From NCBI GenBank assembly GCA_025454925.1, contig JALONM010000005.1:1-64000 (forward strand): a DNA stretch of 64,000 nucleotides, in the 5' to 3' direction. Under the pieces are notes generated by a model. That model made no database searches, was not told the DNA's origin, and worked only from the letters and a program-made list of their open reading frames with translations. The number at the start of each line of letters is the position of its first letter. Positions within the stretch are counted from its first letter, which is position 1. Positions 1-64,000 of the stretch are shown here, one piece after another. A program made the position numbers and the translations under genes. Source of the stretch: Cytophagaceae bacterium (GTDB taxonomy: Bacteria > Bacteroidota > Bacteroidia > Cytophagales > Cytophagaceae).

Positions 1-2
1 CG

Positions 3-2552
3 TGTTTTCATTCGCTCCAATTATATCTTCAGAAAGGCCCATTTTCTTATCAATGGGAAAAAAGTACAAATGGTGGAACATCATGGACCTCAATTTCCGG
101 GGCTACCGGACAAGATTATTCCTTTTATAGTTTGACATCTGCTACGCTATTCAGAAGGATCGTAAGTTCCGGAAATGCAATTCCAAACACTAGTGCCTCT
201 GTTTTAATTACCATTTATCCTCCAATCTCCAATAACAATATCAACGGAAATCAAACATTGATTTGTGGAAACACATATTTTGATCCAAATCCATTAATTG
301 GTAATCTCCCGAGTGGTGGCAACAATACATTCTCATACTATTGGGAATACAGCTACAATCAATCAACATGGATTACAATTGCTAATAGCAATTCGATGAG
401 TTATGATCCCCCTGTTATTTCCAACAACAATTCTTACCAAAACATCTATTACAGAAGAGTGGTTAAATCAGGCTCTTATACATCATTCAGCAATTCAATT
501 TTAGTGCAATTCCAATTTCCCGACCCAATACAAAACAATAGCATTTTATTCCAAACAAACGATCCAAAAGTTCAGCAAGGTGGAAATCATTATGTAAGCT
601 GTACATCAAGTGCAGATCCTAACATAATTATTGGATCAACTCCTACAGGTGCCGGTGCAGCAATATTTTCTTACCAATGGATGTATTCCATAGATGGTGG
701 AATAACACTGCTAAATTATGCGGGAGCGACTTCCAAAGATTTTGATCCACCAATTATTAGCCAATATACTTTGATCTATAGAAAGGTAATGACTAACAAC
801 TGTAACATTCCTAGCGTAAGTTTACCAGTAGCTGTATATACACAATTAACACAGAACACTATTTGCTGTAATAATAATATTTCCTGTTCATTTGACCCAC
901 CTATTCTTACTGGAAATTCATTTAACTCATCTCCCACATTATTTCAATGGCAATCAAGCATCGATGGAATGAATTGGAACCCTATTTCTGGAGCTACTTC
1001 AGCCAATTATGACCCATCCAAAATATCTACAAGCATGCACTTTCGAAGAATGGCTACTAGTCATGCATCTTGCAGCTTTGTTCCAAGTAATATTTCTACG
1101 CAAACACTACTGCATCCCATGATTGAATTTCAAGAAACATCAAATCCTTTATCATTGTCAGATGTTTCAAATGCAGATTTCATGTTACCATTAGATTTTA
1201 ATCGAGATTCATATTCTGATATATTTTTAAGCAATAAGATGAGTGGAAATAACACCATCTATTTGAATCAAGGAAATGGCACGTTTGCAGCAACAAACAA
1301 TATCATTAATTCATTATCCTTGAATGAAAATCCGGACAATGCTATAGTTGGCGATTTCAATGGAGATCAAAGCGAAGATTTATTCTATCATTGGAAAAAT
1401 ACAGGAAACAACCGAATTTTTCTAAGTAATGCTCCTGCGACAGCTAACTTTAATATCATAAACAACCCAATTAATGCGACGAATATTAACGAGAATCCAG
1501 ATTATGTTATAGTTGGAAACTTCAACAATGACAATTATAGCGATTTATTCTTCTTCTGGAGATCCACCGGTATAAATCGATTATTTATTAACAACAAGAA
1601 TAATACATTTTCTACCTACAGTAATCCTATTGCAAGCAGCGCTGTAAATGAATTCTCAGACTATCTCGTTTCTGGAGACTTTAATGGAGATTCTAAAACT
1701 GATCTATACTTTTTCTGGAAAGCCAGCGGAACCAACAGATTATTTACTACTACTAATACCACTGGAATTTTTTCTTACGCTTCGAATCCAATTTCTAATG
1801 CAGCGATAAATGAAAATCCAGATTATGTGATAACAGGAGATTTCGGTTCAGACACCAAAACAGATTTGTTTATTGGGTGGAAAAGCACCGGTAAAAATCT
1901 CCTCTTTTTAAGCAATGGAACATCCTTCGCTCAAACAAATTATCCAATAAAAGCTACTTCTATAAATGAAAACCCAGATTATATTATTCCTACCAGATTG
2001 ACAAACTCAGGAAAAAATGATCTCCTTTTTTTCTGGCGAAATACTGGAATCAATAAAATTATGACTTCGAATGGAACATCATTTAATCAATGTTATAATT
2101 ATCTATCGATCTGTTCTGTGAACGAATACCCAGACAAAATTTTAAGTGGCAAATTCTCAAGCAATCCATATTCAAGTCTGTTATTTACATGGAAGTCTAT
2201 TGGGAGAAGCAGAATTTACTCTACTTCTACTAACTTAATTTGTAATAGTAATTATAGATTGAATGAAATAGGAAACGACCTTGATAACTCCAAGCAATAC
2301 CAATCACAGGCTATTGCATACCCTAACCCTTTTACAAATGAAATTACGCTGGAATTTTGGGTAGAAAACCCTTCGACCTCTATAATCGAATTTTACAACT
2401 CACTAGGAGAAAGAGTGATAACCCATCAATTATTCTCGAATGAAGGAGTTAATAGCCCGAAAATTTCGTTGCACAATCTAGTTCCTGGAATTTACTACTA
2501 TAAAATTTTAATAGACGGAAATCAAAAATTCTCTGGAACTTTACTAAAATAA
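3..2552 (+). CDS. T9SS-exported surface protein, Ig-like repeats plus FG-GAP/VCBS-type propeller (5' end outside window)
   Basis: The frame is open without a stop from the left edge, so this is the C-terminal 849 residues of a larger protein; a TTG at 132 is internal because the same repeat family continues upstream of it. Four degenerate Ig-like units (roughly bases 40-200, 250-510, 540-850, 860-1110) share W-x-x-S-x-(D/N)-G, a Tyr-Asp-Pro-Pro-like turn and a closing (Y/F)RR. Bases about 1170-2240 hold seven units of about 58 residues with NPDY-x-x-x-GDFNGD-x-x-x-DL-x-FFW and Asp/Asn-rich FG-GAP/VCBS-like Ca-binding loops; seven units suggest a seven-bladed propeller, and the last two have lost most loop acids. 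The C-terminus (from base 2317, YPNPF...GIYYYKI...) is a type A T9SS sorting domain. It is probably cell-surface attached or secreted. Ligand unknown. A hairpin terminator follows the stop. Confidence 0.85.
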   Translation, partial: CFHSLQLYLQKGPFSYQWEKSTNGGTSWTSISGATGQDYSFYSLTSATLFRRIVSSGNAIPNTSASVLITIYPPISNNNINGNQTLICGNTYFDPNPLIGNLPSGGNNTFSYYWEYSYNQSTWITIANSNSMSYDPPVISNNNSYQNIYYRRVVKSGSYTSFSNSILVQFQFPDPIQNNSILFQTNDPKVQQGGNHYVSCTSSADPNIIIGSTPTGAGAAIFSYQWMYSIDGGITLLNYAGATSKDFDPPIISQYTLIYRKVMTNNCNIPSVSLPVAVYTQLTQNTICCNNNISCSFDPPILTGNSFNSSPTLFQWQSSIDGMNWNPISGATSANYDPSKISTSMHFRRMATSHASCSFVPSNISTQTLLHPMIEFQETSNPLSLSDVSNADFMLPLDFNRDSYSDIFLSNKMSGNNTIYLNQGNGTFAATNNIINSLSLNENPDNAIVGDFNGDQSEDLFYHWKNTGNNRIFLSNAPATANFNIINNPINATNINENPDYVIVGNFNNDNYSDLFFFWRSTGINRLFINNKNNTFSTYSNPIASSAVNEFSDYLVSGDFNGDSKTDLYFFWKASGTNRLFTTTNTTGIFSYASNPISNAAINENPDYVITGDFGSDTKTDLFIGWKSTGKNLLFLSNGTSFAQTNYPIKATSINENPDYIIPTRLTNSGKNDLLFFWRNTGINKIMTSNGTSFNQCYNYLSICSVNEYPDKILSGKFSSNPYSSLLFTWKSIGRSRIYSTSTNLICNSNYRLNEIGNDLDNSKQYQSQAIAYPNPFTNEITLEFWVENPSTSIIEFYNSLGERVITHQLFSNEGVNSPKISLHNLVPGIYYYKILIDGNQKFSGTLLK

Positions 2553-2577
2553 ATTAAGAAACAACATTCCTATTCCC

Positions 2578-2625
2578 AAAAAGCGAAAACCCCAACTATA
2601 GTTCATCGGGGTTTTCGCTTTTTTT
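2578..2625 (+). terminator. Rho-independent terminator after the T9SS surface protein
   Basis: The arms AAGCGAAAACCCC (2581-2593) and GGGGTTTTCGCTT (2608-2620) pair perfectly across a 14-base loop and are followed by a T run to 2625. The rest of the gene-free stretch up to 2857 is AT-rich and shows no convincing promoter match. Confidence 0.9.
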
Positions 2626-2857
2626 ATGTACGAAAAACTCGAAGCATTATTAATAACACCCCAAAAATTGATTATAGATTGCTGGAACGTTTAATGTTAA
2701 AAAAAATTACAATCTAACTAAATATAAAACCGTAATTATGCTACTCAAATTCAAACTGTTTTAAACGATATAAATTAAGACTAAATTACACTACTAATTT
2801 TAGTCACGATACGAAGTTCTAACAAATTGACTTTCTTTGTAGATATAGCACGCAGTA

Positions 2858-3757
2858 ATGAGAAATAATAAGATTGGTATAGGATATATTACATGCAACA
2901 ACCAAACTCGATTTACCCAAACAGTGCATCGAGTTCCTGATATCGGGGAATGGGTGATCATTAACGATGGGCGTCCTTATCCAAAAGAGGCCTATCCACC
3001 TTCGGCTTTCGTGATAGAACATACAGTAAACCAAGGTGTGGGAAAATCTAAAAACGAAGCCCTTCAATATTTAATGGAAAAAGGTTGTGAACACATTTTC
3101 TTAGTGGAAGACGATGTAATCATTGTTAACCCATCCATATTCTATGCTTATATTGATGCTGCCCGAGAAACTGGAATATTACATTTCAACTATGCTCTGC
3201 AAGGACCTCATAATAGAAAACAACCCCTTAACAAGCCTTCCATTTTAGAAAAAATATGGAAGAGAATAAGCTACCAAACAGAAAACGCCAATGCCGCTGA
3301 CAGGGTCAAATTGGATCCACTATCTGCACCAGATCCAAGGCTTGAACTAGAATATCCAGGAGGCACCAAACTACGATTATTTAGAAATTGTGCTGGAGCT
3401 TTCTGTTATTATCACAGAAGTGTATTAAATGAGGTGGGGCTTATGGATGAAAATTTCAGAAATGCCTGGGAACATGTTCACCATACATATAAAATCATTC
3501 AAGCTGGATTCCATCCCCCCTTCTGGTGGTTTGCAGATATTGAACAAAGCGAGTATATGCTCGACAATACGCCAGACTGTATTGTGGAAAGTACTATTGG
3601 AAAATCTGAGAAGTGGCTTGAAAATGTTGAATGGGGAGCTAATTATTTTAAAAAGTTAGAAGGTAAGAAACCCGGAGAAATCAACGATGTAGGTTTACAA
3701 AAGGTAAGGACAATTTTGAAAGAATTGAAACGAAAAAATACTCCTCAAAATAGTTAA
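2858..3757 (+). CDS. Glycosyltransferase, GT-A fold (GT2-like)
   Basis: A 299-residue protein without signal peptide or membrane segment. It opens with the beta-strand GIGYITCNN and has an acidic EDD triad at residues 84-86 (FLVEDDVII), the expected metal/nucleotide-sugar site of GT-A enzymes; a conserved-looking FRNCAGAFCYYHRSVL segment lies in the acceptor half. It probably transfers a sugar during synthesis of the polysaccharide made by the following locus. Its stop overlaps the stop of the convergent Wzt-like gene in a shared TTAA. Sugar and acceptor cannot be read from the sequence. Confidence 0.75.
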   Translation: MRNNKIGIGYITCNNQTRFTQTVHRVPDIGEWVIINDGRPYPKEAYPPSAFVIEHTVNQGVGKSKNEALQYLMEKGCEHIFLVEDDVIIVNPSIFYAYIDAARETGILHFNYALQGPHNRKQPLNKPSILEKIWKRISYQTENANAADRVKLDPLSAPDPRLELEYPGGTKLRLFRNCAGAFCYYHRSVLNEVGLMDENFRNAWEHVHHTYKIIQAGFHPPFWWFADIEQSEYMLDNTPDCIVESTIGKSEKWLENVEWGANYFKKLEGKKPGEINDVGLQKVRTILKELKRKNTPQNS

Positions 3758-4992
3758 GTGCGGAGTAATTGAAACTGGTGTGGTGTATAAAATACTCCCT
3801 GACTAGGGGCTAGTCTTCCTGTACCAAAAAAATCTCCTTGTTCAACTTCTAAATTACCTGCCATTTCCACCCAGTCGAAAACAGTTTCGCCACTAGCTGC
3901 AAAAAGAGTAAATGAGTATACCCCTGGTTGTAAAGCTATAGTAGGAATACTTACTTGAACCGAAACGGAGGAATCTTGAACTAAAAAAAGTTGATCAGTT
4001 AAATCATTACTCAACAACAAGACTCTTTGTCCAAACTCATTATCAATTCCAATACTAATTTTAACTGAATGCAGGGGGTAGTTAATACGCTTGGTTAACT
4101 GCAACAAAATACTTCCTTGCCTTCCGCAACGTAAAGATGGTGTAAACTGATTCGATTCATCTTTGAACTGAATTGATTCAAAAAGAAGTTGCCCATTGCC
4201 TTTTCGATCGGAACGATCTTTTAATAAAATAAGAGTGTTGCCTGCAGATTTTATATACTTACTCAACCCCGTTTCCATATCCCCATCAAATTCAACAGAA
4301 CCTGACTTTAGGAATACAACTTTATTACATAAATTCTGTATGGCAGATAAGTTATGGCTAACGAACAATACCGTTCGTCCTTCTCCTGTTACCTCTTTCA
4401 TTTTGCCCAAGCACTTTTTCTGAAACTCTGCATCCCCAACAGCTAAGACTTCATCGACGATCAAAATTTCAGGCTCCAAATGTGCGGCAACAGCAAACGC
4501 AAGACGTACATACATTCCGGAAGAATAGCGTTTCACTGGAGTGTCAAGAAATCTGGAGACCTCAGCGAAAGCGACTATCTCATCGAATTTCATTTTAATC
4601 TCATTCCTGCTCATTCCTAATATGGAGCCATTAAGAAATATATTCTCTCTTCCGGTGAGTTCCGGATGGAATCCTGTCCCCACCTCCAGCAAGCTGGCTA
4701 CTCTTCCGCGTATCACCACCCTACCAGAAGTTGGTTCTGTTATGCGGCTTAAAATTTTTAACAATGTTGATTTACCTGCACCGTTTCTGCCGATAATCCC
4801 CACGCGGTCGCCTTGATTAACCTGAAATGACACCTGATTTAATGCCCAAAAATCTTCTTTCTTAGCAGTATTGGGAGATGAGAAATTTCTAAAAAAGTGC
4901 TGAATGGAATCCCGCAAGGTAGAATAGGCTTGCTCTTCATGACGAAGCACGTAGTGCTTACTAATATTTTCTACTTCAATTATAGGTTCCAT
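3754..4992 (-). CDS. wzt: Polysaccharide ABC exporter, ATP-binding subunit with Wzt-type C-terminal domain
   Basis: A 412-residue ATPase of a Wzm/Wzt-type exporter that moves finished O-antigen-like glycan across the inner membrane. The nucleotide-binding domain shows Walker A GRNGAGKST (about residues 68-76), signature YSSGMYVRLAF (about 156-166) and Walker B ILIVDEVLAVGD (about 176-187). Residues about 265-412 form an extra beta-rich domain of the kind that, in known Wzt proteins, reads the modified non-reducing end of the glycan. I chose the ATG at 4990-4992, which overlaps the permease stop as TGATG; an in-frame TTG one codon upstream is less likely. The permease lies directly upstream and the two should be co-translated. 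Confidence 0.9.
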   Translation of the reverse strand: MEPIIEVENISKHYVLRHEEQAYSTLRDSIQHFFRNFSSPNTAKKEDFWALNQVSFQVNQGDRVGIIGRNGAGKSTLLKILSRITEPTSGRVVIRGRVASLLEVGTGFHPELTGRENIFLNGSILGMSRNEIKMKFDEIVAFAEVSRFLDTPVKRYSSGMYVRLAFAVAAHLEPEILIVDEVLAVGDAEFQKKCLGKMKEVTGEGRTVLFVSHNLSAIQNLCNKVVFLKSGSVEFDGDMETGLSKYIKSAGNTLILLKDRSDRKGNGQLLFESIQFKDESNQFTPSLRCGRQGSILLQLTKRINYPLHSVKISIGIDNEFGQRVLLLSNDLTDQLFLVQDSSVSVQVSIPTIALQPGVYSFTLFAASGETVFDWVEMAGNLEVEQGDFFGTGRLAPSQGVFYTPHQFQLLRT

Positions 4993-5831
4993 CAAATTAC
5001 ATCAGCAAAAGAACGTTCCGTTTTCCTGAAATAGAAAACGCCTAACCACAGAAACACTATGGACGAGGAGAATGAAATTAAAAAACCCATACTGTTTAAT
5101 GTTTCAGTGGAGCCCAAGATACACCACTTAAATCCATCAATAACGGCCACCATGGGGTTTAAAGAATACATTACTTTCATCCAGAGTGCGACGGATTCAT
5201 TTGAATAAATGACTGAGGCACTACTAAATGCAATCGGAGAAACAAACAGACCTACTTGCACTATAAAGGGTATAATAAACCTAAAATCCCGATATTTAAC
5301 ATTCAAAGATGCTACAAGCAAACCTGTCCCAAAAGAAGCAAGTATGGCAGCCAGTAGAAAAAAAGGTAAAAACAAAAACTGAACTGGCGGAACATATTGC
5401 TGCCAAATCATTATGATTATAACCAATACAAAAGAAACAAGAAAATCAATTAAACAGACCACCATGGAACTTGCTGGAACTAGAATTCTTGGGAAATATA
5501 CTTTACTTAGAAGATTGGAGTTGGCAACTAAAGAATTACTGATATCGGAGAATGAAGTAGAAAAAAACTGCCAAGGAAGAATAGCGGCAGCAACAGACAA
5601 AACCATGTTGGCTTCATTTTGTCCGAAAGCCTTTCGAAACATAACGAAGGCCAGAATATAAAACAAAGGCCTTAAAACACTCCATGAAGCTCCGATAAAG
5701 GTTTGTTTATATCTTACTAAAACATCCCGCCAAGCCAGGAAAAAAAACAAGCCACGATAATTCCAAAGATCTCTCCAATAATTTCCTGCCTGAGATCCGG
5801 GTTCAATAATTGACTTATAAGTTGTGGCCAT
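4992..5831 (-). CDS. wzm: Polysaccharide ABC exporter, permease subunit
   Basis: A 279-residue ABC-2-type integral membrane protein with about six hydrophobic segments. The N-terminal part (YWRDLWNYRGLFFFLAWRDV, then VRYKQTFIGASWSVLRPL) is the amphipathic and first-membrane region typical of Wzm/TagG/KpsM permeases. It should form the channel half of the exporter with the ATPase encoded immediately downstream, stop and start overlapping as TGATG. The ATG at 5829-5831 is preferred over a GTG one codon upstream. First gene of the minus-strand pair; it diverges from the methyltransferase-like gene at 5948. Confidence 0.92.
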   Translation of the reverse strand: MATTYKSIIEPGSQAGNYWRDLWNYRGLFFFLAWRDVLVRYKQTFIGASWSVLRPLFYILAFVMFRKAFGQNEANMVLSVAAAILPWQFFSTSFSDISNSLVANSNLLSKVYFPRILVPASSMVVCLIDFLVSFVLVIIIMIWQQYVPPVQFLFLPFFLLAAILASFGTGLLVASLNVKYRDFRFIIPFIVQVGLFVSPIAFSSASVIYSNESVALWMKVMYSLNPMVAVIDGFKWCILGSTETLNSMGFLISFSSSIVFLWLGVFYFRKTERSFADVI

Positions 5832-5934
5832 CACGAAATTGCGCGTTTTAAAAACGCAATAACAAAATTAACCAAATACCACCAAATTCAAAACCAAGGT
5901 ATTTTAGGGAATCAGAAAATTCATTGGATTCTAG

Positions 5935-5942
5935 TATATTTG
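5935..5942 (+). promoter_or_regulatory. Bacteroidota -7 box (TATATTTG)
   Basis: A perfect match to TAnnTTTG only 5 bases before the ATG at 5948. No TTG/TTTG lies at the expected 19-21 bases upstream, so this is half a promoter by sequence. Confidence 0.4.
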
Positions 5943-5947
5943 AAGAA

Positions 5948-6670
5948 ATGATTCAGAAAGTAAAAAAATTATATCATCGCCTATTAACGCTGGAAGAAGC
6001 TAGTCTGGCAAATACCAAAGAATTGGAGTGGGCTCACATTTATCACGACAGCATACGCGGCAAAAAATGGCTAGAGGAATTAAGCCTTTCACCAGGAAGA
6101 TGGGCAGGTAACTATTCTTTCTTTTATGTGCTGAATCGAATACTCTCCGACCATAGACCTAAAAGAATCATAGAATTTGGATTGGGTGAGTCCACTAAAA
6201 TGATCTCTTCCTTCTTGAGCCATGAGCTAACGGATTCAAAACTACTTACAGTAGAACATTCAAAAGACTGGAACGATGCCTTCAATAAAAGATTTAAGAG
6301 ATCTGAACGCTGCCAGACTCTCCTTGTTGAGCTGCAAGAAAAAGAATACAAAGGAAAGCATTATACCGGATACAAGGATATCACTGCAAAGGTCAACGAA
6401 AAGTTTGACTTATATCTGGTAGACGGGCCGTTTGGTTCTGACCACTATTCCCGATATGACATAGCAGCCATTACTCATAATTTAAATAAAGAGGATCAAT
6501 TCATAATAATTATGGATGATTGCCAGAGACTTGGAGAAGAACAAACCATTATAGAACTTGAATCTTCCCTTCTAAATCGTGGAATTTCTGTTTTCAAAGG
6601 AAAATATGAAGGGAATAAATCCCAAATAGTTCTTGCCACAGAGAAGTATAAATACAGCACCAGTCTTTAA
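5948..6670 (+). CDS. Class I SAM-dependent methyltransferase-like protein
   Basis: A 240-residue soluble protein with a Rossmann-type core: strand and glycine loop IIEFGLGESTKMI (motif I), LLTVEHS with an acid at the end of the second strand, and FDLYLVDGPFG (motif IV region). It resembles O-methyltransferase-like proteins of glycan loci. The start is set at the first ATG; a TTG eight codons upstream is possible. It sits two bases before a glycosyltransferase gene. I infer that it modifies a sugar of the exported polysaccharide; the donor and target are not shown by the sequence. Confidence 0.7.
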   Translation: MIQKVKKLYHRLLTLEEASLANTKELEWAHIYHDSIRGKKWLEELSLSPGRWAGNYSFFYVLNRILSDHRPKRIIEFGLGESTKMISSFLSHELTDSKLLTVEHSKDWNDAFNKRFKRSERCQTLLVELQEKEYKGKHYTGYKDITAKVNEKFDLYLVDGPFGSDHYSRYDIAAITHNLNKEDQFIIIMDDCQRLGEEQTIIELESSLLNRGISVFKGKYEGNKSQIVLATEKYKYSTSL

Positions 6671-6672
6671 CG

Positions 6673-7599
6673 ATGCTCGCCCCTGTAGCCCTTTTCGCAT
6701 ACAACCGTCCAGATTACCTGAGCGATACCCTAAAAGCACTTCGCGCAAATGAACTGGCTTCAGAAACTGATTTGTATATCTTTTGTGATGGACCAAAACC
6801 CAATGCAATGGTTACAGAATTAAATGCGATTGATGCAGTAAAAAAAATGGCGCATTCTGCTACTGGATTTAAAACACTCACGGTACAACCTAGCACTTTC
6901 AACAAAGGACTAGCAGCTTCGATTGTACAGGGGGTAACTGAACTAATCGAAAAACATGAAAAAGTAATTGTTTTGGAAGATGACATTGTGACTTCCCCAT
7001 ATTTTCTCGATTACATGAATACCTCATTAGACCTTTATGAAAATAAAAACAATGTAATAAGCATACATGGATATTGTTATCCTGCATCGTTTGGGTCAGG
7101 TATTCCCGAAACTTTCTTCCTAAAGGGTGCTGATTGCTGGGGATGGGCAACATGGAAAAGAGGTTGGAAATTATTTAATCCGGATGCGAATGCATTAATC
7201 GATGAAATTAAAACCCAGAATCTAATCAATGAGTTTAACTTCAATAATAGTTATCCTTATTTTGAAATGCTGGAAGAAACTGCCATACGAAATCATTCTT
7301 GGGCTATCAAATGGTATGCTTCAGCCTTCTTATCCAACAAACTTACGCTATACCCCAAACATTCGCTAGTAGTAAATATTGGAGCAACAGGCACCAATAG
7401 CAACGAGCAAACCATGAAGCGTTTTGGGCTGAAACTTTATAACAAAAGAATACAGTATTTCGAATCGTCGTTATCAGAAAACACCTTAGCCAAAAGAAAA
7501 ATTCAAGAGTACCTGATACATGAACAAAGAGGTGGTACTGGAATACTCAATAATATTTCATCAAAATGGTCATCCTTAAAAAAATACTTAAACTTTTAA
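6673..7599 (+). CDS. Glycosyltransferase, GT-A fold (GNT-I/GT2-like)
   Basis: A 308-residue soluble protein beginning APVALFAYNRPDYLSDTLKAL, the nucleotide-binding strand-helix of GT-A enzymes, followed by IFCDGPK and the acidic EDDIVTSPYFLDYM site, which corresponds to the DxD region, and DCWGWATWKRGW in the acceptor half. This combination is typical of small glycosyltransferases related to GNT-I. It starts 2 bases after the preceding stop and its last 34 bases overlap the next gene in another frame, so translation of the three genes is probably coupled. Confidence 0.8.
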   Translation: MLAPVALFAYNRPDYLSDTLKALRANELASETDLYIFCDGPKPNAMVTELNAIDAVKKMAHSATGFKTLTVQPSTFNKGLAASIVQGVTELIEKHEKVIVLEDDIVTSPYFLDYMNTSLDLYENKNNVISIHGYCYPASFGSGIPETFFLKGADCWGWATWKRGWKLFNPDANALIDEIKTQNLINEFNFNNSYPYFEMLEETAIRNHSWAIKWYASAFLSNKLTLYPKHSLVVNIGATGTNSNEQTMKRFGLKLYNKRIQYFESSLSENTLAKRKIQEYLIHEQRGGTGILNNISSKWSSLKKYLNF

Positions 7600-8390
7600 T
7601 TCCTGGTTTTGTCATCGCTTGGTATCATAGTAAGCGGCAAACACAAGAAACCATTTATTGGAAAGGAATCTACCAACATTTTGACGAAGCGAAAAAACAT
7701 TGCAGAGGGTATGATTCTGATTCAATATTCACGAAAGTAAAAAAATCTGCTCTTCAAGTAAAAAGAGGCGAAGCAGCATTTGAAAGAGATTCTGTAGCCT
7801 TTCAGAAACCCGAATTCAACTGGTCTCTTATTGCTTCCCTATATAGGGTACTTGGTTCCAGAAAATCTTTTCACGTAGTAGATTTTGGAGGCTCTTTAGG
7901 AAGTAGCTACTTTCAAAACAGAAAACACTTCGCTCATATTCATGATTTAAAATGGTCTATTGTAGAACAACCTCATTTCGTAAAATTCGGACAAGAAGAA
8001 CTACAAGATCAGGTACTCTCATTTTATAATTCTATCGAAGAATGTTTGGCTTGTGCACCTATCGATGTAATATTATTTTCTAGTGTATTGCAGTACCTGC
8101 CAGACCCCGATGGAATACTTAAACAGGTGCGAAAAATAAAAATACCGTATGTTCTGCTAGACAGAACGGCTGTATGCACTTCCAACGAATTCTGGACCGT
8201 TCAAACCATACACGAGCCTATTTACGAAGGCAGTTATCCAGCTTTCTTTTTTAATAACGAAAAGTTACTGGAAAGATTTAAACCTGACTATAAGTTATTG
8301 TATACATTCGAGAATAATATTACCGATGCCCGGCTGATTGAAAACCAGCCATGTCAATGGATTGGGTTTTTGTTTGAATCCTGTAATTGA
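7566..8390 (+). CDS. Putative methyltransferase, TIGR04325 (LIC12133) type
   Basis: A 274-residue protein with a hydrophobic N-terminal helix (LKKILKLLIPGFVIAWYH) and a degenerate SAM-binding core. The motif VVDFGGSLGSSYFQNRK is the hallmark of the TIGR04325 family seen in O-antigen and capsule loci; VILFSSVLQYLPDPDGIL is the usual methyltransferase post-motif. The ATG lies inside the 3' end of the preceding glycosyltransferase gene (34-base overlap). It is a candidate for terminal methylation of the glycan. Family membership is clear by motif; the reaction is inferred. Confidence 0.75.
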   Translation: MVILKKILKLLIPGFVIAWYHSKRQTQETIYWKGIYQHFDEAKKHCRGYDSDSIFTKVKKSALQVKRGEAAFERDSVAFQKPEFNWSLIASLYRVLGSRKSFHVVDFGGSLGSSYFQNRKHFAHIHDLKWSIVEQPHFVKFGQEELQDQVLSFYNSIEECLACAPIDVILFSSVLQYLPDPDGILKQVRKIKIPYVLLDRTAVCTSNEFWTVQTIHEPIYEGSYPAFFFNNEKLLERFKPDYKLLYTFENNITDARLIENQPCQWIGFLFESCN

Positions 8391-8399
8391 GATTGTACC

Positions 8400-9425
8400 A
8401 TGAAACAGCATTTTTGCACCCTCTTCAATTCGTATTACCTATCGCGTGGCCTGGCCTTATATCAATCCCTAATCAAACAAAACATTTCATTTGATTTATA
8501 TGTTTTTTGTTTTGATGATATTGCATATCGATATCTCATCCAAAAGCAATTACCACATCTTATTCCTGTTTCGCTTTCAGAACTTGAAAATTATTTCCCT
8601 GAGTTATTGAGTGTAAAAAAGGAGCGATCACTAGGTGAATATTGCTGGACATCCACATCATTTACCCTTCGATATTGTTTGGAAAAGGAAAACGTAGAAC
8701 ATTGTACCTATTTCGACGCAGATATGTATTTCTACAACAGTCCTAATTTGATCATTCAGGAAAGAGAAAACGCTTCGGTCATTATTACCCCACATCATTA
8801 TGCAGAAGAGTATGATCAATCAGCCATGAGTGGCATTTATTGTGTTCAGTTTATGTATTTTGAAAATACTACATCAGCGCTTGAGGTTCTGCGATGGTGG
8901 TCTGGAGCTTGCATTGAATGGTGTTATTCAAAAGCAGAAGATGGCAAATTCGGTGATCAGAAATACCTTGATTTCTGGCCATATTATTTTCACGGAATCC
9001 ATATCAATCGCCATCACGGGGCAGGAATGGCGCCATGGAATGCAAAGAGATACCAGTTAGAGTCGCGATCTGACTCGTATGAATTAGTACTATCAGAAAC
9101 CCAAACGCGATACCCTCTTGTTTTCTTTCATTTTCATGGTTTAAAATTGTACAGCAATGGAGCTCAACTAACAGACGATCAATATGATTTACCCAAAGAG
9201 GTTAAGGAGTTTTTATACAAAAATTATGTCTCTCTCTTACGTCAATTAGAGTCTGAGATAGAATCAGAATTCAACGATTACCATAGTACCTTTTCAGCCT
9301 ATTCATTTCCCGGATTAAAAACGTATATTCGTACCTATGTACGTTCGTTGCTCCAAAGTATTGAAGGGCTATTTTCCTCTATCTTTGGCAAAGCAGTAAG
9401 AATGATTGGAAGAAATAGAATTTGA
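8400..9425 (+). CDS. Nucleotide-diphospho-sugar transferase-like glycosyltransferase
   Basis: A 341-residue soluble protein. FCTLFNSYYLSRGLALYQSL is the opening seen in GT8-like and related sugar transferases, and CTYFDADMYFYN supplies the DxD metal site. GKFGDQKYLDFWP and INRHHGAGMAPWN resemble the second-substrate region of that superfamily. It begins 9 bases after the TIGR04325 gene, so it belongs to the same operon. Substrate unknown. Confidence 0.72.
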   Translation: MKQHFCTLFNSYYLSRGLALYQSLIKQNISFDLYVFCFDDIAYRYLIQKQLPHLIPVSLSELENYFPELLSVKKERSLGEYCWTSTSFTLRYCLEKENVEHCTYFDADMYFYNSPNLIIQERENASVIITPHHYAEEYDQSAMSGIYCVQFMYFENTTSALEVLRWWSGACIEWCYSKAEDGKFGDQKYLDFWPYYFHGIHINRHHGAGMAPWNAKRYQLESRSDSYELVLSETQTRYPLVFFHFHGLKLYSNGAQLTDDQYDLPKEVKEFLYKNYVSLLRQLESEIESEFNDYHSTFSAYSFPGLKTYIRTYVRSLLQSIEGLFSSIFGKAVRMIGRNRI

Positions 9426-9436
9426 AACTCCTACTA

Positions 9437-9814
9437 ATGGCATACATCATTGATCTCAAAACATTCACAGATACAAGAGGAAACCTCACGGTTATCGAAA
9501 AAACAATCCCATTCGACATAAAGAGAATTTTTTACATTTATGGGGTTGATAAATCCGAGAGGGGTGGCCATCGTCATCACAAAACAGTTCAAGCTGCCAT
9601 TTGTATCAAAGGAGAATGTAAAATATACAACAACGATTCCCAACAAGAAGAAGTATTTCATTTACATAAACCCAATCAATGCCTCATTCTTGAAACAAAG
9701 GATTGGCATAAGATGTTCGAGTTTTCGGAAGATGCCATTCTAATGGTATTGGCTTCCGAATATTTTGATGCTGCAGATTATATCTATGAGGCGTATGAGT
9801 CAAAAACTTGTTGA
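9437..9814 (+). CDS. fdtA: FdtA/QdtA-type dTDP-4-oxo-6-deoxyglucose 3,4-oxoisomerase
   Basis: A 125-residue single-domain cupin. The RGNLTVIE segment and the metal-free His cluster ERGGHRHHK (residues 41-49), then LETKDWHKM, are typical of FdtA/WxcM-C oxoisomerases, which convert dTDP-4-oxo-6-deoxyglucose into the 3-oxo sugar that a PLP enzyme then aminates. The ATG at 9437 gives the usual N-terminus; a TTG five codons upstream is unlikely. The following aminotransferase gene overlaps its 3' end. FdtA and QdtA differ in C4 stereochemistry and cannot be told apart by eye. Confidence 0.82.
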
Positions 9815-10901
9815 TTACGAAAATCTTAAAAAACTAAACCAGCCTTTCTTCGCGGAATTTCAGCAATCTCTAAAAGAATCGGTGGAATCTGGCTGGTATA
9901 TTCTGGGGAATAGAGTCAAAGGCTTTGAAGACGATTTTTCTACCTACAATAAAAGTAAGTTCACGATTGGGGTAGCATCAGGCTTGGATGCACTAATTCT
10001 TGGACTTGAAGTTTTGGGCCTGCCTAAAGGGTCGGAAGTACTGGTGCCTTCAAACACCTACATCGCCACCATATTAGCCATCGTGCGGGTGGGTTTAAAA
10101 CCAGTATTGATTGAACCCATTGAGCAGGAATACAATCTTGACCCTTTTGAAATCCGGAAAAGAATTACGTCTTCTACCACCGCAATTGTTGTGGTTCATT
10201 TATATGGAAAACTATGTAGGATGAACGAAATTATTGCCATAGCTAAAGAGCACGAATTAAAAATCATAGAAGACTGCGCACAATCGCATGGCTCAAGCTA
10301 TCAAGGAAAAAAAGCAGGTACTTTTGGAGATATTGGAGCCTTTAGTTTTTATCCAACCAAAAACCTAGGCGCTCTGGGAGACGCAGGTGCCATTACAACT
10401 GACAGCGACGAACTTGCTGATAAATTATTTTACTTCAGGAATTATGGCTCCAAAACAAAATATTACAACAAATATATTGGCTATAATTCTCGATTAGATG
10501 AATTGCAAGCAGGCATCTTGCGCGTAAAATTAAAATACCTAGATGCCATGAATCAACACAAAAACGAGCTGGCAGGAATGTATTTGAGCAAACTTGATGC
10601 CTCTCGATATATTCTACCCGTAGTTCAACAAGACTATTTTGATACATTTCATATTTTCCCAATCCGTCATCCTAGAAGAGATGCTCTGCGAGAATATTTA
10701 TTAACAAATGGTATCAAAACAGAAATTCACTACCCTGTACCTCCCCATCAACAAGAAGGATACAAAGATTTATTTCCAGGACAGTCTTATCCCATTTCGG
10801 AAAAGATCCATCATTCGGTTTTAAGTTTGCCTATTTCTTATGCAACCAGCAAAGAGGATGTGGAATATGTAATTCAGATATTAAATTCGTTTGAAGACTA
10901 A
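9795..10901 (+). CDS. fdtB: DegT/DnrJ/EryC1/StrS aminotransferase, FdtB-like
   Basis: A 368-residue PLP-dependent sugar aminotransferase. Visible features are [12 protein letters not shown] (cofactor phosphate region), [10 protein letters not shown] with the PLP-pyridine Asp at about residue 160, and [15 protein letters not shown] with the Schiff-base Lys at about 189. With the adjacent oxoisomerase it should make dTDP-3-amino-3,6-dideoxygalactose (Fuc3N) or the gluco isomer. The start is ambiguous between ATGs at 9786 and 9795; both lie inside fdtA, an overlap of 20-29 bases. No acetyltransferase (FdtC) or rmlA/rmlB is present in the window. Confidence 0.85.
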
Positions 10902-10909
10902 ATTACTTG

Positions 10910-11734
10910 CTAAGCTATTTTATTTTTCGAAAACAAGGTGTATAGCTTTATCATTAGATCTACCGGATATCGCAACCATATATGTTTTTGAATCCACTGA
11001 TAAAAAAAATAGGGTGCGCCATTTTTAATCTTATAAAGCGATTGTAAATCGACTTGTATCCGTTTTGGAAAATATTGATTAATCACCCTTATTCGTTCCT
11101 CTTGATGCAATTTGGCGTGCTTTTCATTGGAACTAATGCCAGTAAGATCAAACGTTGAAAGTAGCAGTGGAATGTATTGATAGGTAACCCCCTCTTGCAG
11201 ACCAACGCGCACAAAGAATTCATAATCTCCAACAATACGATATGATTCATCATAACTTCCAAATTCTTTGAATAATCTATGATGAATTAAGGTAGCAGGA
11301 TGAAGCAACGTACTTTCATACAAATGCAAAGCAGAAAGCTCTTCTGGATTTTTAGCAAGTATAGTCGCTCCCGACGCATTACGCTGTTGTAAGTCACACG
11401 CAACTAAATCAGCCTTAGGTGCATACGCCATTAACGCATCAAGAGAAGTCGGAGAATAAAATACATCTCCCGAGTTTAGGAATAATAAATAATTGCCACT
11501 TGCTCGAGACACCCCTTTATTCATTGCCTGATAAATGCCATGATCCTTTTCACTTATCCAGAAGAAATTATTCCTTTCAAACTTTTTAATAATCGAAACA
11601 CTATTATCTGAAGACGCCCCATCGATGACAACATGCTGAAATTCTTTAAATTTCTGCTCAGCAACACTCTCCAGGGTCCTTTCCAACCCTTTTGAATTAT
11701 TAAGGTTGATGGTTATAATACTTAACTCCGGCAT
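10910..11734 (-). CDS. Glycosyltransferase family 2 (WcaA-like)
   Basis: A 274-residue classical GT2 enzyme: PELSIITINLNNSKGLERTL at the N-terminus, then VVIDGASSDNS, the HGIYQAMNKGV segment, and LFLNSGDVFY containing the acidic site. It converges on fdtB with 8 bases between stops. It is on the opposite strand from fdtA/fdtB but belongs functionally to the same polysaccharide locus, which ends here on the right. Confidence 0.88.
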   Translation of the reverse strand: MPELSIITINLNNSKGLERTLESVAEQKFKEFQHVVIDGASSDNSVSIIKKFERNNFFWISEKDHGIYQAMNKGVSRASGNYLLFLNSGDVFYSPTSLDALMAYAPKADLVACDLQQRNASGATILAKNPEELSALHLYESTLLHPATLIHHRLFKEFGSYDESYRIVGDYEFFVRVGLQEGVTYQYIPLLLSTFDLTGISSNEKHAKLHQEERIRVINQYFPKRIQVDLQSLYKIKNGAPYFFYQWIQKHIWLRYPVDLMIKLYTLFSKNKIA

Positions 11735-11873
11735 TATTACATTTCTAATTATTAAAGCTAAAGGTACGTCTATTTTCTCACAGTAAGGATACCCCCCTCC
11801 GCATGTACATCAGGAAAATCAAGTTCAATAGCACTTCCAATCAAGGAGGTCATGCAAGTACGGCGTCTCTCCA

Positions 11874-11908
11874 ATAAAAAAACCCTACCGGTTCTCACTG
11901 GTAGGGTT
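11874..11908 (-). terminator. Rho-independent terminator of nrdBA
   Basis: Arms AACCCTACC (11881-11889) and GGTAGGGTT (11900-11908) pair perfectly; on the minus strand the stem is followed by a T run (A run 11876-11882 on plus). It lies 40 bases past the nrdA stop. Confidence 0.88.
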
Positions 11909-11948
11909 GGTATTAAATCGATTAAACGCGCGTTGCGGGAGATTCGGC

Positions 11949-14354
11949 TTAGGAACCACACATCTCGCATCCTTCCGGATTGTCGAGTGAGCAGGCCATG
12001 GCCTTTTCATTCAGTTCTTTGGCGGCAAGCTCTTCTTTCATCAAACCGATCGTTTCTTTTGAAGTAATAGGCTCCAAAGACGTTTCTGCTTGCTTCTCTA
12101 CCGTAAACTTAATGGCATCTGCCGCAGCCTTAGTACGCAGGTAATACATTCCCGTCTTCAACCCCTTCTTCCAGGCGTAAAAGTGCATGGAAGTTAATTT
12201 ACCGAAATTCGGGTCTTGCATATAAATGTTCAGACTCTGACTCTGGCAAATGTACGCTCCGCGGTCGGCAGCCATTTCAATAATGGCTTTTTGTTTAATC
12301 TCCCAAGCGGTTTTGTACAGATCTTTGATATGCTGAGGCAATTCTGGGATATTTTGAACGGAGCCGTTCGCTTCGATAAGCTTGTTTTTCATGCGCTCGT
12401 TCCACATTCCCAGCTTAATAAGGTCTTTCAACAAATGTTTGTTTACAACCACAAATTCGCCGGAAAGTACACGGCGGGTGTAAATATTGGTCGTGTATGG
12501 CTCGAAACATTCGTTGTTACCCAGGATCTGCGAGGTAGATGCCGTAGGCATTGGAGCCACCAGCAAGGAGTTACGCACTCCATACTTTTTAACATCTTGC
12601 TTCAGTTTATCCCAATCCCAGCGGCCAGAACTTGGAGTTACGCCCCACATATCAAACTGGAATATTCCTTTGGATACGGGAGAACCCTGGAAGGTTTCGT
12701 AAGCCCCATATAACTTCGCCTGATCCATAGAAGCCGTCATGGCTGCAAAATAAATCGTTTCGAATATATCACGGTTCAATCCACGAGCTTCTTCCGATTC
12801 ATAAGGCATACGAAGTTGAATGAATACATCGGCCAATCCTTGCACTCCAAGCCCAATAGGACGATGGCGCATGTTGGAGCGACGGGCTTCTTCTACCGGG
12901 TAATAGTTGATATCAATAATGCGGTTCAGGTTTTTGGTAGCCACATACGTAACTTCAAACAAACGCTGATGATCGAATTTACCATCGACGATGTATTTTG
13001 GCAATGCCAGCGAGGCCAAGTTACATACAGCCACCTCATCTTTGGAAGTATACTCCAGGATTTCGGTACATAAGTTGGATGACTTGATGGTACCTAAATT
13101 TTTCTGGTTAGACTTACGATTGCAATGATCTTTATACAACATGTAAGGCGTTCCAGTTTCTGTTTGAGATTCCAGAACAGCATACCAAAGCTCTTGTGCT
13201 TTTACGGTGCGGCGGGCTCGACCCTCTTTTTCGTATTTCTCATACAAGGCTTCGAATTCTTTTCCATAGGATTCGTGCAAGCCCGGAGCTTCGTGCGGAC
13301 AGAACAGAGACCAGTCTCCGTTTTTCTCCACGCGTTCCATAAATAAGTCGGACACCCACAAGGCATAGAATAAATCTCTGGCACGCATTTCCTCCTTGCC
13401 GTGGTTTTTGCGCAGATCCAGGAATTCGAAAATGTCAGCATGCCAAGGTTCCAGATAAACAGCAAACGCTCCTTTGCGCTTTCCACCACCTTGATCGACA
13501 TAACGTGCCGTGTCGTTGAATACGCGAAGCATTGGGATGATACCATTGGAAGTACCGTTGGTACCTTTGATATAAGAACCGGTAGCACGAATGCCGTGAA
13601 TACTTAGGCCGATACCACCAGCAGACTGAGAAATTTTAGCACACTGCTTTAGTGTATCATAAATTCCATCAATGCTATCCTCCTGCATAGTGAGCAAGAA
13701 GCAAGATGAAAGCTGAGGTTTAGGAGTACCCGCGTTGAACAAAGTAGGCGTAGCGTGGGTAAACCATTTTTCCGACATCAAGTTGTAGGTCTCGATGGCA
13801 GCATCAATATCGTTGTAGTGGATACCACAAGCCACGCGCATCAGCATGTGCTGAGGGCGCTCTACAGGCTTACCGTCTACACGAAGCAAGTATGACTTTT
13901 CGAGCGTTTTAAATCCAAAATAATCGTAGTTATAATCACGATCATAAATAATAGACGAGTCTAGCAGAGCCGCGTGTTTGCGGATAAACTCATACACCTC
14001 TTTGGATATCATCGGCGCATTTTCGCCGGTTTTAGGATCCACGTAGGTATACAAGCGCTTCATGGTATTGGAGAAGCTTTTGCTTGTTTCTTTGTGGAGG
14101 TTGGAAATAGCAATCCTTGCTGCCAACACCGCGTAATCGGGGTGTTTGGTAGTCATAGAAGCCGCCACTTCCGCAGCCAGTTTATCCAGCTCTACGGTGG
14201 TTACACCATCATAAATCCCATCGATGACCTTGCGGGCCACCTCTATAGGATCCACGTAGTTCACGTCGAGCGCATAACTCAGACGCTCGATGCGTGCAGT
14301 TACTTTGTCAAATTTAACAGACTCCCGTCTGCCATCCCTTTTGATAACTAACAT
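11949..14354 (-). CDS. nrdA: Ribonucleoside-diphosphate reductase, class Ia, alpha subunit
   Basis: An 801-residue catalytic subunit that reduces NDPs to dNDPs. The N-terminal 90 residues form an ATP-cone ([20 protein letters not shown]), so dATP control of activity is expected. The catalytic barrel shows LSSCFLL and VCNLAS (the redox cysteine pair), SSNLCTEI (radical Cys with neighbouring Asn and Glu) and [17 protein letters not shown]. The C-terminus ends CEMCGS, the CxxC shuttle that thioredoxin re-reduces. Length and motifs resemble eukaryotic-type R1. It starts 21 bases after nrdB and ends at a strong hairpin. Confidence 0.97.
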
Positions 14355-14375
14355 ATTGGCAGGTTAATAGGTGTA

Positions 14376-15356
14376 TTAAAAATCTTCGTCCATACTGAAT
14401 TTATGCTGCTCGCGATTTCCCATTACGCCAGCTTTCTGATACTCTGCCACGCGCTTCTCGAAGAAGTTCGTTTTTCCTTGCAGGGATATCATTTCCATAA
14501 AATCAAATGGATTGGTTACATTATACAATTTCTTCAATCCGAGCGATACCAGCAGGTGGTCTGCCACAAACTCGATGTACTGAGACATAAGTTTGGCGTT
14601 CATCCCAATCAGGTCAACCGGTAACGCATCCGTAACAAACTCCTGTTCAATGGCTACTGCATCTTTCACCATTTCGTATACATTCTCTTCGGGGAGCTTG
14701 TTAACGATATACTTGGTATAAATCATGCAAGCGAAGTCACGGTGTAAACCTTCGTCGCGAGAAATTAGTTCATTGGAGAAACTAAGCCCAGGCATTAGTC
14801 CGCGCTTTTTAAGCCAGAATATGGAGCAGAAGCTACCCGAGAAAAATATTCCTTCCACACAGGCAAATGCGAGCAAGCGCTCTACGAAGGACCCATTATC
14901 AATCCAACGAAGTGCCCAGTCAGCCTTTTTGGCTACGCAAGGGACAGTATCGATGGCATTGAACAATTTATCTTTCTCCTGAGGGTTTTTGATATAGGTA
15001 TCGATAAGCAGCGAATAGGTTTCAGAATGGATGTTTTCCATCATAATCTGAAAGCCATAGAAACACTTGGCTTCGGCATACTGCACCTTTTCCAGGAAAG
15101 ACTGCGCCAGGTTTTCATTCACAATACCGTCGCTGGCAGCGAAAAACGCCAATACGTGCGAAATGAAATGCCGCTCGCCGTCGTTGAGCTTCGTCCAATC
15201 CGTCAGGTCTTGAGTAAGATCAATCTCTTCGGCAGTCCAAAAACTAGCCTCTTCCTGCTTGTACATCTGCCAGATGTCATTATGCTGAATAGGGAAAAGT
15301 ACGAAACGGTTTTTGTTCTCTTTCAGAATTGGCTCTTCTTGTAAGACTTTTTCCAT
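14376..15356 (-). CDS. nrdB: Ribonucleoside-diphosphate reductase, class Ia, beta (radical) subunit
   Basis: A 326-residue di-iron tyrosyl-radical subunit. The metal and radical region [20 protein letters not shown] holds the Glu and His iron ligands and the radical Tyr; [13 protein letters not shown] and [11 protein letters not shown] supply the remaining ligands. The sequence resembles the eukaryotic R2 group, and the Tyr rules out a class Ic (Phe) variant. First gene of the nrdB-nrdA operon; a TAACTTTG -7 box lies 17 bases upstream of the ATG. Confidence 0.97.
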
Positions 15357-15372
15357 TTAAAAGTGCATTTTT

Positions 15373-15380
15373 CAAAGTTA
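15373..15380 (-). promoter_or_regulatory. Bacteroidota -7 box upstream of nrdB
   Basis: TAACTTTG on the minus strand matches TAnnTTTG. The nearest TTG upstream on that strand (15404-15406) gives a 23-base spacer, longer than the usual 19-21, so the promoter call is tentative. Confidence 0.4.
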
Positions 15381-15580
15381 ACAAAACAGATAATATATCC
15401 TTGCAATTGAATTAATTGCTCTGTATCCCACCCTTATTGTTCAGATTGTGAGCAACGAAGGCTGAAACATTATTGGCCTGCGTTTGCGTTGGATTAAATT
15501 CCGCTGAAGTGTTACAAATTTTCTAAATCAGGCCGATAATTCAAAGGACAACTTATTCACATGCTTTTCCCCGTAGCATA

Positions 15581-15596
15581 TGCATAAATATATGCA
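15581..15596. promoter_or_regulatory. Hyphenated dyad between nrdB and rplU
   Basis: TGCATA-AATA-TATGCA, a perfect 6-bp inverted repeat in the 438-base divergent region 15357-15794. It lies 225 bases before nrdB and about 200 before rplU. It does not match the NrdR box consensus. Apart from this and the two -7/-33 signals I see nothing else in the region. Confidence 0.35.
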
Positions 15597-15737
15597 AAAG
15601 TTGTTAATATACAAGGTTATACTAACACTTTTTTAAAGTAATACTTAGCGTAAAAACGGGCTTTATGGCCTCTAAAATGCACTAAGTTTTTATCCACATC
15701 GGTAACCTCAGGAAATGCGTAAAAATTTACAAGTCTT

Positions 15738-15768
15738 TTTGTTTTTTAAAACTTAACCGCTATATTTG
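15738..15768 (+). promoter_or_regulatory. Promoter of rplU-rpmA
   Basis: TTTG (15738-15741), a 19-base spacer and TATATTTG (15761-15768): an exact match to the Bacteroidota primary sigma consensus. The rplU ATG follows 26 bases later. Confidence 0.85.
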
Positions 15769-15794
15769 CAATCCGTTTTTTAAAGATATTGACG

Positions 15795-16106
15795 ATGTAC
15801 GCCATTGTAAACATTGCCGGAAAGCAATACAAAGTAGAAAAGAGCAAGTACCTCTACACCGATAAATTGGCTGGTGAAGCCGGAGCTAAAGTTGAGTTCG
15901 ATTCAGTATTACTGATCGCTGACGGTGCTAAAGTAGATGTTGGTGCTCCTGTTGTTAAAGGCGCTAAGGTTACTGGAAAAATCCTGGACCAAGTAAAAGA
16001 TGATAAAGTAGTAATCTTCAAGAAAAAAAGAAGAAAAGGCTACAGAAAGTCTCAAGGACACAGACAACAACTTACCAAAGTACTTATTGAGGAAATCTCT
16101 AAGTAG
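15795..16106 (+). CDS. rplU: 50S ribosomal protein L21
   Basis: A 103-residue L21: MYAIVNIAGKQYKVEKS at the start and the basic KKKRRKGYRKSQGHRQ block near the C-terminus that contacts 23S rRNA. The ATG at 15795 gives the normal N-terminus; a TTG two codons upstream is not used by the family. It is followed at 50 bases by rpmA, the standard rplU-rpmA pair, and preceded by a consensus promoter. Confidence 0.98.
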   Translation: MYAIVNIAGKQYKVEKSKYLYTDKLAGEAGAKVEFDSVLLIADGAKVDVGAPVVKGAKVTGKILDQVKDDKVVIFKKKRRKGYRKSQGHRQQLTKVLIEEISK

Positions 16107-16156
16107 TCTGTTCTGATTTTAAAATTTAGTTATTAACCCAATAAAAGAATAAAACC

Positions 16157-16417
16157 ATGGCACACAAAAAAGGTGTTGGTAGTTCCAAGAACGGTCGCGA
16201 ATCGCATAGCAAGCGTCTGGGTATTAAAATTTTCGGTGGTCAGTCTGCTAAAGCTGGTGCAATTATCGTTCGTCAGAGAGGTACTCAGCATCATCCAGGC
16301 TTAAATGTTGGCATTGGCAAAGACCATACATTGTTCGCTTTGATTGAAGGAACTGTTTCTTTCAAAAAAGGAAAAGAAAACCGCTCATTTGTATCGGTAG
16401 TTCCGGCTCAGGCCTAA
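16157..16417 (+). CDS. rpmA: 50S ribosomal protein L27
   Basis: An 86-residue L27 with the usual N-terminus [20 protein letters not shown], which reaches the peptidyl-transferase centre and has no Firmicutes-type cleaved leader, followed by [17 protein letters not shown] and [16 protein letters not shown]. Second gene of the rplU-rpmA operon; a strong terminator begins 19 bases after its stop. Confidence 0.98.
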
Positions 16418-16436
16418 GCTTAAACACATTATTTAT

Positions 16437-16483
16437 AATAAGGGATAAATGTTGTCATTGACAGTATTTATCCCTTATTTTTT
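16437..16483 (+). terminator. Rho-independent terminator after rpmA
   Basis: AATAAGGGATAAAT (16437-16450) pairs with ATTTATCCCTTATT (16466-16479), followed by T residues. The stem is A/T-flanked and could also act on the other strand. Confidence 0.88.
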
Positions 16484-17124
16484 ATGCTCTCACTCGAATT
16501 GCCTTGCATCTCCTTAAGCCGTACATTTTAAGACGTTGATCGCTGTTGGTGATGCAGCTAAATCTCTACGCCATCTTTATTTAGTATTCAAACTCAAGAT
16601 TCTGGTATGCAAAACCTGTTAGCATGGCGTTGTGGGCGCGACGCCAACAGGCTTTACACTCTGTCCCTCACGGCAAAACCAGCATTTGTTTTATAAGCTC
16701 CTGATTTTTCTATTTCGGGATTACCGTCCATGGATCTACGATCCATGAGCTTTCTCCATCGCGCGATTCGCATCTATGGAGAAAAGCCGGTTAAATACAG
16801 ATTACACGGTAGATTTCATGTTGCATAACGGAATTGAAGGCATAACGACTGTTATTGACAGGGAGATGTTTCCGGCCCGGATAGAGCAAAAAGCCCGCGG
16901 CAGGCAGTGTTGCTAAGTACCGCTGCTGGCGCGGCCTTGACGCGATAGCCGGATAAGCCGGCCAACCAATTATTCTTACCGATTTACTTGCAATAAAAAC
17001 ATAGAGAAAACCGCTTAGCTTGGATGCATTTTGTTGGTATACTCTTAGCCGTTATGACCCAAAACAAGGCGCTATTGTTCAGCAAACCCATTGTATTATC
17101 GTTTTTCTAAATGACCAACGATTT
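16484..17124. other. Gene-free block rich in inverted repeats
   Basis: About 640 bases with no credible coding frame. It contains a probable decayed copy of the dispersed palindromic element (16634-16675), an inverted repeat CCTGTT-GGCGT / ACGCC-AACAGG around it (16615-16652), the hairpin CATGGATC-TAC-GATCCATG (16729-16747), the hairpin TTTCTCCAT...ATGGAGAAA with downstream AGCCGGTT (16751-16792), and a GC-rich segment (about 16870-16972) with repeated CCGG/GCCGG words. The rhomboid gene ends at its right border. Confidence 0.6.
16634..16675 (+). repeat. Probable decayed copy of the dispersed palindromic element
   Basis: GGGCGCG, then AACAGGCT and TCCCTCACG occur in the same order as GGGCGTG, CGGGCTAT and CTATCCCTCACGC of the two intact copies at 45419 and 58664, but the hairpins between them are lost or shortened. 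Confidence 0.4.
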
Positions 17125-17793
17125 CTAAAATCCCAGGTAATACTGAAAGAAGCCCACAATTTTACCAAAGAAATTACTTATGGATTCAGGGCTGATTATC
17201 ACTACCACCAGAATACCATACAACGCGCCGAAATAGTGCGCATCGTGGGCTACCTGATCGTACTGGCGCTGACTCATGTAATGAGAATACCAGAGGTAGA
17301 GTCCAACAAAAATAAAGCCCGGCACTCCGTGGTCAAATAATAAGCTGAAGGGGAAAACATGTATACCATTCAGTGGGTCGAGAAATGCGGCCGCACACAT
17401 AACTGCCGATACCGCACCGGAGGCTCCCAGGGCCGCATAGCCGCGGTTATCCTGCATTTTGCGCTGGGCAGGAAGACTCGAAACTACAATCGCCGACAAG
17501 TAAAAGAACACAAACACCAGGCTTGCCATCATGGACACTCCTGTTAATTGATAAAAAAAGAGGTGCAGTTTATCGTTATTTCCGAAGAAATAAAGCGTAA
17601 ACATATTCCCAAATAAATGAAAGTAATCGGCATGAATAAATCCGTTCGTCACCAAGCGCTTCCATTGCTTGGAATGTTTTACCTGATACGGCTTATGCAT
17701 CCAATCCTGCATAAATGTGCTATTGCTGAAGGCATGAATGGAAATACCTACTGTAGCTATTACCAATAATAGGTTTGTAATAAAAATATCCAT
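17125..17793 (-). CDS. Rhomboid family intramembrane serine protease
   Basis: A 222-residue protein with about six membrane segments. The rhomboid catalytic pair is visible: GASG with nucleophile Ser at residue 125 and His at 186 in DAHYFGALYG; the HLFGN motif (59-63) lies in the second membrane segment. The start is set at the ATG of MDIFITNLL; an upstream TTG would add eight polar residues. It cleaves unknown membrane substrates in the inner membrane. It diverges from manA across a 321-base region. Confidence 0.9.
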   Translation of the reverse strand: MDIFITNLLLVIATVGISIHAFSNSTFMQDWMHKPYQVKHSKQWKRLVTNGFIHADYFHLFGNMFTLYFFGNNDKLHLFFYQLTGVSMMASLVFVFFYLSAIVVSSLPAQRKMQDNRGYAALGASGAVSAVMCAAAFLDPLNGIHVFPFSLLFDHGVPGFIFVGLYLWYSHYMSQRQYDQVAHDAHYFGALYGILVVVIISPESISNFFGKIVGFFQYYLGF

Positions 17794-17952
17794 GCCGCAA
17801 GTTACTTTATTTTTCAATGGAATGTTTTCCCTTGCTACAGAAAGAACCTTGATTTACCTGTTGAAATCTTTAATCAAAGAAGGCTTCGTTGTTCCCTATC
17901 ACAAATCCACCGTTTGTTTTTTTAAGAACCCCGATTTATGCATTTATCAAAC

Positions 17953-17970
17953 ATTAAATACGTATTTAAT
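17953..17970. promoter_or_regulatory. 18-bp perfect palindrome upstream of manA
   Basis: ATTAAATACGTATTTAAT is its own reverse complement. It lies in the 321-base divergent region between the rhomboid gene (17793) and manA (18115), 145 bases before manA. It fits a dimeric repressor or activator site; the regulator is not identifiable here. The rest of the region shows only near-matches to the -7 box. Confidence 0.5.
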
Positions 17971-18114
17971 CAAGATTTATCCTTTGAGCGAACTAGTATT
18001 GCTTGCCAACAACCGGAGAAAGTACAAGATCGTAAGAAAAAGGTCGGTTATTCGAATTTTGTGTGTATGCTTGGAATTTACGACTTTTGATTTCAATACA
18101 GTTACTTCACGCAC

Positions 18115-19086
18115 ATGAGCTTTTATCCATTACGATTTAAAACCCAGTACAAAGACAAAATTTGGGGTGGTCAAAAATTAAAAACAGTACTCGGCAAGGA
18201 TTTCGGAAATTTACCGAATTGTGGAGAGACCTGGGAGATATCGGGGGTTCCTGGGAATGTTTCCCAGATTATAAATGGGGCTTTTGCGGGCAAAACACTT
18301 CAGGATGTATTGGATCAATTTCAGCATGCCCTTGTTGGAAATGCCTCCTGGGAGACTTACGGAAGAGAATTTCCCTTGTTGGTAAAATTCATTGATGCCA
18401 ACGACGACCTTTCCATACAAGTGCATCCAGACGACAAACTGGCACGCAAGCGCCATGATTGTTTTGGAAAAACAGAAATGTGGTACATTATGCAAGCCGA
18501 TGACGAAGCGCTTTTAAATACCGGCTTCGCTTACACCATTACAAAAGAAGAATACTTAAAACATTTATCGGGCAAAACACTGCACCAGATTTTAAATTTT
18601 GAAGCGGTGCAGGCGGGAGATGTTTTCTTTCTTCCTGCAGGCAGAGTGCATTACATAGGAAAGGGAATTCTATTGGCCGAGATCCAACAGAGCTCCGATA
18701 TTACCTATCGCATTTACGATTTCGACCGCAAAGACGACAAAGGGAATAAGCGTGAACTTCATACCGAGCAAGCGCTGGATGCCATTGACTTCAAAGGATA
18801 TCCGGAATATAAAAGCAAGTACACCGAACGAGTAAACGAGTCAAGCCCTGTTGTGGAATGTCCGTTCTTTGTTACCTCTGTGCTCCCGCTTCAAGGCAAA
18901 GTGGCCAGGGATTTCAGTCATAAAGACTCCATGGTCATTTACGTTTGCATACAGGGAAGCGGGCAACTCAGCGGTGATTTTACCACAGAAAATTTCACGA
19001 TGGGCGATTGCTTCCTGATTCCTGCCGCCTTGAAACAATGGGCCCTGGAAGGTGATGCCAAACTACTGGAAGTTTATATTCCCTAA
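18115..19086 (+). CDS. manA: Class I mannose-6-phosphate isomerase
   Basis: A 323-residue zinc cupin that interconverts mannose-6-P and fructose-6-P and so feeds GDP-mannose synthesis. Zinc ligands are visible as QVH (Gln102, His104), Glu121 (KTEMWY) and His179 (AGRVHYIGKG). The short form (about 320 residues) is that of Bacteroidota and Firmicutes ManA. The N-terminal PLRFKTQYKDKIWGG is characteristic. Upstream lies an 18-bp palindrome. Confidence 0.95.
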   Translation: MSFYPLRFKTQYKDKIWGGQKLKTVLGKDFGNLPNCGETWEISGVPGNVSQIINGAFAGKTLQDVLDQFQHALVGNASWETYGREFPLLVKFIDANDDLSIQVHPDDKLARKRHDCFGKTEMWYIMQADDEALLNTGFAYTITKEEYLKHLSGKTLHQILNFEAVQAGDVFFLPAGRVHYIGKGILLAEIQQSSDITYRIYDFDRKDDKGNKRELHTEQALDAIDFKGYPEYKSKYTERVNESSPVVECPFFVTSVLPLQGKVARDFSHKDSMVIYVCIQGSGQLSGDFTTENFTMGDCFLIPAALKQWALEGDAKLLEVYIP

Positions 19087-19097
19087 GCACTCTTAAT

Positions 19098-19127
19098 CAA
19101 AGGCCCTGGAACCGCCAGCGGCCTTTG
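19098..19127. other. Hairpin after manA
   Basis: CAAAGGCC-CTGG (19098-19109) pairs with CCAG-GGCCTTTG (19115-19127) around a short loop and one bulged base. No T run follows on either strand, so it may be a weak terminator or mRNA 3'-end stabiliser. Confidence 0.4.
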
Positions 19128-19183
19128 AACCTTTCATCTACGCCTTCTATTTATCCACAATCCCATGAGCCCTATTTTTGCTA

Positions 19184-19214
19184 TTGGGTTAGGTTCGATT
19201 TTTCTTTACTTTTG
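19184..19214 (+). promoter_or_regulatory. Promoter of purH
   Basis: TTG (19184-19186), 20-base spacer, TACTTTTG (19207-19214); the purH ATG is 36 bases downstream of the -7 box. Confidence 0.75.
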
Positions 19215-19249
19215 CCACCTTAGGCCACCATACAGGCATTTATAAAATC

Positions 19250-20770
19250 ATGGAATCCAAAAAAATTAAATCGGCATTGATTTCCGTCTTCTACAAAGAC
19301 GGTCTGGACTCGCTCGTTAAATTACTCGACAAAAACGGGGTAGTTATATATTCAACCGGGGGAACTCAACAATTCATTGAAGACCTTGGAATCAAAGTTC
19401 AAGCAGTTGAAAACCTTACTGGTTATCCTTCGATCTTTGGAGGACGTGTAAAAACCTTGCACCCTAAGGTATTCGGTGGCATCCTGCATCGCAGACACCT
19501 GCAAGAAGACCTCAACGAAGCAGCGCACCATGAGATCCCAGCCATTGATTTGGTGATTGTGGATTTATATCCATTCGAACAAACGGTAGCATCCGGTGCT
19601 CCGGAAGAAGATATTATTGAGAAAGTTGATATCGGTGGCGTATCCCTGATTCGTGCTGCTGCTAAAAACTTCAAAGATGTAGTGATTGTTTCCGACAAGA
19701 AGCAATATCCTTTACTAGAATCCATCGTAGCCCGCGATTGCTCTACTTCCTTAAACCAACGCCGGTTGTTTGCCACGCAGGCATTCGACACTACGTCGCA
19801 TTACGACACGGCTATTTTCAATTATTTCGCAGGCGAAGAAATCCGTCATTTCAAACAAAGTATACAGGAGTTCCAGGTTTTGCGTTACGGTGAAAACCCG
19901 CACCAGAGCGGCGTTTTCTATGGTAACCTGGATGGCATGTTCGATAAACTGAATGGAAAAGAACTTTCCTACAACAATTTGGTGGACGTTGATGCGGCCA
20001 TTGGTATTATTGATGAATTTGAAGGGGAAACTACGTTTGCCATTCTTAAACACACGAATGCGTGTGGCGTTGCCACTTCCACTTCGGTGAAAGAAGCGTA
20101 TCTGAATGCCTTGGAATGTGATCCGGTTTCCGCCTTCGGTGGCGTGCTGGTTACGAATGCTGAGGTAGATCTCGATGCTGCCCGTGAATTGCATAAGTTA
20201 TTCTTCGAAGTGTTGATTGCCCCTTCGTTTTCAGAAGAGGCTCTTCAATTGTTGTGCGAAAAGAAAAACCGTATCCTTTTGCGCCGTAAGCCCGTAAACT
20301 TGCCGACCAAGTTATTCAAGACCTTGTTGAATGGCGTTATCGAGCAGGACAAGGACATGAAGACCGAACGCGTGGAAGATCTGAATCCGGTTACCAAGCG
20401 CGTGCCTACGGAAGAAGAAAAGAAGGCCCTTGTATTTGCCTCTAAAATTGTAAAGCATACCAAATCCAATACGATCGTCCTTGCCCGCGAAGGCCAGTTA
20501 CTTTCCAGCGGGGTTGGACAAACTTCTCGTGTAGATGCCCTGAAGCAAGCCATTGAAAAAGCGGCCAGTTTCGGATTCTCCCTGGATGGTGCAGTAATGG
20601 CTTCGGACGCCTTCTTCCCGTTCCCCGATTGCGTGGACATTGCCTTCCAGGCTGGTATCCGCGCTGTAGTGCAGCCCGGCGGAAGCATCAAAGACCAGGA
20701 CTCCATTGATTTCTGTGACCAGAATAATATGGCCATGGCATTCACTGGTATCCGTCACTTTAAACATTAA
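19250..20770 (+). CDS. purH: Bifunctional AICAR transformylase / IMP cyclohydrolase
   Basis: A 506-residue enzyme for the last two steps of de novo IMP synthesis. The N-terminal cyclohydrolase half shows the MGS-like fold (LISVFYKDGL, IYSTGGT, GGRVKTLHPKVFGGILHRR). The transformylase half carries LRYGENPHQ and LKHTNACGVA with the catalytic Lys-His pair, and ends DVAFQAG-like and SIKDQDSIDFCD segments. Length is normal. It has its own promoter and is followed at 75 bases by mreB on the same strand. Confidence 0.97.
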   Translation: MESKKIKSALISVFYKDGLDSLVKLLDKNGVVIYSTGGTQQFIEDLGIKVQAVENLTGYPSIFGGRVKTLHPKVFGGILHRRHLQEDLNEAAHHEIPAIDLVIVDLYPFEQTVASGAPEEDIIEKVDIGGVSLIRAAAKNFKDVVIVSDKKQYPLLESIVARDCSTSLNQRRLFATQAFDTTSHYDTAIFNYFAGEEIRHFKQSIQEFQVLRYGENPHQSGVFYGNLDGMFDKLNGKELSYNNLVDVDAAIGIIDEFEGETTFAILKHTNACGVATSTSVKEAYLNALECDPVSAFGGVLVTNAEVDLDAARELHKLFFEVLIAPSFSEEALQLLCEKKNRILLRRKPVNLPTKLFKTLLNGVIEQDKDMKTERVEDLNPVTKRVPTEEEKKALVFASKIVKHTKSNTIVLAREGQLLSSGVGQTSRVDALKQAIEKAASFGFSLDGAVMASDAFFPFPDCVDIAFQAGIRAVVQPGGSIKDQDSIDFCDQNNMAMAFTGIRHFKH

Positions 20771-20845
20771 TAATTTCAGGAATTTGGAATCCTGATTTTT
20801 TTTCAGATTTTTGATTAAACCTTAAAAGCGAAGCAGTTATATACC

Positions 20846-21877
20846 ATGGGATTATTTGATTTTTTCACCAGCGACATTGCCATTGACCTGGGCACCGCGA
20901 ATACCCTGATCATGCACAAAGACAAGATCGTGGTAGACGAGCCCTCTATTATTGCCATGGATAAAATAAATGGCAAAGTGATCGCCGTGGGCCGCGAGGC
21001 TATGCAGATGCATGAAAAAACCCATGAAAACATCAAAACCATTCGTCCGCTGAAAGACGGTGTGATCGCCGACTTTACCGCTGCCGAACACATGATTCGT
21101 GGTTTGATTAAAATGGTGGATGGATCCAACAAAAAATGGTTTGGTCCTTCATCGCACCGCATGATGATTTGTATTCCTTCAGGTATTACGGAGGTTGAAA
21201 AACGTGCGGTAAAAGACTCAGCGGAGCACGCAGGAGCCAAAGAAGTATACATGATTTACGAACCTATTGCCGCTGCCATTGGTTTGGGTATCGATATCGA
21301 ACAACCCGTAGGTTCCATGATCGTGGACATCGGAGGTGGAACCACCGAAATTGCGCTTATCGCATTGAGTGGTATTGTTTGCGACCAGTCCATTCGGGTA
21401 GCCGGTGACGTTTTCAATAAAGATATTTTGGATTACATGCGTCGTCAGCACAACCTGTTGATCGGAGAACGCTCTGCTGAAAAGATTAAGATTGAAGTAG
21501 GTTCTGCGCTCACTGAGCTTGACAATCCACCTGAAGATTACGAAATCCGTGGCCGCGACCTCATGACCGGTATCCCTAAAGTGATTAAAGTTTCTTATTC
21601 AGAAATCGCATTTGCGCTTGACAAATCCGTTTCTAAGATCGAAGAAGCGGTGCTGAAAGCATTGGAAATTGCACCGCCCGAACTTTCTGCTGATATCTAT
21701 GATAATGGTATTCATCTAACAGGCGGAGGAGCCTTGTTGAGAGGTCTCGACAAACGGTTATCTATGAAAACCAAACTCCCTATACATGTTGCCGAAGAAC
21801 CACTCTTGGCGGTAGTTAAGGGTACAGGCACTGCCTTGAAAAGCGTAGAACGCTACAAAGCGGTGGTGATGTCGTAA
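20846..21877 (+). CDS. mreB: Rod-shape-determining actin homologue MreB
   Basis: A 343-residue cytoskeletal ATPase that organises lateral wall synthesis. The actin-fold nucleotide motifs are IAIDLGTANT (phosphate 1, about residue 12), VDIGGGTTEIA (phosphate 2, about 162) and LTGGGALLRGLD (adenosine, about 290). The N-terminal GLFDFF amphipathic segment is the usual membrane anchor. A terminator follows its stop, which separates it transcriptionally at least in part from mreC 300 bases downstream. Confidence 0.98.
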   Translation: MGLFDFFTSDIAIDLGTANTLIMHKDKIVVDEPSIIAMDKINGKVIAVGREAMQMHEKTHENIKTIRPLKDGVIADFTAAEHMIRGLIKMVDGSNKKWFGPSSHRMMICIPSGITEVEKRAVKDSAEHAGAKEVYMIYEPIAAAIGLGIDIEQPVGSMIVDIGGGTTEIALIALSGIVCDQSIRVAGDVFNKDILDYMRRQHNLLIGERSAEKIKIEVGSALTELDNPPEDYEIRGRDLMTGIPKVIKVSYSEIAFALDKSVSKIEEAVLKALEIAPPELSADIYDNGIHLTGGGALLRGLDKRLSMKTKLPIHVAEEPLLAVVKGTGTALKSVERYKAVVMS

Positions 21878-21935
21878 GGAATACGCATTCATGTTGCTTT
21901 TTCTTTAGCCTTATCCATTTTGAATAGTCTTAGTG

Positions 21936-21963
21936 AAACCCTGGCCGAAGTCAGGGTTTTTTA
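21936..21963 (+). terminator. Rho-independent terminator after mreB
   Basis: AAACCCTG (21936-21943) and CAGGGTTT (21952-21959) with an 8-base loop and a T run to 21962. The remaining 218 bases before mreC hold no consensus promoter that I can see. Confidence 0.85.
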
Positions 21964-22180
21964 TTTCTGTATTCCTCTTTCTTTTCAAACACAACAAATC
22001 GTTTTTTACTTCTTACGATCAATAATTGCGATACTCTTGAATTTCGTTTGGGAGAATTGATTCAAATAACTATTTTTAAGCGGGCGTCAAATGCTTACCG
22101 TTGAATTGCCTGAATTTAATTCTTTCCTCTGATGTCCGGGAAAGTTATTCGAAAACTACGGAGATCTTTTACGGCAACAC

Positions 22181-23023
22181 ATGATTCGATTACTTCAGTT
22201 CTTTTATCAATACCGCGATGTATCGCTCTTCTTTCTCCTGCAATTTATTTGCTTCTGGTTGATCGTATCGCTTAATGTATACCAGACTTCTTCGTATTTC
22301 AATTCATCTCATTACGTTGCGGGCAAAATTAATCAGGCACAAAGCAATGTGGTGGATTATTTCCGTCTTAGTTCCATCAACCAGCAACTGGCAGAAGAAA
22401 ACCAAAAGTTAAGACAACTCCTCACCATTCAGCAACAGAAACAAGTGCTTATGCAGGAGGCCAAGCTGGATTCCAGCCATCTTAGTCAATATAAGTATAC
22501 CACCGCCAAAGTGATCAATAATTCCATTAATAAATTTTCTTCCAACTACTTTACCATTGACAAAGGAAGCAACCACGGCATCAAGCCCGGTACGGGTGTG
22601 CTATCGGTGGGTGGAGGAGTGGCAGGAAGAGTAAAATCCTGCACTGGAAACTTTTCTTTGGTATCTTCGCTGCTGAACGAAAATTCCCGTTTCCCGATTA
22701 AAATAAAACGGGGAAACATCGATGGGATTCTGGAATGGGAAGGGCCTGACCCTACAGAAGCTTCCATTCTTTATATCGGCAAGCATCATAAGGTATACGT
22801 AGGTGACACGGTAATTACTTCCGGCTACAATACTATGTTTCCGGAAGGTATGATTGTAGGAAAAATCAAGAACGTGGTAGACGATGGTAAAAAGTACCTG
22901 ATACAGGCCCGCCTTGCTACCGACTTTACGGCCATGTCGTATGTGTACCTGGTAGAAGATCAGCTCAAAGGAGAGCGCGACAGTCTGGAAAACAAAGCCA
23001 ATAAAGGGAAAATTACAGATTAA
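22181..23023 (+). CDS. mreC: Rod-shape-determining protein MreC
   Basis: A 280-residue elongasome protein: one N-terminal membrane segment (about residues 14-34), a coiled coil rich in Gln/Glu (about 65-95, INQQLAEENQKLRQLL), then the periplasmic beta-barrel domain (YTTAKVINNSINKFSNYF-like region, TIDKGSNHGIKPGTGVL). It links MreB to PBP2/RodA. First gene of mreC-mreD-PBP2-rodA, with 22 bases to mreD. Confidence 0.95.
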   Translation: MIRLLQFFYQYRDVSLFFLLQFICFWLIVSLNVYQTSSYFNSSHYVAGKINQAQSNVVDYFRLSSINQQLAEENQKLRQLLTIQQQKQVLMQEAKLDSSHLSQYKYTTAKVINNSINKFSSNYFTIDKGSNHGIKPGTGVLSVGGGVAGRVKSCTGNFSLVSSLLNENSRFPIKIKRGNIDGILEWEGPDPTEASILYIGKHHKVYVGDTVITSGYNTMFPEGMIVGKIKNVVDDGKKYLIQARLATDFTAMSYVYLVEDQLKGERDSLENKANKGKITD

Positions 23024-23045
23024 CCATTAGCGGAATTATCAGAAC

Positions 23046-23558
23046 ATGAAACAAGGGAATATTCTTCAAATCATATTATACTTTCTTCTCTTTACAGTAC
23101 TGCAATTGACGTTGTTTAAAAACGTATTGCTGCTGAATTATGCCTCGTGTTTCATCTACATATCTTTTTTATTATTACTACCTATCCATACGAAGGTAAA
23201 CGTTGCCATGTTGATGGGCTTTGGCCTGGGCTTATTGATGGATATATTTTACAGCACACCGGGCATCAATGCCTCCGCCTGCGTCATGCTGGCCTTTCTC
23301 CGCGTGCGCGTTATCCGTTTGCTTACACCTGCCGGCGGTTACGACGGTGCTGCCGTCATTTCGGTCTCTTACCTTGGCATATTGTGGTTTGTTAAATATG
23401 CCGCCTTGCTTATTTTTCTTCACCATTTTTATTTTTTCCTATTAGAGGCCTGGGACTTTAGTAAATTTCTGGAGATTTTACTGCGGACTGTGTTCAGCAG
23501 TCTCTTTACACTGAGTATCCTGATTATGTTTCAATACCTTATCAAGAGAGAAGGATGA
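23046..23558 (+). CDS. mreD: Rod-shape-determining protein MreD
   Basis: A 170-residue polytopic protein with about five hydrophobic segments; FGLGLLMDIFYSTPGINASACVML is the recognisable MreD core. It lies between mreC and the PBP2 gene, and its stop overlaps the PBP2 start as ATGA (23555-23558), which suggests translational coupling. Confidence 0.92.
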   Translation: MKQGNILQIILYFLLFTVLQLTLFKNVLLLNYASCFIYISFLLLLPIHTKVNVAMLMGFGLGLLMDIFYSTPGINASACVMLAFLRVRVIRLLTPAGGYDGAAVISVSYLGILWFVKYAALLIFLHHFYFFLLEAWDFSKFLEILLRTVFSSLFTLSILIMFQYLIKREG

Positions 23559-25414
23559 AAGACGAACGTAAGCTGGTCATTCAGATCATATTTATTTTGA
23601 TGGCATTTTTATTTGCCGTGCGATTATTTTTCCTGCAGGTGCTGGATGATTCCTATCGTATTGAAGCTGAAAAAAATGCCACCCGCCGTATTATTGATTA
23701 TCCTTATCGTGGTACGATTTCGGACCGGGATGGACGGCTATTGGTAATCAACCAGCAAGTATTTGACTTGATGGTGGTAATGCGTGACATGAAAGTTGCG
23801 GATACCACATCCTTTTGCCGGGGTTTTAACATTTCGATAGAAGAGTTTAAAAACATTATTTATAAAATCAAACACGAACCTGGTTATAACCGCAACCGAC
23901 CCTACCCCTTTTTAAAACAACTTTCCCTTGCCGATTATTCACGCACGACCACGTTGATCGAAGAGGCCAGTGGATTTTACATTGTAGATCGTACCATTCG
24001 CTCCTATCCGCATAGCAGCGCGGCAAATGCGCTCGGGTATATCGGTGAAATTTCCAAAAACCAATTAGAGAATCAAAACGAAGAAGGATACTACGAGCAA
24101 GGCGACTTGGTGGGCATTAGCGGCATCGAAGCGAGTTATGAAAAATACTTGCGCGGTAAAAAAGGGGTAAAACACATTATGATTGATGTACATGGCGCCG
24201 TAAAAGGATCGTACATGGATGGCAATATGGATGTGGCTTCGGAGCCTGGTGAAAACCTGATATGTACCATTGACCTTCCGTTGCAGCAATACGGAGAAAT
24301 GCTGATGCGAAATAAGGTGGGTTCTGTGGTAGCCGTGGAACCTAAAACGGGTGAAGTGCTGGCCTTTATTTCTGCCCCCTCCTACGACCCTAACTATTTA
24401 ACAGGGCGTTATTTTTCTAAGAACTACGACACCTTACAAAAGAATCCGCTCAAGCCTTTATTCAACAGGCCACTTATGGCCACCTATCCACCGGGGTCGA
24501 TCTTTAAAGTGGCACAAGCCCTCGTGGCGCAACAATTTGGTTTGCTTCGGCCTACCTCTACCTATCCATGCAATGCCGAGGCAGTTGGTGTAAAATGTCA
24601 CCCACACCCTTCACCTCAGGACTTGAAAGGATCCATCCAATGGAGCTGTAACCCTTACTACGTAACGGTTTTCAGGAACATGATTTACCGAGACAAGCAT
24701 CCCAATAAATACAAAGATTCGGAAATGAATTTTGATGAATGGAGAAAACACATCTCCAGTTTTGGGTTCGGCCAAAAGCTTCCTATCGATTTACCCAATG
24801 TAAAATCAGGATTCCTTCCTTCCAATGCTTACTACGACCGCATTTACGGAGACCTGGCGTGGAAGCATTCTACCATTCGATCGCTTGATATTGGCCAGGG
24901 CGAGCTTTTAATTGTTCCCTTGCAAATGGCCAACCTCGCTGCCATTGTGGCCAACAAGGGCTACTATTACATCCCGCATTTGATCAAACAAATCGGCGAA
25001 GGAAAACAAGCCCGGGTATTGAAGAAGTTTTCGGATAAAAAATTTGTCATGGTCGACTCCGGATACTTCCCAGTCATTGTCGATGGGATGCAAATGGTGG
25101 TAGAGCACGGTACTGCCTTTTGGGCACAAATCAAAGGCATCAGCATATGTGGCAAAACAGGTACGGCCCAAAATCCGCATGGAGACGACCACTCGGTGTT
25201 TATTGCATTTGCCCCGAAAGAAGATCCTAAGATTGCCATTGCTGTATATGTTGAAAACGGGGGGTTTGGGGCGGAAACGGCTGCTCCTATAGCCAGTCTT
25301 ATGATTGAACAATACCTGAAAGACACTACTACCACGCCAATGTCGCGTTGGATGCTGAAACAGATGCAGGAGAAAGACCTCATTTCACGCATGAAACAGA
25401 TTTACAAAAAATGA
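23555..25414 (+). CDS. mrdA: Penicillin-binding protein 2 (elongation transpeptidase)
   Basis: A 619-residue class B PBP that cross-links peptidoglycan in the lateral wall. One membrane anchor (residues 8-29), the pedestal with RRIIDYPYRGTISDRDGRLL, and a transpeptidase domain with SxxK at Ser315-Lys318 (PPGSIFK), SxN at 364-366 (SCN) and KTG at 534-536 (GKTGTAQ). The start overlaps mreD; its own stop overlaps the rodA start as ATGA (25411-25414). It works with RodA as polymerase partner. Confidence 0.97.
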   Translation: MKDERKLVIQIIFILMAFLFAVRLFFLQVLDDSYRIEAEKNATRRIIDYPYRGTISDRDGRLLVINQQVFDLMVVMRDMKVADTTSFCRGFNISIEEFKNIIYKIKHEPGYNRNRPYPFLKQLSLADYSRTTTLIEEASGFYIVDRTIRSYPHSSAANALGYIGEISKNQLENQNEEGYYEQGDLVGISGIEASYEKYLRGKKGVKHIMIDVHGAVKGSYMDGNMDVASEPGENLICTIDLPLQQYGEMLMRNKVGSVVAVEPKTGEVLAFISAPSYDPNYLTGRYFSKNYDTLQKNPLKPLFNRPLMATYPPGSIFKVAQALVAQQFGLLRPTSTYPCNAEAVGVKCHPHPSPQDLKGSIQWSCNPYYVTVFRNMIYRDKHPNKYKDSEMNFDEWRKHISSFGFGQKLPIDLPNVKSGFLPSNAYYDRIYGDLAWKHSTIRSLDIGQGELLIVPLQMANLAAIVANKGYYYIPHLIKQIGEGKQARVLKKFSDKKFVMVDSGYFPVIVDGMQMVVEHGTAFWAQIKGISICGKTGTAQNPHGDDHSVFIAFAPKEDPKIAIAVYVENGGFGAETAAPIASLMIEQYLKDTTTTPMSRWMLKQMQEKDLISRMKQIYKK

Positions 25415-26706
25415 GAGAAGAGAGCTTATCGCGAAATATTGACTGGGTAACGGTTGGCTTGTATGCGCTGTTTGTATCGGCCGGGTGGCTGAATATTTTT
25501 GCAGTAGTTTACAATCCGGATCCAGAGGTACATCAAAACATTTTCGACCTATCTCTTAATTCCGGTAAGCAGCTGCTTTGGATTACAGTTGCCTTCTTCT
25601 CCATTATTTCCATTTTTGCCATCGACTATAAGATTTTCAGTACGCTTTCTTATATATTTTATTTTATATTTCTATTGGTATTGATTGCCACTATTGTGAT
25701 TGGTACAGAAGTAAATGGTTCTAGATCCTGGATAGGTATTGGCGATTTCAGAATTCAACCTGCTGAGTTTGCCAAATTTGCCACGGCACTGGCACTTTCC
25801 AATTTTCTCAGCAACAAACAATTGAAATGGAATCGCGGCACCATCGCCATTGTAGGGGGCATGATCCTTTGCCCTATGATGCTTATTATTTTACAGAAAG
25901 AAACAGGTGGGGCTTTAGCATTTCTCGCCTTTGTGCTTGTGCTTTACAGAGAAGGGCTTTCGGGTTGGTTCCTTATTGTTGGGGTATGGTTTGTAGGATT
26001 GTTTATCCTTACCATTTTGCTGGGCGTAACTACCATGATTTATGTGTTGTTAGGAATTACATTTCTTTCTATTGTTATTCTGGTATTGCTTAATAGCAGT
26101 TTCAAATTTCGCACAGCCTTGAGAGGCATTATGATTCGATTTGGTATATGCTTAATTTCCATCGGCTTTGTTTTCAGTGTTAATTTCATCATTTACCACG
26201 TATTAAAACCACACCAGCGCAACCGGGTATTGGTGCTTTTCGACTCTACGCTCGATCTGAAAGGTAAAGGTTACCAAATCAATCAATCTAAAATCGCCAT
26301 CGGTTCCGGAGGTTTTTTTGGAAAAGGTTTTCTGGATGGTACACAAACCAAGTTTGACTTTGTTCCTGAACAAAGTACGGATTTTATTTTCTGCACCATC
26401 GGTGAAGAGCATGGATGGTTTGGCAGTGTGCTACTGATAGGTCTCTACGCTTACTTTCTGGTGCGCATTGTAAATATTGCGGAACGACAGAAAGATAAAT
26501 TTGCCAGGATGTATGGATACTGCGTAGCCGCTATCATCTTCTTTAATTTTATGGTGAACATCGGCATGACGATAGGATTGTTTCCTATTATTGGTATTCC
26601 TCTCCCATTTTTCAGTTATGGGGGTTCTTCAATGATTTCGTTTACCATCATCTTGTTTGTTTTCCTTAAACTCGATGCACATCGGAAACAAATTCTGGCA
26701 CATTAA
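25411..26706 (+). CDS. rodA: Peptidoglycan glycosyltransferase RodA (SEDS family)
   Basis: A 431-residue polytopic SEDS polymerase with about ten membrane segments. Diagnostic segments are GSRSWIGIGDFRIQPAEFAK, QKETGGALAFLAF (the Glu and Thr of the conserved loop), GFLDGTQTKFDFVPEQSTDFIF and GIPLPFFSYGGSSM near the C-terminus. I chose the ATG that overlaps the PBP2 stop (ATGA); an upstream TTG would place 21 unrelated polar residues before it. Last gene of the elongation operon. Confidence 0.96.
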   Translation: MREESLSRNIDWVTVGLYALFVSAGWLNIFAVVYNPDPEVHQNIFDLSLNSGKQLLWITVAFFSIISIFAIDYKIFSTLSYIFYFIFLLVLIATIVIGTEVNGSRSWIGIGDFRIQPAEFAKFATALALSNFLSNKQLKWNRGTIAIVGGMILCPMMLIILQKETGGALAFLAFVLVLYREGLSGWFLIVGVWFVGLFILTILLGVTTMIYVLLGITFLSIVILVLLNSSFKFRTALRGIMIRFGICLISIGFVFSVNFIIYHVLKPHQRNRVLVLFDSTLDLKGKGYQINQSKIAIGSGGFFGKGFLDGTQTKFDFVPEQSTDFIFCTIGEEHGWFGSVLLIGLYAYFLVRIVNIAERQKDKFARMYGYCVAAIIFFNFMVNIGMTIGLFPIIGIPLPFFSYGGSSMISFTIILFVFLKLDAHRKQILAH

Positions 26707-26883
26707 TGACTGTGCGCGCTTAAGTGCCGAAACTTCAATAAAAGCGTTTTGAAGTAGACCTTGTATTGCGTAGATTACTATTTAAATACACCGATTCCTT
26801 ATACTTAACAAAAACCTATCCGGCACTATGAATCAGGTGTCATGGTGTTTTTTAGTTCAAAGCCTTATCTAATTTATTCAGTC

Positions 26884-28830
26884 ATGAGTAATTTCAAACA
26901 AGTCCGTGAAAAGTGGTGGTATAGAATTGAGCATTTCATCGGTCGTGGCGGCCTTTCCATGTTCTATGCCCTTGCCATTGTTTTAACCATTACTATTTCA
27001 GCATTGCTGTTGCTGCGGTATGTGCTGCTTTGGATAATTCCCGACACGAAGTTGCCTTCCGAAGACTTTTGGTCGAATGCCTACCACATCTTTCTGGAAG
27101 TTACAGATCCAGGTACCATGGCTAATTTTATTGAAATGCCTTTCTGGATTAAGATTACCGCCATTCTTGCCGGCATGTGTGGCATTGTAATTTTCTCCTT
27201 GCTGGTAGCCATTATAACCGCCGCCGTGGAGCAAATGCTTTATCGGTTCAGTCAGGGTACTACGGTGGTACACGAAAAAAATCACTTTCTGATTATTGGT
27301 TTTAATTCCAGACTTATTGATATACTGAAGGAATTTGCACTTGCCAGCGAAACTGAGCGAATTACGGTCGTTATCCTTTCAGAAAAACCTAAAGAAGAAC
27401 TCGACACGGAAATAGCGCTGGGACTGAAAGATGTGAAGCGCCTGAAAATTATTACCCGAAGTGGGCGCACTACCTCTCCCACCATGCTGGAGCGCATATC
27501 GGTGGACCAATGCAGGGGTGTGATTGTACTTTCGCAATGTGAAAATTTTTCAGATGAAGAAACCAAAGAACTTTCCGATACCAATGTAATCAAGATCTGC
27601 TATGCTCTTTCCATTGCGATCAACAAAGGCTTATCCATTACGGTGGTTCCTGAACTCTATTATGAATCCAACCGGGAAGTTGTAAAAAGCCTGATGCACG
27701 ATAATGTCTTATTGGTAGATACCACCACTATACTTTCACGTTTATTGGTTCAAACATCCATATTCAACGGATTGGTGGGCGTATACGAACAATTGTTTTC
27801 GTTTGAAGGATCGGAAATTTACATGATGCCCAATCCGGCTCCTGGCAAACGATTCAGTGAAATTGTGTTTCACCTGCCTGACGGTATCCCTATGGGCTAC
27901 CAGAATTCCATGGAAGGAGTAGTATTGAATCCTCCTCCGCAATTGGTATTGAAGGAGAAAGACAACATCATCCTGGTTCTTTCCGATGACTCGAATTATC
28001 GTTTTGCGCCGGATCCCATCGTCCCCATAAATACCTTCCCTTCTGTTTCCAGAAAAAGTATTTCAACATTAAGAAATATCTTGATTATTGGATGGAACTC
28101 CGACAGCGAATCCATTATCCGGGAATATGACAAATACCTTAGTCCAGAATCGAAGATTCGGATTTTATTGACAGAAAAATGTGAACCCGAAGAGGAGGTA
28201 TTTCAGCGGTTAAAAGCCGATACCCGTTGCTCGGTAGAAATTATTGAAACAGAGAATACGAGCACCTCTCGCTTGGAGGCCTTGCAATTGCACTCCTTCG
28301 ATATGATTGTGTTGCTTACCGCATTCCTGAATACAGACCAAACAGAAGTGGTGGATTCCGAAAACATCAAACTGTTGTTGCAAGTAAAACGGATTTTGAA
28401 TAAATATCCCGACAGGCCTAAACCGCTTATTGTATCGGAGGTATTGGATACTTCTAACCTGGAACTGTTTGACCACATGGGACTGAGTGACTTTTTGCTT
28501 AGTAATCGTCTCATTTCTATTTTCCTTACACAACTAGTCGTTCAGCCTTCTTTAATTAAAATTTACGACATCCTATTAGCGAAGGAAGGTGCAGAAATAA
28601 ACCTGAAACCTTTTTCAAACTTCTTCGCACAAGCGGGAGAATATCGTTTTGGAGACCTTGTCTCGGCTGGTTTTCAGTACCATGAGGTGGTATTGGGGTA
28701 CAAAAAAATACTAACCAAACCTAATCCTTTGGGACGAAGTTATGAAACCATCCTGAACCCCGACAAAAACATGATGATTTCGCTCAACGAAAACGACTAT
28801 CTGATTGTTCTTAGTAATGACAATGGTTAA
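26884..28830 (+). CDS. CASTOR/POLLUX-like putative ion channel
   Basis: A 648-residue protein: two membrane segments (about residues 25-50 and 88-112) flank a re-entrant stretch ending LEVTDPGTMAN, similar to the filter region of CASTOR/POLLUX relatives and unlike GYG K+ channels. Two long cytosolic RCK-like Rossmann units follow, starting HFLIIGFNSRLIDILKEF (about 130) and RNILIIGWNSDSESII (about 400). It is probably a ligand-gated cation channel of the inner membrane. An ATG 14 codons upstream (26842) is possible, but the shorter start gives a cleaner N-terminus. DUF423 follows after 18 bases. Confidence 0.8.
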   Translation: MSNFKQVREKWWYRIEHFIGRGGLSMFYALAIVLTITISALLLLRYVLLWIIPDTKLPSEDFWSNAYHIFLEVTDPGTMANFIEMPFWIKITAILAGMCGIVIFSLLVAIITAAVEQMLYRFSQGTTVVHEKNHFLIIGFNSRLIDILKEFALASETERITVVILSEKPKEELDTEIALGLKDVKRLKIITRSGRTTSPTMLERISVDQCRGVIVLSQCENFSDEETKELSDTNVIKICYALSIAINKGLSITVVPELYYESNREVVKSLMHDNVLLVDTTTILSRLLVQTSIFNGLVGVYEQLFSFEGSEIYMMPNPAPGKRFSEIVFHLPDGIPMGYQNSMEGVVLNPPPQLVLKEKDNIILVLSDDSNYRFAPDPIVPINTFPSVSRKSISTLRNILIIGWNSDSESIIREYDKYLSPESKIRILLTEKCEPEEEVFQRLKADTRCSVEIIETENTSTSRLEALQLHSFDMIVLLTAFLNTDQTEVVDSENIKLLLQVKRILNKYPDRPKPLIVSEVLDTSNLELFDHMGLSDFLLSNRLISIFLTQLVVQPSLIKIYDILLAKEGAEINLKPFSNFFAQAGEYRFGDLVSAGFQYHEVVLGYKKILTKPNPLGRSYETILNPDKNMMISLNENDYLIVLSNDNG

Positions 28831-28848
28831 TTCAAACAATAAATAGAA

Positions 28849-29238
28849 ATGGTAAAGTTTTTCCTTTTGGCTGCCTCCTTATTGGGTGGCCTTAGTGTTG
28901 GTATAGGCGCGTTCGGCGCACATGCCTGGGCACCGTTTTTAAAAGATACCGGAAGATTGGAAACCTTTGAAACGGCTGTCCGATATCAGTTCTATCACAC
29001 CCTGGCGCTTTTGGCCTGTGGAATTCTACTTCAACTTTTCTCCCAGAAATACTTCCATTATGCCGGGCTTTGTTTTCTGGGAGGTATCTTCATTTTCTCT
29101 GGCTCCCTGTACATCTTGTGTGCTACCCAGGTAAAGACATGGGGCGCTGTTACCCCATTGGGAGGATTGCTCTTTATTGCCGGATGGATTTGCCTTGCCT
29201 TAGGCATCTGGAAAGGGGCCATTCCTGCAAGCTTGTAA
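28849..29238 (+). CDS. DUF423 small membrane protein
   Basis: A 129-residue protein with four hydrophobic segments and the DUF423 signature: GGLSVGIGAFGAHAW near the N-terminus, TAVRYQFYHTLALL in the middle and FSGSLYILCAT followed by TPLGGLLFIAGW. Function unknown in the family. It is probably co-transcribed with the channel gene upstream. Confidence 0.88.
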   Translation: MVKFFLLAASLLGGLSVGIGAFGAHAWAPFLKDTGRLETFETAVRYQFYHTLALLACGILLQLFSQKYFHYAGLCFLGGIFIFSGSLYILCATQVKTWGAVTPLGGLLFIAGWICLALGIWKGAIPASL

Positions 29239-29351
29239 AGCGCTTGTAACGATTCCGTAAAGCAATCGTATCATACCAAAAATTGAACACATATAGTTGT
29301 TTAATAGATGTATTTTAGTTAGAATTACTTATAAACCTTAAAACAATTTTT

Positions 29352-29612
29352 ATGGGCTACTACAAAACTATCAACGGAAAAAAATACGACGGCGATCTGT
29401 TAGACCTGGCAGACAAATCCATTGCAGGTGCTGGAGATGGCAGAATTTCTTTAAAAGACGCTGAACAACTGTTGAATGCCGTGAAAGACGGCAACAGTTA
29501 CACAGACGTAGAAAAAGATACCATGGAGTATATCCGCACCAATTACAAGTGGACTAGCGAAGCCGATGAGTGGTTCAGATCTGAAATCCGCAAGTGGGCG
29601 GCGTCCAAATAA
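29352..29612 (+). CDS. Small conserved-looking EF-hand-like protein
   Basis: An 86-residue soluble protein without signal peptide. ADKSIAGAGDGRISLKDAEQLL has the spacing of a variant EF-hand loop (D-x-x-x-G-x-G-D-G-x-I-x-x-x-D), followed by a helical half ending in YKWTSEADEWFRSEIRKWAA. I recall similar short proteins from other phyla, but no function. It sits alone between two gaps, followed by its own terminator, so it is probably monocistronic. Calcium binding is an inference. Confidence 0.7.
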   Translation: MGYYKTINGKKYDGDLLDLADKSIAGAGDGRISLKDAEQLLNAVKDGNSYTDVEKDTMEYIRTNYKWTSEADEWFRSEIRKWAASK

Positions 29613-29638
29613 GTACGTAACATCAATGAAACGAATAG

Positions 29639-29668
29639 AAAAAACAGAAGTTCTGCTTCTGTTTTTTT
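29639..29668 (+). terminator. Rho-independent terminator after the EF-hand-like gene
   Basis: AAAACAGAAG (29641-29650) and CTTCTGTTTT (29656-29665) with loop TTCTG, followed by T residues. Confidence 0.88.
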
Positions 29669-29699
29669 ATTGTCCAACAATTAATTGCAAGGTTTCACT

Positions 29700-30101
29700 A
29701 TGGGATTTCTTGATACATTAAAAAGTATGGTAGGCTCAGGGGCTCCTACGGTTGAAGTAAAACTTCAAAAAACACAAGCCTCTGTCATGGAAAGCGTGAA
29801 AGGTACCATCACGGTTACAGGTGGAGAATACGATACGTCCATTGAGCGGTTCAACTTGTATGTGCTTAGCAAAGAAGTGCATCCTGAGAAAAAGAAAGAA
29901 TCAGAATCAGAAGACAAAGTCGGTTCTATTTCTTTTAATGAATACCTGCTTGCTAAAAAGGAAGTCATTCAACTTCCCTTTCAGGTAATCATCCCGAAAG
30001 ACAATTTACTGAGCTCCGCAGCCATTACAAACTACATCAAAGTGAGTATAGATATACCAGGAAAAGATGTTTTTGGTGTAAGTGAGATAAAAATTCAATA
30101 A
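29700..30101 (+). CDS. Spo0M-like arrestin-fold protein
   Basis: A 133-residue beta-rich protein. PTVEVKLQKTQASVMESVKG followed by TITVTGGEYDTSIERFNLYVLSK matches the first half of Spo0M/arrestin-like proteins (strand, G-x-(I/V)-x-(V/I)-x-GG turn, I-x-x-(I/F)-x-L). It is shorter than Bacillus Spo0M (about 250 residues) and represents one arrestin-like sandwich. The ATG at 29700 is preferred; a TTG five codons upstream falls next to the preceding terminator. Function unclear; the name implies nothing about sporulation here. Confidence 0.65.
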   Translation: MGFLDTLKSMVGSGAPTVEVKLQKTQASVMESVKGTITVTGGEYDTSIERFNLYVLSKEVHPEKKKESESEDKVGSISFNEYLLAKKEVIQLPFQVIIPKDNLLSSAAITNYIKVSIDIPGKDVFGVSEIKIQ

Positions 30102-30150
30102 CAATTTGTATATTTGAATTACAAAAGGAAAATCAAGTAGCAACAGCAAT

Positions 30151-30185
30151 AAAAGATCCCGGAGAAATCTGGGATTTTTTATTTT
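30151..30185 (+). terminator. Terminator after the Spo0M-like gene
   Basis: AAAGATCCC pairs with GGGATTTTT (one G-T) around a short loop (30152-30178), followed by TTTATTTT. Confidence 0.7.
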
Positions 30186-30196
30186 ATAAAAACGCC

Positions 30197-30220
30197 AAAA
30201 GGCCCATGAATAGGGCCTTT
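30197..30220 (-). terminator. Hairpin, likely terminator of the MFS gene
   Basis: AAGGCCC/GGGCCTT with a 7-base loop; on the minus strand it is followed by TTTT and, a few bases later, another T run. It lies 95 bases past the MFS stop. Confidence 0.5.
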
Positions 30221-30314
30221 CAGAGAATCAAAACAATTCTTCTATTACCTTTGCGAAGAAAAAATATACTTGAATGCATTTCTCAACAGAAATTCTCCTT
30301 TCAAGAAATTAGAT

Positions 30315-31442
30315 CTATAAAAAGGAATACCCCAATTCTTTTAGGATGGCAAACACTCCACTGGCGAGTTCTACTGCACCAAAGAAAATACCTGCCCCAA
30401 ACGTTAGGTTGCGAGGATTCAAATTCTGCAAGGTATAGGGGAAGGCTGAAACAGAAGCCATTCCAAATCCAACAGACAACATGAACACCAAAAATATAAT
30501 CAATACCTGAGACTGCACCAGTAAGATTCCAACGATGCAAATGGCAGCCATCATCAATCCTATTGTAAGGCCTTTTATTACGCTCAATCTATTCACTAAT
30601 GAACTCAGTGGAATAGCAAGGATGGCGGCTATGGCAAGAATAATAGAAGAAAAATGATTTCCTCCGAACGCCATGGTGCTGTAATCCGGCAATTTTGTTT
30701 TGAGCAGGTCGGGGAATATCTCCATGATAAATGCGGTAATCATTCCAAATGTTAAGCCTATCAGGACGATCATTAAAAAGTTATTGTTTCGATCGATATT
30801 CTCCTGATCGCGCTGTCCGGCCTTAATTTCCATTCCTTTGGTAGACTTCAGGAAAAAGTATCCTGTAACAATTAACAGAACACCACCGGTTATAAAGGTT
30901 TCCGTCCCGCCCAACCAATTCACCAAATCTATCACGATGGGCTCTAAGGCATAAATCAACTCGGTGATCATGGTAATCACGGCCATCACTAAAGGCAGAT
31001 CTTTAGAAGGTGCGAAATGATCGAGCATGGAATTGGCAGGAGAGTGAAAGATATTCATCGAAACCAACCACAACACGATCATAAGGGGCAATGCTGTTTT
31101 TACAGCATCGCTTGGACCAATTTTCAGCATGGAAGCTACGGCCATAAATATCATGGCAGTGGCTCCGGTACCAACGGTGAATACGACAAAACGCTTGCCA
31201 TTGGTGCGTATCATATAATCGCCGAGCCAACCGGCGATGGGAGGAATAATGGTAAGAATAATGGCTTGTGCGATGACCAAAAAAAGACTGAGTTCCTGAA
31301 ATCCAAAACCTTTTAATACCTGAGGTTGAAAGTTATGATACGCAATCCAACTGATTACAACGGCAGCGTTTAATCCTGCCAGGCTAAAAATCTGACTCCA
31401 ATTGGTTTCCCTGAGGGTTTCGTTTTTTACCACTGTATCCAT
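30315..31442 (-). CDS. Major facilitator superfamily transporter
   Basis: A 375-residue polytopic protein with about 11-12 membrane segments, starting NWSQIFSLAGLNAAVVISWIAYHNFQPQVL. The segment PPIAGWLGDYMIRTNGKRFVVF between helices 2 and 3 is the MFS loop, of the type seen in GPH/SLC45 sugar-transporter-like families. The ATG at 31442 is preferred over an upstream TTG that adds 15 polar residues. Substrate not readable. It stands alone on the minus strand between hairpins. Confidence 0.75.
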   Translation of the reverse strand: MDTVVKNETLRETNWSQIFSLAGLNAAVVISWIAYHNFQPQVLKGFGFQELSLFLVIAQAIILTIIPPIAGWLGDYMIRTNGKRFVVFTVGTGATAMIFMAVASMLKIGPSDAVKTALPLMIVLWLVSMNIFHSPANSMLDHFAPSKDLPLVMAVITMITELIYALEPIVIDLVNWLGGTETFITGGVLLIVTGYFFLKSTKGMEIKAGQRDQENIDRNNNFLMIVLIGLTFGMITAFIMEIFPDLLKTKLPDYSTMAFGGNHFSSIILAIAAILAIPLSSLVNRLSVIKGLTIGLMMAAICIVGILLVQSQVLIIFLVFMLSVGFGMASVSAFPYTLQNLNPRNLTFGAGIFFGAVELASGVFAILKELGYSFL

Positions 31443-31610
31443 ATCGTTTATTTGATTTTTCTTAACATACGGTAAAAAGCGGGGCAATGGATTTCAGACA
31501 ATTGAAATTTTCTTTCGAAAATTGCCTTGCCTGCGGAAAATCCAAGCTCATGTTCCATGAATACATTCAGAATCAAGCACTCACAAATAGTTATTGATAT
31601 TCCGGAGAAA

Positions 31611-31641
31611 TAAAAAATCCCGCCGAAGCGGGATTTTTATC
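31611..31641 (-). terminator. Terminator of the SPFH gene with UUCG tetraloop
   Basis: AAAAATCCCGC (31613-31623) and GCGGGATTTTT (31628-31638) form an 11-bp perfect stem; on the minus strand the loop is C(TTCG)G, an especially stable tetraloop, followed by T residues. It could act in both directions. Confidence 0.9.
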
Positions 31642-31687
31642 TATAGACTATTCAATCGGATAGACCACTAGGCGCGCCGAATTCCGA

Positions 31688-32620
31688 TTATTTTTGATTT
31701 TTATACATATCCTGATTCATCATGGCCATCATTTGCTGCATGGTTTTTTGCATGCCATCGGTTGAACCATCAAGGAAGATCACATTTCCTTTCCCATTTT
31801 CGGAGAAGTGCTTGATTGCTTCAGTCCACATGGAGAATAGAATCACCGAAGTATCGAGGTTGGCCACCTGCATCTCTTTGGCTGCTTCTGCCATACCTTT
31901 GGCTACTTCCTGACGGAACAAAGCCACTCCTTGTCCGCGCAGGCGTGCCGCCTCGCGCTCTGCTTCTGCTCCGATTTTAATGGCATTTCCTTCGGCTTCC
32001 GCAGATTTGGTCTTCGTAATCAGCAATGCCTGTCCTTCGTTTTCAGCGGCGGCTTTAAGGTTGCTGGAAGCCACTACCTGGGCCATGGATTTCATAATGG
32101 CATCATCGAAGGTAATGTCGTTGATCTGCAAGTCAAGCAAATGGTATCCCCAATCTTCCAGGATGTGGTCCATATTGCTTTTTACATCGTTGGTAATTTC
32201 ATTGCGCAAGGACAAGATTTCAGCTTGCTTCTTGGTAGCAACAAAGCTCCGGATATTTCCTTCAATGGTACGGATCAAGGCCTGCATCAAACTCTTGTCG
32301 TCCATAAATTTGAATGCCACATTTTTAATAGTATTCTCCTTTTGATCCAATACCGTGTACAGCATCATCGCTTTAAAATATACGTTGGCCTGGTCGGAAG
32401 TAGTAGCCTGAAACTCCATTTCTGCGGAACGGTTCTGAATGGATATCCTTTTATGTATGCGCTCAATCAACGGTATTTTGAAGTTCAAACCGGGCGTAAG
32501 CATGCGGTTGTATTTCCCAAAAATCGTAGTTACCGCCACGGTTCCTTGTTGAATGGTGACAAAACAAGAGAAAACTACCATACCGGCGAATACGAGAAAA
32601 ATAATACTGAATGGTTCCAT
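31688..32620 (-). CDS. SPFH/Band 7 (stomatin-prohibitin-like) membrane protein
   Basis: A 310-residue protein with one N-terminal membrane segment (about residues 4-24), the SPFH core (TIQQGTVAVTTIFGKYNRMLTPGLNF-like strand region, IQNRSAEMEFQATTSDQANV, YHLLDLQINDITFDD) and an Ala/Glu-rich coiled coil (about 190-260). Such proteins assemble into large membrane cages that affect proteases or lipid domains. A longer start (ATG at 32680) would put 20 residues before the anchor. Its partner is not apparent; the neighbouring genes look unrelated. Confidence 0.88.
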   Translation of the reverse strand: MEPFSIIFLVFAGMVVFSCFVTIQQGTVAVTTIFGKYNRMLTPGLNFKIPLIERIHKRISIQNRSAEMEFQATTSDQANVYFKAMMLYTVLDQKENTIKNVAFKFMDDKSLMQALIRTIEGNIRSFVATKKQAEILSLRNEITNDVKSNMDHILEDWGYHLLDLQINDITFDDAIMKSMAQVVASSNLKAAAENEGQALLITKTKSAEAEGNAIKIGAEAEREAARLRGQGVALFRQEVAKGMAEAAKEMQVANLDTSVILFSMWTEAIKHFSENGKGNVIFLDGSTDGMQKTMQQMMAMMNQDMYKNQK

Positions 32621-32845
32621 GAGAATAAGGTTTAACGTGTAAAAATTTTGTACTACAAAGTGAAGATAGATAGAATTCATCGACTGAAAAAGGGATTTTC
32701 ACATTTCTACTACCAGTGAGGCATATAACCAGTTTTGGGAAGCAGAATAGCTGTTATATAAATCCTCAGCATTTTTTCTTCAAAACTTTTATACGGCTTC
32801 TTTAGGTTGGAGTTGGATTCGATGGGAATGTACGCTGACTTTATT

Positions 32846-32876
32846 ACAAAAGCCCACTCATGGAGCAGGCTTTTGT
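32846..32876 (-). terminator. Likely terminator of the glycogen synthase gene
   Basis: ACAAAAGCC (32846-32854) and GGCTTTTGT (32868-32876) form a perfect 9-bp stem; the T run on the minus strand is part of the stem. It lies 34 bases past the stop. Confidence 0.5.
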
Positions 32877-32909
32877 AAACTTAAAAACTATTTGTGTATG
32901 CACAGCTAG

Positions 32910-34712
32910 CTATACGTAAGAGCGCATGGCCATATCGTAGGCTCGCTGATAGTGAATGCACAAAGTAGTCCAGTCGAAACCTACGGAGGTGCGTTCTACC
33001 TTATTCCGCTGGGTAATGCGATCGCGTCGGGAAAGCTTTACAAAATCAAACAGCTGATCCGACAACTGTTGGGCAGACTCGTGATAGGATTTCCCGCGGC
33101 GGTTTGTTACGTAAATTCCTTTTTTCTCATGCTCTGGAATGGTGTGCATGACATAGTCGCCGAATCCAGCCAAATCACTGGTAACCGTAGGTACACCACT
33201 AGCAATACATTCAAGTGGTGTATAGCCCCATGGCTCGTAATAGCTTGGGAATACCCCCAGGTGACAGCCTCTTACAAATTGGCCATACTCCATGTTGAAC
33301 AATGGGTTGCTGGGTGCAATAAAATCAGGATGGTACACCACTTTCACCTTGTCGTCGCGATGATTTACCAAATGAGAGGTACGAAGGAAATTTAAAATCT
33401 CATCACTACCGTCGTTATATAAATTATGGGTAACTACCGTTGGCAGGGAATTGGATTTCCAGCTTTGAAGTTCTCTTCTCAAGCGTAAACTCCAGTAATC
33501 ATCAATAAACTGGTTTAAATCTGGAATTTTTAAACTTCCAGAAGAAGCGGAGGAGTAAAAGAACTTTTCCGAAACGCCTTTGGTGATTTCCTCGCATGTG
33601 CGCCGGATTTCTTCCAACTGGGCCCTGGAATGGAGAACAGCGGGATTAATGCTTTGATACGGTTGTTTGGTGATAAAAAACATCACTACAGTAGTATCCA
33701 CGTTTTCTGCTCTCATTCGGTAATTGAGACGAGCAAGGGCTTCGAGCGTAAGATCAAATCCTTTGTTGCGATATTCGTAGCGGCCGGATGTAAAGAAGTA
33801 CACCGTTTTATCCAAATCAAAAGCATAACTCTGGAAGAAATGCCCCATCACAAACTGATGAATTTTATCTTTGTATTCTTTGTGTAAATTTTGAAACTCG
33901 TGTAAGGCTGTGAATCGCTCGATGTTCAAGCCATTGGGTAGTATAACATCGGGTTTTCTTCCGAGTAAGGATTCACACTCTCTGGCGGTAACTTCACTCA
34001 CTGTCGTAAGCACGTGAGCCCCATGCGCGGCAGCCCGTTCAATACGAGCGGTGGCTTCTATATTAAAATTTTTCGCTTCGTTTAACCAATCGAAAAACGG
34101 CAGGTGTTCGTAAAACTGCTCGTCGTTCATGGCCAGGTAACGACCAAGTATGGTGGCGTGTGTGGTGAATACAATTTGTACTTTCTGATTTTCGAAGCGC
34201 AGTTCCGGAATGGCGGTAGCTGCCATCCATTCGTGGAAGTGTCCGATTATCGGACGAGGTGTGGTAGAGGTTTCAACCAAGGCATCAAAGAAACATTTCA
34301 CCATGTGTCCAAATGCCATCACCTGATCCATCAAGTGGTCGCCTTCGTTGGCAGATATGGTATGATGTTCCCAAAGTGCGTACTTGATTTCGGCCAGTTT
34401 ATGGAACACGCTGTAAGGATTTAATAAAATCACCTGAGGACGTCCGGAAACCAGCCAGGTTCCGTAATGCACTTCCATTCCCCATTCACGCATTTTCTCT
34501 ACCGCTCTGCCAAAGGGTGTATCGTAGTCGTCCAGAGGTTCAAATTCAGCCGGTAATTTACTATGTAAATATGGACCAATTAAACCATACTGATCCCCCC
34601 ATTTCTCCTGAATTGCCGGAACCTTGGTGCGGATGACCGTGTAAATACCTCCTACCTGATTGCATACCTCCCAGGCTACTTCCACTAACAGAGCATTTGT
34701 TTTATTTGTCAT
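32910..34712 (-). CDS. Glycogen synthase, eukaryote-like GT3 family
   Basis: A 600-residue retaining GT-B glycosyltransferase. LVEVAWEVCNQVGGIYTVIRTKV is the N-terminal signature of GT3 (animal and fungal type) rather than GT5 GlgA. Other visible segments are HFHEWMAA, FTTHATILGRYLA, FTSGRYEYRNKGFDLTLEAL and the C-terminal donor site FPSYYEPWGYTPLECIASGVPTV with the two catalytic glutamates. It elongates alpha-1,4-glucan, presumably from UDP-glucose. GT3 enzymes of this shape are known from Bacteroidota. No branching enzyme or phosphorylase lies nearby. Confidence 0.9.
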   Translation of the reverse strand: MTNKTNALLVEVAWEVCNQVGGIYTVIRTKVPAIQEKWGDQYGLIGPYLHSKLPAEFEPLDDYDTPFGRAVEKMREWGMEVHYGTWLVSGRPQVILLNPYSVFHKLAEIKYALWEHHTISANEGDHLMDQVMAFGHMVKCFFDALVETSTTPRPIIGHFHEWMAATAIPELRFENQKVQIVFTTHATILGRYLAMNDEQFYEHLPFFDWLNEAKNFNIEATARIERAAAHGAHVLTTVSEVTARECESLLGRKPDVILPNGLNIERFTALHEFQNLHKEYKDKIHQFVMGHFFQSYAFDLDKTVYFFTSGRYEYRNKGFDLTLEALARLNYRMRAENVDTTVVMFFITKQPYQSINPAVLHSRAQLEEIRRTCEEITKGVSEKFFYSSASSGSLKIPDLNQFIDDYWSLRLRRELQSWKSNSLPTVVTHNLYNDGSDEILNFLRTSHLVNHRDDKVKVVYHPDFIAPSNPLFNMEYGQFVRGCHLGVFPSYYEPWGYTPLECIASGVPTVTSDLAGFGDYVMHTIPEHEKKGIYVTNRRGKSYHESAQQLSDQLFDFVKLSRRDRITQRNKVERTSVGFDWTTLCIHYQRAYDMAMRSYV

Positions 34713-35040
34713 AGGTGTTTATTTCACTTCTTCAAAAGGCTTCAATAATAAAAAGTTTAGCCCGTAAAAAAAATTCTTAAGGCAAAGACTGTCGTATTTA
34801 CGCATATAATCTCACGAAAGTTGTGATTTTGCGTACCCCCCTGCAGGTTAAAATACCTAGGAAATAAAGCTGGAGCATCCCGGTAAAATTCACTTTTGTG
34901 GAAGATGAAAAAGCCTGTGTCCTCTTGTCTGACTACTACAAAAGCAAGCGGGCAATTCCGGAATATCGGCCATGTCTTGTTGTGATTGACACAAACTTCA
35001 CGTACCTTGTTGGGGTTATACAGCAAATCATTGGGGCATT
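34713..35040. other. Divergent intergenic region, no clear signals
   Basis: About 330 bases between the minus-strand glycogen synthase gene and the plus-strand DUF4468-like gene. It must hold both promoters, but I find only near-matches to TAnnTTTG and no strong dyad. Confidence 0.4.
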
Positions 35041-35604
35041 ATGCGCAGTTCGTTTATCCTTTTATTTTTACTTTCTCTTCTTTCCCTAAGACCTTCATTT
35101 TCGCAGAATCTACCTACCGACGAATCGGGCAAAATTGTATTTGTGCAAGTAGAAAAAGATTCCTCCCGTATCGATAGTTTAACTGCTTGGACCAATCAAT
35201 GGATGAAGGAACGTTATACCAAATTTCCTATACAACAGGATTCTACGAAGTTCAAAACCCAAGGCCAATTTATGGTTTACATCAAAGAAGGTGTTTTTAT
35301 GCAACCTCACGGCACCATCCGGTATGACTTTTCTATAGAGTTTAAAGAAAATAGATACCGTTATGTATTTTCGAATTTCATTTTTGAATACTACAAACAA
35401 GAGCGCAGTGATCTGAAGTATCACCCTACCGGTGAACTTAAACCGTTGGAAGATAAAGAGTTTAAAGGATATCAAAAGTTATGGGAAAAGCACAAACGCA
35501 GCACCCAGGACCATGTAAAAAAAATGATTCTCAGTCATAAAGCATTTATTGCGAATAAAAAAAATCCAGTCTTTCCACTCCATCCTAAAACAAATGACTG
35601 GTAA
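35041..35604 (+). CDS. Secreted DUF4468-like protein
   Basis: A 187-residue protein with a signal peptide (about residues 1-21, FILLFLLSLLSLRPSFS with cleavage before QN). The body (KIVFVQVEKDSSRIDSLTAWTNQW, FKTQGQFMVYIKEG, GTIRYDFSIEFKENRYRYVFSNF) has the alternating beta pattern of the Bacteroidota DUF4468 domain. It is exported to the periplasm or beyond; no lipobox is visible. Function unknown. The following response regulator is 107 bases away and may be separate. Confidence 0.65.
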   Translation: MRSSFILLFLLSLLSLRPSFSQNLPTDESGKIVFVQVEKDSSRIDSLTAWTNQWMKERYTKFPIQQDSTKFKTQGQFMVYIKEGVFMQPHGTIRYDFSIEFKENRYRYVFSNFIFEYYKQERSDLKYHPTGELKPLEDKEFKGYQKLWEKHKRSTQDHVKKMILSHKAFIANKKNPVFPLHPKTNDW

Positions 35605-35711
35605 TCTGAGGTAATTTATTCATATAAAACGCAATAACTCTAGGTGGCAGAGATGCGTTTAACAAAGCAGGCCAGAGAGGCTGCGCAGTTACCTCAACAA
35701 GAATCACCCGC

Positions 35712-36113
35712 ATGACACCTAAATTCAAACATATATTTGTAGTGGACGACGATCAGGTGAATAATTTTGTCACTGAAAAATTATTACATCAATTCGATGA
35801 AGGGTATCGAATCAGTTCTTATACAAATCCCATTGAAGCGTTTGAAATATTAGAAAAAGCATCACAGCATCCAGACGACATGCCCGATATGATATTATTA
35901 GACATCAATATGCCCGGTATGAATGGATTTGAATTTTTAGCCAAGATGAAAGAATACGATCTGGCTTCAAAAATTCAAGTGATCATGTATTCTTCTTCTA
36001 ACAATATTGAAGACAAGAAAAAATCAAAACGTTTTTCGAATGTTATCGGCTATCTTGAAAAGCCCTTCTCTGCTCAGGCCTATGGCCGCATTCTGGACTG
36101 CACGCCCTATTAA
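35712..36113 (+). CDS. Single-domain response regulator (CheY-like)
   Basis: A 133-residue receiver domain alone: acidic cluster Asp12-14 (VDDD), phospho-acceptor Asp64 (LLDINMPGMNG), Ser94 (MYSSS) and Lys117 (LEKPF). No output domain, so it acts by protein contact, as is common in Bacteroidota. No histidine kinase gene is in the window. A bidirectional terminator separates it from pheS. Confidence 0.92.
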   Translation: MTPKFKHIFVVDDDQVNNFVTEKLLHQFDEGYRISSYTNPIEAFEILEKASQHPDDMPDMILLDINMPGMNGFEFLAKMKEYDLASKIQVIMYSSSNNIEDKKKSKRFSNVIGYLEKPFSAQAYGRILDCTPY

Positions 36114-36181
36114 TTTGACCTCACTTAAAAATATATACCCATGGAGATAGGTCGTTTCCATTTAGACGAAACTTATGCATA

Positions 36182-36213
36182 AAAAAAAACTCTTTAGACA
36201 AAGAGTTTTTTTT
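36182..36213. terminator. Bidirectional terminator between the response regulator and pheS
   Basis: AAAAACTCTTT (36185-36195), loop AGAC, AAAGAGTTTTT (36200-36210), with an A run before and a T run after, so it works for both converging genes. Confidence 0.88.
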
Positions 36214-36288
36214 ATGTTTTACATTTCCAATACATGCCTAAATCTCACATGTATTTTATGTGCCGCATGTCGCATATTGGCCAAGAGT

Positions 36289-37314
36289 TTACTCGGCTGC
36301 CGTGAACTGACGCAAAAAGCGGACATCGTTTTCGGTAAACAATCTTAAATCATTAATTTGATATTTAAGCATAGACATGCGTTCGAGTCCCATGCCAAAA
36401 GCAAACCCAGAATAGACTGAAGAATCAATTTTACTATTCTCTAATACATTGGGATGCATCATGCCTGCTCCTCCGATCTCCACCCAACCGCTTTGCTTGC
36501 AGATTCTGCAGCCTTTCCCTTTACAAATAATGCAGGAAATATCAATTTCAGCACTGGGTTCTGTGAATGGAAAAAAAGAAGGACGGAAACGGATTTTGGT
36601 ATCCTTGCCGAACATTTCTTTCACGAAGTGATATAAGGTATTTTTCAAATCCGCAAAACTCACGTTTTTATCAATGTACATACCTTCTACCTGATGGAAT
36701 ACGCAATGAGCCCGGGCTGAAATGGCCTCGTTTCTAAATACCCTGCCGGGAGAAAGCGTTCGAATGGGAGGCTTGGTCGTTTCCATCACTCGTACTTGCA
36801 CCGAACTTGTATGGGTGCGCAGGGTGATGTCGGGATTTTTTTCAATAAAAAATGTATCCTGCATTTCACGAGCCGGGTGATCCGGAGGGAAATTAAGTGC
36901 AGAGAAATTATGCCAATCGTCTTCAATTTCGGGACCTTCAGAAACACTGAAACCCATGCGCTCAAAAATCTGAATGATGCGCTCACGCACCAAAGTAATA
37001 GGATGTCGGGAACCCAGTGTAAATGGCACTACCGGCAAACTAAGATCTAGCCTTGATTTCTGATCCTGTGTAGTATTTTCAAGGGAAGATTGCCAAGTAG
37101 AAAATCTCTCTTCGGCTAACTTCTTTAATTTATTCAACTCTTGACCTACTGCACGCTTCTGGTCGCCGGCAACTTGTTTGAAATCATCAAACAGCGCCGA
37201 CACTTTACCATTGCGACTTAAAAATGAAAGGCGAAAGTTTTCCAATTGCTCCTTGGTATCAACACTAAACTTTTCAACCTCTTCCTGAATTTCTTTTATT
37301 TTCTCGAGCATCAT
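36289..37314 (-). CDS. pheS: Phenylalanyl-tRNA synthetase alpha subunit
   Basis: A 341-residue class II synthetase subunit. The N-terminal coiled coil (about residues 1-90) binds tRNA; the catalytic core shows GSRHPITLVRERIIQIF, FPPDHPAREMQDTF (motif 2 area), RTHTSSVQVR, and FGMGLERMSMLKYQI (motif 3). CxxC-type residues occur in SCIICKGKGCRICKQSGW. Two adjacent ATGs (37314 and 37311) can start it. A -7 box TATCTTTG lies 5 bases before the first. pheT is not in the window, as is common in Bacteroidota. Confidence 0.97.
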   Translation of the reverse strand: MMLEKIKEIQEEVEKFSVDTKEQLENFRLSFLSRNGKVSALFDDFKQVAGDQKRAVGQELNKLKKLAEERFSTWQSSLENTTQDQKSRLDLSLPVVPFTLGSRHPITLVRERIIQIFERMGFSVSEGPEIEDDWHNFSALNFPPDHPAREMQDTFFIEKNPDITLRTHTSSVQVRVMETTKPPIRTLSPGRVFRNEAISARAHCVFHQVEGMYIDKNVSFADLKNTLYHFVKEMFGKDTKIRFRPSFFPFTEPSAEIDISCIICKGKGCRICKQSGWVEIGGAGMMHPNVLENSKIDSSVYSGFAFGMGLERMSMLKYQINDLRLFTENDVRFLRQFTAAE

Positions 37315-37319
37315 AAATG

Positions 37320-37327
37320 CAAAGATA
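37320..37327 (-). promoter_or_regulatory. Bacteroidota -7 box immediately before pheS
   Basis: TATCTTTG on the minus strand, 5 bases before the ATG at 37314. No -33 element at the expected spacing. Confidence 0.45.
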
Positions 37328-37532
37328 CGATTTCGTAGATAATTAATTAAAAAAAAAGTATCGTGCTCCCTTTGACCCGTGCACTAAACCACACGTTTGC
37401 AAAACAAATTCCCGATTGGTATTGACAATGATCGTTTAATTTAATATTCTTCCACTTTCCTTCTTTACTCAATACCTAAGAGGTACTAGTGAAGCAAAAC
37501 CTTAGCATTAATTTAACCTAACCATACTACTT

Positions 37533-39131
37533 ATGTCCTTTTTCGATTTGCATGCTCATACAGCTTTGAAAACCACGTTTCAACAAAATCGAATGAGTCC
37601 TTGGGATTACATGCATGTTAAATTAGATTTTTTATTGAGTTCCATTTTAAACTCTCAAAGCAACTTTGATCAATTACTTAAGGGAGACGTGCGTTTATGC
37701 TGCATTGCCCTGCATTCAATAGAAACCGCGATTGCAGAGAGGGGGCTGATGATGGTATTGGCAAAATTGTGCTCTTATATTGACCAGAGCAGAATTCTTC
37801 AACTACAAAACGTTAACTTTAGCAACCACGATTGGGAACCGTATTGGGAACAATTGAACAAAGAAATTGACACCATCCTTGCAAACCTGACGAAGGACAA
37901 CCAACCAGGATCCATAAGGCTTTTACGAAATTTTGAAATTGAAGCAGAAGATTCGAATGTTGTACAAATTTGCTTTAGTGTAGAGGGCATCCATAGCTTT
38001 TTTCCTGTAGATTTCAAGCAGAACTCTCATTTGGACAAAAAGACTGAAAATGAAATTATTCAAAACATCCACTCCCTTCGAAACAAGTATCCGATTCTAT
38101 ACATTACCCCTACACATATTAGCATAAGTCCGGTTTGCAATCACGCCTTTGGAGTGAAAATTTTTTCTAAAAAAAACTTTTATCCATTCGGAACCCACCA
38201 GTTGAATACTCAGCAATTGGGCATAACACCTTTTGGAAAAAAATGCCTGGAGGCAATTCTTAGTCCTGATGCAAACGGCTTACGCACCCTAATTGACGTA
38301 AAGCACATGAGTCTGCGCTCCAGAAAAGAATTGTATGAATTTCGAAGGCAATATATGAATGAACACAATATTGATTCACTCCCATTGCTTGCTTCGCATA
38401 CCGGTGTTACTGGATTGGCTTGGGATAGCCTTGAGCAACAGATTGAAAAATGCATCCAGTGCGGAAGCAGTGGCATTTTTGAGTTGCGTTACAAGCCGGT
38501 ACCAGGAAAGTTAGCCCATTCGTTTTTCCTTCCTACTTCCCTTAATTTATATGATGAAGATATTATTGAAATTGTTAATTCAGGAGGTTTGATAGGAATT
38601 ACTCTGGATCAGCGAATTTTAGGCGCCGGGGCTTCTGTCAGCGCCAAAGAGTTCATTCATGCCAACGATGTGTCATTATTCTATACAAAAGATAATTTTC
38701 TTACCACCGACAACAACTGGATGAACAATTGGTATCATGAAGAAATAAAAGAAGAAGTCTTTATCGGGGACGACGAACGTGATTACATCCCTAACCCTGC
38801 TCTGCATCTCCGACTGCTCTGCAACCACATCGTACACCTGGTCTCTTTAGGCTCTAAAACGATCAAAAAAGAATCTATTTGGGAGCATATTTGCATTGGA
38901 TCTGACTTTGATGGTTTGATCAATGCCGTCGATTGTTGTAAGGATGCCACCTGTTTTCCTCTATTGAAGGAAGGACTCATACGGGAACTTCAGTCTGCCA
39001 TGATGGAGTATAATATGCCGTTGCCGAAAATAAAAGGCATAGACTTTAGTTATGAGGGCTTGGTTGATTTGCTTATGTATCGTAATGGTTTGAATTTTTT
39101 AACGGAATATTCAAAAAGAAAGCATGTTTAA
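37533..39131 (+). CDS. M19-like (membrane dipeptidase-type) metallohydrolase
   Basis: A 532-residue cytosolic protein without signal peptide. The order of putative metal motifs fits peptidase family M19/renal dipeptidase in the amidohydrolase superfamily: DLHAH at residues 5-9, VEGIHS (bridging Glu), IDVKHMS, ASHTGV and GSDFDGL near the C-terminus. It is longer than typical M19 enzymes (350-400) because of an N-terminal helical insertion (about 20-150) and extra loops. Substrate unknown; it may be a dipeptidase. It ends at a hairpin shared with the converging acyl-CoA dehydrogenase gene. Confidence 0.7.
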   Translation: MSFFDLHAHTALKTTFQQNRMSPWDYMHVKLDFLLSSILNSQSNFDQLLKGDVRLCCIALHSIETAIAERGLMMVLAKLCSYIDQSRILQLQNVNFSNHDWEPYWEQLNKEIDTILANLTKDNQPGSIRLLRNFEIEAEDSNVVQICFSVEGIHSFFPVDFKQNSHLDKKTENEIIQNIHSLRNKYPILYITPTHISISPVCNHAFGVKIFSKKNFYPFGTHQLNTQQLGITPFGKKCLEAILSPDANGLRTLIDVKHMSLRSRKELYEFRRQYMNEHNIDSLPLLASHTGVTGLAWDSLEQQIEKCIQCGSSGIFELRYKPVPGKLAHSFFLPTSLNLYDEDIIEIVNSGGLIGITLDQRILGAGASVSAKEFIHANDVSLFYTKDNFLTTDNNWMNNWYHEEIKEEVFIGDDERDYIPNPALHLRLLCNHIVHLVSLGSKTIKKESIWEHICIGSDFDGLINAVDCCKDATCFPLLKEGLIRELQSAMMEYNMPLPKIKGIDFSYEGLVDLLMYRNGLNFLTEYSKRKHV

Positions 39132-39136
39132 CGCAC

Positions 39137-39184
39137 AAAAAAATGCCTGTCAACCTTAATAAACTCGGTGGACAGGCGTATTTT
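39137..39184. terminator. Bidirectional terminator
   Basis: GCCTGTC (39145-39151) and GACAGGC (39171-39177), with AAAAAAAT before and TATTTT after, between two converging genes. Confidence 0.75.
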
Positions 39185-39198
39185 AAGGAATCCAATCT

Positions 39199-40338
39199 CT
39201 ATTTAAACGTTTGTTTAGCGATTACGATTTTTTGAATTTCAGAAGTACCTTCCCCTATCGTGCAGAGTTTTGCATCCCTGTAAAATTTTTCAGCGGGATA
39301 ATCCTTGGTGTAACCATAGCCGCCAAACACCTGCAAGGCTTCGTTGGCTACTTTTACGCATACTTCCGAGGCATACAATTTAGCCATAGCTGATTCTTTG
39401 GTAACAGAGAGTCCTTTATTTTTGCGATCGGCGGCATTAAATATAAGCCAACGGGAGGCTTCAATTTCGGTGAGCATGTCGGCCAATTTAAAAGAAATTC
39501 CTTGAAAGGAGCTGATGGGCTTTCCGAATTGCTGCCTCTCTTGAGAGTAGGCAAGTGCGGCTTCATAAGCCCCCACGGCAATACCCAGGGAAAGTGCTGC
39601 AATGGAAATGCGCCCTCCATCAAGCACCTTCATGGATTGTACGAATCCGTCTCCTACTTCTCCCAACACCTGGCTTTTGTGTACCCGAACATTTTCTAAA
39701 ATTAATTCGGTGGTTTCAGAGGCCCTCATACCCAACTTGTTTTCTTTCCTGCCATGGGTAAAGCCTGGAATTCCTTTTTCCAGAATAAAGGCGGTAGCTC
39801 CACGATGTGCCCCAGGCTCTGAAGTGCGGGCAATCAGTACGCACACATTAGAAGATTTGCCGTGAGTAATGAAATTTTTAGCACCGTTAATTACCCAATA
39901 ATCACCCTCCTGCACCGCTACAGTGCGCATATTGCCTGCATCAGAACCTGTGTTGGGTTCTGTAAGTCCCCAGGCTCCTATCCATTCGGCCGTTGCCAGC
40001 TTGGGTAAATACTTTTGTTTTTGTTCTTCCGTTCCGAACGCCAGAATATGGCCTGTACACAAGGAATTGTGCGCTGCCATGGAAAGGCCAATAGATGGAT
40101 CTACTTTTGACAATTCCTCAATGGCGGTTACGTACTCAAAGTATCCAAATCCGGAACCTCCGTATTGCTCAGGCACCAAAACACCCATCAGTCCGAGCTC
40201 GCCCATCTTCTTAAACACCTCTACCGGAAACTCTTGTGACTCGTCCCAGGTCATTACATGCGGACGCATGTGACGATCGGCAAAATCCCGAACCATCTGG
40301 CTCACCATTTTCTGGTTCTCACTGTACGAAAAGTCCAT
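39199..40338 (-). CDS. Acyl-CoA dehydrogenase
   Basis: A 379-residue FAD enzyme for the first step of fatty-acid or branched-chain acyl-CoA beta-oxidation. Visible are [15 protein letters not shown] (FAD-binding loop), [42 protein letters not shown] and IGEGTSEIQ with the catalytic Glu in the position used by short/medium-chain enzymes. The start is the ATG of [11 protein letters not shown]; an upstream start would add 27 atypical residues. Electron-transfer flavoprotein genes are not nearby. Confidence 0.94.
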
Positions 40339-40441
40339 AAAAAAACATAAAAAAGTACTCTTTTCCACTAACGAAGCCCTATCAGGAAAGTTACGAAAGT
40401 AATTAGATTTTTGAGGCAAAAGGATTATTTTTACGGCAATA

Positions 40442-40464
40442 AAGCCTTACTTTTTTGAAGGCTT
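40442..40464 (+). other. Hairpin 30 bases before ugd
   Basis: AAGCCTT (40442-40448), 9-base loop with a T run, AAGGCTT (40458-40464). It would lie in the ugd 5' leader if transcription starts upstream; no T run follows, so it does not look like a plus-strand terminator. Confidence 0.4.
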
Positions 40465-40493
40465 CATTCACCTTTGATACACGAAAATTTCAA

Positions 40494-41804
40494 ATGAAAA
40501 TTGCTGTAGTTGGAACTGGTTATGTTGGATTGGTAACCGGAACATGTTTTGCCGAAACCGGAAATTCGGTCGTATGTATTGACATCAACGAAGAAAAGGT
40601 CCGGCAAATGCAAAATGGGATTATACCTATTTTTGAACCAGGCCTGGAAGATCTTTTCCAACGGAATATTGAAGAGGGAAGACTCACTTTCACTACCTCC
40701 CTTGCAGATGGCGTTTACGGGGCTGAAATTATTTTCTTAGCACTTCCTACGCCTTCCGGGGAAGATGGCTCGGCCGATTTAAGCTATATCATGGGAGTAG
40801 CCCGCGAGTTGGGTAAAATTTTACACCAGTATGTTGTGGTAGTTGATAAAAGTACAGTACCTGTGGGCACCAGTGAAAAAGTACGGGCTGCTATTGAAGA
40901 ACATTGCAAAGTGGAATTTGATGTGGTGTCAAATCCCGAGTTCTTGCGCGAAGGGGTTGCCGTAGATGATTTCATGAAGCCGGAACGCGTGGTAATCGGC
41001 ACCAGTAGCGAAAAAGCTAAAAAGGTGATGGAAAAGCTGTACGCTCCGTTTGTACGCCAGGGAAATCCCATTTTCGTAATGGATGAAAAATCCGCAGAAC
41101 TCACCAAATATGCCGCCAACGCATTTTTGGCAATGAAAATATCTTTTATGAATGAAGTGGCCAACCTCGCCGAAAAGTTGGGCGCCGATATCGATAAAGT
41201 ACGCCGCGGTATTGGTTCCGACTCCAGAATTGGCAATAAATTTCTTTACGCAGGAACAGGATATGGCGGAAGCTGTTTTCCTAAAGATGTAAAAGCACTT
41301 TCCAAAACATCCTTGGAATACCAGTTTGATTTTAAAATTCTTAATGCGGTAATGAAAGTAAATGCCGAGCAGAAAACGGTATTGCTCCCTAAGATCAAAC
41401 GTTATTTCGGTGACCTGAGTGGTAAAACGTTCGCCCTATGGGGGTTGGCTTTCAAACCCAATACCGACGATATTCGCGAAGCGCCTGCATTGGAAATGAT
41501 TGAAGAATTACTAAAAGCCGGTGCCAAGGTGAAGGCCTTCGATCCGGAAGCCATGAACAACGTAAAAAAGGTAGTACAAAACCGAGTAGAATTTACCAGC
41601 AAGGCTTATGATGCCCTGGCTGGTGCCGACGCACTCATTATTATGACCGAATGGAATGAATTCCGACTTCCGGATTTCGGTAAAATTTCTTCTCTTTTGA
41701 AAAACAAAGTTATTTTTGATGGCAGAAATCTGTATGACTTATCTCACATGAAAGAACTTGGATATCATTACGAATCCATTGGTCGCCCTGCAGTAACTGC
41801 ATAA
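40494..41804 (+). CDS. ugd: UDP-glucose 6-dehydrogenase
   Basis: A 436-residue NAD-dependent enzyme that makes UDP-glucuronate. N-terminal Rossmann MKIAVVGTGYVGLVTG, the substrate segment VSNPEFLREG, YAANAFLAMKISFMNEVANL, catalytic Cys261 in GGSCFPKD and the C-terminal GLAFKPNTDDIREAP domain. Normal length. The start is the ATG of MKIAVV; thirteen upstream in-frame codons are unlike the family. The next gene, 57 bases on, uses its product. Confidence 0.97.
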   Translation: MKIAVVGTGYVGLVTGTCFAETGNSVVCIDINEEKVRQMQNGIIPIFEPGLEDLFQRNIEEGRLTFTTSLADGVYGAEIIFLALPTPSGEDGSADLSYIMGVARELGKILHQYVVVVDKSTVPVGTSEKVRAAIEEHCKVEFDVVSNPEFLREGVAVDDFMKPERVVIGTSSEKAKKVMEKLYAPFVRQGNPIFVMDEKSAELTKYAANAFLAMKISFMNEVANLAEKLGADIDKVRRGIGSDSRIGNKFLYAGTGYGGSCFPKDVKALSKTSLEYQFDFKILNAVMKVNAEQKTVLLPKIKRYFGDLSGKTFALWGLAFKPNTDDIREAPALEMIEELLKAGAKVKAFDPEAMNNVKKVVQNRVEFTSKAYDALAGADALIIMTEWNEFRLPDFGKISSLLKNKVIFDGRNLYDLSHMKELGYHYESIGRPAVTA

Positions 41805-41850
41805 ATCAAAATTTAACGAAAGCTTGGGTATCACCCAATCATCCTTACTT

Positions 41851-41858
41851 TACTTTTG
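41851..41858 (+). promoter_or_regulatory. Bacteroidota -7 box directly before uxs
   Basis: TACTTTTG, a perfect TAnnTTTG, ends 3 bases before the uxs ATG. The nearest TTG upstream gives a 24-base spacer, so activity is uncertain. Confidence 0.4.
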
Positions 41859-41861
41859 TTC

Positions 41862-42836
41862 ATGACCAGAAAAAGAATTTTAATAACAGGTGGAGCCGGA
41901 TTTCTGGGTTCTAATTTGTGTGATCGCTTTATTAAAGAAGATTATCATGTAATCGCCATGGATAATCTGATCACTGGTGATCTTCGAAACATTCAGCATT
42001 TATTCAAACTGGAAAATTTTGAGTTTTATCACCACGATGTCTCTAAGTTTATCCATGTTCCAGGCAACCTGGATTATATCCTCCATTTTGCGTCACCGGC
42101 AAGTCCAATTGATTATCTTAAAATACCGATCCAAACATTGAAAGTAGGATCGCTTGGAACCCATAATTGTTTGGGATTAGCCAAAGCAAAAAATGCACGC
42201 ATATTGGTAGCTTCTACCTCTGAAATCTATGGAGATCCGGAGGTGCACCCTCAGCCTGAAGAATATTGGGGTCATGTAAATCCGATCGGACCAAGAGGTG
42301 TATACGACGAAGCCAAACGCTTCCAGGAAGCCATGACCATGGCTTACAATCGCTTTCATGGTGTGGAAACCAGAATTGTACGTATCTTCAATACCTATGG
42401 GCCACGCATGCGCCTAAACGATGGACGCGCATTGCCAGCATTTATTGGTCAAGCCTTACGGGGTGAGGATATCACCGTTTTTGGGGACGGTTCTCAAACT
42501 CGTTCCTTTTGTTTTGTTGATGATCTGGTGGAAGGAATTTACCGCTTGCTCATGAGCGATTACGATCTTCCTGTGAACATTGGAAATCCTTCCGAAATAA
42601 CCATCAAAGAATTCGCAGAAGAAATTATTCAACTTACCGGGACACAACAAAAAATCGTCTTCAAACCACTGCCGCAAGACGATCCGAAACAACGTCGTCC
42701 GGATATCAGCAAAGCCAAAGAAATCCTGAATTGGGAACCTAGGGTATCTCGTAAAGATGGATTGGCCATCACCTACGAATATTTCAAATCCTTGCCCGAG
42801 TACATTATTACACCTCGTGAATTTCAATCCAAATAA
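41862..42836 (+). CDS. uxs: UDP-glucuronate decarboxylase (UDP-xylose synthase)
   Basis: A 324-residue short-chain dehydrogenase/reductase: [11 protein letters not shown] (residues 10-20) binds [12 protein letters not shown] provides the Glu at about 121 that marks UXS, and YxxxK is Tyr148/Lys152 in [19 protein letters not shown] follows. It converts UDP-glucuronate into UDP-xylose, the natural step after Ugd. The ATG at 41862 gives the usual N-terminus. ugd and uxs probably form one unit that supplies pentose for surface glycans. Confidence 0.95.
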
Positions 42837-42851
42837 CAATTCACAAAAAAT

Positions 42852-42892
42852 ATTAATAAGAAGGCCTGCTTTGGGCAGGCCTTCTTATTAAT
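42852..42892. terminator. Very strong bidirectional terminator between uxs and chitinase genes
   Basis: ATTAATAAGAAGGCCTGC (42852-42869) pairs over all 18 bases with 42875-42892 around a 5-base loop TTTGG. The A/T-rich outer part gives a U-rich end in both directions. Confidence 0.85.
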
Positions 42893-42946
42893 GCCGAAAG
42901 GACGCTGTTCTACCAGCAGTACTTCGGCCACGTTAGCTCCTGGCTT

Positions 42947-45082
42947 CTATTGTTTCACCACTTTAATATATTTGGTTCCAGACCCAGAGCGCCATACCAA
43001 CCAGTAAACACCACTTGAGTAAGGGCTTAAATCAACCTCTGATTCCCACCATCCTCCTTCCACTGTACGCTCTTGCATAAGGTCGTATAAAGAATTTCGA
43101 ACTTCGAACTGATGCTGACCAGGGGCTAAATCCACTCGAAGGTTCAGAATTCCATCGGTAGGATTAGGACTTGCCTGCATCAGTGATTCAAACTGTTGGG
43201 AAAGGATCTCTTCGTCTTGCAATGTCTTCGAAGAACAGGGGCCTATTCTTTTCCAAACGTCCCAGGTGCCTGAAAACAAGGCTGGACTTTGATTCTGAGT
43301 CCACCACTTCGCTTCGTAGACTACACCATTCAACGAAACTCTATTGCCTTGCCAATACACTGCGGAAGCATTCCAGGCAGACACACTGCAGCCACTATTG
43401 ACAGAAGAAACTGTTATTTGATGCGTGGCTGAGGTAGCGGTAGCACCAGCATTGTCAATAGCCCTGGCACTTACTGAATAGGTTCCTGCGGTGGTTGGAG
43501 TCCATGTAAAACTATAAGGAGCACTTACATCCTCACCAAGCTTTACTCCATTGGCCCAAAATTCCACACGTTGCACTTGCCCGTCGGCATCGCTGGCATT
43601 GGCATTGATGCTCAAGGATGATCCAACCAGGATGCTGGCACCGTTGGCAGGACCGGTCAATGATACTACTGGTGCCTGGTTCGGATTATTGTTGATGGCT
43701 GAAACCTGTAAATAATTCAGATTAAAATTCCCTTGTGCCATCACCAATCGCAACACCTTCTGCCCGGCTGGTAAATGAGCTTGAAAGGAAACAGTCGTCC
43801 AGTTTTGCCAGCCACCGGTATTAGGAACCACAAAGGTGCCGGAGACACGTTGCCCACTCAGTTCCAGGTAAAACGAATTGTTAGCGCTGGTAGATGCCAC
43901 GCGAGCTGCCAGGGTATAGGTAGCCGCAACATTCACATTTACCGTATATTCCAACCATTCCCCAGCCGCTATCCATCCTACGTTGTATCCACCTTCAGCA
44001 CAAGCTTCCACATCCACCGCATCCGTGCGGTACTGCCCGCCCTCATTGGCTGAACTCACATCGTTGAACGCCACTTGCTGTCCACCCTTATCAAAATTCT
44101 CCGCTTCAATTCTTCCGGGCAAATTAATAACACCGCTAAATGGCTCTTGCGGCAAAGGAGGAGGAGAGCCGCTTCCCAACACCGTATGAATCGCAGAAAT
44201 AAGTGAATACTGATTGGAAACATCCTGAGAAAGCTCCCACATCATGATTCCTCCATATCCATTATCTTTTACATACTGTGACTTTTGACGAATGGTTGCT
44301 AATCCATTGTATCCGACGTTTCCAAATACATCCGACTCCGGGTTCGCCCCACGCGCCAATAAACTTGCATACGATTCCCAGGAAGGCCGGCCGTATGCAG
44401 GCACGCCTAGTACCGCCTTGCTTCTGGCCAGGCCACGGGTTCCACACCAATAATTTAATCCATCAATGGCAAATGGCATGGTGGCATGCTGAAAATCATT
44501 GGCATCGTAAGCCATCAGGTTAACCCAATCAAGTTGAGTAAAAATAGAACTGCTAAATCCCGGGCCAAAATAAGCAGCATGGGGAATCGCTGCGGTCAAC
44601 AGTTTACCTCTGCTGTGCAGTGCATTCGCCAATTCATTTACGAGGCTTGCGTAATTAGATGCAGAAACACCCGCATCAGGATATTCCCAATCCAGGTCAA
44701 TACCATCTAATCCATACTGATTAACCAGGTTGATGCAGGCATTAACAAAAGCCGATCTCCCTGCTGGAGTAGAAGCCAGTCCTTCAAACACCGGATCCAG
44801 TGAAGCTCCTTGGTAACTCCAGCCTCCCACTGCGACCAATACTTTTACCCCATTGGCGCGGGCCTGATTTAAAATGGAACTTAACTTTGCAATGTTTTCC
44901 AATGGCTTTAATGTACCGTCGTAATTAGGAATTGCAAAGGAATAATTGATGTGTGTGAGCTTGCTGTATTGTATGGCGGCAGCATCTCCAGACCAGGAAG
45001 GCATATAACCTACCTTTTTGTATTGTGCCCGCAAGTGCATTGCCAGCAACAACATAGATAAAACAAGTACTATCTTTTTCAT
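42947..45082 (-). CDS. Secreted GH18 chitinase with CBM6, Ig-like, CBM5 and T9SS domains
   Basis: A 711-residue multidomain enzyme. Signal peptide 1-19. GH18 barrel about 20-300 with the catalytic DGIDLDWEYP (D126, D129, D131, proton donor E133) and GGWSYQG. Then a CBM6-type module (about 320-465, GRIEAENFD...GWIAAGEWLEYTVNV), an Ig/Big-like domain (about 470-562, APVVSLTGPANGASILVG), a chitin-binding CBM5/12 module (about 565-615, WNASAVYWQGNRVSLNG) and a type A T9SS sorting domain (about 635-711, SPNPTDGILNLRVD...SSGVYWLVW). It should hydrolyse chitin outside the cell. Monocistronic, ending at a strong hairpin. Confidence 0.95.
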   Translation of the reverse strand: MKKIVLVLSMLLLAMHLRAQYKKVGYMPSWSGDAAAIQYSKLTHINYSFAIPNYDGTLKPLENIAKLSSILNQARANGVKVLVAVGGWSYQGASLDPVFEGLASTPAGRSAFVNACINLVNQYGLDGIDLDWEYPDAGVSASNYASLVNELANALHSRGKLLTAAIPHAAYFGPGFSSSIFTQLDWVNLMAYDANDFQHATMPFAIDGLNYWCGTRGLARSKAVLGVPAYGRPSWESYASLLARGANPESDVFGNVGYNGLATIRQKSQYVKDNGYGGIMMWELSQDVSNQYSLISAIHTVLGSGSPPPLPQEPFSGVINLPGRIEAENFDKGGQQVAFNDVSSANEGGQYRTDAVDVEACAEGGYNVGWIAAGEWLEYTVNVNVAATYTLAARVASTSANNSFYLELSGQRVSGTFVVPNTGGWQNWTTVSFQAHLPAGQKVLRLVMAQGNFNLNYLQVSAINNNPNQAPVVSLTGPANGASILVGSSLSINANASDADGQVQRVEFWANGVKLGEDVSAPYSFTWTPTTAGTYSVSARAIDNAGATATSATHQITVSSVNSGCSVSAWNASAVYWQGNRVSLNGVVYEAKWWTQNQSPALFSGTWDVWKRIGPCSSKTLQDEEILSQQFESLMQASPNPTDGILNLRVDLAPGQHQFEVRNSLYDLMQERTVEGGWWESEVDLSPYSSGVYWLVWRSGSGTKYIKVVKQ

Positions 45083-45418
45083 GGGCTAATAATTTGATGC
45101 AGAAGAAGAATAGTATGTCTTAATCAATAACAAATAAGAATATTGTACTTTTAAGCAGTTATAGAAAGTTCCTAAAGTATAGCTTTGAATAAAATATTGC
45201 GCAATAATACAAATGAATCTCCCTTCTGCTGGCTTTTCAAGAGGAATTTCAAAATGAGTATGGCGGATGTTTTTTATTGCCATCAAATCATATCCTTTCA
45301 GAAACATTATTTAACTCATCATGCATTCATTACACCCTGCTCCTAAGCTTGCTAAGGCTTGGCAGTGGAGCTACTTATTCATGGCATACCTTTCTATGAA
45401 GTAATACAAATAGATTTT

Positions 45419-45505
45419 GGGCGTGCCCCCTATGGCGCTAAAGGCGCCATAGGGGTCGGGCTATCCGTTCCGGCGCCTGCGGCGCCCCACTTCTATCCCT
45501 CACGC
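45419..45505 (+). repeat. Dispersed palindromic element, copy A
   Basis: An 87-base element: GGGCGTG, hairpin 1 (CCCCTATGGCGC 45427-45438 / GCGCCATAGGGG 45444-45455, 12 bp perfect), CGGGCTAT, hairpin 2 (GGCGCC-TGC-GGCGCC 45472-45486) and CTATCCCTCACGC (45493-45505). It is much more GC-rich than its surroundings. Copy B lies at 58664-58751; unpaired blocks are conserved while the stem sequence differs with compensating changes. Confidence 0.8.
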
Positions 45506-45555
45506 AAATACTAGCCCGGCAGAACAGATGGAATTTCTCTTCAGAAATTCTTCTA

Positions 45556-45586
45556 TTGAGAAAAGCCGGTTTAATTGCTACTTTTG
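45556..45586 (+). promoter_or_regulatory. Promoter of hisS
   Basis: TTG (45556-45558), 20-base spacer, TACTTTTG (45579-45586). The ATG is 74 bases downstream of the -7 box. The spacer contains AAAAGCCGGTT, also found next to a hairpin at 16781-16792. Confidence 0.75.
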
Positions 45587-45660
45587 AATTCCTGATTCAG
45601 GAATCCTGGTTATACCCTAATAAGGTTGCACCAGGATCTACTAAATATTCATTATACATC

Positions 45661-47022
45661 ATGTCGAATAAACCGGGAATTCCCAGAGGAACACGAGATT
45701 TTGGACCGGAGGTGATGAGCCGCCGCAACTACCTTTTTGATACCATCCGAAGTGTATTTCAAACTTATGGCTTTCAGCCTTTAGAAACTCCTGCCATGGA
45801 AAAGCTGGAAGTGTTGACAGGAAAATACGGCGAGGAAGGAGACAAACTAATTTTCAAAGTCCTTAATTCCGGGAATTTCATGGAGAAAATGGTAGCAAAC
45901 GATTTACAGGAACATCCGGGTAAAGTGGCTGCCAAGATCAGTGAAAAGGCCCTGCGCTACGATCTTACGGTACCGTTTGCCCGATACGTTGCCATTCATA
46001 AAAATGAATTAAACCTGCCATTCCGCCGTTACCAGATTCAGCCTGTTTGGCGGGGAGACAACCCTCAGTTTGGGCGTTATCGTGAATTTTATCAATGCGA
46101 TGCCGATGTGGTTGGAACCGATTCGTTGGTTTGTGAAGCAGAGCTTATCGCTTTAGTCAATGAGGTAATGAACCGGCTCCATATCCGGTATGAACTTAAA
46201 ATCAACAACCGGAAAATATTGACTGGTTTGTCGGAAAAAATAGGCGCTCCAGGAAAGGAAGCTGACTTTTGCGTAGCCATTGACAAACTTGATAAAATTG
46301 GCAAAGAAGGGGTTGAAAAAGAACTCTTGGAAAGAGGCTTCTCCGATGCCTCCATATTGGCTTTGCAACCCCTACTTACATTTCAGGGAAGCAATGAAGA
46401 GACCTTGCAATTTTTGAATACGTTTCTGGCGGGTTCAGAAGTAGGAAAAAAAGGGCTGGAAGAACTGGAGACTGTTTTTCAACTAGTATCTGCTATGGGC
46501 TGTACGCCCAATTTGGTGCTGGATTTAACATTAGCCCGTGGACTTTCCTATTATACAGGTGCTATTATGGAGGTAAAGGCACTGGATGTTAGCATCGGAA
46601 GCATCTCCGGAGGCGGACGTTACGACAACCTTACCGGACTTTTCGGAGTGCCCGGCTTATCGGGTGTGGGTATTTCATTCGGAATAGACCGCATATACGA
46701 TGTTTTAGAAAAGTTAAATGAGTTTCCAGATTCAGCATTGGGCGGAATAGAGGTTATGATCGGCTGGTTTGACGAAGATCAGAAAAATTTTGCCTTGTCA
46801 CTGCTTTACCAATTGCGCCGGGAAGGTATACATACGGAAATGTACCCGGATAAGGCTAAAATCAAAAAACAGTTTGAATACGCCGACCGTAAAAAAGCCA
46901 AGTGGGTATTGGTCATTGGTTCCGATGAAATGGCCAGTGGAAATCTTACTGTAAAAAATATGCTAGATGGTAAACAAGATCGTTGTACTCTTGATGAATT
47001 CATTGCCAGGATTAAACAATAA
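45661..47022 (+). CDS. hisS: Histidyl-tRNA synthetase
   Basis: A 453-residue class II synthetase. PGIPRGTRDFGPE at the N-terminus (motif 1 lead), RYDLTVPFARYVA, motif 2 WRGDNPQFGRYREFYQCDAD, the His-specific GLSYYTGAIMEV and SISGGGRYDNLTGLFG, then the C-terminal anticodon-binding domain. The ATG at 45661 matches the family start; an in-frame TTG 105 bases upstream coincides with the promoter -33 box and is not credible. Its 3' end overlaps the next gene by 29 bases. Confidence 0.97.
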   Translation: MSNKPGIPRGTRDFGPEVMSRRNYLFDTIRSVFQTYGFQPLETPAMEKLEVLTGKYGEEGDKLIFKVLNSGNFMEKMVANDLQEHPGKVAAKISEKALRYDLTVPFARYVAIHKNELNLPFRRYQIQPVWRGDNPQFGRYREFYQCDADVVGTDSLVCEAELIALVNEVMNRLHIRYELKINNRKILTGLSEKIGAPGKEADFCVAIDKLDKIGKEGVEKELLERGFSDASILALQPLLTFQGSNEETLQFLNTFLAGSEVGKKGLEELETVFQLVSAMGCTPNLVLDLTLARGLSYYTGAIMEVKALDVSIGSISGGGRYDNLTGLFGVPGLSGVGISFGIDRIYDVLEKLNEFPDSALGGIEVMIGWFDEDQKNFALSLLYQLRREGIHTEMYPDKAKIKKQFEYADRKKAKWVLVIGSDEMASGNLTVKNMLDGKQDRCTLDEFIARIKQ

Positions 47023-48892
47023 GGTAAGGTGCTTGCTGGGCTGTTTGTACTTGGCCCTTCTGCATCAGGGACTTTGGGCTCAAACCTGCTTTATGGTAGA
47101 CCGATACGAAGGTTGTGCTCCCTTTACCGTTACCATCACCGATTGTTCATCCCTACCTCCGATTATTTATAATTACGATTATGCACGAAATCCGAATAAT
47201 TTCGTGAGCAATAGTACCTTTACCTACAACACCCCCGGCACCTATCAGATTGTGCAGCGCGTGCAAGGCAATCCTAATACCATCACCTCCCTGCCGGTCA
47301 CCATTCGCGTAAACTCCAAGCATACCCCTTTGTTTGACGTTAGTGCCTGTGCAGGTCAGCAAGTTCGTCTTGCCATCACGGATACCTTGTATGACCTGTT
47401 TGAAGTAAACTATGGCGATGGCAGTGCCACACAAACGCTAACGGCTGGCAATCACTTGCACTCCTATACGGATCTAAGCACGCGCACTGTATCCGTAAAA
47501 GGATTTTACAGCGACGGATGTGAAGGAGCTTCCGGCTCCAAACAAGTAAGCCCCATCACTACCCTTCAGGCCCCAGACCTGATTGATTTTGCCGTAAATA
47601 TTCAAGCTACTTCCGGCCATGTTTCCTTTAGCTATCACACACTCAAAGACCGTTACTATCAAATATTAAGAAAAGTTAATAATGGAGTTTTTGTCCCCCT
47701 GGACACGATTTACAGCCAGAATAATGGAACCACTGTCAGCGGATTTCAAGGAGGACAAAATACTTTTAGTGGCTTACTCACCTACCGAATCAACAACATT
47801 GATATGTGTAACAATAGTGAGTCGCCTGGTGTTGATTTAAATAATATCATCATCAATGTAAGCTCCGTTAATGGGCAGAACATTATCGATTGGAAAACGA
47901 ATGGCAATTTCAGTTCTTTTACCATTGAACGATCGGCGGGTATCATTGCCACCAATGCGACTTCGCCTTTTATTGATTATGATATCAGCTGCAATTTATT
48001 CGCCGTTTACAAAGTTACAGGGATATACCCTGTAAATAATACAACCTCGGGATTACCGGTAAAGTCACACTCCACTTCAGTTACCACCAATTCTATTTTC
48101 ATTACCACGCTTCCTGCGGTTAAAATCAATTCAGGTTATGAAAATGGAAATGTCGTTGTGCGCTGGGATTTACCCGCAGACGAAGTAGACACCTATACCC
48201 TGCTCACCAGTGGAAGCAACAATGGTGTAAAAACGCTGGGAGGCTCATCCATTAATTATGTTACACGGGAAGAAGGAATTTGTTACCAGCTGAGTTATTC
48301 TGACCCATGCGGTAATAATTCTTTGATCTCCAATTCTACCTGTCCAACGTCCTTGACGCTGGTTAAGAACAATGAAGCTGTCGATCTCTCCTGGAGCCCC
48401 TATACTGGGTACAGCGCTTCTGGCTTATCGCATTACGAACTGGAAGTTTTAAACGAAGATGGAAGTTTACGCACTTCCTATCCGATGGGACTCGCCACTT
48501 CGTATTCAGAAATTCTCGATCCGGCCTATTCTTATTTTACCTACCGGGTCAAAGCGGTTCCCAATGGTTCCGAAAATATGATTTCTTACTCCAATGTTGC
48601 CACCGTGGATTTAACGCCCAAACTAACTATGCCCAATACATTTACCCCTAACGGCGATGGGATAAACGATGTATTGCTTGCAAAAGGCAAATACATTGCG
48701 AATTCCAGCATTCAAATATTCAATAAATGGGGCGAGGTTATTTACGTATCGGAAGATGCCACAGATAAAGGTTGGGATGGAACCTTCCAGGGAAGTCCAG
48801 TCCCGACAGACACGTACTCGTATTTAGTGAAAGCCACGTCCAACAAAGGGGAATCCATTCAGAAACGAGGCGTTGTGAGTGTAGTGCGCTAA
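46994..48892 (+). CDS. Secreted PKD-containing protein with type B T9SS (CHU_C) domain
   Basis: A 632-residue protein. Signal peptide about 12-30 (LLGCLYLALLHQGLWAQ), a PKD-like domain (about 35-110, EGCAPFTVTITDCSS...TYNTPGTYQIV), several Ig/Fn3-like beta domains, and the gliding-motility-associated C-terminal domain CHU_C (about 540-632: PNTFTPNGDGINDVLLAKG, IQIFNKWGEVIY, GWDGTFQGSPVPTDTYSYLV). It should be exported by T9SS and held at the surface. The start lies inside hisS; an earlier ATG at 46967 is also open. Role unknown, possibly adhesion. Confidence 0.9.
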   Translation: MNSLPGLNNKVRCLLGCLYLALLHQGLWAQTCFMVDRYEGCAPFTVTITDCSSLPPIIYNYDYARNPNNFVSNSTFTYNTPGTYQIVQRVQGNPNTITSLPVTIRVNSKHTPLFDVSACAGQQVRLAITDTLYDLFEVNYGDGSATQTLTAGNHLHSYTDLSTRTVSVKGFYSDGCEGASGSKQVSPITTLQAPDLIDFAVNIQATSGHVSFSYHTLKDRYYQILRKVNNGVFVPLDTIYSQNNGTTVSGFQGGQNTFSGLLTYRINNIDMCNNSESPGVDLNNIIINVSSVNGQNIIDWKTNGNFSSFTIERSAGIIATNATSPFIDYDISCNLFAVYKVTGIYPVNNTTSGLPVKSHSTSVTTNSIFITTLPAVKINSGYENGNVVVRWDLPADEVDTYTLLTSGSNNGVKTLGGSSINYVTREEGICYQLSYSDPCGNNSLISNSTCPTSLTLVKNNEAVDLSWSPYTGYSASGLSHYELEVLNEDGSLRTSYPMGLATSYSEILDPAYSYFTYRVKAVPNGSENMISYSNVATVDLTPKLTMPNTFTPNGDGINDVLLAKGKYIANSSIQIFNKWGEVIYVSEDATDKGWDGTFQGSPVPTDTYSYLVKATSNKGESIQKRGVVSVVR

Positions 48893-48922
48893 GTGCAATA
48901 GTGGCGACTCCCTTTACCGGTT

Positions 48923-49909
48923 TTAGAAAACAATTTCTTTAAATCTGTCTGCGATTTCATCCAAGGTATCACATACCAGTTCCACATTTTCACCTTCTAC
49001 CAACCGCTGGCGATAAGGTTTAAAATCAGGAATTCCTTTGAAATAATTGGTATAATGAGGCCGCATTTCGAAGATGCCCGTTTTTCCACCTTTCCATTCT
49101 ACCGATTTTAACAAGTGTTGTTTACACACTTCCACACGCTCAGCAATATCAGGTTTGAGTAGGTGTTCACCGGTTTGCATGTAGTGTTTTATTTCTTTAA
49201 AAATCCATGGATAGCCGATGGCGGCGCGACCAATCATGATCCCATCCGGTCCGTATTTTCGCTTATATTCCATGGCTTTTTCAGGAGAATCAATATCCCC
49301 ATTTCCGAAAACAGGGATACGGAGTTGTGGCATTTCTTTGACTTTGGCAATCCAGGTCCAGTCGGCCTCTCCTTTGTACATCTGATAGCGGGTGCGCGCG
49401 TGGATGGTAATGGCTTGTACGCCTACGTCCTGGAGACGCTCTACCACTTCCAATATTTTTATATTCTGCTCATCCCAACCTAGTCTGGTTTTTACAGTTA
49501 CCGGAACAGAGCATCGTTTAACTATTTCGGCCGTCATCTTCTGCATTTTAGGCAGATCCAACAGGATGCCGGCTCCAGCACCTTTACAGGCCACTTTTTT
49601 TACCGGACAGCCATAGTTGATATCTACCAATTCAGGACCGGCTGCTTCGGCAATGGCTGCTGCCTCTCGCATGCTTTCGATATTCTCGCCAAAAATCTGA
49701 ATTCCAATAGGGCGCTCGTAATCGTAAATATCCAACTTCTGTACACTCTTATCCGCATGACGAATCAAGCCTTCTGCCGCAATAAACTCCGTATACATGA
49801 GATCGGCTCCGTTCTTTTTACAAACATACCGAAAAGGAGGATCGCTGACATCCTCCATAGGAGCCAGCAACAATGGAAACTCACCCAACTCTATCGATCC
49901 GATTTTCAT
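48923..49909 (-). CDS. dusB: tRNA-dihydrouridine synthase (DusB type)
   Basis: A 328-residue FMN barrel that reduces uridines of the tRNA D-loop. LLAPMEDVSDPPFRYVCKK at the N-terminus, IQIFGENIE, catalytic Cys101 in DINYGCPVKKVACKGAGAG, TVKTRLGWDE, HARTRYQMYKGEADW and VFGNGDIDSPE with IGRAAIGYPWIF for FMN phosphate binding. It converges with the CHU_C gene with 30 bases between. Confidence 0.95.
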   Translation of the reverse strand: MKIGSIELGEFPLLLAPMEDVSDPPFRYVCKKNGADLMYTEFIAAEGLIRHADKSVQKLDIYDYERPIGIQIFGENIESMREAAAIAEAAGPELVDINYGCPVKKVACKGAGAGILLDLPKMQKMTAEIVKRCSVPVTVKTRLGWDEQNIKILEVVERLQDVGVQAITIHARTRYQMYKGEADWTWIAKVKEMPQLRIPVFGNGDIDSPEKAMEYKRKYGPDGIMIGRAAIGYPWIFKEIKHYMQTGEHLLKPDIAERVEVCKQHLLKSVEWKGGKTGIFEMRPHYTNYFKGIPDFKPYRQRLVEGENVELVCDTLDEIADRFKEIVF

Positions 49910-50118
49910 ATTCCATTTTAATTTTTGTCACTCCGGCAGATTTCACGATATTTACACGAGTATTTCAATACGTTCATGAATGAACTGTGTGGTGTTTTTT
50001 GATTTCATGCACCGCTCAGAGATGAGTAATGTATTGGCTCAAAGTTACACAAAAAAAAGCGTGAACACTACCCTTTATCCTTCCGCCACTTCCGGCTTAG
50101 CGTCAATATTCTTGCTGC

Positions 50119-51051
50119 ATGAAATCCAATAATCCTTCCGTATTTAAATCGTTGGCCGGACATCTATTGGTGCTTATCGGCTTTTTGGTGGTCTGGCAAG
50201 CCATAGGGGCGATCAGCATGTCGGCCCTGAACCTTAGAGTGAACGAAAATGGCCAGCTTTCTTCCTCCAACTTCCCCCACCTGGTAAAATATTTATTTTT
50301 AAGTTCCCAATTTATTGCCTCCCTGTTAGGTTTGGTGCTTATTCCCTATTGGTACCTTTCCAAAAGACAACCAGAGCTGTTGAAGATCATTATGAGTCCT
50401 TCCGGCAAACAAGTATGGCTTTTTTTGTTATTAGGCATAGCCCTACTGCTCAGCTCAATTCCTGCGGTAGCCGCATTGGGCGCCTGGAACAAAGCCTGGC
50501 TGCACTCTTCCGATGGCATAAAACAAACCTTGGAAAGCTGGGAAGGTAAAATGGAAGATCTGTACCGTCAACTTCTACATTTTGAAACCACCGGAGAGCT
50601 TATCTTTTCTATTGTCGTAATCGCTGTTTTGACCGGCATTGCCGAAGAATTTATTTTCAGAGGATTTTTGCAAAATGCTTTTGCCAGTAAACTCAATATT
50701 CACCTGGCCATACTATTGTCGGCATTTATTTTCAGTAGTATACATTTGCAATTTACCGGTTTGCTGGCAAGGTGGTATTTGGGAATATTATTGGGGTATA
50801 TGTATTGGTTTTCTGGAAACATCTGGATTTCTGTGGCGGCACACTGCCTGAACAATTTGATTGCGTTGCTTTCTTATTACTCTTTTCAGAAAGGATACAT
50901 TTCAACTTCTCCGGAACAACTAGAGTCATCTCCACTTCCTGTTCCCCTGGTAATGGCAAGTATATTTTTCGCTGTGCTACTATTGATGCGCATGTGGCGT
51001 CTGCACAATCAGTGCATGGCCTTGCCGGACCAATCCAATGATGCTTCATAA
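50119..51051 (+). CDS. CPBP family intramembrane metalloprotease
   Basis: A 310-residue polytopic protein (about seven to eight membrane segments) with the CPBP/Abi catalytic set: EEFIFRGFLQN (Glu176, Glu177, Arg181), His209 in SSIHLQFTGL and His242/Asn246 in AAHCLNN. Such proteins are homologues of the CAAX protease Rce1; bacterial substrates are mostly unknown. First of a plus-strand run with cdsA (24 bases later). Confidence 0.9.
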   Translation: MKSNNPSVFKSLAGHLLVLIGFLVVWQAIGAISMSALNLRVNENGQLSSSNFPHLVKYLFLSSQFIASLLGLVLIPYWYLSKRQPELLKIIMSPSGKQVWLFLLLGIALLLSSIPAVAALGAWNKAWLHSSDGIKQTLESWEGKMEDLYRQLLHFETTGELIFSIVVIAVLTGIAEEFIFRGFLQNAFASKLNIHLAILLSAFIFSSIHLQFTGLLARWYLGILLGYMYWFSGNIWISVAAHCLNNLIALLSYYSFQKGYISTSPEQLESSPLPVPLVMASIFFAVLLLMRMWRLHNQCMALPDQSNDAS

Positions 51052-51075
51052 GAAACTTCCATTTAAACTCCGTTC

Positions 51076-51891
51076 ATGTCGAACTTACAAACTCGTCTAC
51101 TCACCGCTATAATCGGCGGTGCCATCATGATTGCAGGAATCATGATAAACAGTGTTAGCTATTTCCTACTATGGGCTTTAATTCTGTTGTTATCTCAATG
51201 GGAGCTGCATCAGCTTTTAAAAAAATCAGGCATCCCCAATCGTCTCGCACTTACCATGCTCGCCTCTTTGGCCTTGTACGCTGGCACCTATGCTTGCTGG
51301 TTGCAACTAGTGCCTGTCAGCGTGCTGCTCATAGTGCCTGTCATCACCTTGTTTATTTTTCTATTCGAACTATTTCAGCAAGCACCCAAACCATTCGAGC
51401 AAAATGCCTATGCTATTTTAAACCTCGTATATCTGGCCTTCCCTTTAACGTGTCTTCATTTTATTTCCCACTTTGACAAAATCTATCACTACGAGGCTAT
51501 ACTGGGGGTGCTGCTCTTGTTATGGGCCAACGATACCGGTGGATATTTTGCAGGAAGATTTTTGGGGAAACATAAACTTTACGAACGAATTTCACCCAAA
51601 AAAACCTGGGAAGGTAGCTTGGGAGGTTTAGTGCTGAGCCAGGTAGTGGCCTGGGGACTGGCTCAATACACTGTATTGTTTTCGTGGCCACATTGGGCAG
51701 CACTCTCCATGCTGGTAGTCGTATTCGGTAGTCTTGGAGATTTGGTAGAATCTCAACTTAAACGAAGTTTAGACAGCAAAGACTCCGGATCGCTCATCCC
51801 TGGACATGGAGGATTTCTGGATCGTTTTGATGGACTTTTCTTCTGTGCTCCGCCTTGCGCCGCCTACTTGCATTTGGTAGTGCTGGCCTAA
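51076..51891 (+). CDS. cdsA: Phosphatidate cytidylyltransferase
   Basis: A 271-residue polytopic enzyme that makes CDP-diacylglycerol from phosphatidate and CTP. WANDTGGYFAGRFLGKHKL, SPKKTWEGSLGG and the family signature SQLKRSLDSKDSGSLIPGHGG followed by FLDRFDGLFF are complete. It is followed by psd, whose own promoter starts a few bases after the cdsA stop. Confidence 0.97.
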   Translation: MSNLQTRLLTAIIGGAIMIAGIMINSVSYFLLWALILLLSQWELHQLLKKSGIPNRLALTMLASLALYAGTYACWLQLVPVSVLLIVPVITLFIFLFELFQQAPKPFEQNAYAILNLVYLAFPLTCLHFISHFDKIYHYEAILGVLLLLWANDTGGYFAGRFLGKHKLYERISPKKTWEGSLGGLVLSQVVAWGLAQYTVLFSWPHWAALSMLVVVFGSLGDLVESQLKRSLDSKDSGSLIPGHGGFLDRFDGLFFCAPPCAAYLHLVVLA

Positions 51892-51896
51892 GCATT

Positions 51897-51927
51897 TTTG
51901 ATATCTGATAATTTTAAAGTAGGTTTG
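51897..51927 (+). promoter_or_regulatory. Promoter of psd
   Basis: TTTG (51897-51900), exact 19-base spacer, TAGGTTTG (51920-51927); the psd ATG is 21 bases on. Confidence 0.82.
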
Positions 51928-51948
51928 AATAATTAATAATTCAACAAC

Positions 51949-52617
51949 ATGACCATACATAAAGAAGGAAGAACCTTGCTGGTGGTGTTATTGGTGGCAC
52001 TGATCGTTATTAATGGATTAGTACGCTATTATGCTCCGCAGCAAACATTTGTGCAATACCTAGTGCTTGGCGTCAGTATCGTATTTTATTTGCTTATACT
52101 TCAATTTTTTCGTCATCCCTTTAGAAAAATCAACATACAACCCAATCAGGTCATTGCTCCTGCTGATGGCAAAATAGTGGTTATAGAAGACGTGGAAGAA
52201 CCTGAGTATTTCCAAGGAAAACGCAAGCAAATATCCATATTTATGTCGCCGGTAAACGTGCATGTAAACAGGAGCCCGATAGAAGGATTCGTGAAGTATT
52301 TTAAATATCACCCTGGAAAATACCTGGTAGCCTGGCATCCTAAAGCTAGTACCGAAAATGAACGTACTACCATGGTGGTAGAACATCCTCAACATGGCCC
52401 CGTATTGGTGCGTCAAATTGCGGGAGCATTGGCCAAACGCATAAAATGGTATGTGCGTGAAGGTCAAACCCTTTCTCAGGGGGGCGAATACGGATTTATA
52501 AAATTTGGATCCAGGGTAGATGTATACTTGCCGACCGATGTAGAGGTAAAGGTACAGCTCAACCAAGTTTCCAAAGGTGGAATCACGGTTTTGGCAGAAT
52601 TTAACACTAAGAAATAA
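51949..52617 (+). CDS. psd: Phosphatidylserine decarboxylase, short (archaeal-type) form
   Basis: A 222-residue enzyme that yields phosphatidylethanolamine. Two N-terminal membrane segments (about 8-25 and 35-52), VIAPADGKIV, IFMSPVNVHVNRSPIEG with the conserved His, and the self-cleavage motif FGS (Gly187-Ser188) in FIKFGSRVDVYLP, where Ser becomes the pyruvoyl group. Length is that of the short psd form. It follows cdsA, whose product feeds phosphatidylserine synthesis; pssA is not in the window. Confidence 0.94.
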   Translation: MTIHKEGRTLLVVLLVALIVINGLVRYYAPQQTFVQYLVLGVSIVFYLLILQFFRHPFRKINIQPNQVIAPADGKIVVIEDVEEPEYFQGKRKQISIFMSPVNVHVNRSPIEGFVKYFKYHPGKYLVAWHPKASTENERTTMVVEHPQHGPVLVRQIAGALAKRIKWYVREGQTLSQGGEYGFIKFGSRVDVYLPTDVEVKVQLNQVSKGGITVLAEFNTKK

Positions 52618-52737
52618 TCCGAAAGTACAAGGGAAAATAATTGAAAAAATATTTTTACCGAGTTTTTTAAAATTCTATAAAATCTCCTTATTTAGGGCAA
52701 ATTTAAAACAGTAAAAGCAGTCACACAGACAACCCCT

Positions 52738-53112
52738 ATGAAACACAATTCTGACATTCTTCTGGATCAGGAAACATCAACTGAAGCAGGTCTTTCACTG
52801 ATGGATAGCGGCATTTCGATGATGCCAAGAGGCGGTAAATCAAAAGTTGAAGATGAAAAGGAAGAGGAAGACGATGAAGACTTCGACGATGAAGATTTTG
52901 AGGACGAGGACGAAGATGAGGAGGACGATGACGATGATATGGGCTACGACGAAGACGCTACCGAAGAATGGGACGAAGCTGGCGAAGATTTCGACGATGA
53001 GTCTAATTGGGAAGAAGAAGAAATAGACGAAGATTTTGAAGATGATATCGAAGACGATGAGTTTATGGATGACGAAGACATCGAAGACTCAAGTTGGGAT
53101 GATAATTTTTAA
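52738..53112 (+). CDS. Extremely acidic low-complexity small protein
   Basis: A 124-residue protein with no signal peptide or membrane segment. Residues 1-37 are ordinary (ILLDQETSTEAGLSLMDSG, then RGGKSK); from about residue 38 to the end most residues are Asp or Glu, with Trp/Phe/Tyr set among them (EEWDEAGEDF, SSWDDNF). It is probably disordered and could bind metal or basic proteins, or act as a nucleic-acid mimic; no family is recognised. Placed between psd and thrB with its own terminator. Confidence 0.7.
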   Translation: MKHNSDILLDQETSTEAGLSLMDSGISMMPRGGKSKVEDEKEEEDDEDFDDEDFEDEDEDEEDDDDDMGYDEDATEEWDEAGEDFDDESNWEEEEIDEDFEDDIEDDEFMDDEDIEDSSWDDNF

Positions 53113-53132
53113 TTTTACCTTATTTTTTATAG

Positions 53133-53158
53133 AAGCCGGAAATTCTCCGGCTTTTTTT
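53133..53158 (+). terminator. Rho-independent terminator after the acidic protein gene
   Basis: AAGCCGGA (53133-53140), 5-base loop, TCCGGCTT (53146-53153), then a T run. Confidence 0.9.
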
Positions 53159-53343
53159 ATTTCTTTCTCTTTCTAGATAAACTATTACCCTTCCGAACTT
53201 GCATTCTTTACCTACTCCATCAGTCCTACCCCATCGCTGGTTCACACGCATACACGCAGAGCTGTTCCTAAGGTGAACGCGCGCGCTGAAAGGCTTAAAG
53301 AAAATTTACTGGATAATAAAGTAGAAGAATCCGATACGAAGCA

Positions 53344-54273
53344 TTACAAAATTACCGGGCCTTTTTCATTTATTTTGGAAACGAAAATATCGTTATCAAT
53401 GTCCAACTCGTGAAATGCCTTGGACATTGCCTGGGCAACTTTGTTGGCTGTTTTTTCCGAATCGCTGAGAGCAAAAACGGAAGGACCAGAGCCCGATATA
53501 CCAGCCCCCAGAGCCCCTGCATCAAGCGCACTTTGTTTTACTTCGTAATAACCTGGTATGAGAGCCGAACGATAAGGCTCCGCAACAACATCGTGCATAG
53601 AACGCCCGATCAGGGAATAATCCGACAACAACAATCCAGAAACAAGTCCGGCTACATTGCCCCACTGCTTTATCGCATCGTGCAAAGACAAATCTTTACG
53701 CAATACACTTCGAGCGTCTTTGGTGCGCACTTCAATATGTGGGTGTATGATGCTGGCAAATAATTTGGGGGGAGTAGGAATCTTAACTACGTCTAAGGGA
53801 GTATAACTTCGAACCACCACAAAACCGCCTAACAAAGCCGGCGCCACATTGTCGGCGTGGGCAGAACCACATGCCACACGTTCCCCTTCCATCGCAAATG
53901 GAAGTAACTCCTGCTGCTTAAATGGTTGGCCCAATAATTCATTCGCAGCAAATACACCCGCTACGGTGCTGGCTGAGCTGGATCCTAAACCCGATCCCAA
54001 AGGCATTTTCTTGTGTAGCTCTATTTCAAAACCTTGTTGGGAATCTAATTTATCCAACATTTTCAATATGGAAACACTTACCGTATTTTCTTCCGGATTC
54101 TTGGTGAGTTTCCCCTCGTCTCCGGTGATTTTAGTAATCAAAATTCCAGGTTTATTACGCTTGCGGATGATCACCTCATCCCCTGGACTATTGACCGCAA
54201 ATCCCAACACGTCGAAACCGCAGGTAACATTGGCCACCGTTGCCGGAGCAAACACTTTGATACTTTTTTCCAT
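53344..54273 (-). CDS. thrB: Homoserine kinase
   Basis: A 309-residue GHMP kinase that phosphorylates homoserine for threonine synthesis. N-terminal VFAPATVANVTCGFDVLGFAV, the ATP loop PLGSGLGSSSAS (about 90-101) and the C-terminal GAGISGSGPSVFAL are all present. thrA and thrC, its usual operon partners in Bacteroidota, are not adjacent: neighbours are the acidic protein gene and a membrane protein gene. A TATTTTTG -7 box lies 8 bases before the ATG. Confidence 0.96.
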   Translation of the reverse strand: MEKSIKVFAPATVANVTCGFDVLGFAVNSPGDEVIIRKRNKPGILITKITGDEGKLTKNPEENTVSVSILKMLDKLDSQQGFEIELHKKMPLGSGLGSSSASTVAGVFAANELLGQPFKQQELLPFAMEGERVACGSAHADNVAPALLGGFVVVRSYTPLDVVKIPTPPKLFASIIHPHIEVRTKDARSVLRKDLSLHDAIKQWGNVAGLVSGLLLSDYSLIGRSMHDVVAEPYRSALIPGYYEVKQSALDAGALGAGISGSGPSVFALSDSEKTANKVAQAMSKAFHELDIDNDIFVSKINEKGPVIL

Positions 54274-54281
54274 ACAGTCTT

Positions 54282-54289
54282 CAAAAATA
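54282..54289 (-). promoter_or_regulatory. Bacteroidota -7 box before thrB
   Basis: TATTTTTG on the minus strand, 8 bases before the thrB ATG; no -33 element at the expected spacing. Confidence 0.4.
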
Positions 54290-54415
54290 TAAAAAATGGC
54301 GTGAATTGCTTAAAACTTTACTTATTATTGTTATTAAACAATACAACAAAAACCAAGTCTATGCACATAAACGGCTACGACTTAGTTTCATTCTTCCACC
54401 TTTCCTGATCGTAGT

Positions 54416-55036
54416 ATGCAGGTAGCACGCAACATACCAGGCAAATACCAGCTCTATGGCATTGCCGTATTGATCATCGTTGGAGTATCGATATCAGAAT
54501 GGCTTATGCTGCGTTTCACACCATTCGATTGGCTCAATATCGGTTTCATCTTTCTGGCTTGCCTGATAAAAGTCGGTTTTATTATGTTGCGATGTTTTCG
54601 AAGCATCGTTAATATTTCTCATCAGTCAGTACCCTACCATACCTTCTTAGGATTTATCGCCATCAATATTTTTTTGGTGGTATTTACTTTTTCTATAGAT
54701 TATTTCTGGATTTTCCAATTAAACCCTGGCTCTTTTTCCGGCCTTGAAACTGCCTATACTCCCCTGCAACAATACTTTAAACTTTTCTACCTGAGTTTAT
54801 TATTGTTTACCAATATGGGGGTCGCCAATGTAGTGCCGGTAAGTATTCCTGCAGAGGCACTGGTAATGCTGGAGGCCATTGTATCGTTTGTTACATTGAT
54901 TTTTATGCTGTCGGATTACCTTACCTTACGCGAATCGCTCAACATGATCCGGGGTAAAAAACAACGCAAACATTTAATGAAGAAAAAAACGCACTTTCAA
55001 ATCCGACGAAGAAAGTCGACCAAAAAAATAACCTAG
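54416..55036 (+). CDS. Channel-like membrane protein with non-canonical filter
   Basis: A 206-residue protein with hydrophobic segments at about 14-32, 38-60, 76-100 and 147-166. Between the last two, YLSLLLFTNMGVANVVPVS and the following AEALVMLEAIVSFVTLIF align by eye with the pore helix, filter and inner helix of two-helix K+ channels (TTVGYGDIVP-like). The filter reads T132-N-M-G-V-A-N138, so GYGD is replaced. A strongly basic tail (179-206) is cytosolic or surface-bound. It may be an anion, non-selective or non-conducting relative. The stop overlaps that of the convergent AsmA-like gene in a CTAG. Confidence 0.6.
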   Translation: MQVARNIPGKYQLYGIAVLIIVGVSISEWLMLRFTPFDWLNIGFIFLACLIKVGFIMLRCFRSIVNISHQSVPYHTFLGFIAINIFLVVFTFSIDYFWIFQLNPGSFSGLETAYTPLQQYFKLFYLSLLLFTNMGVANVVPVSIPAEALVMLEAIVSFVTLIFMLSDYLTLRESLNMIRGKKQRKHLMKKKTHFQIRRRKSTKKIT

Positions 55037-58000
55037 GAGGAGCTTTTTACTTTCTGCCTCTTAGAAACTTTTCTCATTATTAATTTTGCCAAGGTATCGC
55101 CGGAGAGAATCCCCTTCTTCATTCCTGCCAACCAATACGAAACCACAGACCGGCGTTTATCCCGCGAAACTACTACCTCTCCCTGTAGGTTTTTTCGTCG
55201 AACACGTAAATAAACATTGACAAGTGCCGGCAACGCACGCCTTCTTGTAGCGGTACTATCGGCATTCCTGACACGCAACTTCTGAAATTTTAGTTGCACC
55301 TGAGCCCTGGCCGAATCGCCATTTCCGTTTAATTGATACTGTAAATCCTTTACCCATCCGGATTTTATTGCTAAGGGTAACCGAGGGATATGCAGGTAAT
55401 TGAGCGATTGCAATTGAAATTGACTAGCATATATATTCAGCCCAAAATTCACAGAGTCCAAGGATTGATACCTCAGATTGAAAACTTCCTTGTTAAACAA
55501 TTTACCTCCACCCTTCAATTCCATCAAGCCATCAGAAGCAGGCGAATGCAAAATCCATTGCAGGTCTGTGACCTGCGCGTGCAAAGGCAATGAGCTGGTG
55601 TCTGAATATTCCTGATACGAAACTTGCGATCGCTGCATATCTATTTCCTCCACCCCTAGCCTTGCCAATGGGCGGAACATCGAATCCAGTAAATAGGGCT
55701 TGACAGAAGCGTGCACTGGCTCCAGAATTTTATTCTTACGAACATCAATTTCAGCATTCCCTATTTTCAAGAATTTAATTCCAGCACTGGAATACAAACG
55801 ATCGTTCGCCAGAGTTATGTCGGAAGCATGCAATGCTAAATAATCCAAACTATCCTTGCGAAGATCAAATGCGCTCTCCGGCTTTACTGAAAAGCCCTGC
55901 ACGGTTCCCTTATGCTTGCTTAGTAAAAAAGTATCCACTTGAATGCGCATGGAATTAAGGGTAGTGCGAAGTCGATGCAAGCCAATCTGCAAATGCTGGT
56001 TATCTCTCTTTGCCTGTAGCCCGTTGATCCAAAACCAAGTCCGGGTGTTTGCATCCTGCACCGCTAAGGAGTCAAAGTACAATTGTTGCACAGGACCAAG
56101 CTGAGTAGCATCCAATATCCGCTGCCAATCGGGCATGCCGGCGCCTTGCCCCCTTTTAAGTAGATGCAACACATTATGAAACAGTGCCACGCGTTCCACC
56201 GATACCTTGCCATGCGACAAAGAAAACCTATCCAGGCGCACACTGTCTGAAAAAAGCACTGCTTTCCCTGGCACTTTAATGCCTGGATCATTCGCACGTA
56301 TCCACGGCACTTGTATCGATCCGGGTGAAGCCTGAATGGCACCAAAACTTACCTGTTCGCAGCGTACCTTTAAAGCCGGTTGAAGCAGCACTGGTCGTTT
56401 AATAACAGAAATCGTTTGAGAATTCAACCGTAGTTCATCCGCTTTGGCTTTCATCGTTCCATCCTCATACCCCAGGTCCGAGAGTATTCCTTTCACCTTT
56501 TGAAAAGAGAATTTCCCCTCCTTGTTTTCCATTCCATGAAGAACGATATCTTTTCCTCCTGATTTAAAAGAAACCTTTCCATAACGGATCTTCATTTGCA
56601 GCGATTGTACATCCAGATAGCTGAGGCGAAAATCCCTGGATGAAGAATCGGACGATTGCGCAGCGTTTATATCGGCCTCTATCCACGCTTCTTTGACGCT
56701 AACGGTATCTAGCCCTGTTCGCCAATTGAATTGTTTTGACAATTGAACCGGATGGATTGTTAGGTCTCTCACCCGAACCTGCATCGATGAATCTTTATGA
56801 TTCAAATACGAAACTTTTACCCGCTGATTTTCATATTCAAGATTTTTTAACTCCGTAAGCTTTGACGCATCTGCCAGCTCATGCAACAACGCTGTCGCTT
56901 GAAAATACGTGAGTGAGTAAGGAAAGGCATCGCGCTGGGAAGACTTGGTAGCCGAGGCAGAAGCATCGACTACATAAATATTGCCGGTAGAATCGGCATA
57001 GCTGACATCTACGTGACGACAAGCCAGCTCTTCAATCGCTATTGAATTCCAGTCTTTTTTGCCGCGAGCAGAATTTTTCTTCAGGCTTTTCACAAGTTCC
57101 TGACTAAGCTGGATCCGTGCATCCTCAATGGTTAAAGACTGTGCCTGAATTTTTTTCTCAAATGCCAGCGAGGCCACCTCCAGATCTTTAAAATAAATTC
57201 GTTCACATTCAGCCAAGGTATCTGCGGACTTGCCTCGCTTGGCCTGGTATATATGCACCCCTCCAAAGGCCACATCCCCATATTGATTCAACAAAAATTG
57301 ATTACAGGAAATACCCAGCTGATTAAATAATTTCAATTCCGTTTTCGGAATATTTAACACCAATTGATCGAGCTCAAAATGCGGACGATTTTCATATACG
57401 GCCAACTCATGCAAAAAAATGTCGGCCGATGGGAAACTAAGTTGCAAGGTATCCGAATCCCTTGATATTTTCAAACGCAGCCTTGTACGCTGCAAGCGAA
57501 GCGTGTCGAGAAAGAATTCACCAATACTTTTTTTCAAAACATCGGTTATACGCTTGCGCTCGTCGGTAATTTCAGATTTACGAGCTTGAAGTGCAAATTC
57601 TATATCCAATTCCGGATTTTCGATTTGTACAGCCTTTACCCGGTAACGTTCGTATTCCATCAACTCACCGTAATCAATGGAATCAATCAACACTTCTTTC
57701 CCTTTCACCTGTACAGAAGAATTCCCTGTGGGATCTTTCAATCTGAAAGTAAACTCGGAAAGTTTTACATACTTTTCTTCAAAACTATAATGCAACTGAG
57801 AAAAATCGAGTGCTACCTGTCCGTATTCTAATTGTTGTTTCCCCAGTGTCAGCAATAATTTACTGCGTTCGCTCAGGTCGGGCACATTCCATTCAAACAA
57901 ATAAAAATCAATCAAACCGATTCGAATGGTTTCTTCCCGAGTATATTGAAAACCTAATTCACCCTTGTTTACAATCAATTCATGCACCCGAAATCGTTTT

Positions 58001-58470
58001 AAAAATTCCTGGGAAGCAGGATATAATTTCACCAACTGCGAAGCAAACGATTTATGTGTATTGGATTTGAGTTGTGCCCGCTTTATTTCTACTTGTGGTT
58101 GTTCGAGTTTTAACGTTTCAATTTCAAGGCTATCCGCGTACAAAAAAACTTTAAAAGAACTTAATTGTAAATGTATGTGAGGAATATGCAGTGCATGCAA
58201 ACCATTCTTGGCTCCCATTCGGGGATTCCGGGTAAGACTCACTTCCGTGAAATCGAGTTCTGTATTCCAAAAATCGATATACGTAGAACCAATATCCAAC
58301 GCATATTCGTGATTGGTTTTAATACTGACATATTTTTGGAGAGCCAACTCCAATGCCCACATGCGCCATTTAACCAATGCCGCCAGCAGCAGTAAAAAAA
58401 GTAAAGTACCATAAAATCCTTTACCCCTGATTTTTCTTTTCGGAGAATCTTTATGTACGGCACTTTGCAT
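55033..58470 (-). CDS. Large AsmA-like envelope protein
   Basis: A 1145-residue protein with a single N-terminal membrane segment (about 18-38, FYGTLLFLLLLAALVKW) and a long, beta-rich, Leu/Val/Ser-alternating body with repeated patterns such as L-x-(I/V)-x-x-(A/G)-x-(I/V)-x-(L/I). This architecture is that of AsmA/DUF748/TamB-related proteins, which form hydrophobic grooves that carry phospholipid between inner and outer membranes. The N-terminal VSIKTNHEYALDIGSTYIDFWNTELDFTEVSL is AsmA-like. No TamB/DUF490 C-terminus is recognised. Annotation is by architecture, not by close match. Confidence 0.6.
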   Translation of the reverse strand: MQSAVHKDSPKRKIRGKGFYGTLLFLLLLAALVKWRMWALELALQKYVSIKTNHEYALDIGSTYIDFWNTELDFTEVSLTRNPRMGAKNGLHALHIPHIHLQLSSFKVFLYADSLEIETLKLEQPQVEIKRAQLKSNTHKSFASQLVKLYPASQEFLKRFRVHELIVNKGELGFQYTREETIRIGLIDFYLFEWNVPDLSERSKLLLTLGKQQLEYGQVALDFSQLHYSFEEKYVKLSEFTFRLKDPTGNSSVQVKGKEVLIDSIDYGELMEYERYRVKAVQIENPELDIEFALQARKSEITDERKRITDVLKKSIGEFFLDTLRLQRTRLRLKISRDSDTLQLSFPSADIFLHELAVYENRPHFELDQLVLNIPKTELKLFNQLGISCNQFLLNQYGDVAFGGVHIYQAKRGKSADTLAECERIYFKDLEVASLAFEKKIQAQSLTIEDARIQLSQELVKSLKKNSARGKKDWNSIAIEELACRHVDVSYADSTGNIYVVDASASATKSSQRDAFPYSLTYFQATALLHELADASKLTELKNLEYENQRVKVSYLNHKDSSMQVRVRDLTIHPVQLSKQFNWRTGLDTVSVKEAWIEADINAAQSSDSSSRDFRLSYLDVQSLQMKIRYGKVSFKSGGKDIVLHGMENKEGKFSFQKVKGILSDLGYEDGTMKAKADELRLNSQTISVIKRPVLLQPALKVRCEQVSFGAIQASPGSIQVPWIRANDPGIKVPGKAVLFSDSVRLDRFSLSHGKVSVERVALFHNVLHLLKRGQGAGMPDWQRILDATQLGPVQQLYFDSLAVQDANTRTWFWINGLQAKRDNQHLQIGLHRLRTTLNSMRIQVDTFLLSKHKGTVQGFSVKPESAFDLRKDSLDYLALHASDITLANDRLYSSAGIKFLKIGNAEIDVRKNKILEPVHASVKPYLLDSMFRPLARLGVEEIDMQRSQVSYQEYSDTSSLPLHAQVTDLQWILHSPASDGLMELKGGGKLFNKEVFNLRYQSLDSVNFGLNIYASQFQLQSLNYLHIPRLPLAIKSGWVKDLQYQLNGNGDSARAQVQLKFQKLRVRNADSTATRRRALPALVNVYLRVRRKNLQGEVVVSRDKRRSVVSYWLAGMKKGILSGDTLAKLIMRKVSKRQKVKSSS

Positions 58471-58515
58471 TGGTACGAATCATGTATCCACGTTTCTTGT
58501 TTTCGATACGAAAAT

Positions 58516-58523
58516 CAAAGTTA
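58516..58523 (-). promoter_or_regulatory. Bacteroidota -7 box upstream of the AsmA-like gene
   Basis: TAACTTTG on the minus strand, 45 bases before the ATG at 58470; no clear -33 element. Confidence 0.35.
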
Positions 58524-58663
58524 AAATCTACAACCCCGATATTCATTCCGTATAAATCTACTAAGAAGTTCTGAGATCGCGCGCAGGAATTTAAATTCCG
58601 TCTATTTCTAAACATCAACATTGGCATACAAACCTCGGGTTCAATACACCATAATGTTTCCTG

Positions 58664-58751
58664 GGGCGTGTCCTTCGTGGCGCTGAAAGCGCCACGAAGG
58701 ACCGGGCTATTCGCTTTAGCGCCTGTGGCGCATCGCTGCTATCCCTCACGC
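58664..58751 (+). repeat. Dispersed palindromic element, copy B
   Basis: An 88-base element with the same order as copy A: GGGCGTG, hairpin 1 (58671-58683 / 58689-58701, 13 bp perfect, loop TGAAA), CGGGCTAT (58703-58710), hairpin 2 (GCGCC-TGT-GGCGC, 58719-58731) and CTATCCCTCACGC (58739-58751). An additional 10-bp perfect hairpin, GTGCCGGCGC-ATT-GCGCCGGCAC (58752-58774), follows at once and is absent from copy A. Confidence 0.8.
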
Positions 58752-59256
58752 GTGCCGGCGCATTGCGCCGGCACCCTTAAATACATTCCAATAAAATCGA
58801 ACCAGCATTACTCCAGAAAACCTACACGAAGGAGAATTTGTATGAAGAGGACTCACAAAGACAACATCACTCCCAAATCCCAATCGAACCCAATTCATGT
58901 TCCGGTCATCAAAAAAATAAAAAAAAATTATTGAAGCCTGTTACTTTTTATAAATAGGGCTGTACATCTATCAAAGGATTTAACCTAGAAAGAAGTTCTT
59001 CGTTAGTTCCGGTTTTAGTTTTGTAATCACAATCCTGTTTCAAAAAACTTCGTGCGCTCCGGTTCCCTGCCGGGGCAACCTCTACACGAAGAAAGGCGGT
59101 AAGCAAGCTCTGGTGGGGAGATTTGGGCTATGCTGCCGCCTTTATTTTTATTTCCCCCTGTTGCTATATTCCATTTTCAATTCCAACCGTACACCGCTTT
59201 TTCACACAGCGCCTTCTTGCCTGAGGTCCTGAATCGTTTATTCTTTCTATATAAAT

Positions 59257-59279
59257 AAAAAAAGCCGCTTCCAGCGGCT
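59257..59279 (-). terminator. Terminator after the tRNA relic
   Basis: AGCCGCT (59263-59269) and AGCGGCT (59273-59279) with plus-strand loop TCC; T run on the minus strand. Confidence 0.8.
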
Positions 59280-59280
59280 C

Positions 59281-59340
59281 TCGTGCAAACGCAGGGAGTC
59301 GAACCCAAAACCTGCTGCTCCATAGTCAAGCTACGGCCCA
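59281..59340 (-). pseudogene. Decayed tRNA-Arg copy lacking the D arm
   Basis: Read on the minus strand, it keeps GTAGCT from the 5' part, then jumps straight to TGACTATGGA of the anticodon region and continues through the T arm (GGTTTTGGGTTCGACTCCC) to GCGTTTGCA. Seventeen bases that carry the D arm of the intact neighbour are missing, the 5' acceptor strand no longer pairs with the 3' strand, the anticodon stem is broken, the anticodon reads ATG, and CCA has become CGA. It cannot fold as a functional tRNA. Confidence 0.8.
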
Positions 59341-59352
59341 TTTCTTCAAAAT

Positions 59353-59375
59353 AAAAAAAGCCGCTGGAAGCGGCT
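59353..59375 (-). terminator. Terminator of tRNA-Arg
   Basis: AGCCGCT (59359-59365) and AGCGGCT (59369-59375) with plus-strand loop GGA, T run on the minus strand; it follows the encoded CCA by one base. Confidence 0.85.
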
Positions 59376-59376
59376 C

Positions 59377-59453
59377 TGGTGCAAACGTAGGGAGTCGAAC
59401 CCCAAACCTTCTGATCCGTAGTCAGATGCTCTATCCAATTGAGCTACGTTTGC
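59377..59453 (-). tRNA. tRNA-Arg(ACG)
   Basis: 77 bases including an encoded CCA (59377-59379). Acceptor GCAAACG/CGTTTGC, D stem GCTC/GAGC, anticodon stem TCTGA/TCAGA with loop CTACGGA (anticodon ACG, plus-strand 59417-59419), five-base variable loop, T loop TTCGACT. All stems pair. A34 would be deaminated to inosine by TadA. Transcribed on the minus strand and ended by an adjacent hairpin. Confidence 0.97.
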
Positions 59454-59620
59454 ATTTCCCTAATGGGACTGCAAAGATAGAAAAACATTTTTTAGATGCA
59501 AAAAAATAAGAGTGATTTCGTTTTCAAGTACTCGAAATACCCTATGTATAAAATGCAAAAACTTTACTTTCAGAGTATTTCCCAACAAAAAACACGGTAA
59601 CTCTGCGAAGAATTCTATAC

Positions 59621-61060
59621 CTAATTTCCATGGGGCAGAATAGAATACACATACAAATGATCCAAAGAATTTAAAGATTGCTTGTATTCTTTTATTAAAT
59701 GAAATTCGGAAGAGGAATATGGAACAATAGAAATAAGGTAAACAGAAGCGGAATGTTTGGTTTGAAAAAAACGTATCTCCTTTGCCACTTCTTCTGGTGT
59801 ATTTAAGTTAAGCCCTCTTTTAAACGAGGCATAAAATCTGAATTGCTGATCAACAATACTAAACACTTCTTCTTTGGAATAATAAGAAACAACCAATCCG
59901 CAACAATCTGTTTCTGTTAAAAATAGAGCCTTAGGAAAATCGGTTGCAATATCTTTGAGCTGAGAAAATGGGCGCCGTATATCAGCGATAAGCATAAGCC
60001 AGCCTGATACCGCATGAATCAACAACAAGAACCACCAGATGCCTTTTTGCCATTGAGATTGCCATTGAGAGTAGCTTGTCCAGGCAAATACAATGAATGC
60101 TAGCCATAAAAAGCCATGATGCCTGAGAAATCCAAAATGAACAGTATAGGTATAGATTAGGAGAATCAAGGTGGCGAGTAACCACCAAATTCCAATACGA
60201 TATTGCCGGCGGAGCTGCCAAAGTAAAATCCCCATCATTCCTAATACCACCCAGGTTACACTCATGCCGCGATCGTATTCATTCAAAAAATTGGTATTCC
60301 ACATGGCCCCTTGAGAAAAATCCGGAAGTGGCAGCATCGCTGAAGTAAAGGTAGATATAGATGCCAGGAGCAAACTGAAATTCCAGGAAATTCGGAGGTG
60401 GTCCATTTGAAAAAATGCGGCTTGCTCGTTCGGAATAATTAGAATACCGGCACTAACACAAGCTATAAACCAAATGAGCAGTGGTATGCGAAATTTAAAA
60501 AGAAATTCAGAAACTGTGCCCCTCTGATTCCACCAAGTCAGTAACCAAAGCAGTATACTAAATAAAGCACCTTGCTGCGTGCTCCATGGAAGCAACCCAA
60601 AAACCAACAAGGTAAGCCATTTGGATTGTAATGATATATTGTAAAGGTAAATCAGGATAAGTAAGACTGAAATACTGTACGATCTGCTTATGACCGCATA
60701 TTCATATAGAAAAAAATAACCTGAGGCCAACAAGCACCTTTCGATCCAATGAAAAGGGCTTTTTACCAAAATCAGATAGTGTACCCAGGCGGCCACCCCT
60801 ATATGCACCAGTTGCACCAGTACAAAATCATCTCCGACAAAGGAAAGTACATAAAGCACCAAGTACCAAAGCGGAGGATGGTGCTCGAAAGAACATTGAG
60901 CCAATAACTCCACCAAGGAGGTATGCTGCACTAATTGCCAGGCCTGTAATTCATCAAACCACGGTTCATGATAATATACACCCACGCAAATAAAAAGTAC
61001 TTGCACACACCACCAGGCAGTCGGTTGTTTATACAAGGATGCAAGGAAACTTTCCTTCAT
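59621..61060 (-). CDS. GT-C-type membrane glycosyltransferase-like protein
   Basis: A 479-residue protein with about ten to eleven membrane segments. After the first one, YHEPWFDELQAWQL carries the Asp36-Glu37 pair expected in the first periplasmic loop of GT-C enzymes (ArnT/PMT-like), and SFEHHPPLWYLVLYV follows in the usual place. The C-terminal 110 residues are soluble. It probably transfers a sugar from a polyprenyl-phosphate donor on the periplasmic side. Acceptor unknown; it is not near the polysaccharide locus. Confidence 0.75.
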   Translation of the reverse strand: MKESFLASLYKQPTAWWCVQVLFICVGVYYHEPWFDELQAWQLVQHTSLVELLAQCSFEHHPPLWYLVLYVLSFVGDDFVLVQLVHIGVAAWVHYLILVKSPFHWIERCLLASGYFFLYEYAVISRSYSISVLLILIYLYNISLQSKWLTLLVFGLLPWSTQQGALFSILLWLLTWWNQRGTVSEFLFKFRIPLLIWFIACVSAGILIIPNEQAAFFQMDHLRISWNFSLLLASISTFTSAMLPLPDFSQGAMWNTNFLNEYDRGMSVTWVVLGMMGILLWQLRRQYRIGIWWLLATLILLIYTYTVHFGFLRHHGFLWLAFIVFAWTSYSQWQSQWQKGIWWFLLLIHAVSGWLMLIADIRRPFSQLKDIATDFPKALFLTETDCCGLVVSYYSKEEVFSIVDQQFRFYASFKRGLNLNTPEEVAKEIRFFQTKHSASVYLISIVPYSSSEFHLIKEYKQSLNSLDHLYVYSILPHGN

Positions 61061-61185
61061 GGAATTTACCTGATGTTAAAATTATTATTCACTTTCTTTT
61101 CTCCATAGAACAAACGCTGAATTGGTATGGCTAGGTAAACGTATGGCTTGCACATAGCCACTTTCCCTGCTAACGACGACTGCTT

Positions 61186-61227
61186 GCAAAAAAGAAAAGC
61201 GGATCAAACCTGAGGTTTGATCCGCTT
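61186..61227 (-). terminator. Terminator of rpoC
   Basis: AAGCGGATCAAACC (61197-61210) pairs perfectly with 61214-61227 around a 3-base loop; on the minus strand a T-rich run (TTTTCTTTTTT) follows. It lies 22 bases past the rpoC stop and ends the operon. Confidence 0.93.
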
Positions 61228-61249
61228 GGTAATGTCTTGCGACATACAA

Positions 61250-64000
61250 TTATTTTACGAGTTCTCTCTTAGATTCGCGTGCGCTGCTTTCTTTTTCAGC
61301 TTTAGAATTCTGAAGTAATTCGTATTCTTCTTTGGAAGCTACTACTAAACGTTCAAATTCACGCTGACCAGTACCGGCAGGAATCAAGTGACCTACGATT
61401 ACGTTCTCTTTCAATCCATTCAAGCTATCCACTTTTCCACGAATAGCAGCTTCCGAAAGCACTTTGGTAGTTTCCTGGAAGGAAGCTGCCGAAATGAAGG
61501 ATTCTGTACCGAGGGAAGCCTGTGTAATACCTTGTAAGGTTGGCATAGATACCGCAGGAACTGCTTCTCTCACTTCTACCAGACGCATATCGCGACGACG
61601 CAAGCTTGAATTTTCATCGCGCAAACGACGAGCTGTTACGATCTGACCAGGGCGTAGGTTTTCTGAATCACCTGGATCAATAACTACTTTCTTATCCAGA
61701 ATATGATCGTTTTCTTCACGGAAAGTGAATTTATCAACTACTTGTCCTGGAAGGAAAGTTGTATCCCCTGGCTCAATGATCTCCACTTTCTGCATCATCT
61801 GACGCACAATACTTTCAATGTGCTTATCGTTGATCTTCACCCCTTGCAGACGGTAAACTTCCTGAATTTCATTTACCAGGTATTCCTGCACAGCCGTTGG
61901 ACCTTTGATAGATAGGATATCGTTTGGAGTGATGGCACCATCAGATAAGGCCTCTCCCGCTCTGATGAAGTCGTTGTCCTGAACCAGAATGTGTTTGGAA
62001 AGCGGAACCATATACTTCTTGCGAATTCCATCTTTAGATTCCACAAAAATTTCGCGGTTACCACGCTTCACACCACCATAGGTAACTACCCCATCAATTT
62101 CCGAAACTACAGCAGGATTGGATGGGTTACGAGCTTCGAATAATTCCGTTACACGAGGAAGACCACCCGTAATGTCGCGGGTTTTACCAATGGCACGAGG
62201 AATTTTCGCAAGAATCTGACCTGGTTTTACAGCCTGGCCATCGTCTACTGCCAAGTGGGCGCCTACTGGAATGTTGTACGCTTTGGTTTCGCCTTTCTTG
62301 GAATTTACCCGGATTGCAGGGTTCTTCGTTTTATCTTTTGTATCAACGATTACCTTTTCGCGGTGACCGGTTTGTTCATCGGCTTCCTCGCGGTAAGTAA
62401 CACCTTCCACAATGGATTCGAATTCAATGTTACCATCAAATTCAGAAAGAATTACCGCGTTGTATGGATCCCAGCTGCACAATTCCTGACCCTTGGTTAC
62501 TTTTTGTCCTTCTTTTACTTTAAGGAAAGCACCATAAGGAACGTGGTTGGAAACCAAAATACGCTCACCGGTAGGATCCATCAATTTGATTTCACCAGAA
62601 CGACCCAAAACAATCTGTACGCTTTCGCCATCGTTGTTGGTAGTATTTACCGTTCTTAATTCTTCAAAGCCAATTACACCATCGTACTTCGCTTTCACCG
62701 AAGCTTCTACCGAAATACTGGAAGCCGCACCACCCACGTGGAAGGTACGAAGTGTAAGCTGTGTACCTGGTTCACCGATGGATTGCGCCGCAATAACGCC
62801 TACCGCCTCACCACGCTGAACCATGCGACCTGTAGCCAAGTTACGTCCGTAACACTTAGCACATACTCCACGCTTGGTTTCACAAGTCAATACCGATCTG
62901 ATTTCTACCGTTTCGATTCCAGCCTCTTCAATACGACGTGCTACTTCTTCTGTAATTTCTTCTCCAGAAGAAACCAACACTTCGTTGTTCAATGGATGGT
63001 ACACATCGTGTACTGAAACTCTACCAAGAATACGCTCACCAAGAGGCTCCACGATATCCTCGTTATCTTTCAATGCAGAAATAGCAATACCTCTTAATGT
63101 ACCACAATCTTCTTCATTGATGATAACATCTTGCGCTACGTCAACCAAACGACGAGTCAGGTAACCCGCATCCGCTGTTTTAAGAGCGGTATCCGCAAGA
63201 CCTTTACGTGCACCGTGCGTAGAGATAAAGTACTCAATAACGTCCAAACCTTCTTTAAAGTTAGAAAGAATCGGGTTCTCGATAATCTCACCAACAGAAC
63301 CTTGGAGGTTCTTCTGAGGTTTCGCCATCAAACCACGCATTCCTCCCAACTGACGAATCTGCTCACGGGAACCACGGGCTCCGGAGTGCATCATCATGTA
63401 GATGGAGTTGAATCCTTGCTGATCAGCTTCTAACTGCTTCATCAACGTCTCAGTGATCTGAGAGTTAATGCGGGTCCAGATATCAATCACCTGGTTGTAA
63501 CGCTCATTATCCGTGATCAGACCCATAAGGTAGTTGTTCCAAACACCTTCTACTTCTTGTTTGGCCTGCTCTACCAATTCATTTTTCACGGATGGAACTT
63601 TCACATCGTTAAGACCGATAGAAAGACCTCCACGGAACGCCATCTGGAACCCTAAGGTTTTGATATCGTCAAGGAATTTAGCCGTTCTGGCCATTCCCGA
63701 AATTTTATATACTTGACCAATGATCAACTGAAGCTTTTTCTTCGTCAACAGTTCGTTGATGAAACCTACTTCTTCAGGAATATATTGGTTAAATACTACA
63801 CGTCCAGCCACAGTATCAATGACCTTCGTTTCTAATTCTCCCTTTTCATTACGCACTTTCGTACGTACTTTAATCAAGGCATGATTGGAAAGACGTCCTT
63901 CGTTGATGGCAATTACAACTTCTTGCGCACCATAGAATACTTTGCCTTCGCCAAGTATTGGCAATTCAGGCGTACTCTTGCGGCCTTTGGTTACGTAGTA
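61250..64000 (-). CDS. rpoC: DNA-directed RNA polymerase beta' subunit (5' end outside window)
   Basis: The 916 C-terminal residues of beta' are visible; the frame remains open to the right edge, so about 500 N-terminal residues, including the active-site NADFDGD, lie outside. Present are the bridge-helix and trigger-loop region ([22 protein letters not shown], then [24 protein letters not shown]), the second zinc-binding cysteine set ([16 protein letters not shown]) and the C-terminal omega-binding part. A TTG at 63964 is internal. It is the last gene of its operon, with a strong terminator. Confidence 0.98.

Follow-up and report, generated by a model that had tools for sequence, protein, structure and literature searches.

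What kind of element keeps its folded structure while parts of its sequence change from copy to copy? The question is raised by two intergenic repeats, copies A and B, in a window of 64,000 nucleotides from a Cytophagaceae bacterium (the whole stretch of DNA analysed; contig JALONM010000005.1, positions 1 to 64,000), in which a sequence-only reading had recognised a dispersed palindromic element of REP/RAYT type or of some other non-autonomous kind. Both copies lie exactly where that reading had placed them (Table 1), and a word search of the window re-located their shared blocks: the 13-mer CTATCCCTCACGC occurs only at 45493 and 58739, that is in copies A and B, and GGGCGTG and CGGGCTAT are found on the forward strand of both (45419 and 58664; 45457 and 58703) and once each as an isolated reverse match (36101 and 2452, respectively). 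The V1 stems (CCCCTATGGCGC.. in A, TCCTTCGTGGCGC.. in B) are unlike in sequence and, as folding bore out, paired in both, and the DNA folds of the two copies are more stable than those of dinucleotide shuffles (z of about -4 to -6). As described, they are intergenic, the nearest ORFs being 337 and 156 bases away from A and 194 and 233 bases from B, and GC-rich (0.70 and 0.65 against 0.417 for the window). The degenerate third match reported at 16634-16675 is also real and somewhat longer, but it comprises only a decayed 3' half (copy C), which falls below detection by our covariance models R1 and R2 (E≤1) and whose CAAAACCAGC flank is found 3' of full copies as well.

Table 1. Positions of the element copies and of their parts in the window
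Feature	Positions	Strand	Basis or remark
Copy A, complete element	45419..45505	+	sequence, folding, covariance models R1 and R2
Copy A, 5' frame GGGCGTG	45419..45425	+	GCGTG pairs with CACGC at 45501-45505
Copy A, cassette V1	45426..45456	+	12-bp hairpin flanked by unpaired pyrimidines C and T
Copy A, frame CGGGCTAT	45457..45464	+	GGGCTAT opposite CTATCCC (G-C three times, C.U, U-A, A-U, U.C)
Copy A, cassette V2	45465..45492	+	hairpin GGCGCC-TGC-GGCGCC
Copy A, 3' frame CTATCCCTCACGC	45493..45505	+
Copy B, complete element	58664..58751	+	sequence, folding, R1 and R2
Copy B, GGGCGTG	58664..58670
Copy B, V1	58671..58702
Copy B, CGGGCTAT	58703..58710
Copy B, V2	58711..58738
Copy B, CTATCCCTCACGC	58739..58751
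Copy C, decayed 3' half	16609..16683	+	remnant V2, then CTGTCCCTCACGG at 16661-16673, then CAAAACCAGC flank

A conserved frame with two variable inserts

Copies A and B are recovered with E-values of 9e-20 and 9e-19 by R1 and of 5e-14 and 4e-12 by R2, values that hold partly by construction, R1 having been trained on 21 copies and R2 on 40 with A and B in both; independent support for the family comes from the 41 places in the same genome that copy A matches by blastn and from exact matches across the phylum. The covariance-model search that the sequence-only reading had suggested retrieved at least 144 matches in this genome (R1, E≤0.01; a lower bound, 150 candidates having been scored) and more across Bacteroidota, and a strict pattern matched 38 times forward and 39 times in reverse, its reversed control giving no match in any genome searched. 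Such genome-wide copies, together with the covariation described below, bear out a dispersed element with compensating stem changes.

Between sharp conservation edges at TTT and R, each copy reads TTT-GGGCGTG-Y-V1-Y-CGGGCTAT-V2-CTATCCCTCACGC-R, the frame from GGGCGTG to CTATCCCTCACGC forming a three-way junction with two hypervariable inserts that RNAalifold recovered without prior structure. The outer stem pairs GCGTG with CACGC, CCC/GGG closes the V1 hairpin, which has an unpaired pyrimidine on either side (C/T, T/C or T/T, almost never C/C), and the second arm, GGGCTAT/CTATCCC, carries V2 and holds an invariant C.U and U.C around two Watson-Crick pairs. Across 274 distinct copies, many of them related so that the counts are not numbers of independent events, the C.U mismatch was kept in 274 and the U.C in 273, the inner pair of this arm was A-T in 248, T-A in 15, G-C in 5 and C-G in 2 with a neighbouring T-A or C-G, an outer-stem pair was G-C in 253 and T-A in 12, and the GGG/CCC arm had become GTG/CAC four times. 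Rarer compensations of the outer stem are GCATG/CATGC in one copy and the change of GCGTG to GCGTT/AACGC. In the 40-copy alignment, in which the outer and inner helices do not vary and V1 therefore supplies the whole signal, doubly changed cells numbered 37 against 22.2 for shuffles, none of 500 shuffles reaching the observed count, and paired cells amounted to 87% against 42-72% for slid structures. The stems thus do covary in additional copies. In genus g5 the whole element folds no better than shuffles.

Among 75 copies of this genome almost every V1 and V2 is distinct. The similarity of two copies in V1 is nearly uncorrelated with their similarity in V2 (r=0.18), and 9 of 27 pairs with near-identical V1 carry unrelated V2; given this weak linkage, the two cassettes are shuffled almost independently among the copies of this genome. 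The number of copies, together with lineage-specific expansions elsewhere, further indicates that copying has happened.

Several cassettes deserve separate mention. One V2 (locus L034, G000:C33:16121-16247) contains a long G/C homopolymer hairpin, GGGGG followed by 17 C, which may be an artefact of assembly or else a hypermutable tract. The V2 tips of four Algoriphagus loci (L142, L154, L176, L186) hold short palindromes such as CCCCGATAACTATCGGGG, resembling nested small repeats, and the V1 hairpins of L275-L279 (genome G366) reach about 60 bases with wholly different stems, four of the five sharing the loop word CTTTGCG as if new stems had been built around a retained loop. The window also contains a second family of dispersed palindromes, TCGGGATTACCGGCCATGGATCTACGATCCATGAGCTTTCTCCAT...ATGGAGAAAAGCCGGTT, at 16715-16800 and at about 45540-45570, of which this genome has at least 42 copies that are about 90% identical; for 33 of 74 copies of the main element a word resembling its ends is found within 400 bases, and one copy of the second family comes directly after a RAYT fragment (L046), so that this RAYT could be the REP partner of the second family.

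Carriers and orthologous loci

Public genomes contain the exact pattern in no fewer than 81 stretches, spanning dozens of genera, with carriers in Flavobacterium, Chryseobacterium, Epilithonimonas, Elizabethkingia, Algoriphagus, Niabella, Taibaiella, Saprospiraceae, Fulvivirgaceae and others; it also appears in a few Fibrobacterales, Delongbacteria and Planctomycetaceae assemblies, matches that could be contamination or transfer. With the broader model R2, 48 of 296 Bacteroidota genomes were positive, a lower bound given the strict filters, and carrier genomes hold from 1 to more than 140 copies each; the presence of the element in other Bacteroidota, mentioned in the sequence-only reading, is thus confirmed. 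Plasmids carry variants with GCGTT/AACGC and CTTT/CAAT (62 records, almost all from Bacteroidales), and the element was found in 10 contigs of viral collections. In conjugative plasmids of Bacteroidales, the stop codon of a small serine-recombinase gene marks the start of a variant copy (L345 5408-6078, NZ_CP018939.1); a serine recombinase as repeated partner of the element was rejected, this being one homologous plasmid family only. A diverged subfamily, TGGCGTTTCCC...GTGCTGT...CCATCACTAACGC, is represented in G366 by three near-identical copies (L281-L283), which suggests recent copying.

Only 2 of 74 copies of this genome lie inside an ORF. Across 80 named 8-kb loci the neighbouring genes are ordinary ones, among them ileS and a rhodanese/trhO-like gene, and they recur only because the loci are orthologous. 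The upstream gene runs in the direction of the element in 48 copies and against it in 24 in this genome, in 22 and 42 in g5 and in 12 and 3 in G366, and a fixed relation to transcription was rejected since its sign differs between lineages.

Orthologous loci allow old copies to be followed in place. In g5 each copy has its own unpaired V2 loop of 25-35 bases, and between orthologous copies of four g5 species, in eleven pairwise comparisons that use some loci more than once, identity was 93.5% in the frame, 62% in the V2 loop and 60% in the 60-bp flanks, unrelated g5 loops being 53.5% identical. The frame is retained while loop and flanks drift, and old copies therefore appear to be under selection on the frame; selection is the simplest reading of this retention, repeated conversion of the conserved parts alone being a less likely alternative. 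The g5 V2 loops (L286-L344) have a near-constant length and a weak internal consensus, GGATCANNCTT...TTAAC.AACCTT, giving them a spacer-like look; a role as guides or barcodes is disfavoured, orthologous loops drifting as fast as their flanks.

Upstream of ileS in Algoriphagus and relatives, V1 has undergone compensations in situ (CCCCGCCGAAAAGGGCGGGG, CCCCGACGAAAAGGTCGGGG); at L349 it has been wholly replaced with V2 nearly unchanged, and between L153 and L154, which come from closely related species, share their V1 and have almost identical flanks, V2 has been wholly replaced together with neighbouring unconstrained bases. V1 and V2 are thus shown to be cassettes that change by compensated substitution or by replacement of the whole block, the frame remaining fixed. 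The element is absent upstream of ileS in G051 and G325, where divergence of the intergenic DNA hides the junctions, so that neither genome yielded a clean empty site showing a target duplication.

Weighing the explanations

Our preferred reading, tentative and of somewhat less than even probability, is a REPIN-like non-autonomous element that would act as a folded single-stranded nucleic acid and be recognised, through its frame, by a putative trans-acting protein. New copies would arise rarely, by copying into intergenic DNA, cassettes would be exchanged between copies via the conserved frame, and copies would afterwards be mostly inherited vertically. Such an element would behave as a REPIN population of another architecture, without the Y1 (RAYT) transposase that defines the REPIN system; the looser option of the sequence-only reading, another non-autonomous element, is the leading one. 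Against it counts the conservation of the frame in old copies, which exceeds what a selfish element needs and fits a host function better; the lack of a clean empty site, the g5 elements that fold no better than shuffles and the uneven replication bias described below weigh in the same direction. A mobilising protein was found neither at the Y1 loci described below nor among the adjacent protein families of the 80 loci. If the preferred reading is right, an unannotated structured element that is conserved copy by copy is present in many Bacteroidota, in numbers from one to more than a hundred, an undiscovered recognising protein is predicted, and REPIN-like persistence would be possible without a RAYT; the combination of a marked frame with freely varying inserts makes copying, cassette exchange and selection readable from series of genomes.

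A structured RNA family is the next possibility, one that we regard as rather unlikely. Intergenic loci would transcribe the three-way junction from one strand as a protein-binding RNA, a sponge or an RNA-end element, V1 and V2 being free variable stems. Conservation of individual bases, accompanied by covariation and invariant mismatches, is typical of RNA, the short V2 of the Flavobacterium-like genus g51 has a loop of C(TTCG)G type on the top strand, and the bottom strand is the better RNA fold in 69 of 77 and 69 of 79 copies, although composition accounts for part of this. Set against these points, neither end of the frame has a U-tract, gene orientation differs between lineages, each of the two loop types suits a different strand and chemistry, and Rfam 15 (14 element-bearing loci, E≤1) returned nothing convincing over the element. 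The other loop type, found in g5 and in this genome, has TNC enclosed by a C and a G, or GNA on the bottom strand, and closes 59 of 64 V1 hairpins of g5 as C-TNC-G (C-GNA-G on the bottom strand). GNA loops are a class of stable DNA minihairpins. These loops, the missing U-tract, the inconsistent gene orientation and a replication bias in some genomes point to DNA; energies, mismatches and loop types do not decide between the two, and for the active form we lean, only weakly, towards single-stranded DNA, the bottom strand (GCGTGAGGGATAG...) on the lagging-strand template.

This bias also bears on a host-maintained DNA site, at which a nucleoid, topoisomerase or replication-fork protein would bind an extruded hairpin or cruciform, each copy serving the chromosome. 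Taking dnaA as the origin, orientation relative to replication is biased in the closed genomes G224 (13/16), G366 (16/20) and G259 (9/11), the bottom strand lying on the lagging-strand template, and in 63 of 92 copies when closed genomes are pooled (p=5e-4, an optimistic value, as these three genomes carry the bias and G224 and G366 share orthologous copies); it is absent from the closed genomes G386 and G377 and so is not a general feature. Frame selection at each copy and the intergenic position agree with such a site as well. We nevertheless consider it improbable, for the element is absent from the close relatives G051 and G325 and from most sampled Bacteroidota (48/296 positive as a lower bound), its copy number ranges from 1 to more than 140, and copies reside on plasmids.

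That the copies are true REPINs of a RAYT system is strongly disfavoured and, in our estimate, very unlikely. The shared logic is considerable, with conserved structured ends around a diverse spacer, intergenic position and vertical persistence (PMC8049555), and a shortened RAYT fragment of this genome (L046) lies about 260 bases from a copy. But among 62 Y1_Tnp loci from this genome, its relatives and Flavobacterium-like genomes, class-1 type TnpA included, none is flanked by element copies as its ends, which is the check that the sequence-only reading had proposed. A copy is found within about 1.5 kb at three of them: L046, L390 and L115, the last an IS200-type tnpA with palindromes of its own and one copy upstream, between those palindromes and dinB. 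This genome has only two truncated Y1 fragments, and intact RAYTs carry their own palindromes unrelated to the element (e.g. GCAAGTCTGAAGACTTGC). Y1_Tnp is present in 22 of 22 family or order relatives tested, with and without the element. Conversely, G271 and G342 (99-100% complete) contain at least 13 copies each and no PF01797 match at E≤0.001, and G181 has at least 14 copies and one IS200-type gene. Present activity of the element in G271 and G342 cannot depend on a RAYT, which they may have lost earlier. The hairpin foot moreover has no 5' GTAG/GTGG, and the REP/RAYT-type reading of the locus is not upheld.

Bidirectional intrinsic terminators or mRNA-end hairpins that merely look alike would suit the 29 of 74 copies of this genome that stand between convergent genes and the Bacteroides plasmid copy at the serine-recombinase stop codon, but a terminator requires neither conserved loops nor invariant mismatches nor a primary sequence shared across the phylum, and the upstream gene runs opposite in 42 of 64 g5 copies, which makes terminators a highly implausible explanation. 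Template-switch correction can keep long stems perfect without selection and is possibly a partial cause of the perfection of the V1 and V2 stems, but functionless chance palindromes, or stems kept by such correction alone, are extremely improbable and refuted for the frame, which is identical across dozens of genera, covaries in short stems tens of bases apart and is kept at 93.5% at orthologous loci with flanks at 60%.

Relation to known systems

REPINs and REP-RAYT systems are the closest likeness, being short, intergenic, present in many copies, structured in their conserved parts, diverse in their spacer, persistent and expanded in particular lineages (PMC8049555, PMC3116915). Unlike them, our element has an asymmetric frame with one outer stem and two different arms rather than two inverted REPs, reads GGGCGTG-Y-CCC and GGG-Y-CGGGCTAT where a GTAG/GTGG foot would stand, brackets no Y1 transposase and has some carriers without any, and has its hairpin cassettes replaced in situ. 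RAYT subclass 2.6 (Bertels group 5) has been associated with "atypical secondary structures" in Bacteroidetes (PMC6006769), the same phylum and likewise structures repeated in the genome, but RAYTs of that type are flanked here by other palindromes. Integron attC sites are also recombination sites of folded single-stranded DNA whose stems vary in sequence and length around few conserved bases; the element differs in having no RYYYAAC/GTTRRRY core sites (its ends are GGGCGTG...TCACGC) and no cassette arrays, its copies being single and dispersed. With MITEs, for instance MITECca01 of Cardinium (PMC9769881), it shares small size, dispersal, non-autonomy and inverted end stems, but none of the Y1 transposases examined proved to be a parental IS sharing its ends, conservation is internal as well as terminal, and orthologous copies are kept rather than decaying. 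STAXI and Weinberg-type motifs (PMC2864571) are conserved structured motifs for which RNA or single-stranded DNA is possible and for which UUCG-type loops were taken to argue for RNA; their structure and taxa are other than those reported here.

Searches of the accessible open-licence literature by sequence words and by topic yielded no description of the element. It is doubtful, though worth stating, that we are dealing with a categorically new class, in which a selected phylum-wide three-way-junction frame would hold exchangeable hairpin cassettes and a putative enzyme would swap or copy hairpins through folded single strands, independently of Y1 transposases and integron integrases. The class of dispersed structured intergenic elements is itself known; what is new to us is the architecture, the absence of linkage to RAYTs, the breadth of distribution and the exchange of cassettes.
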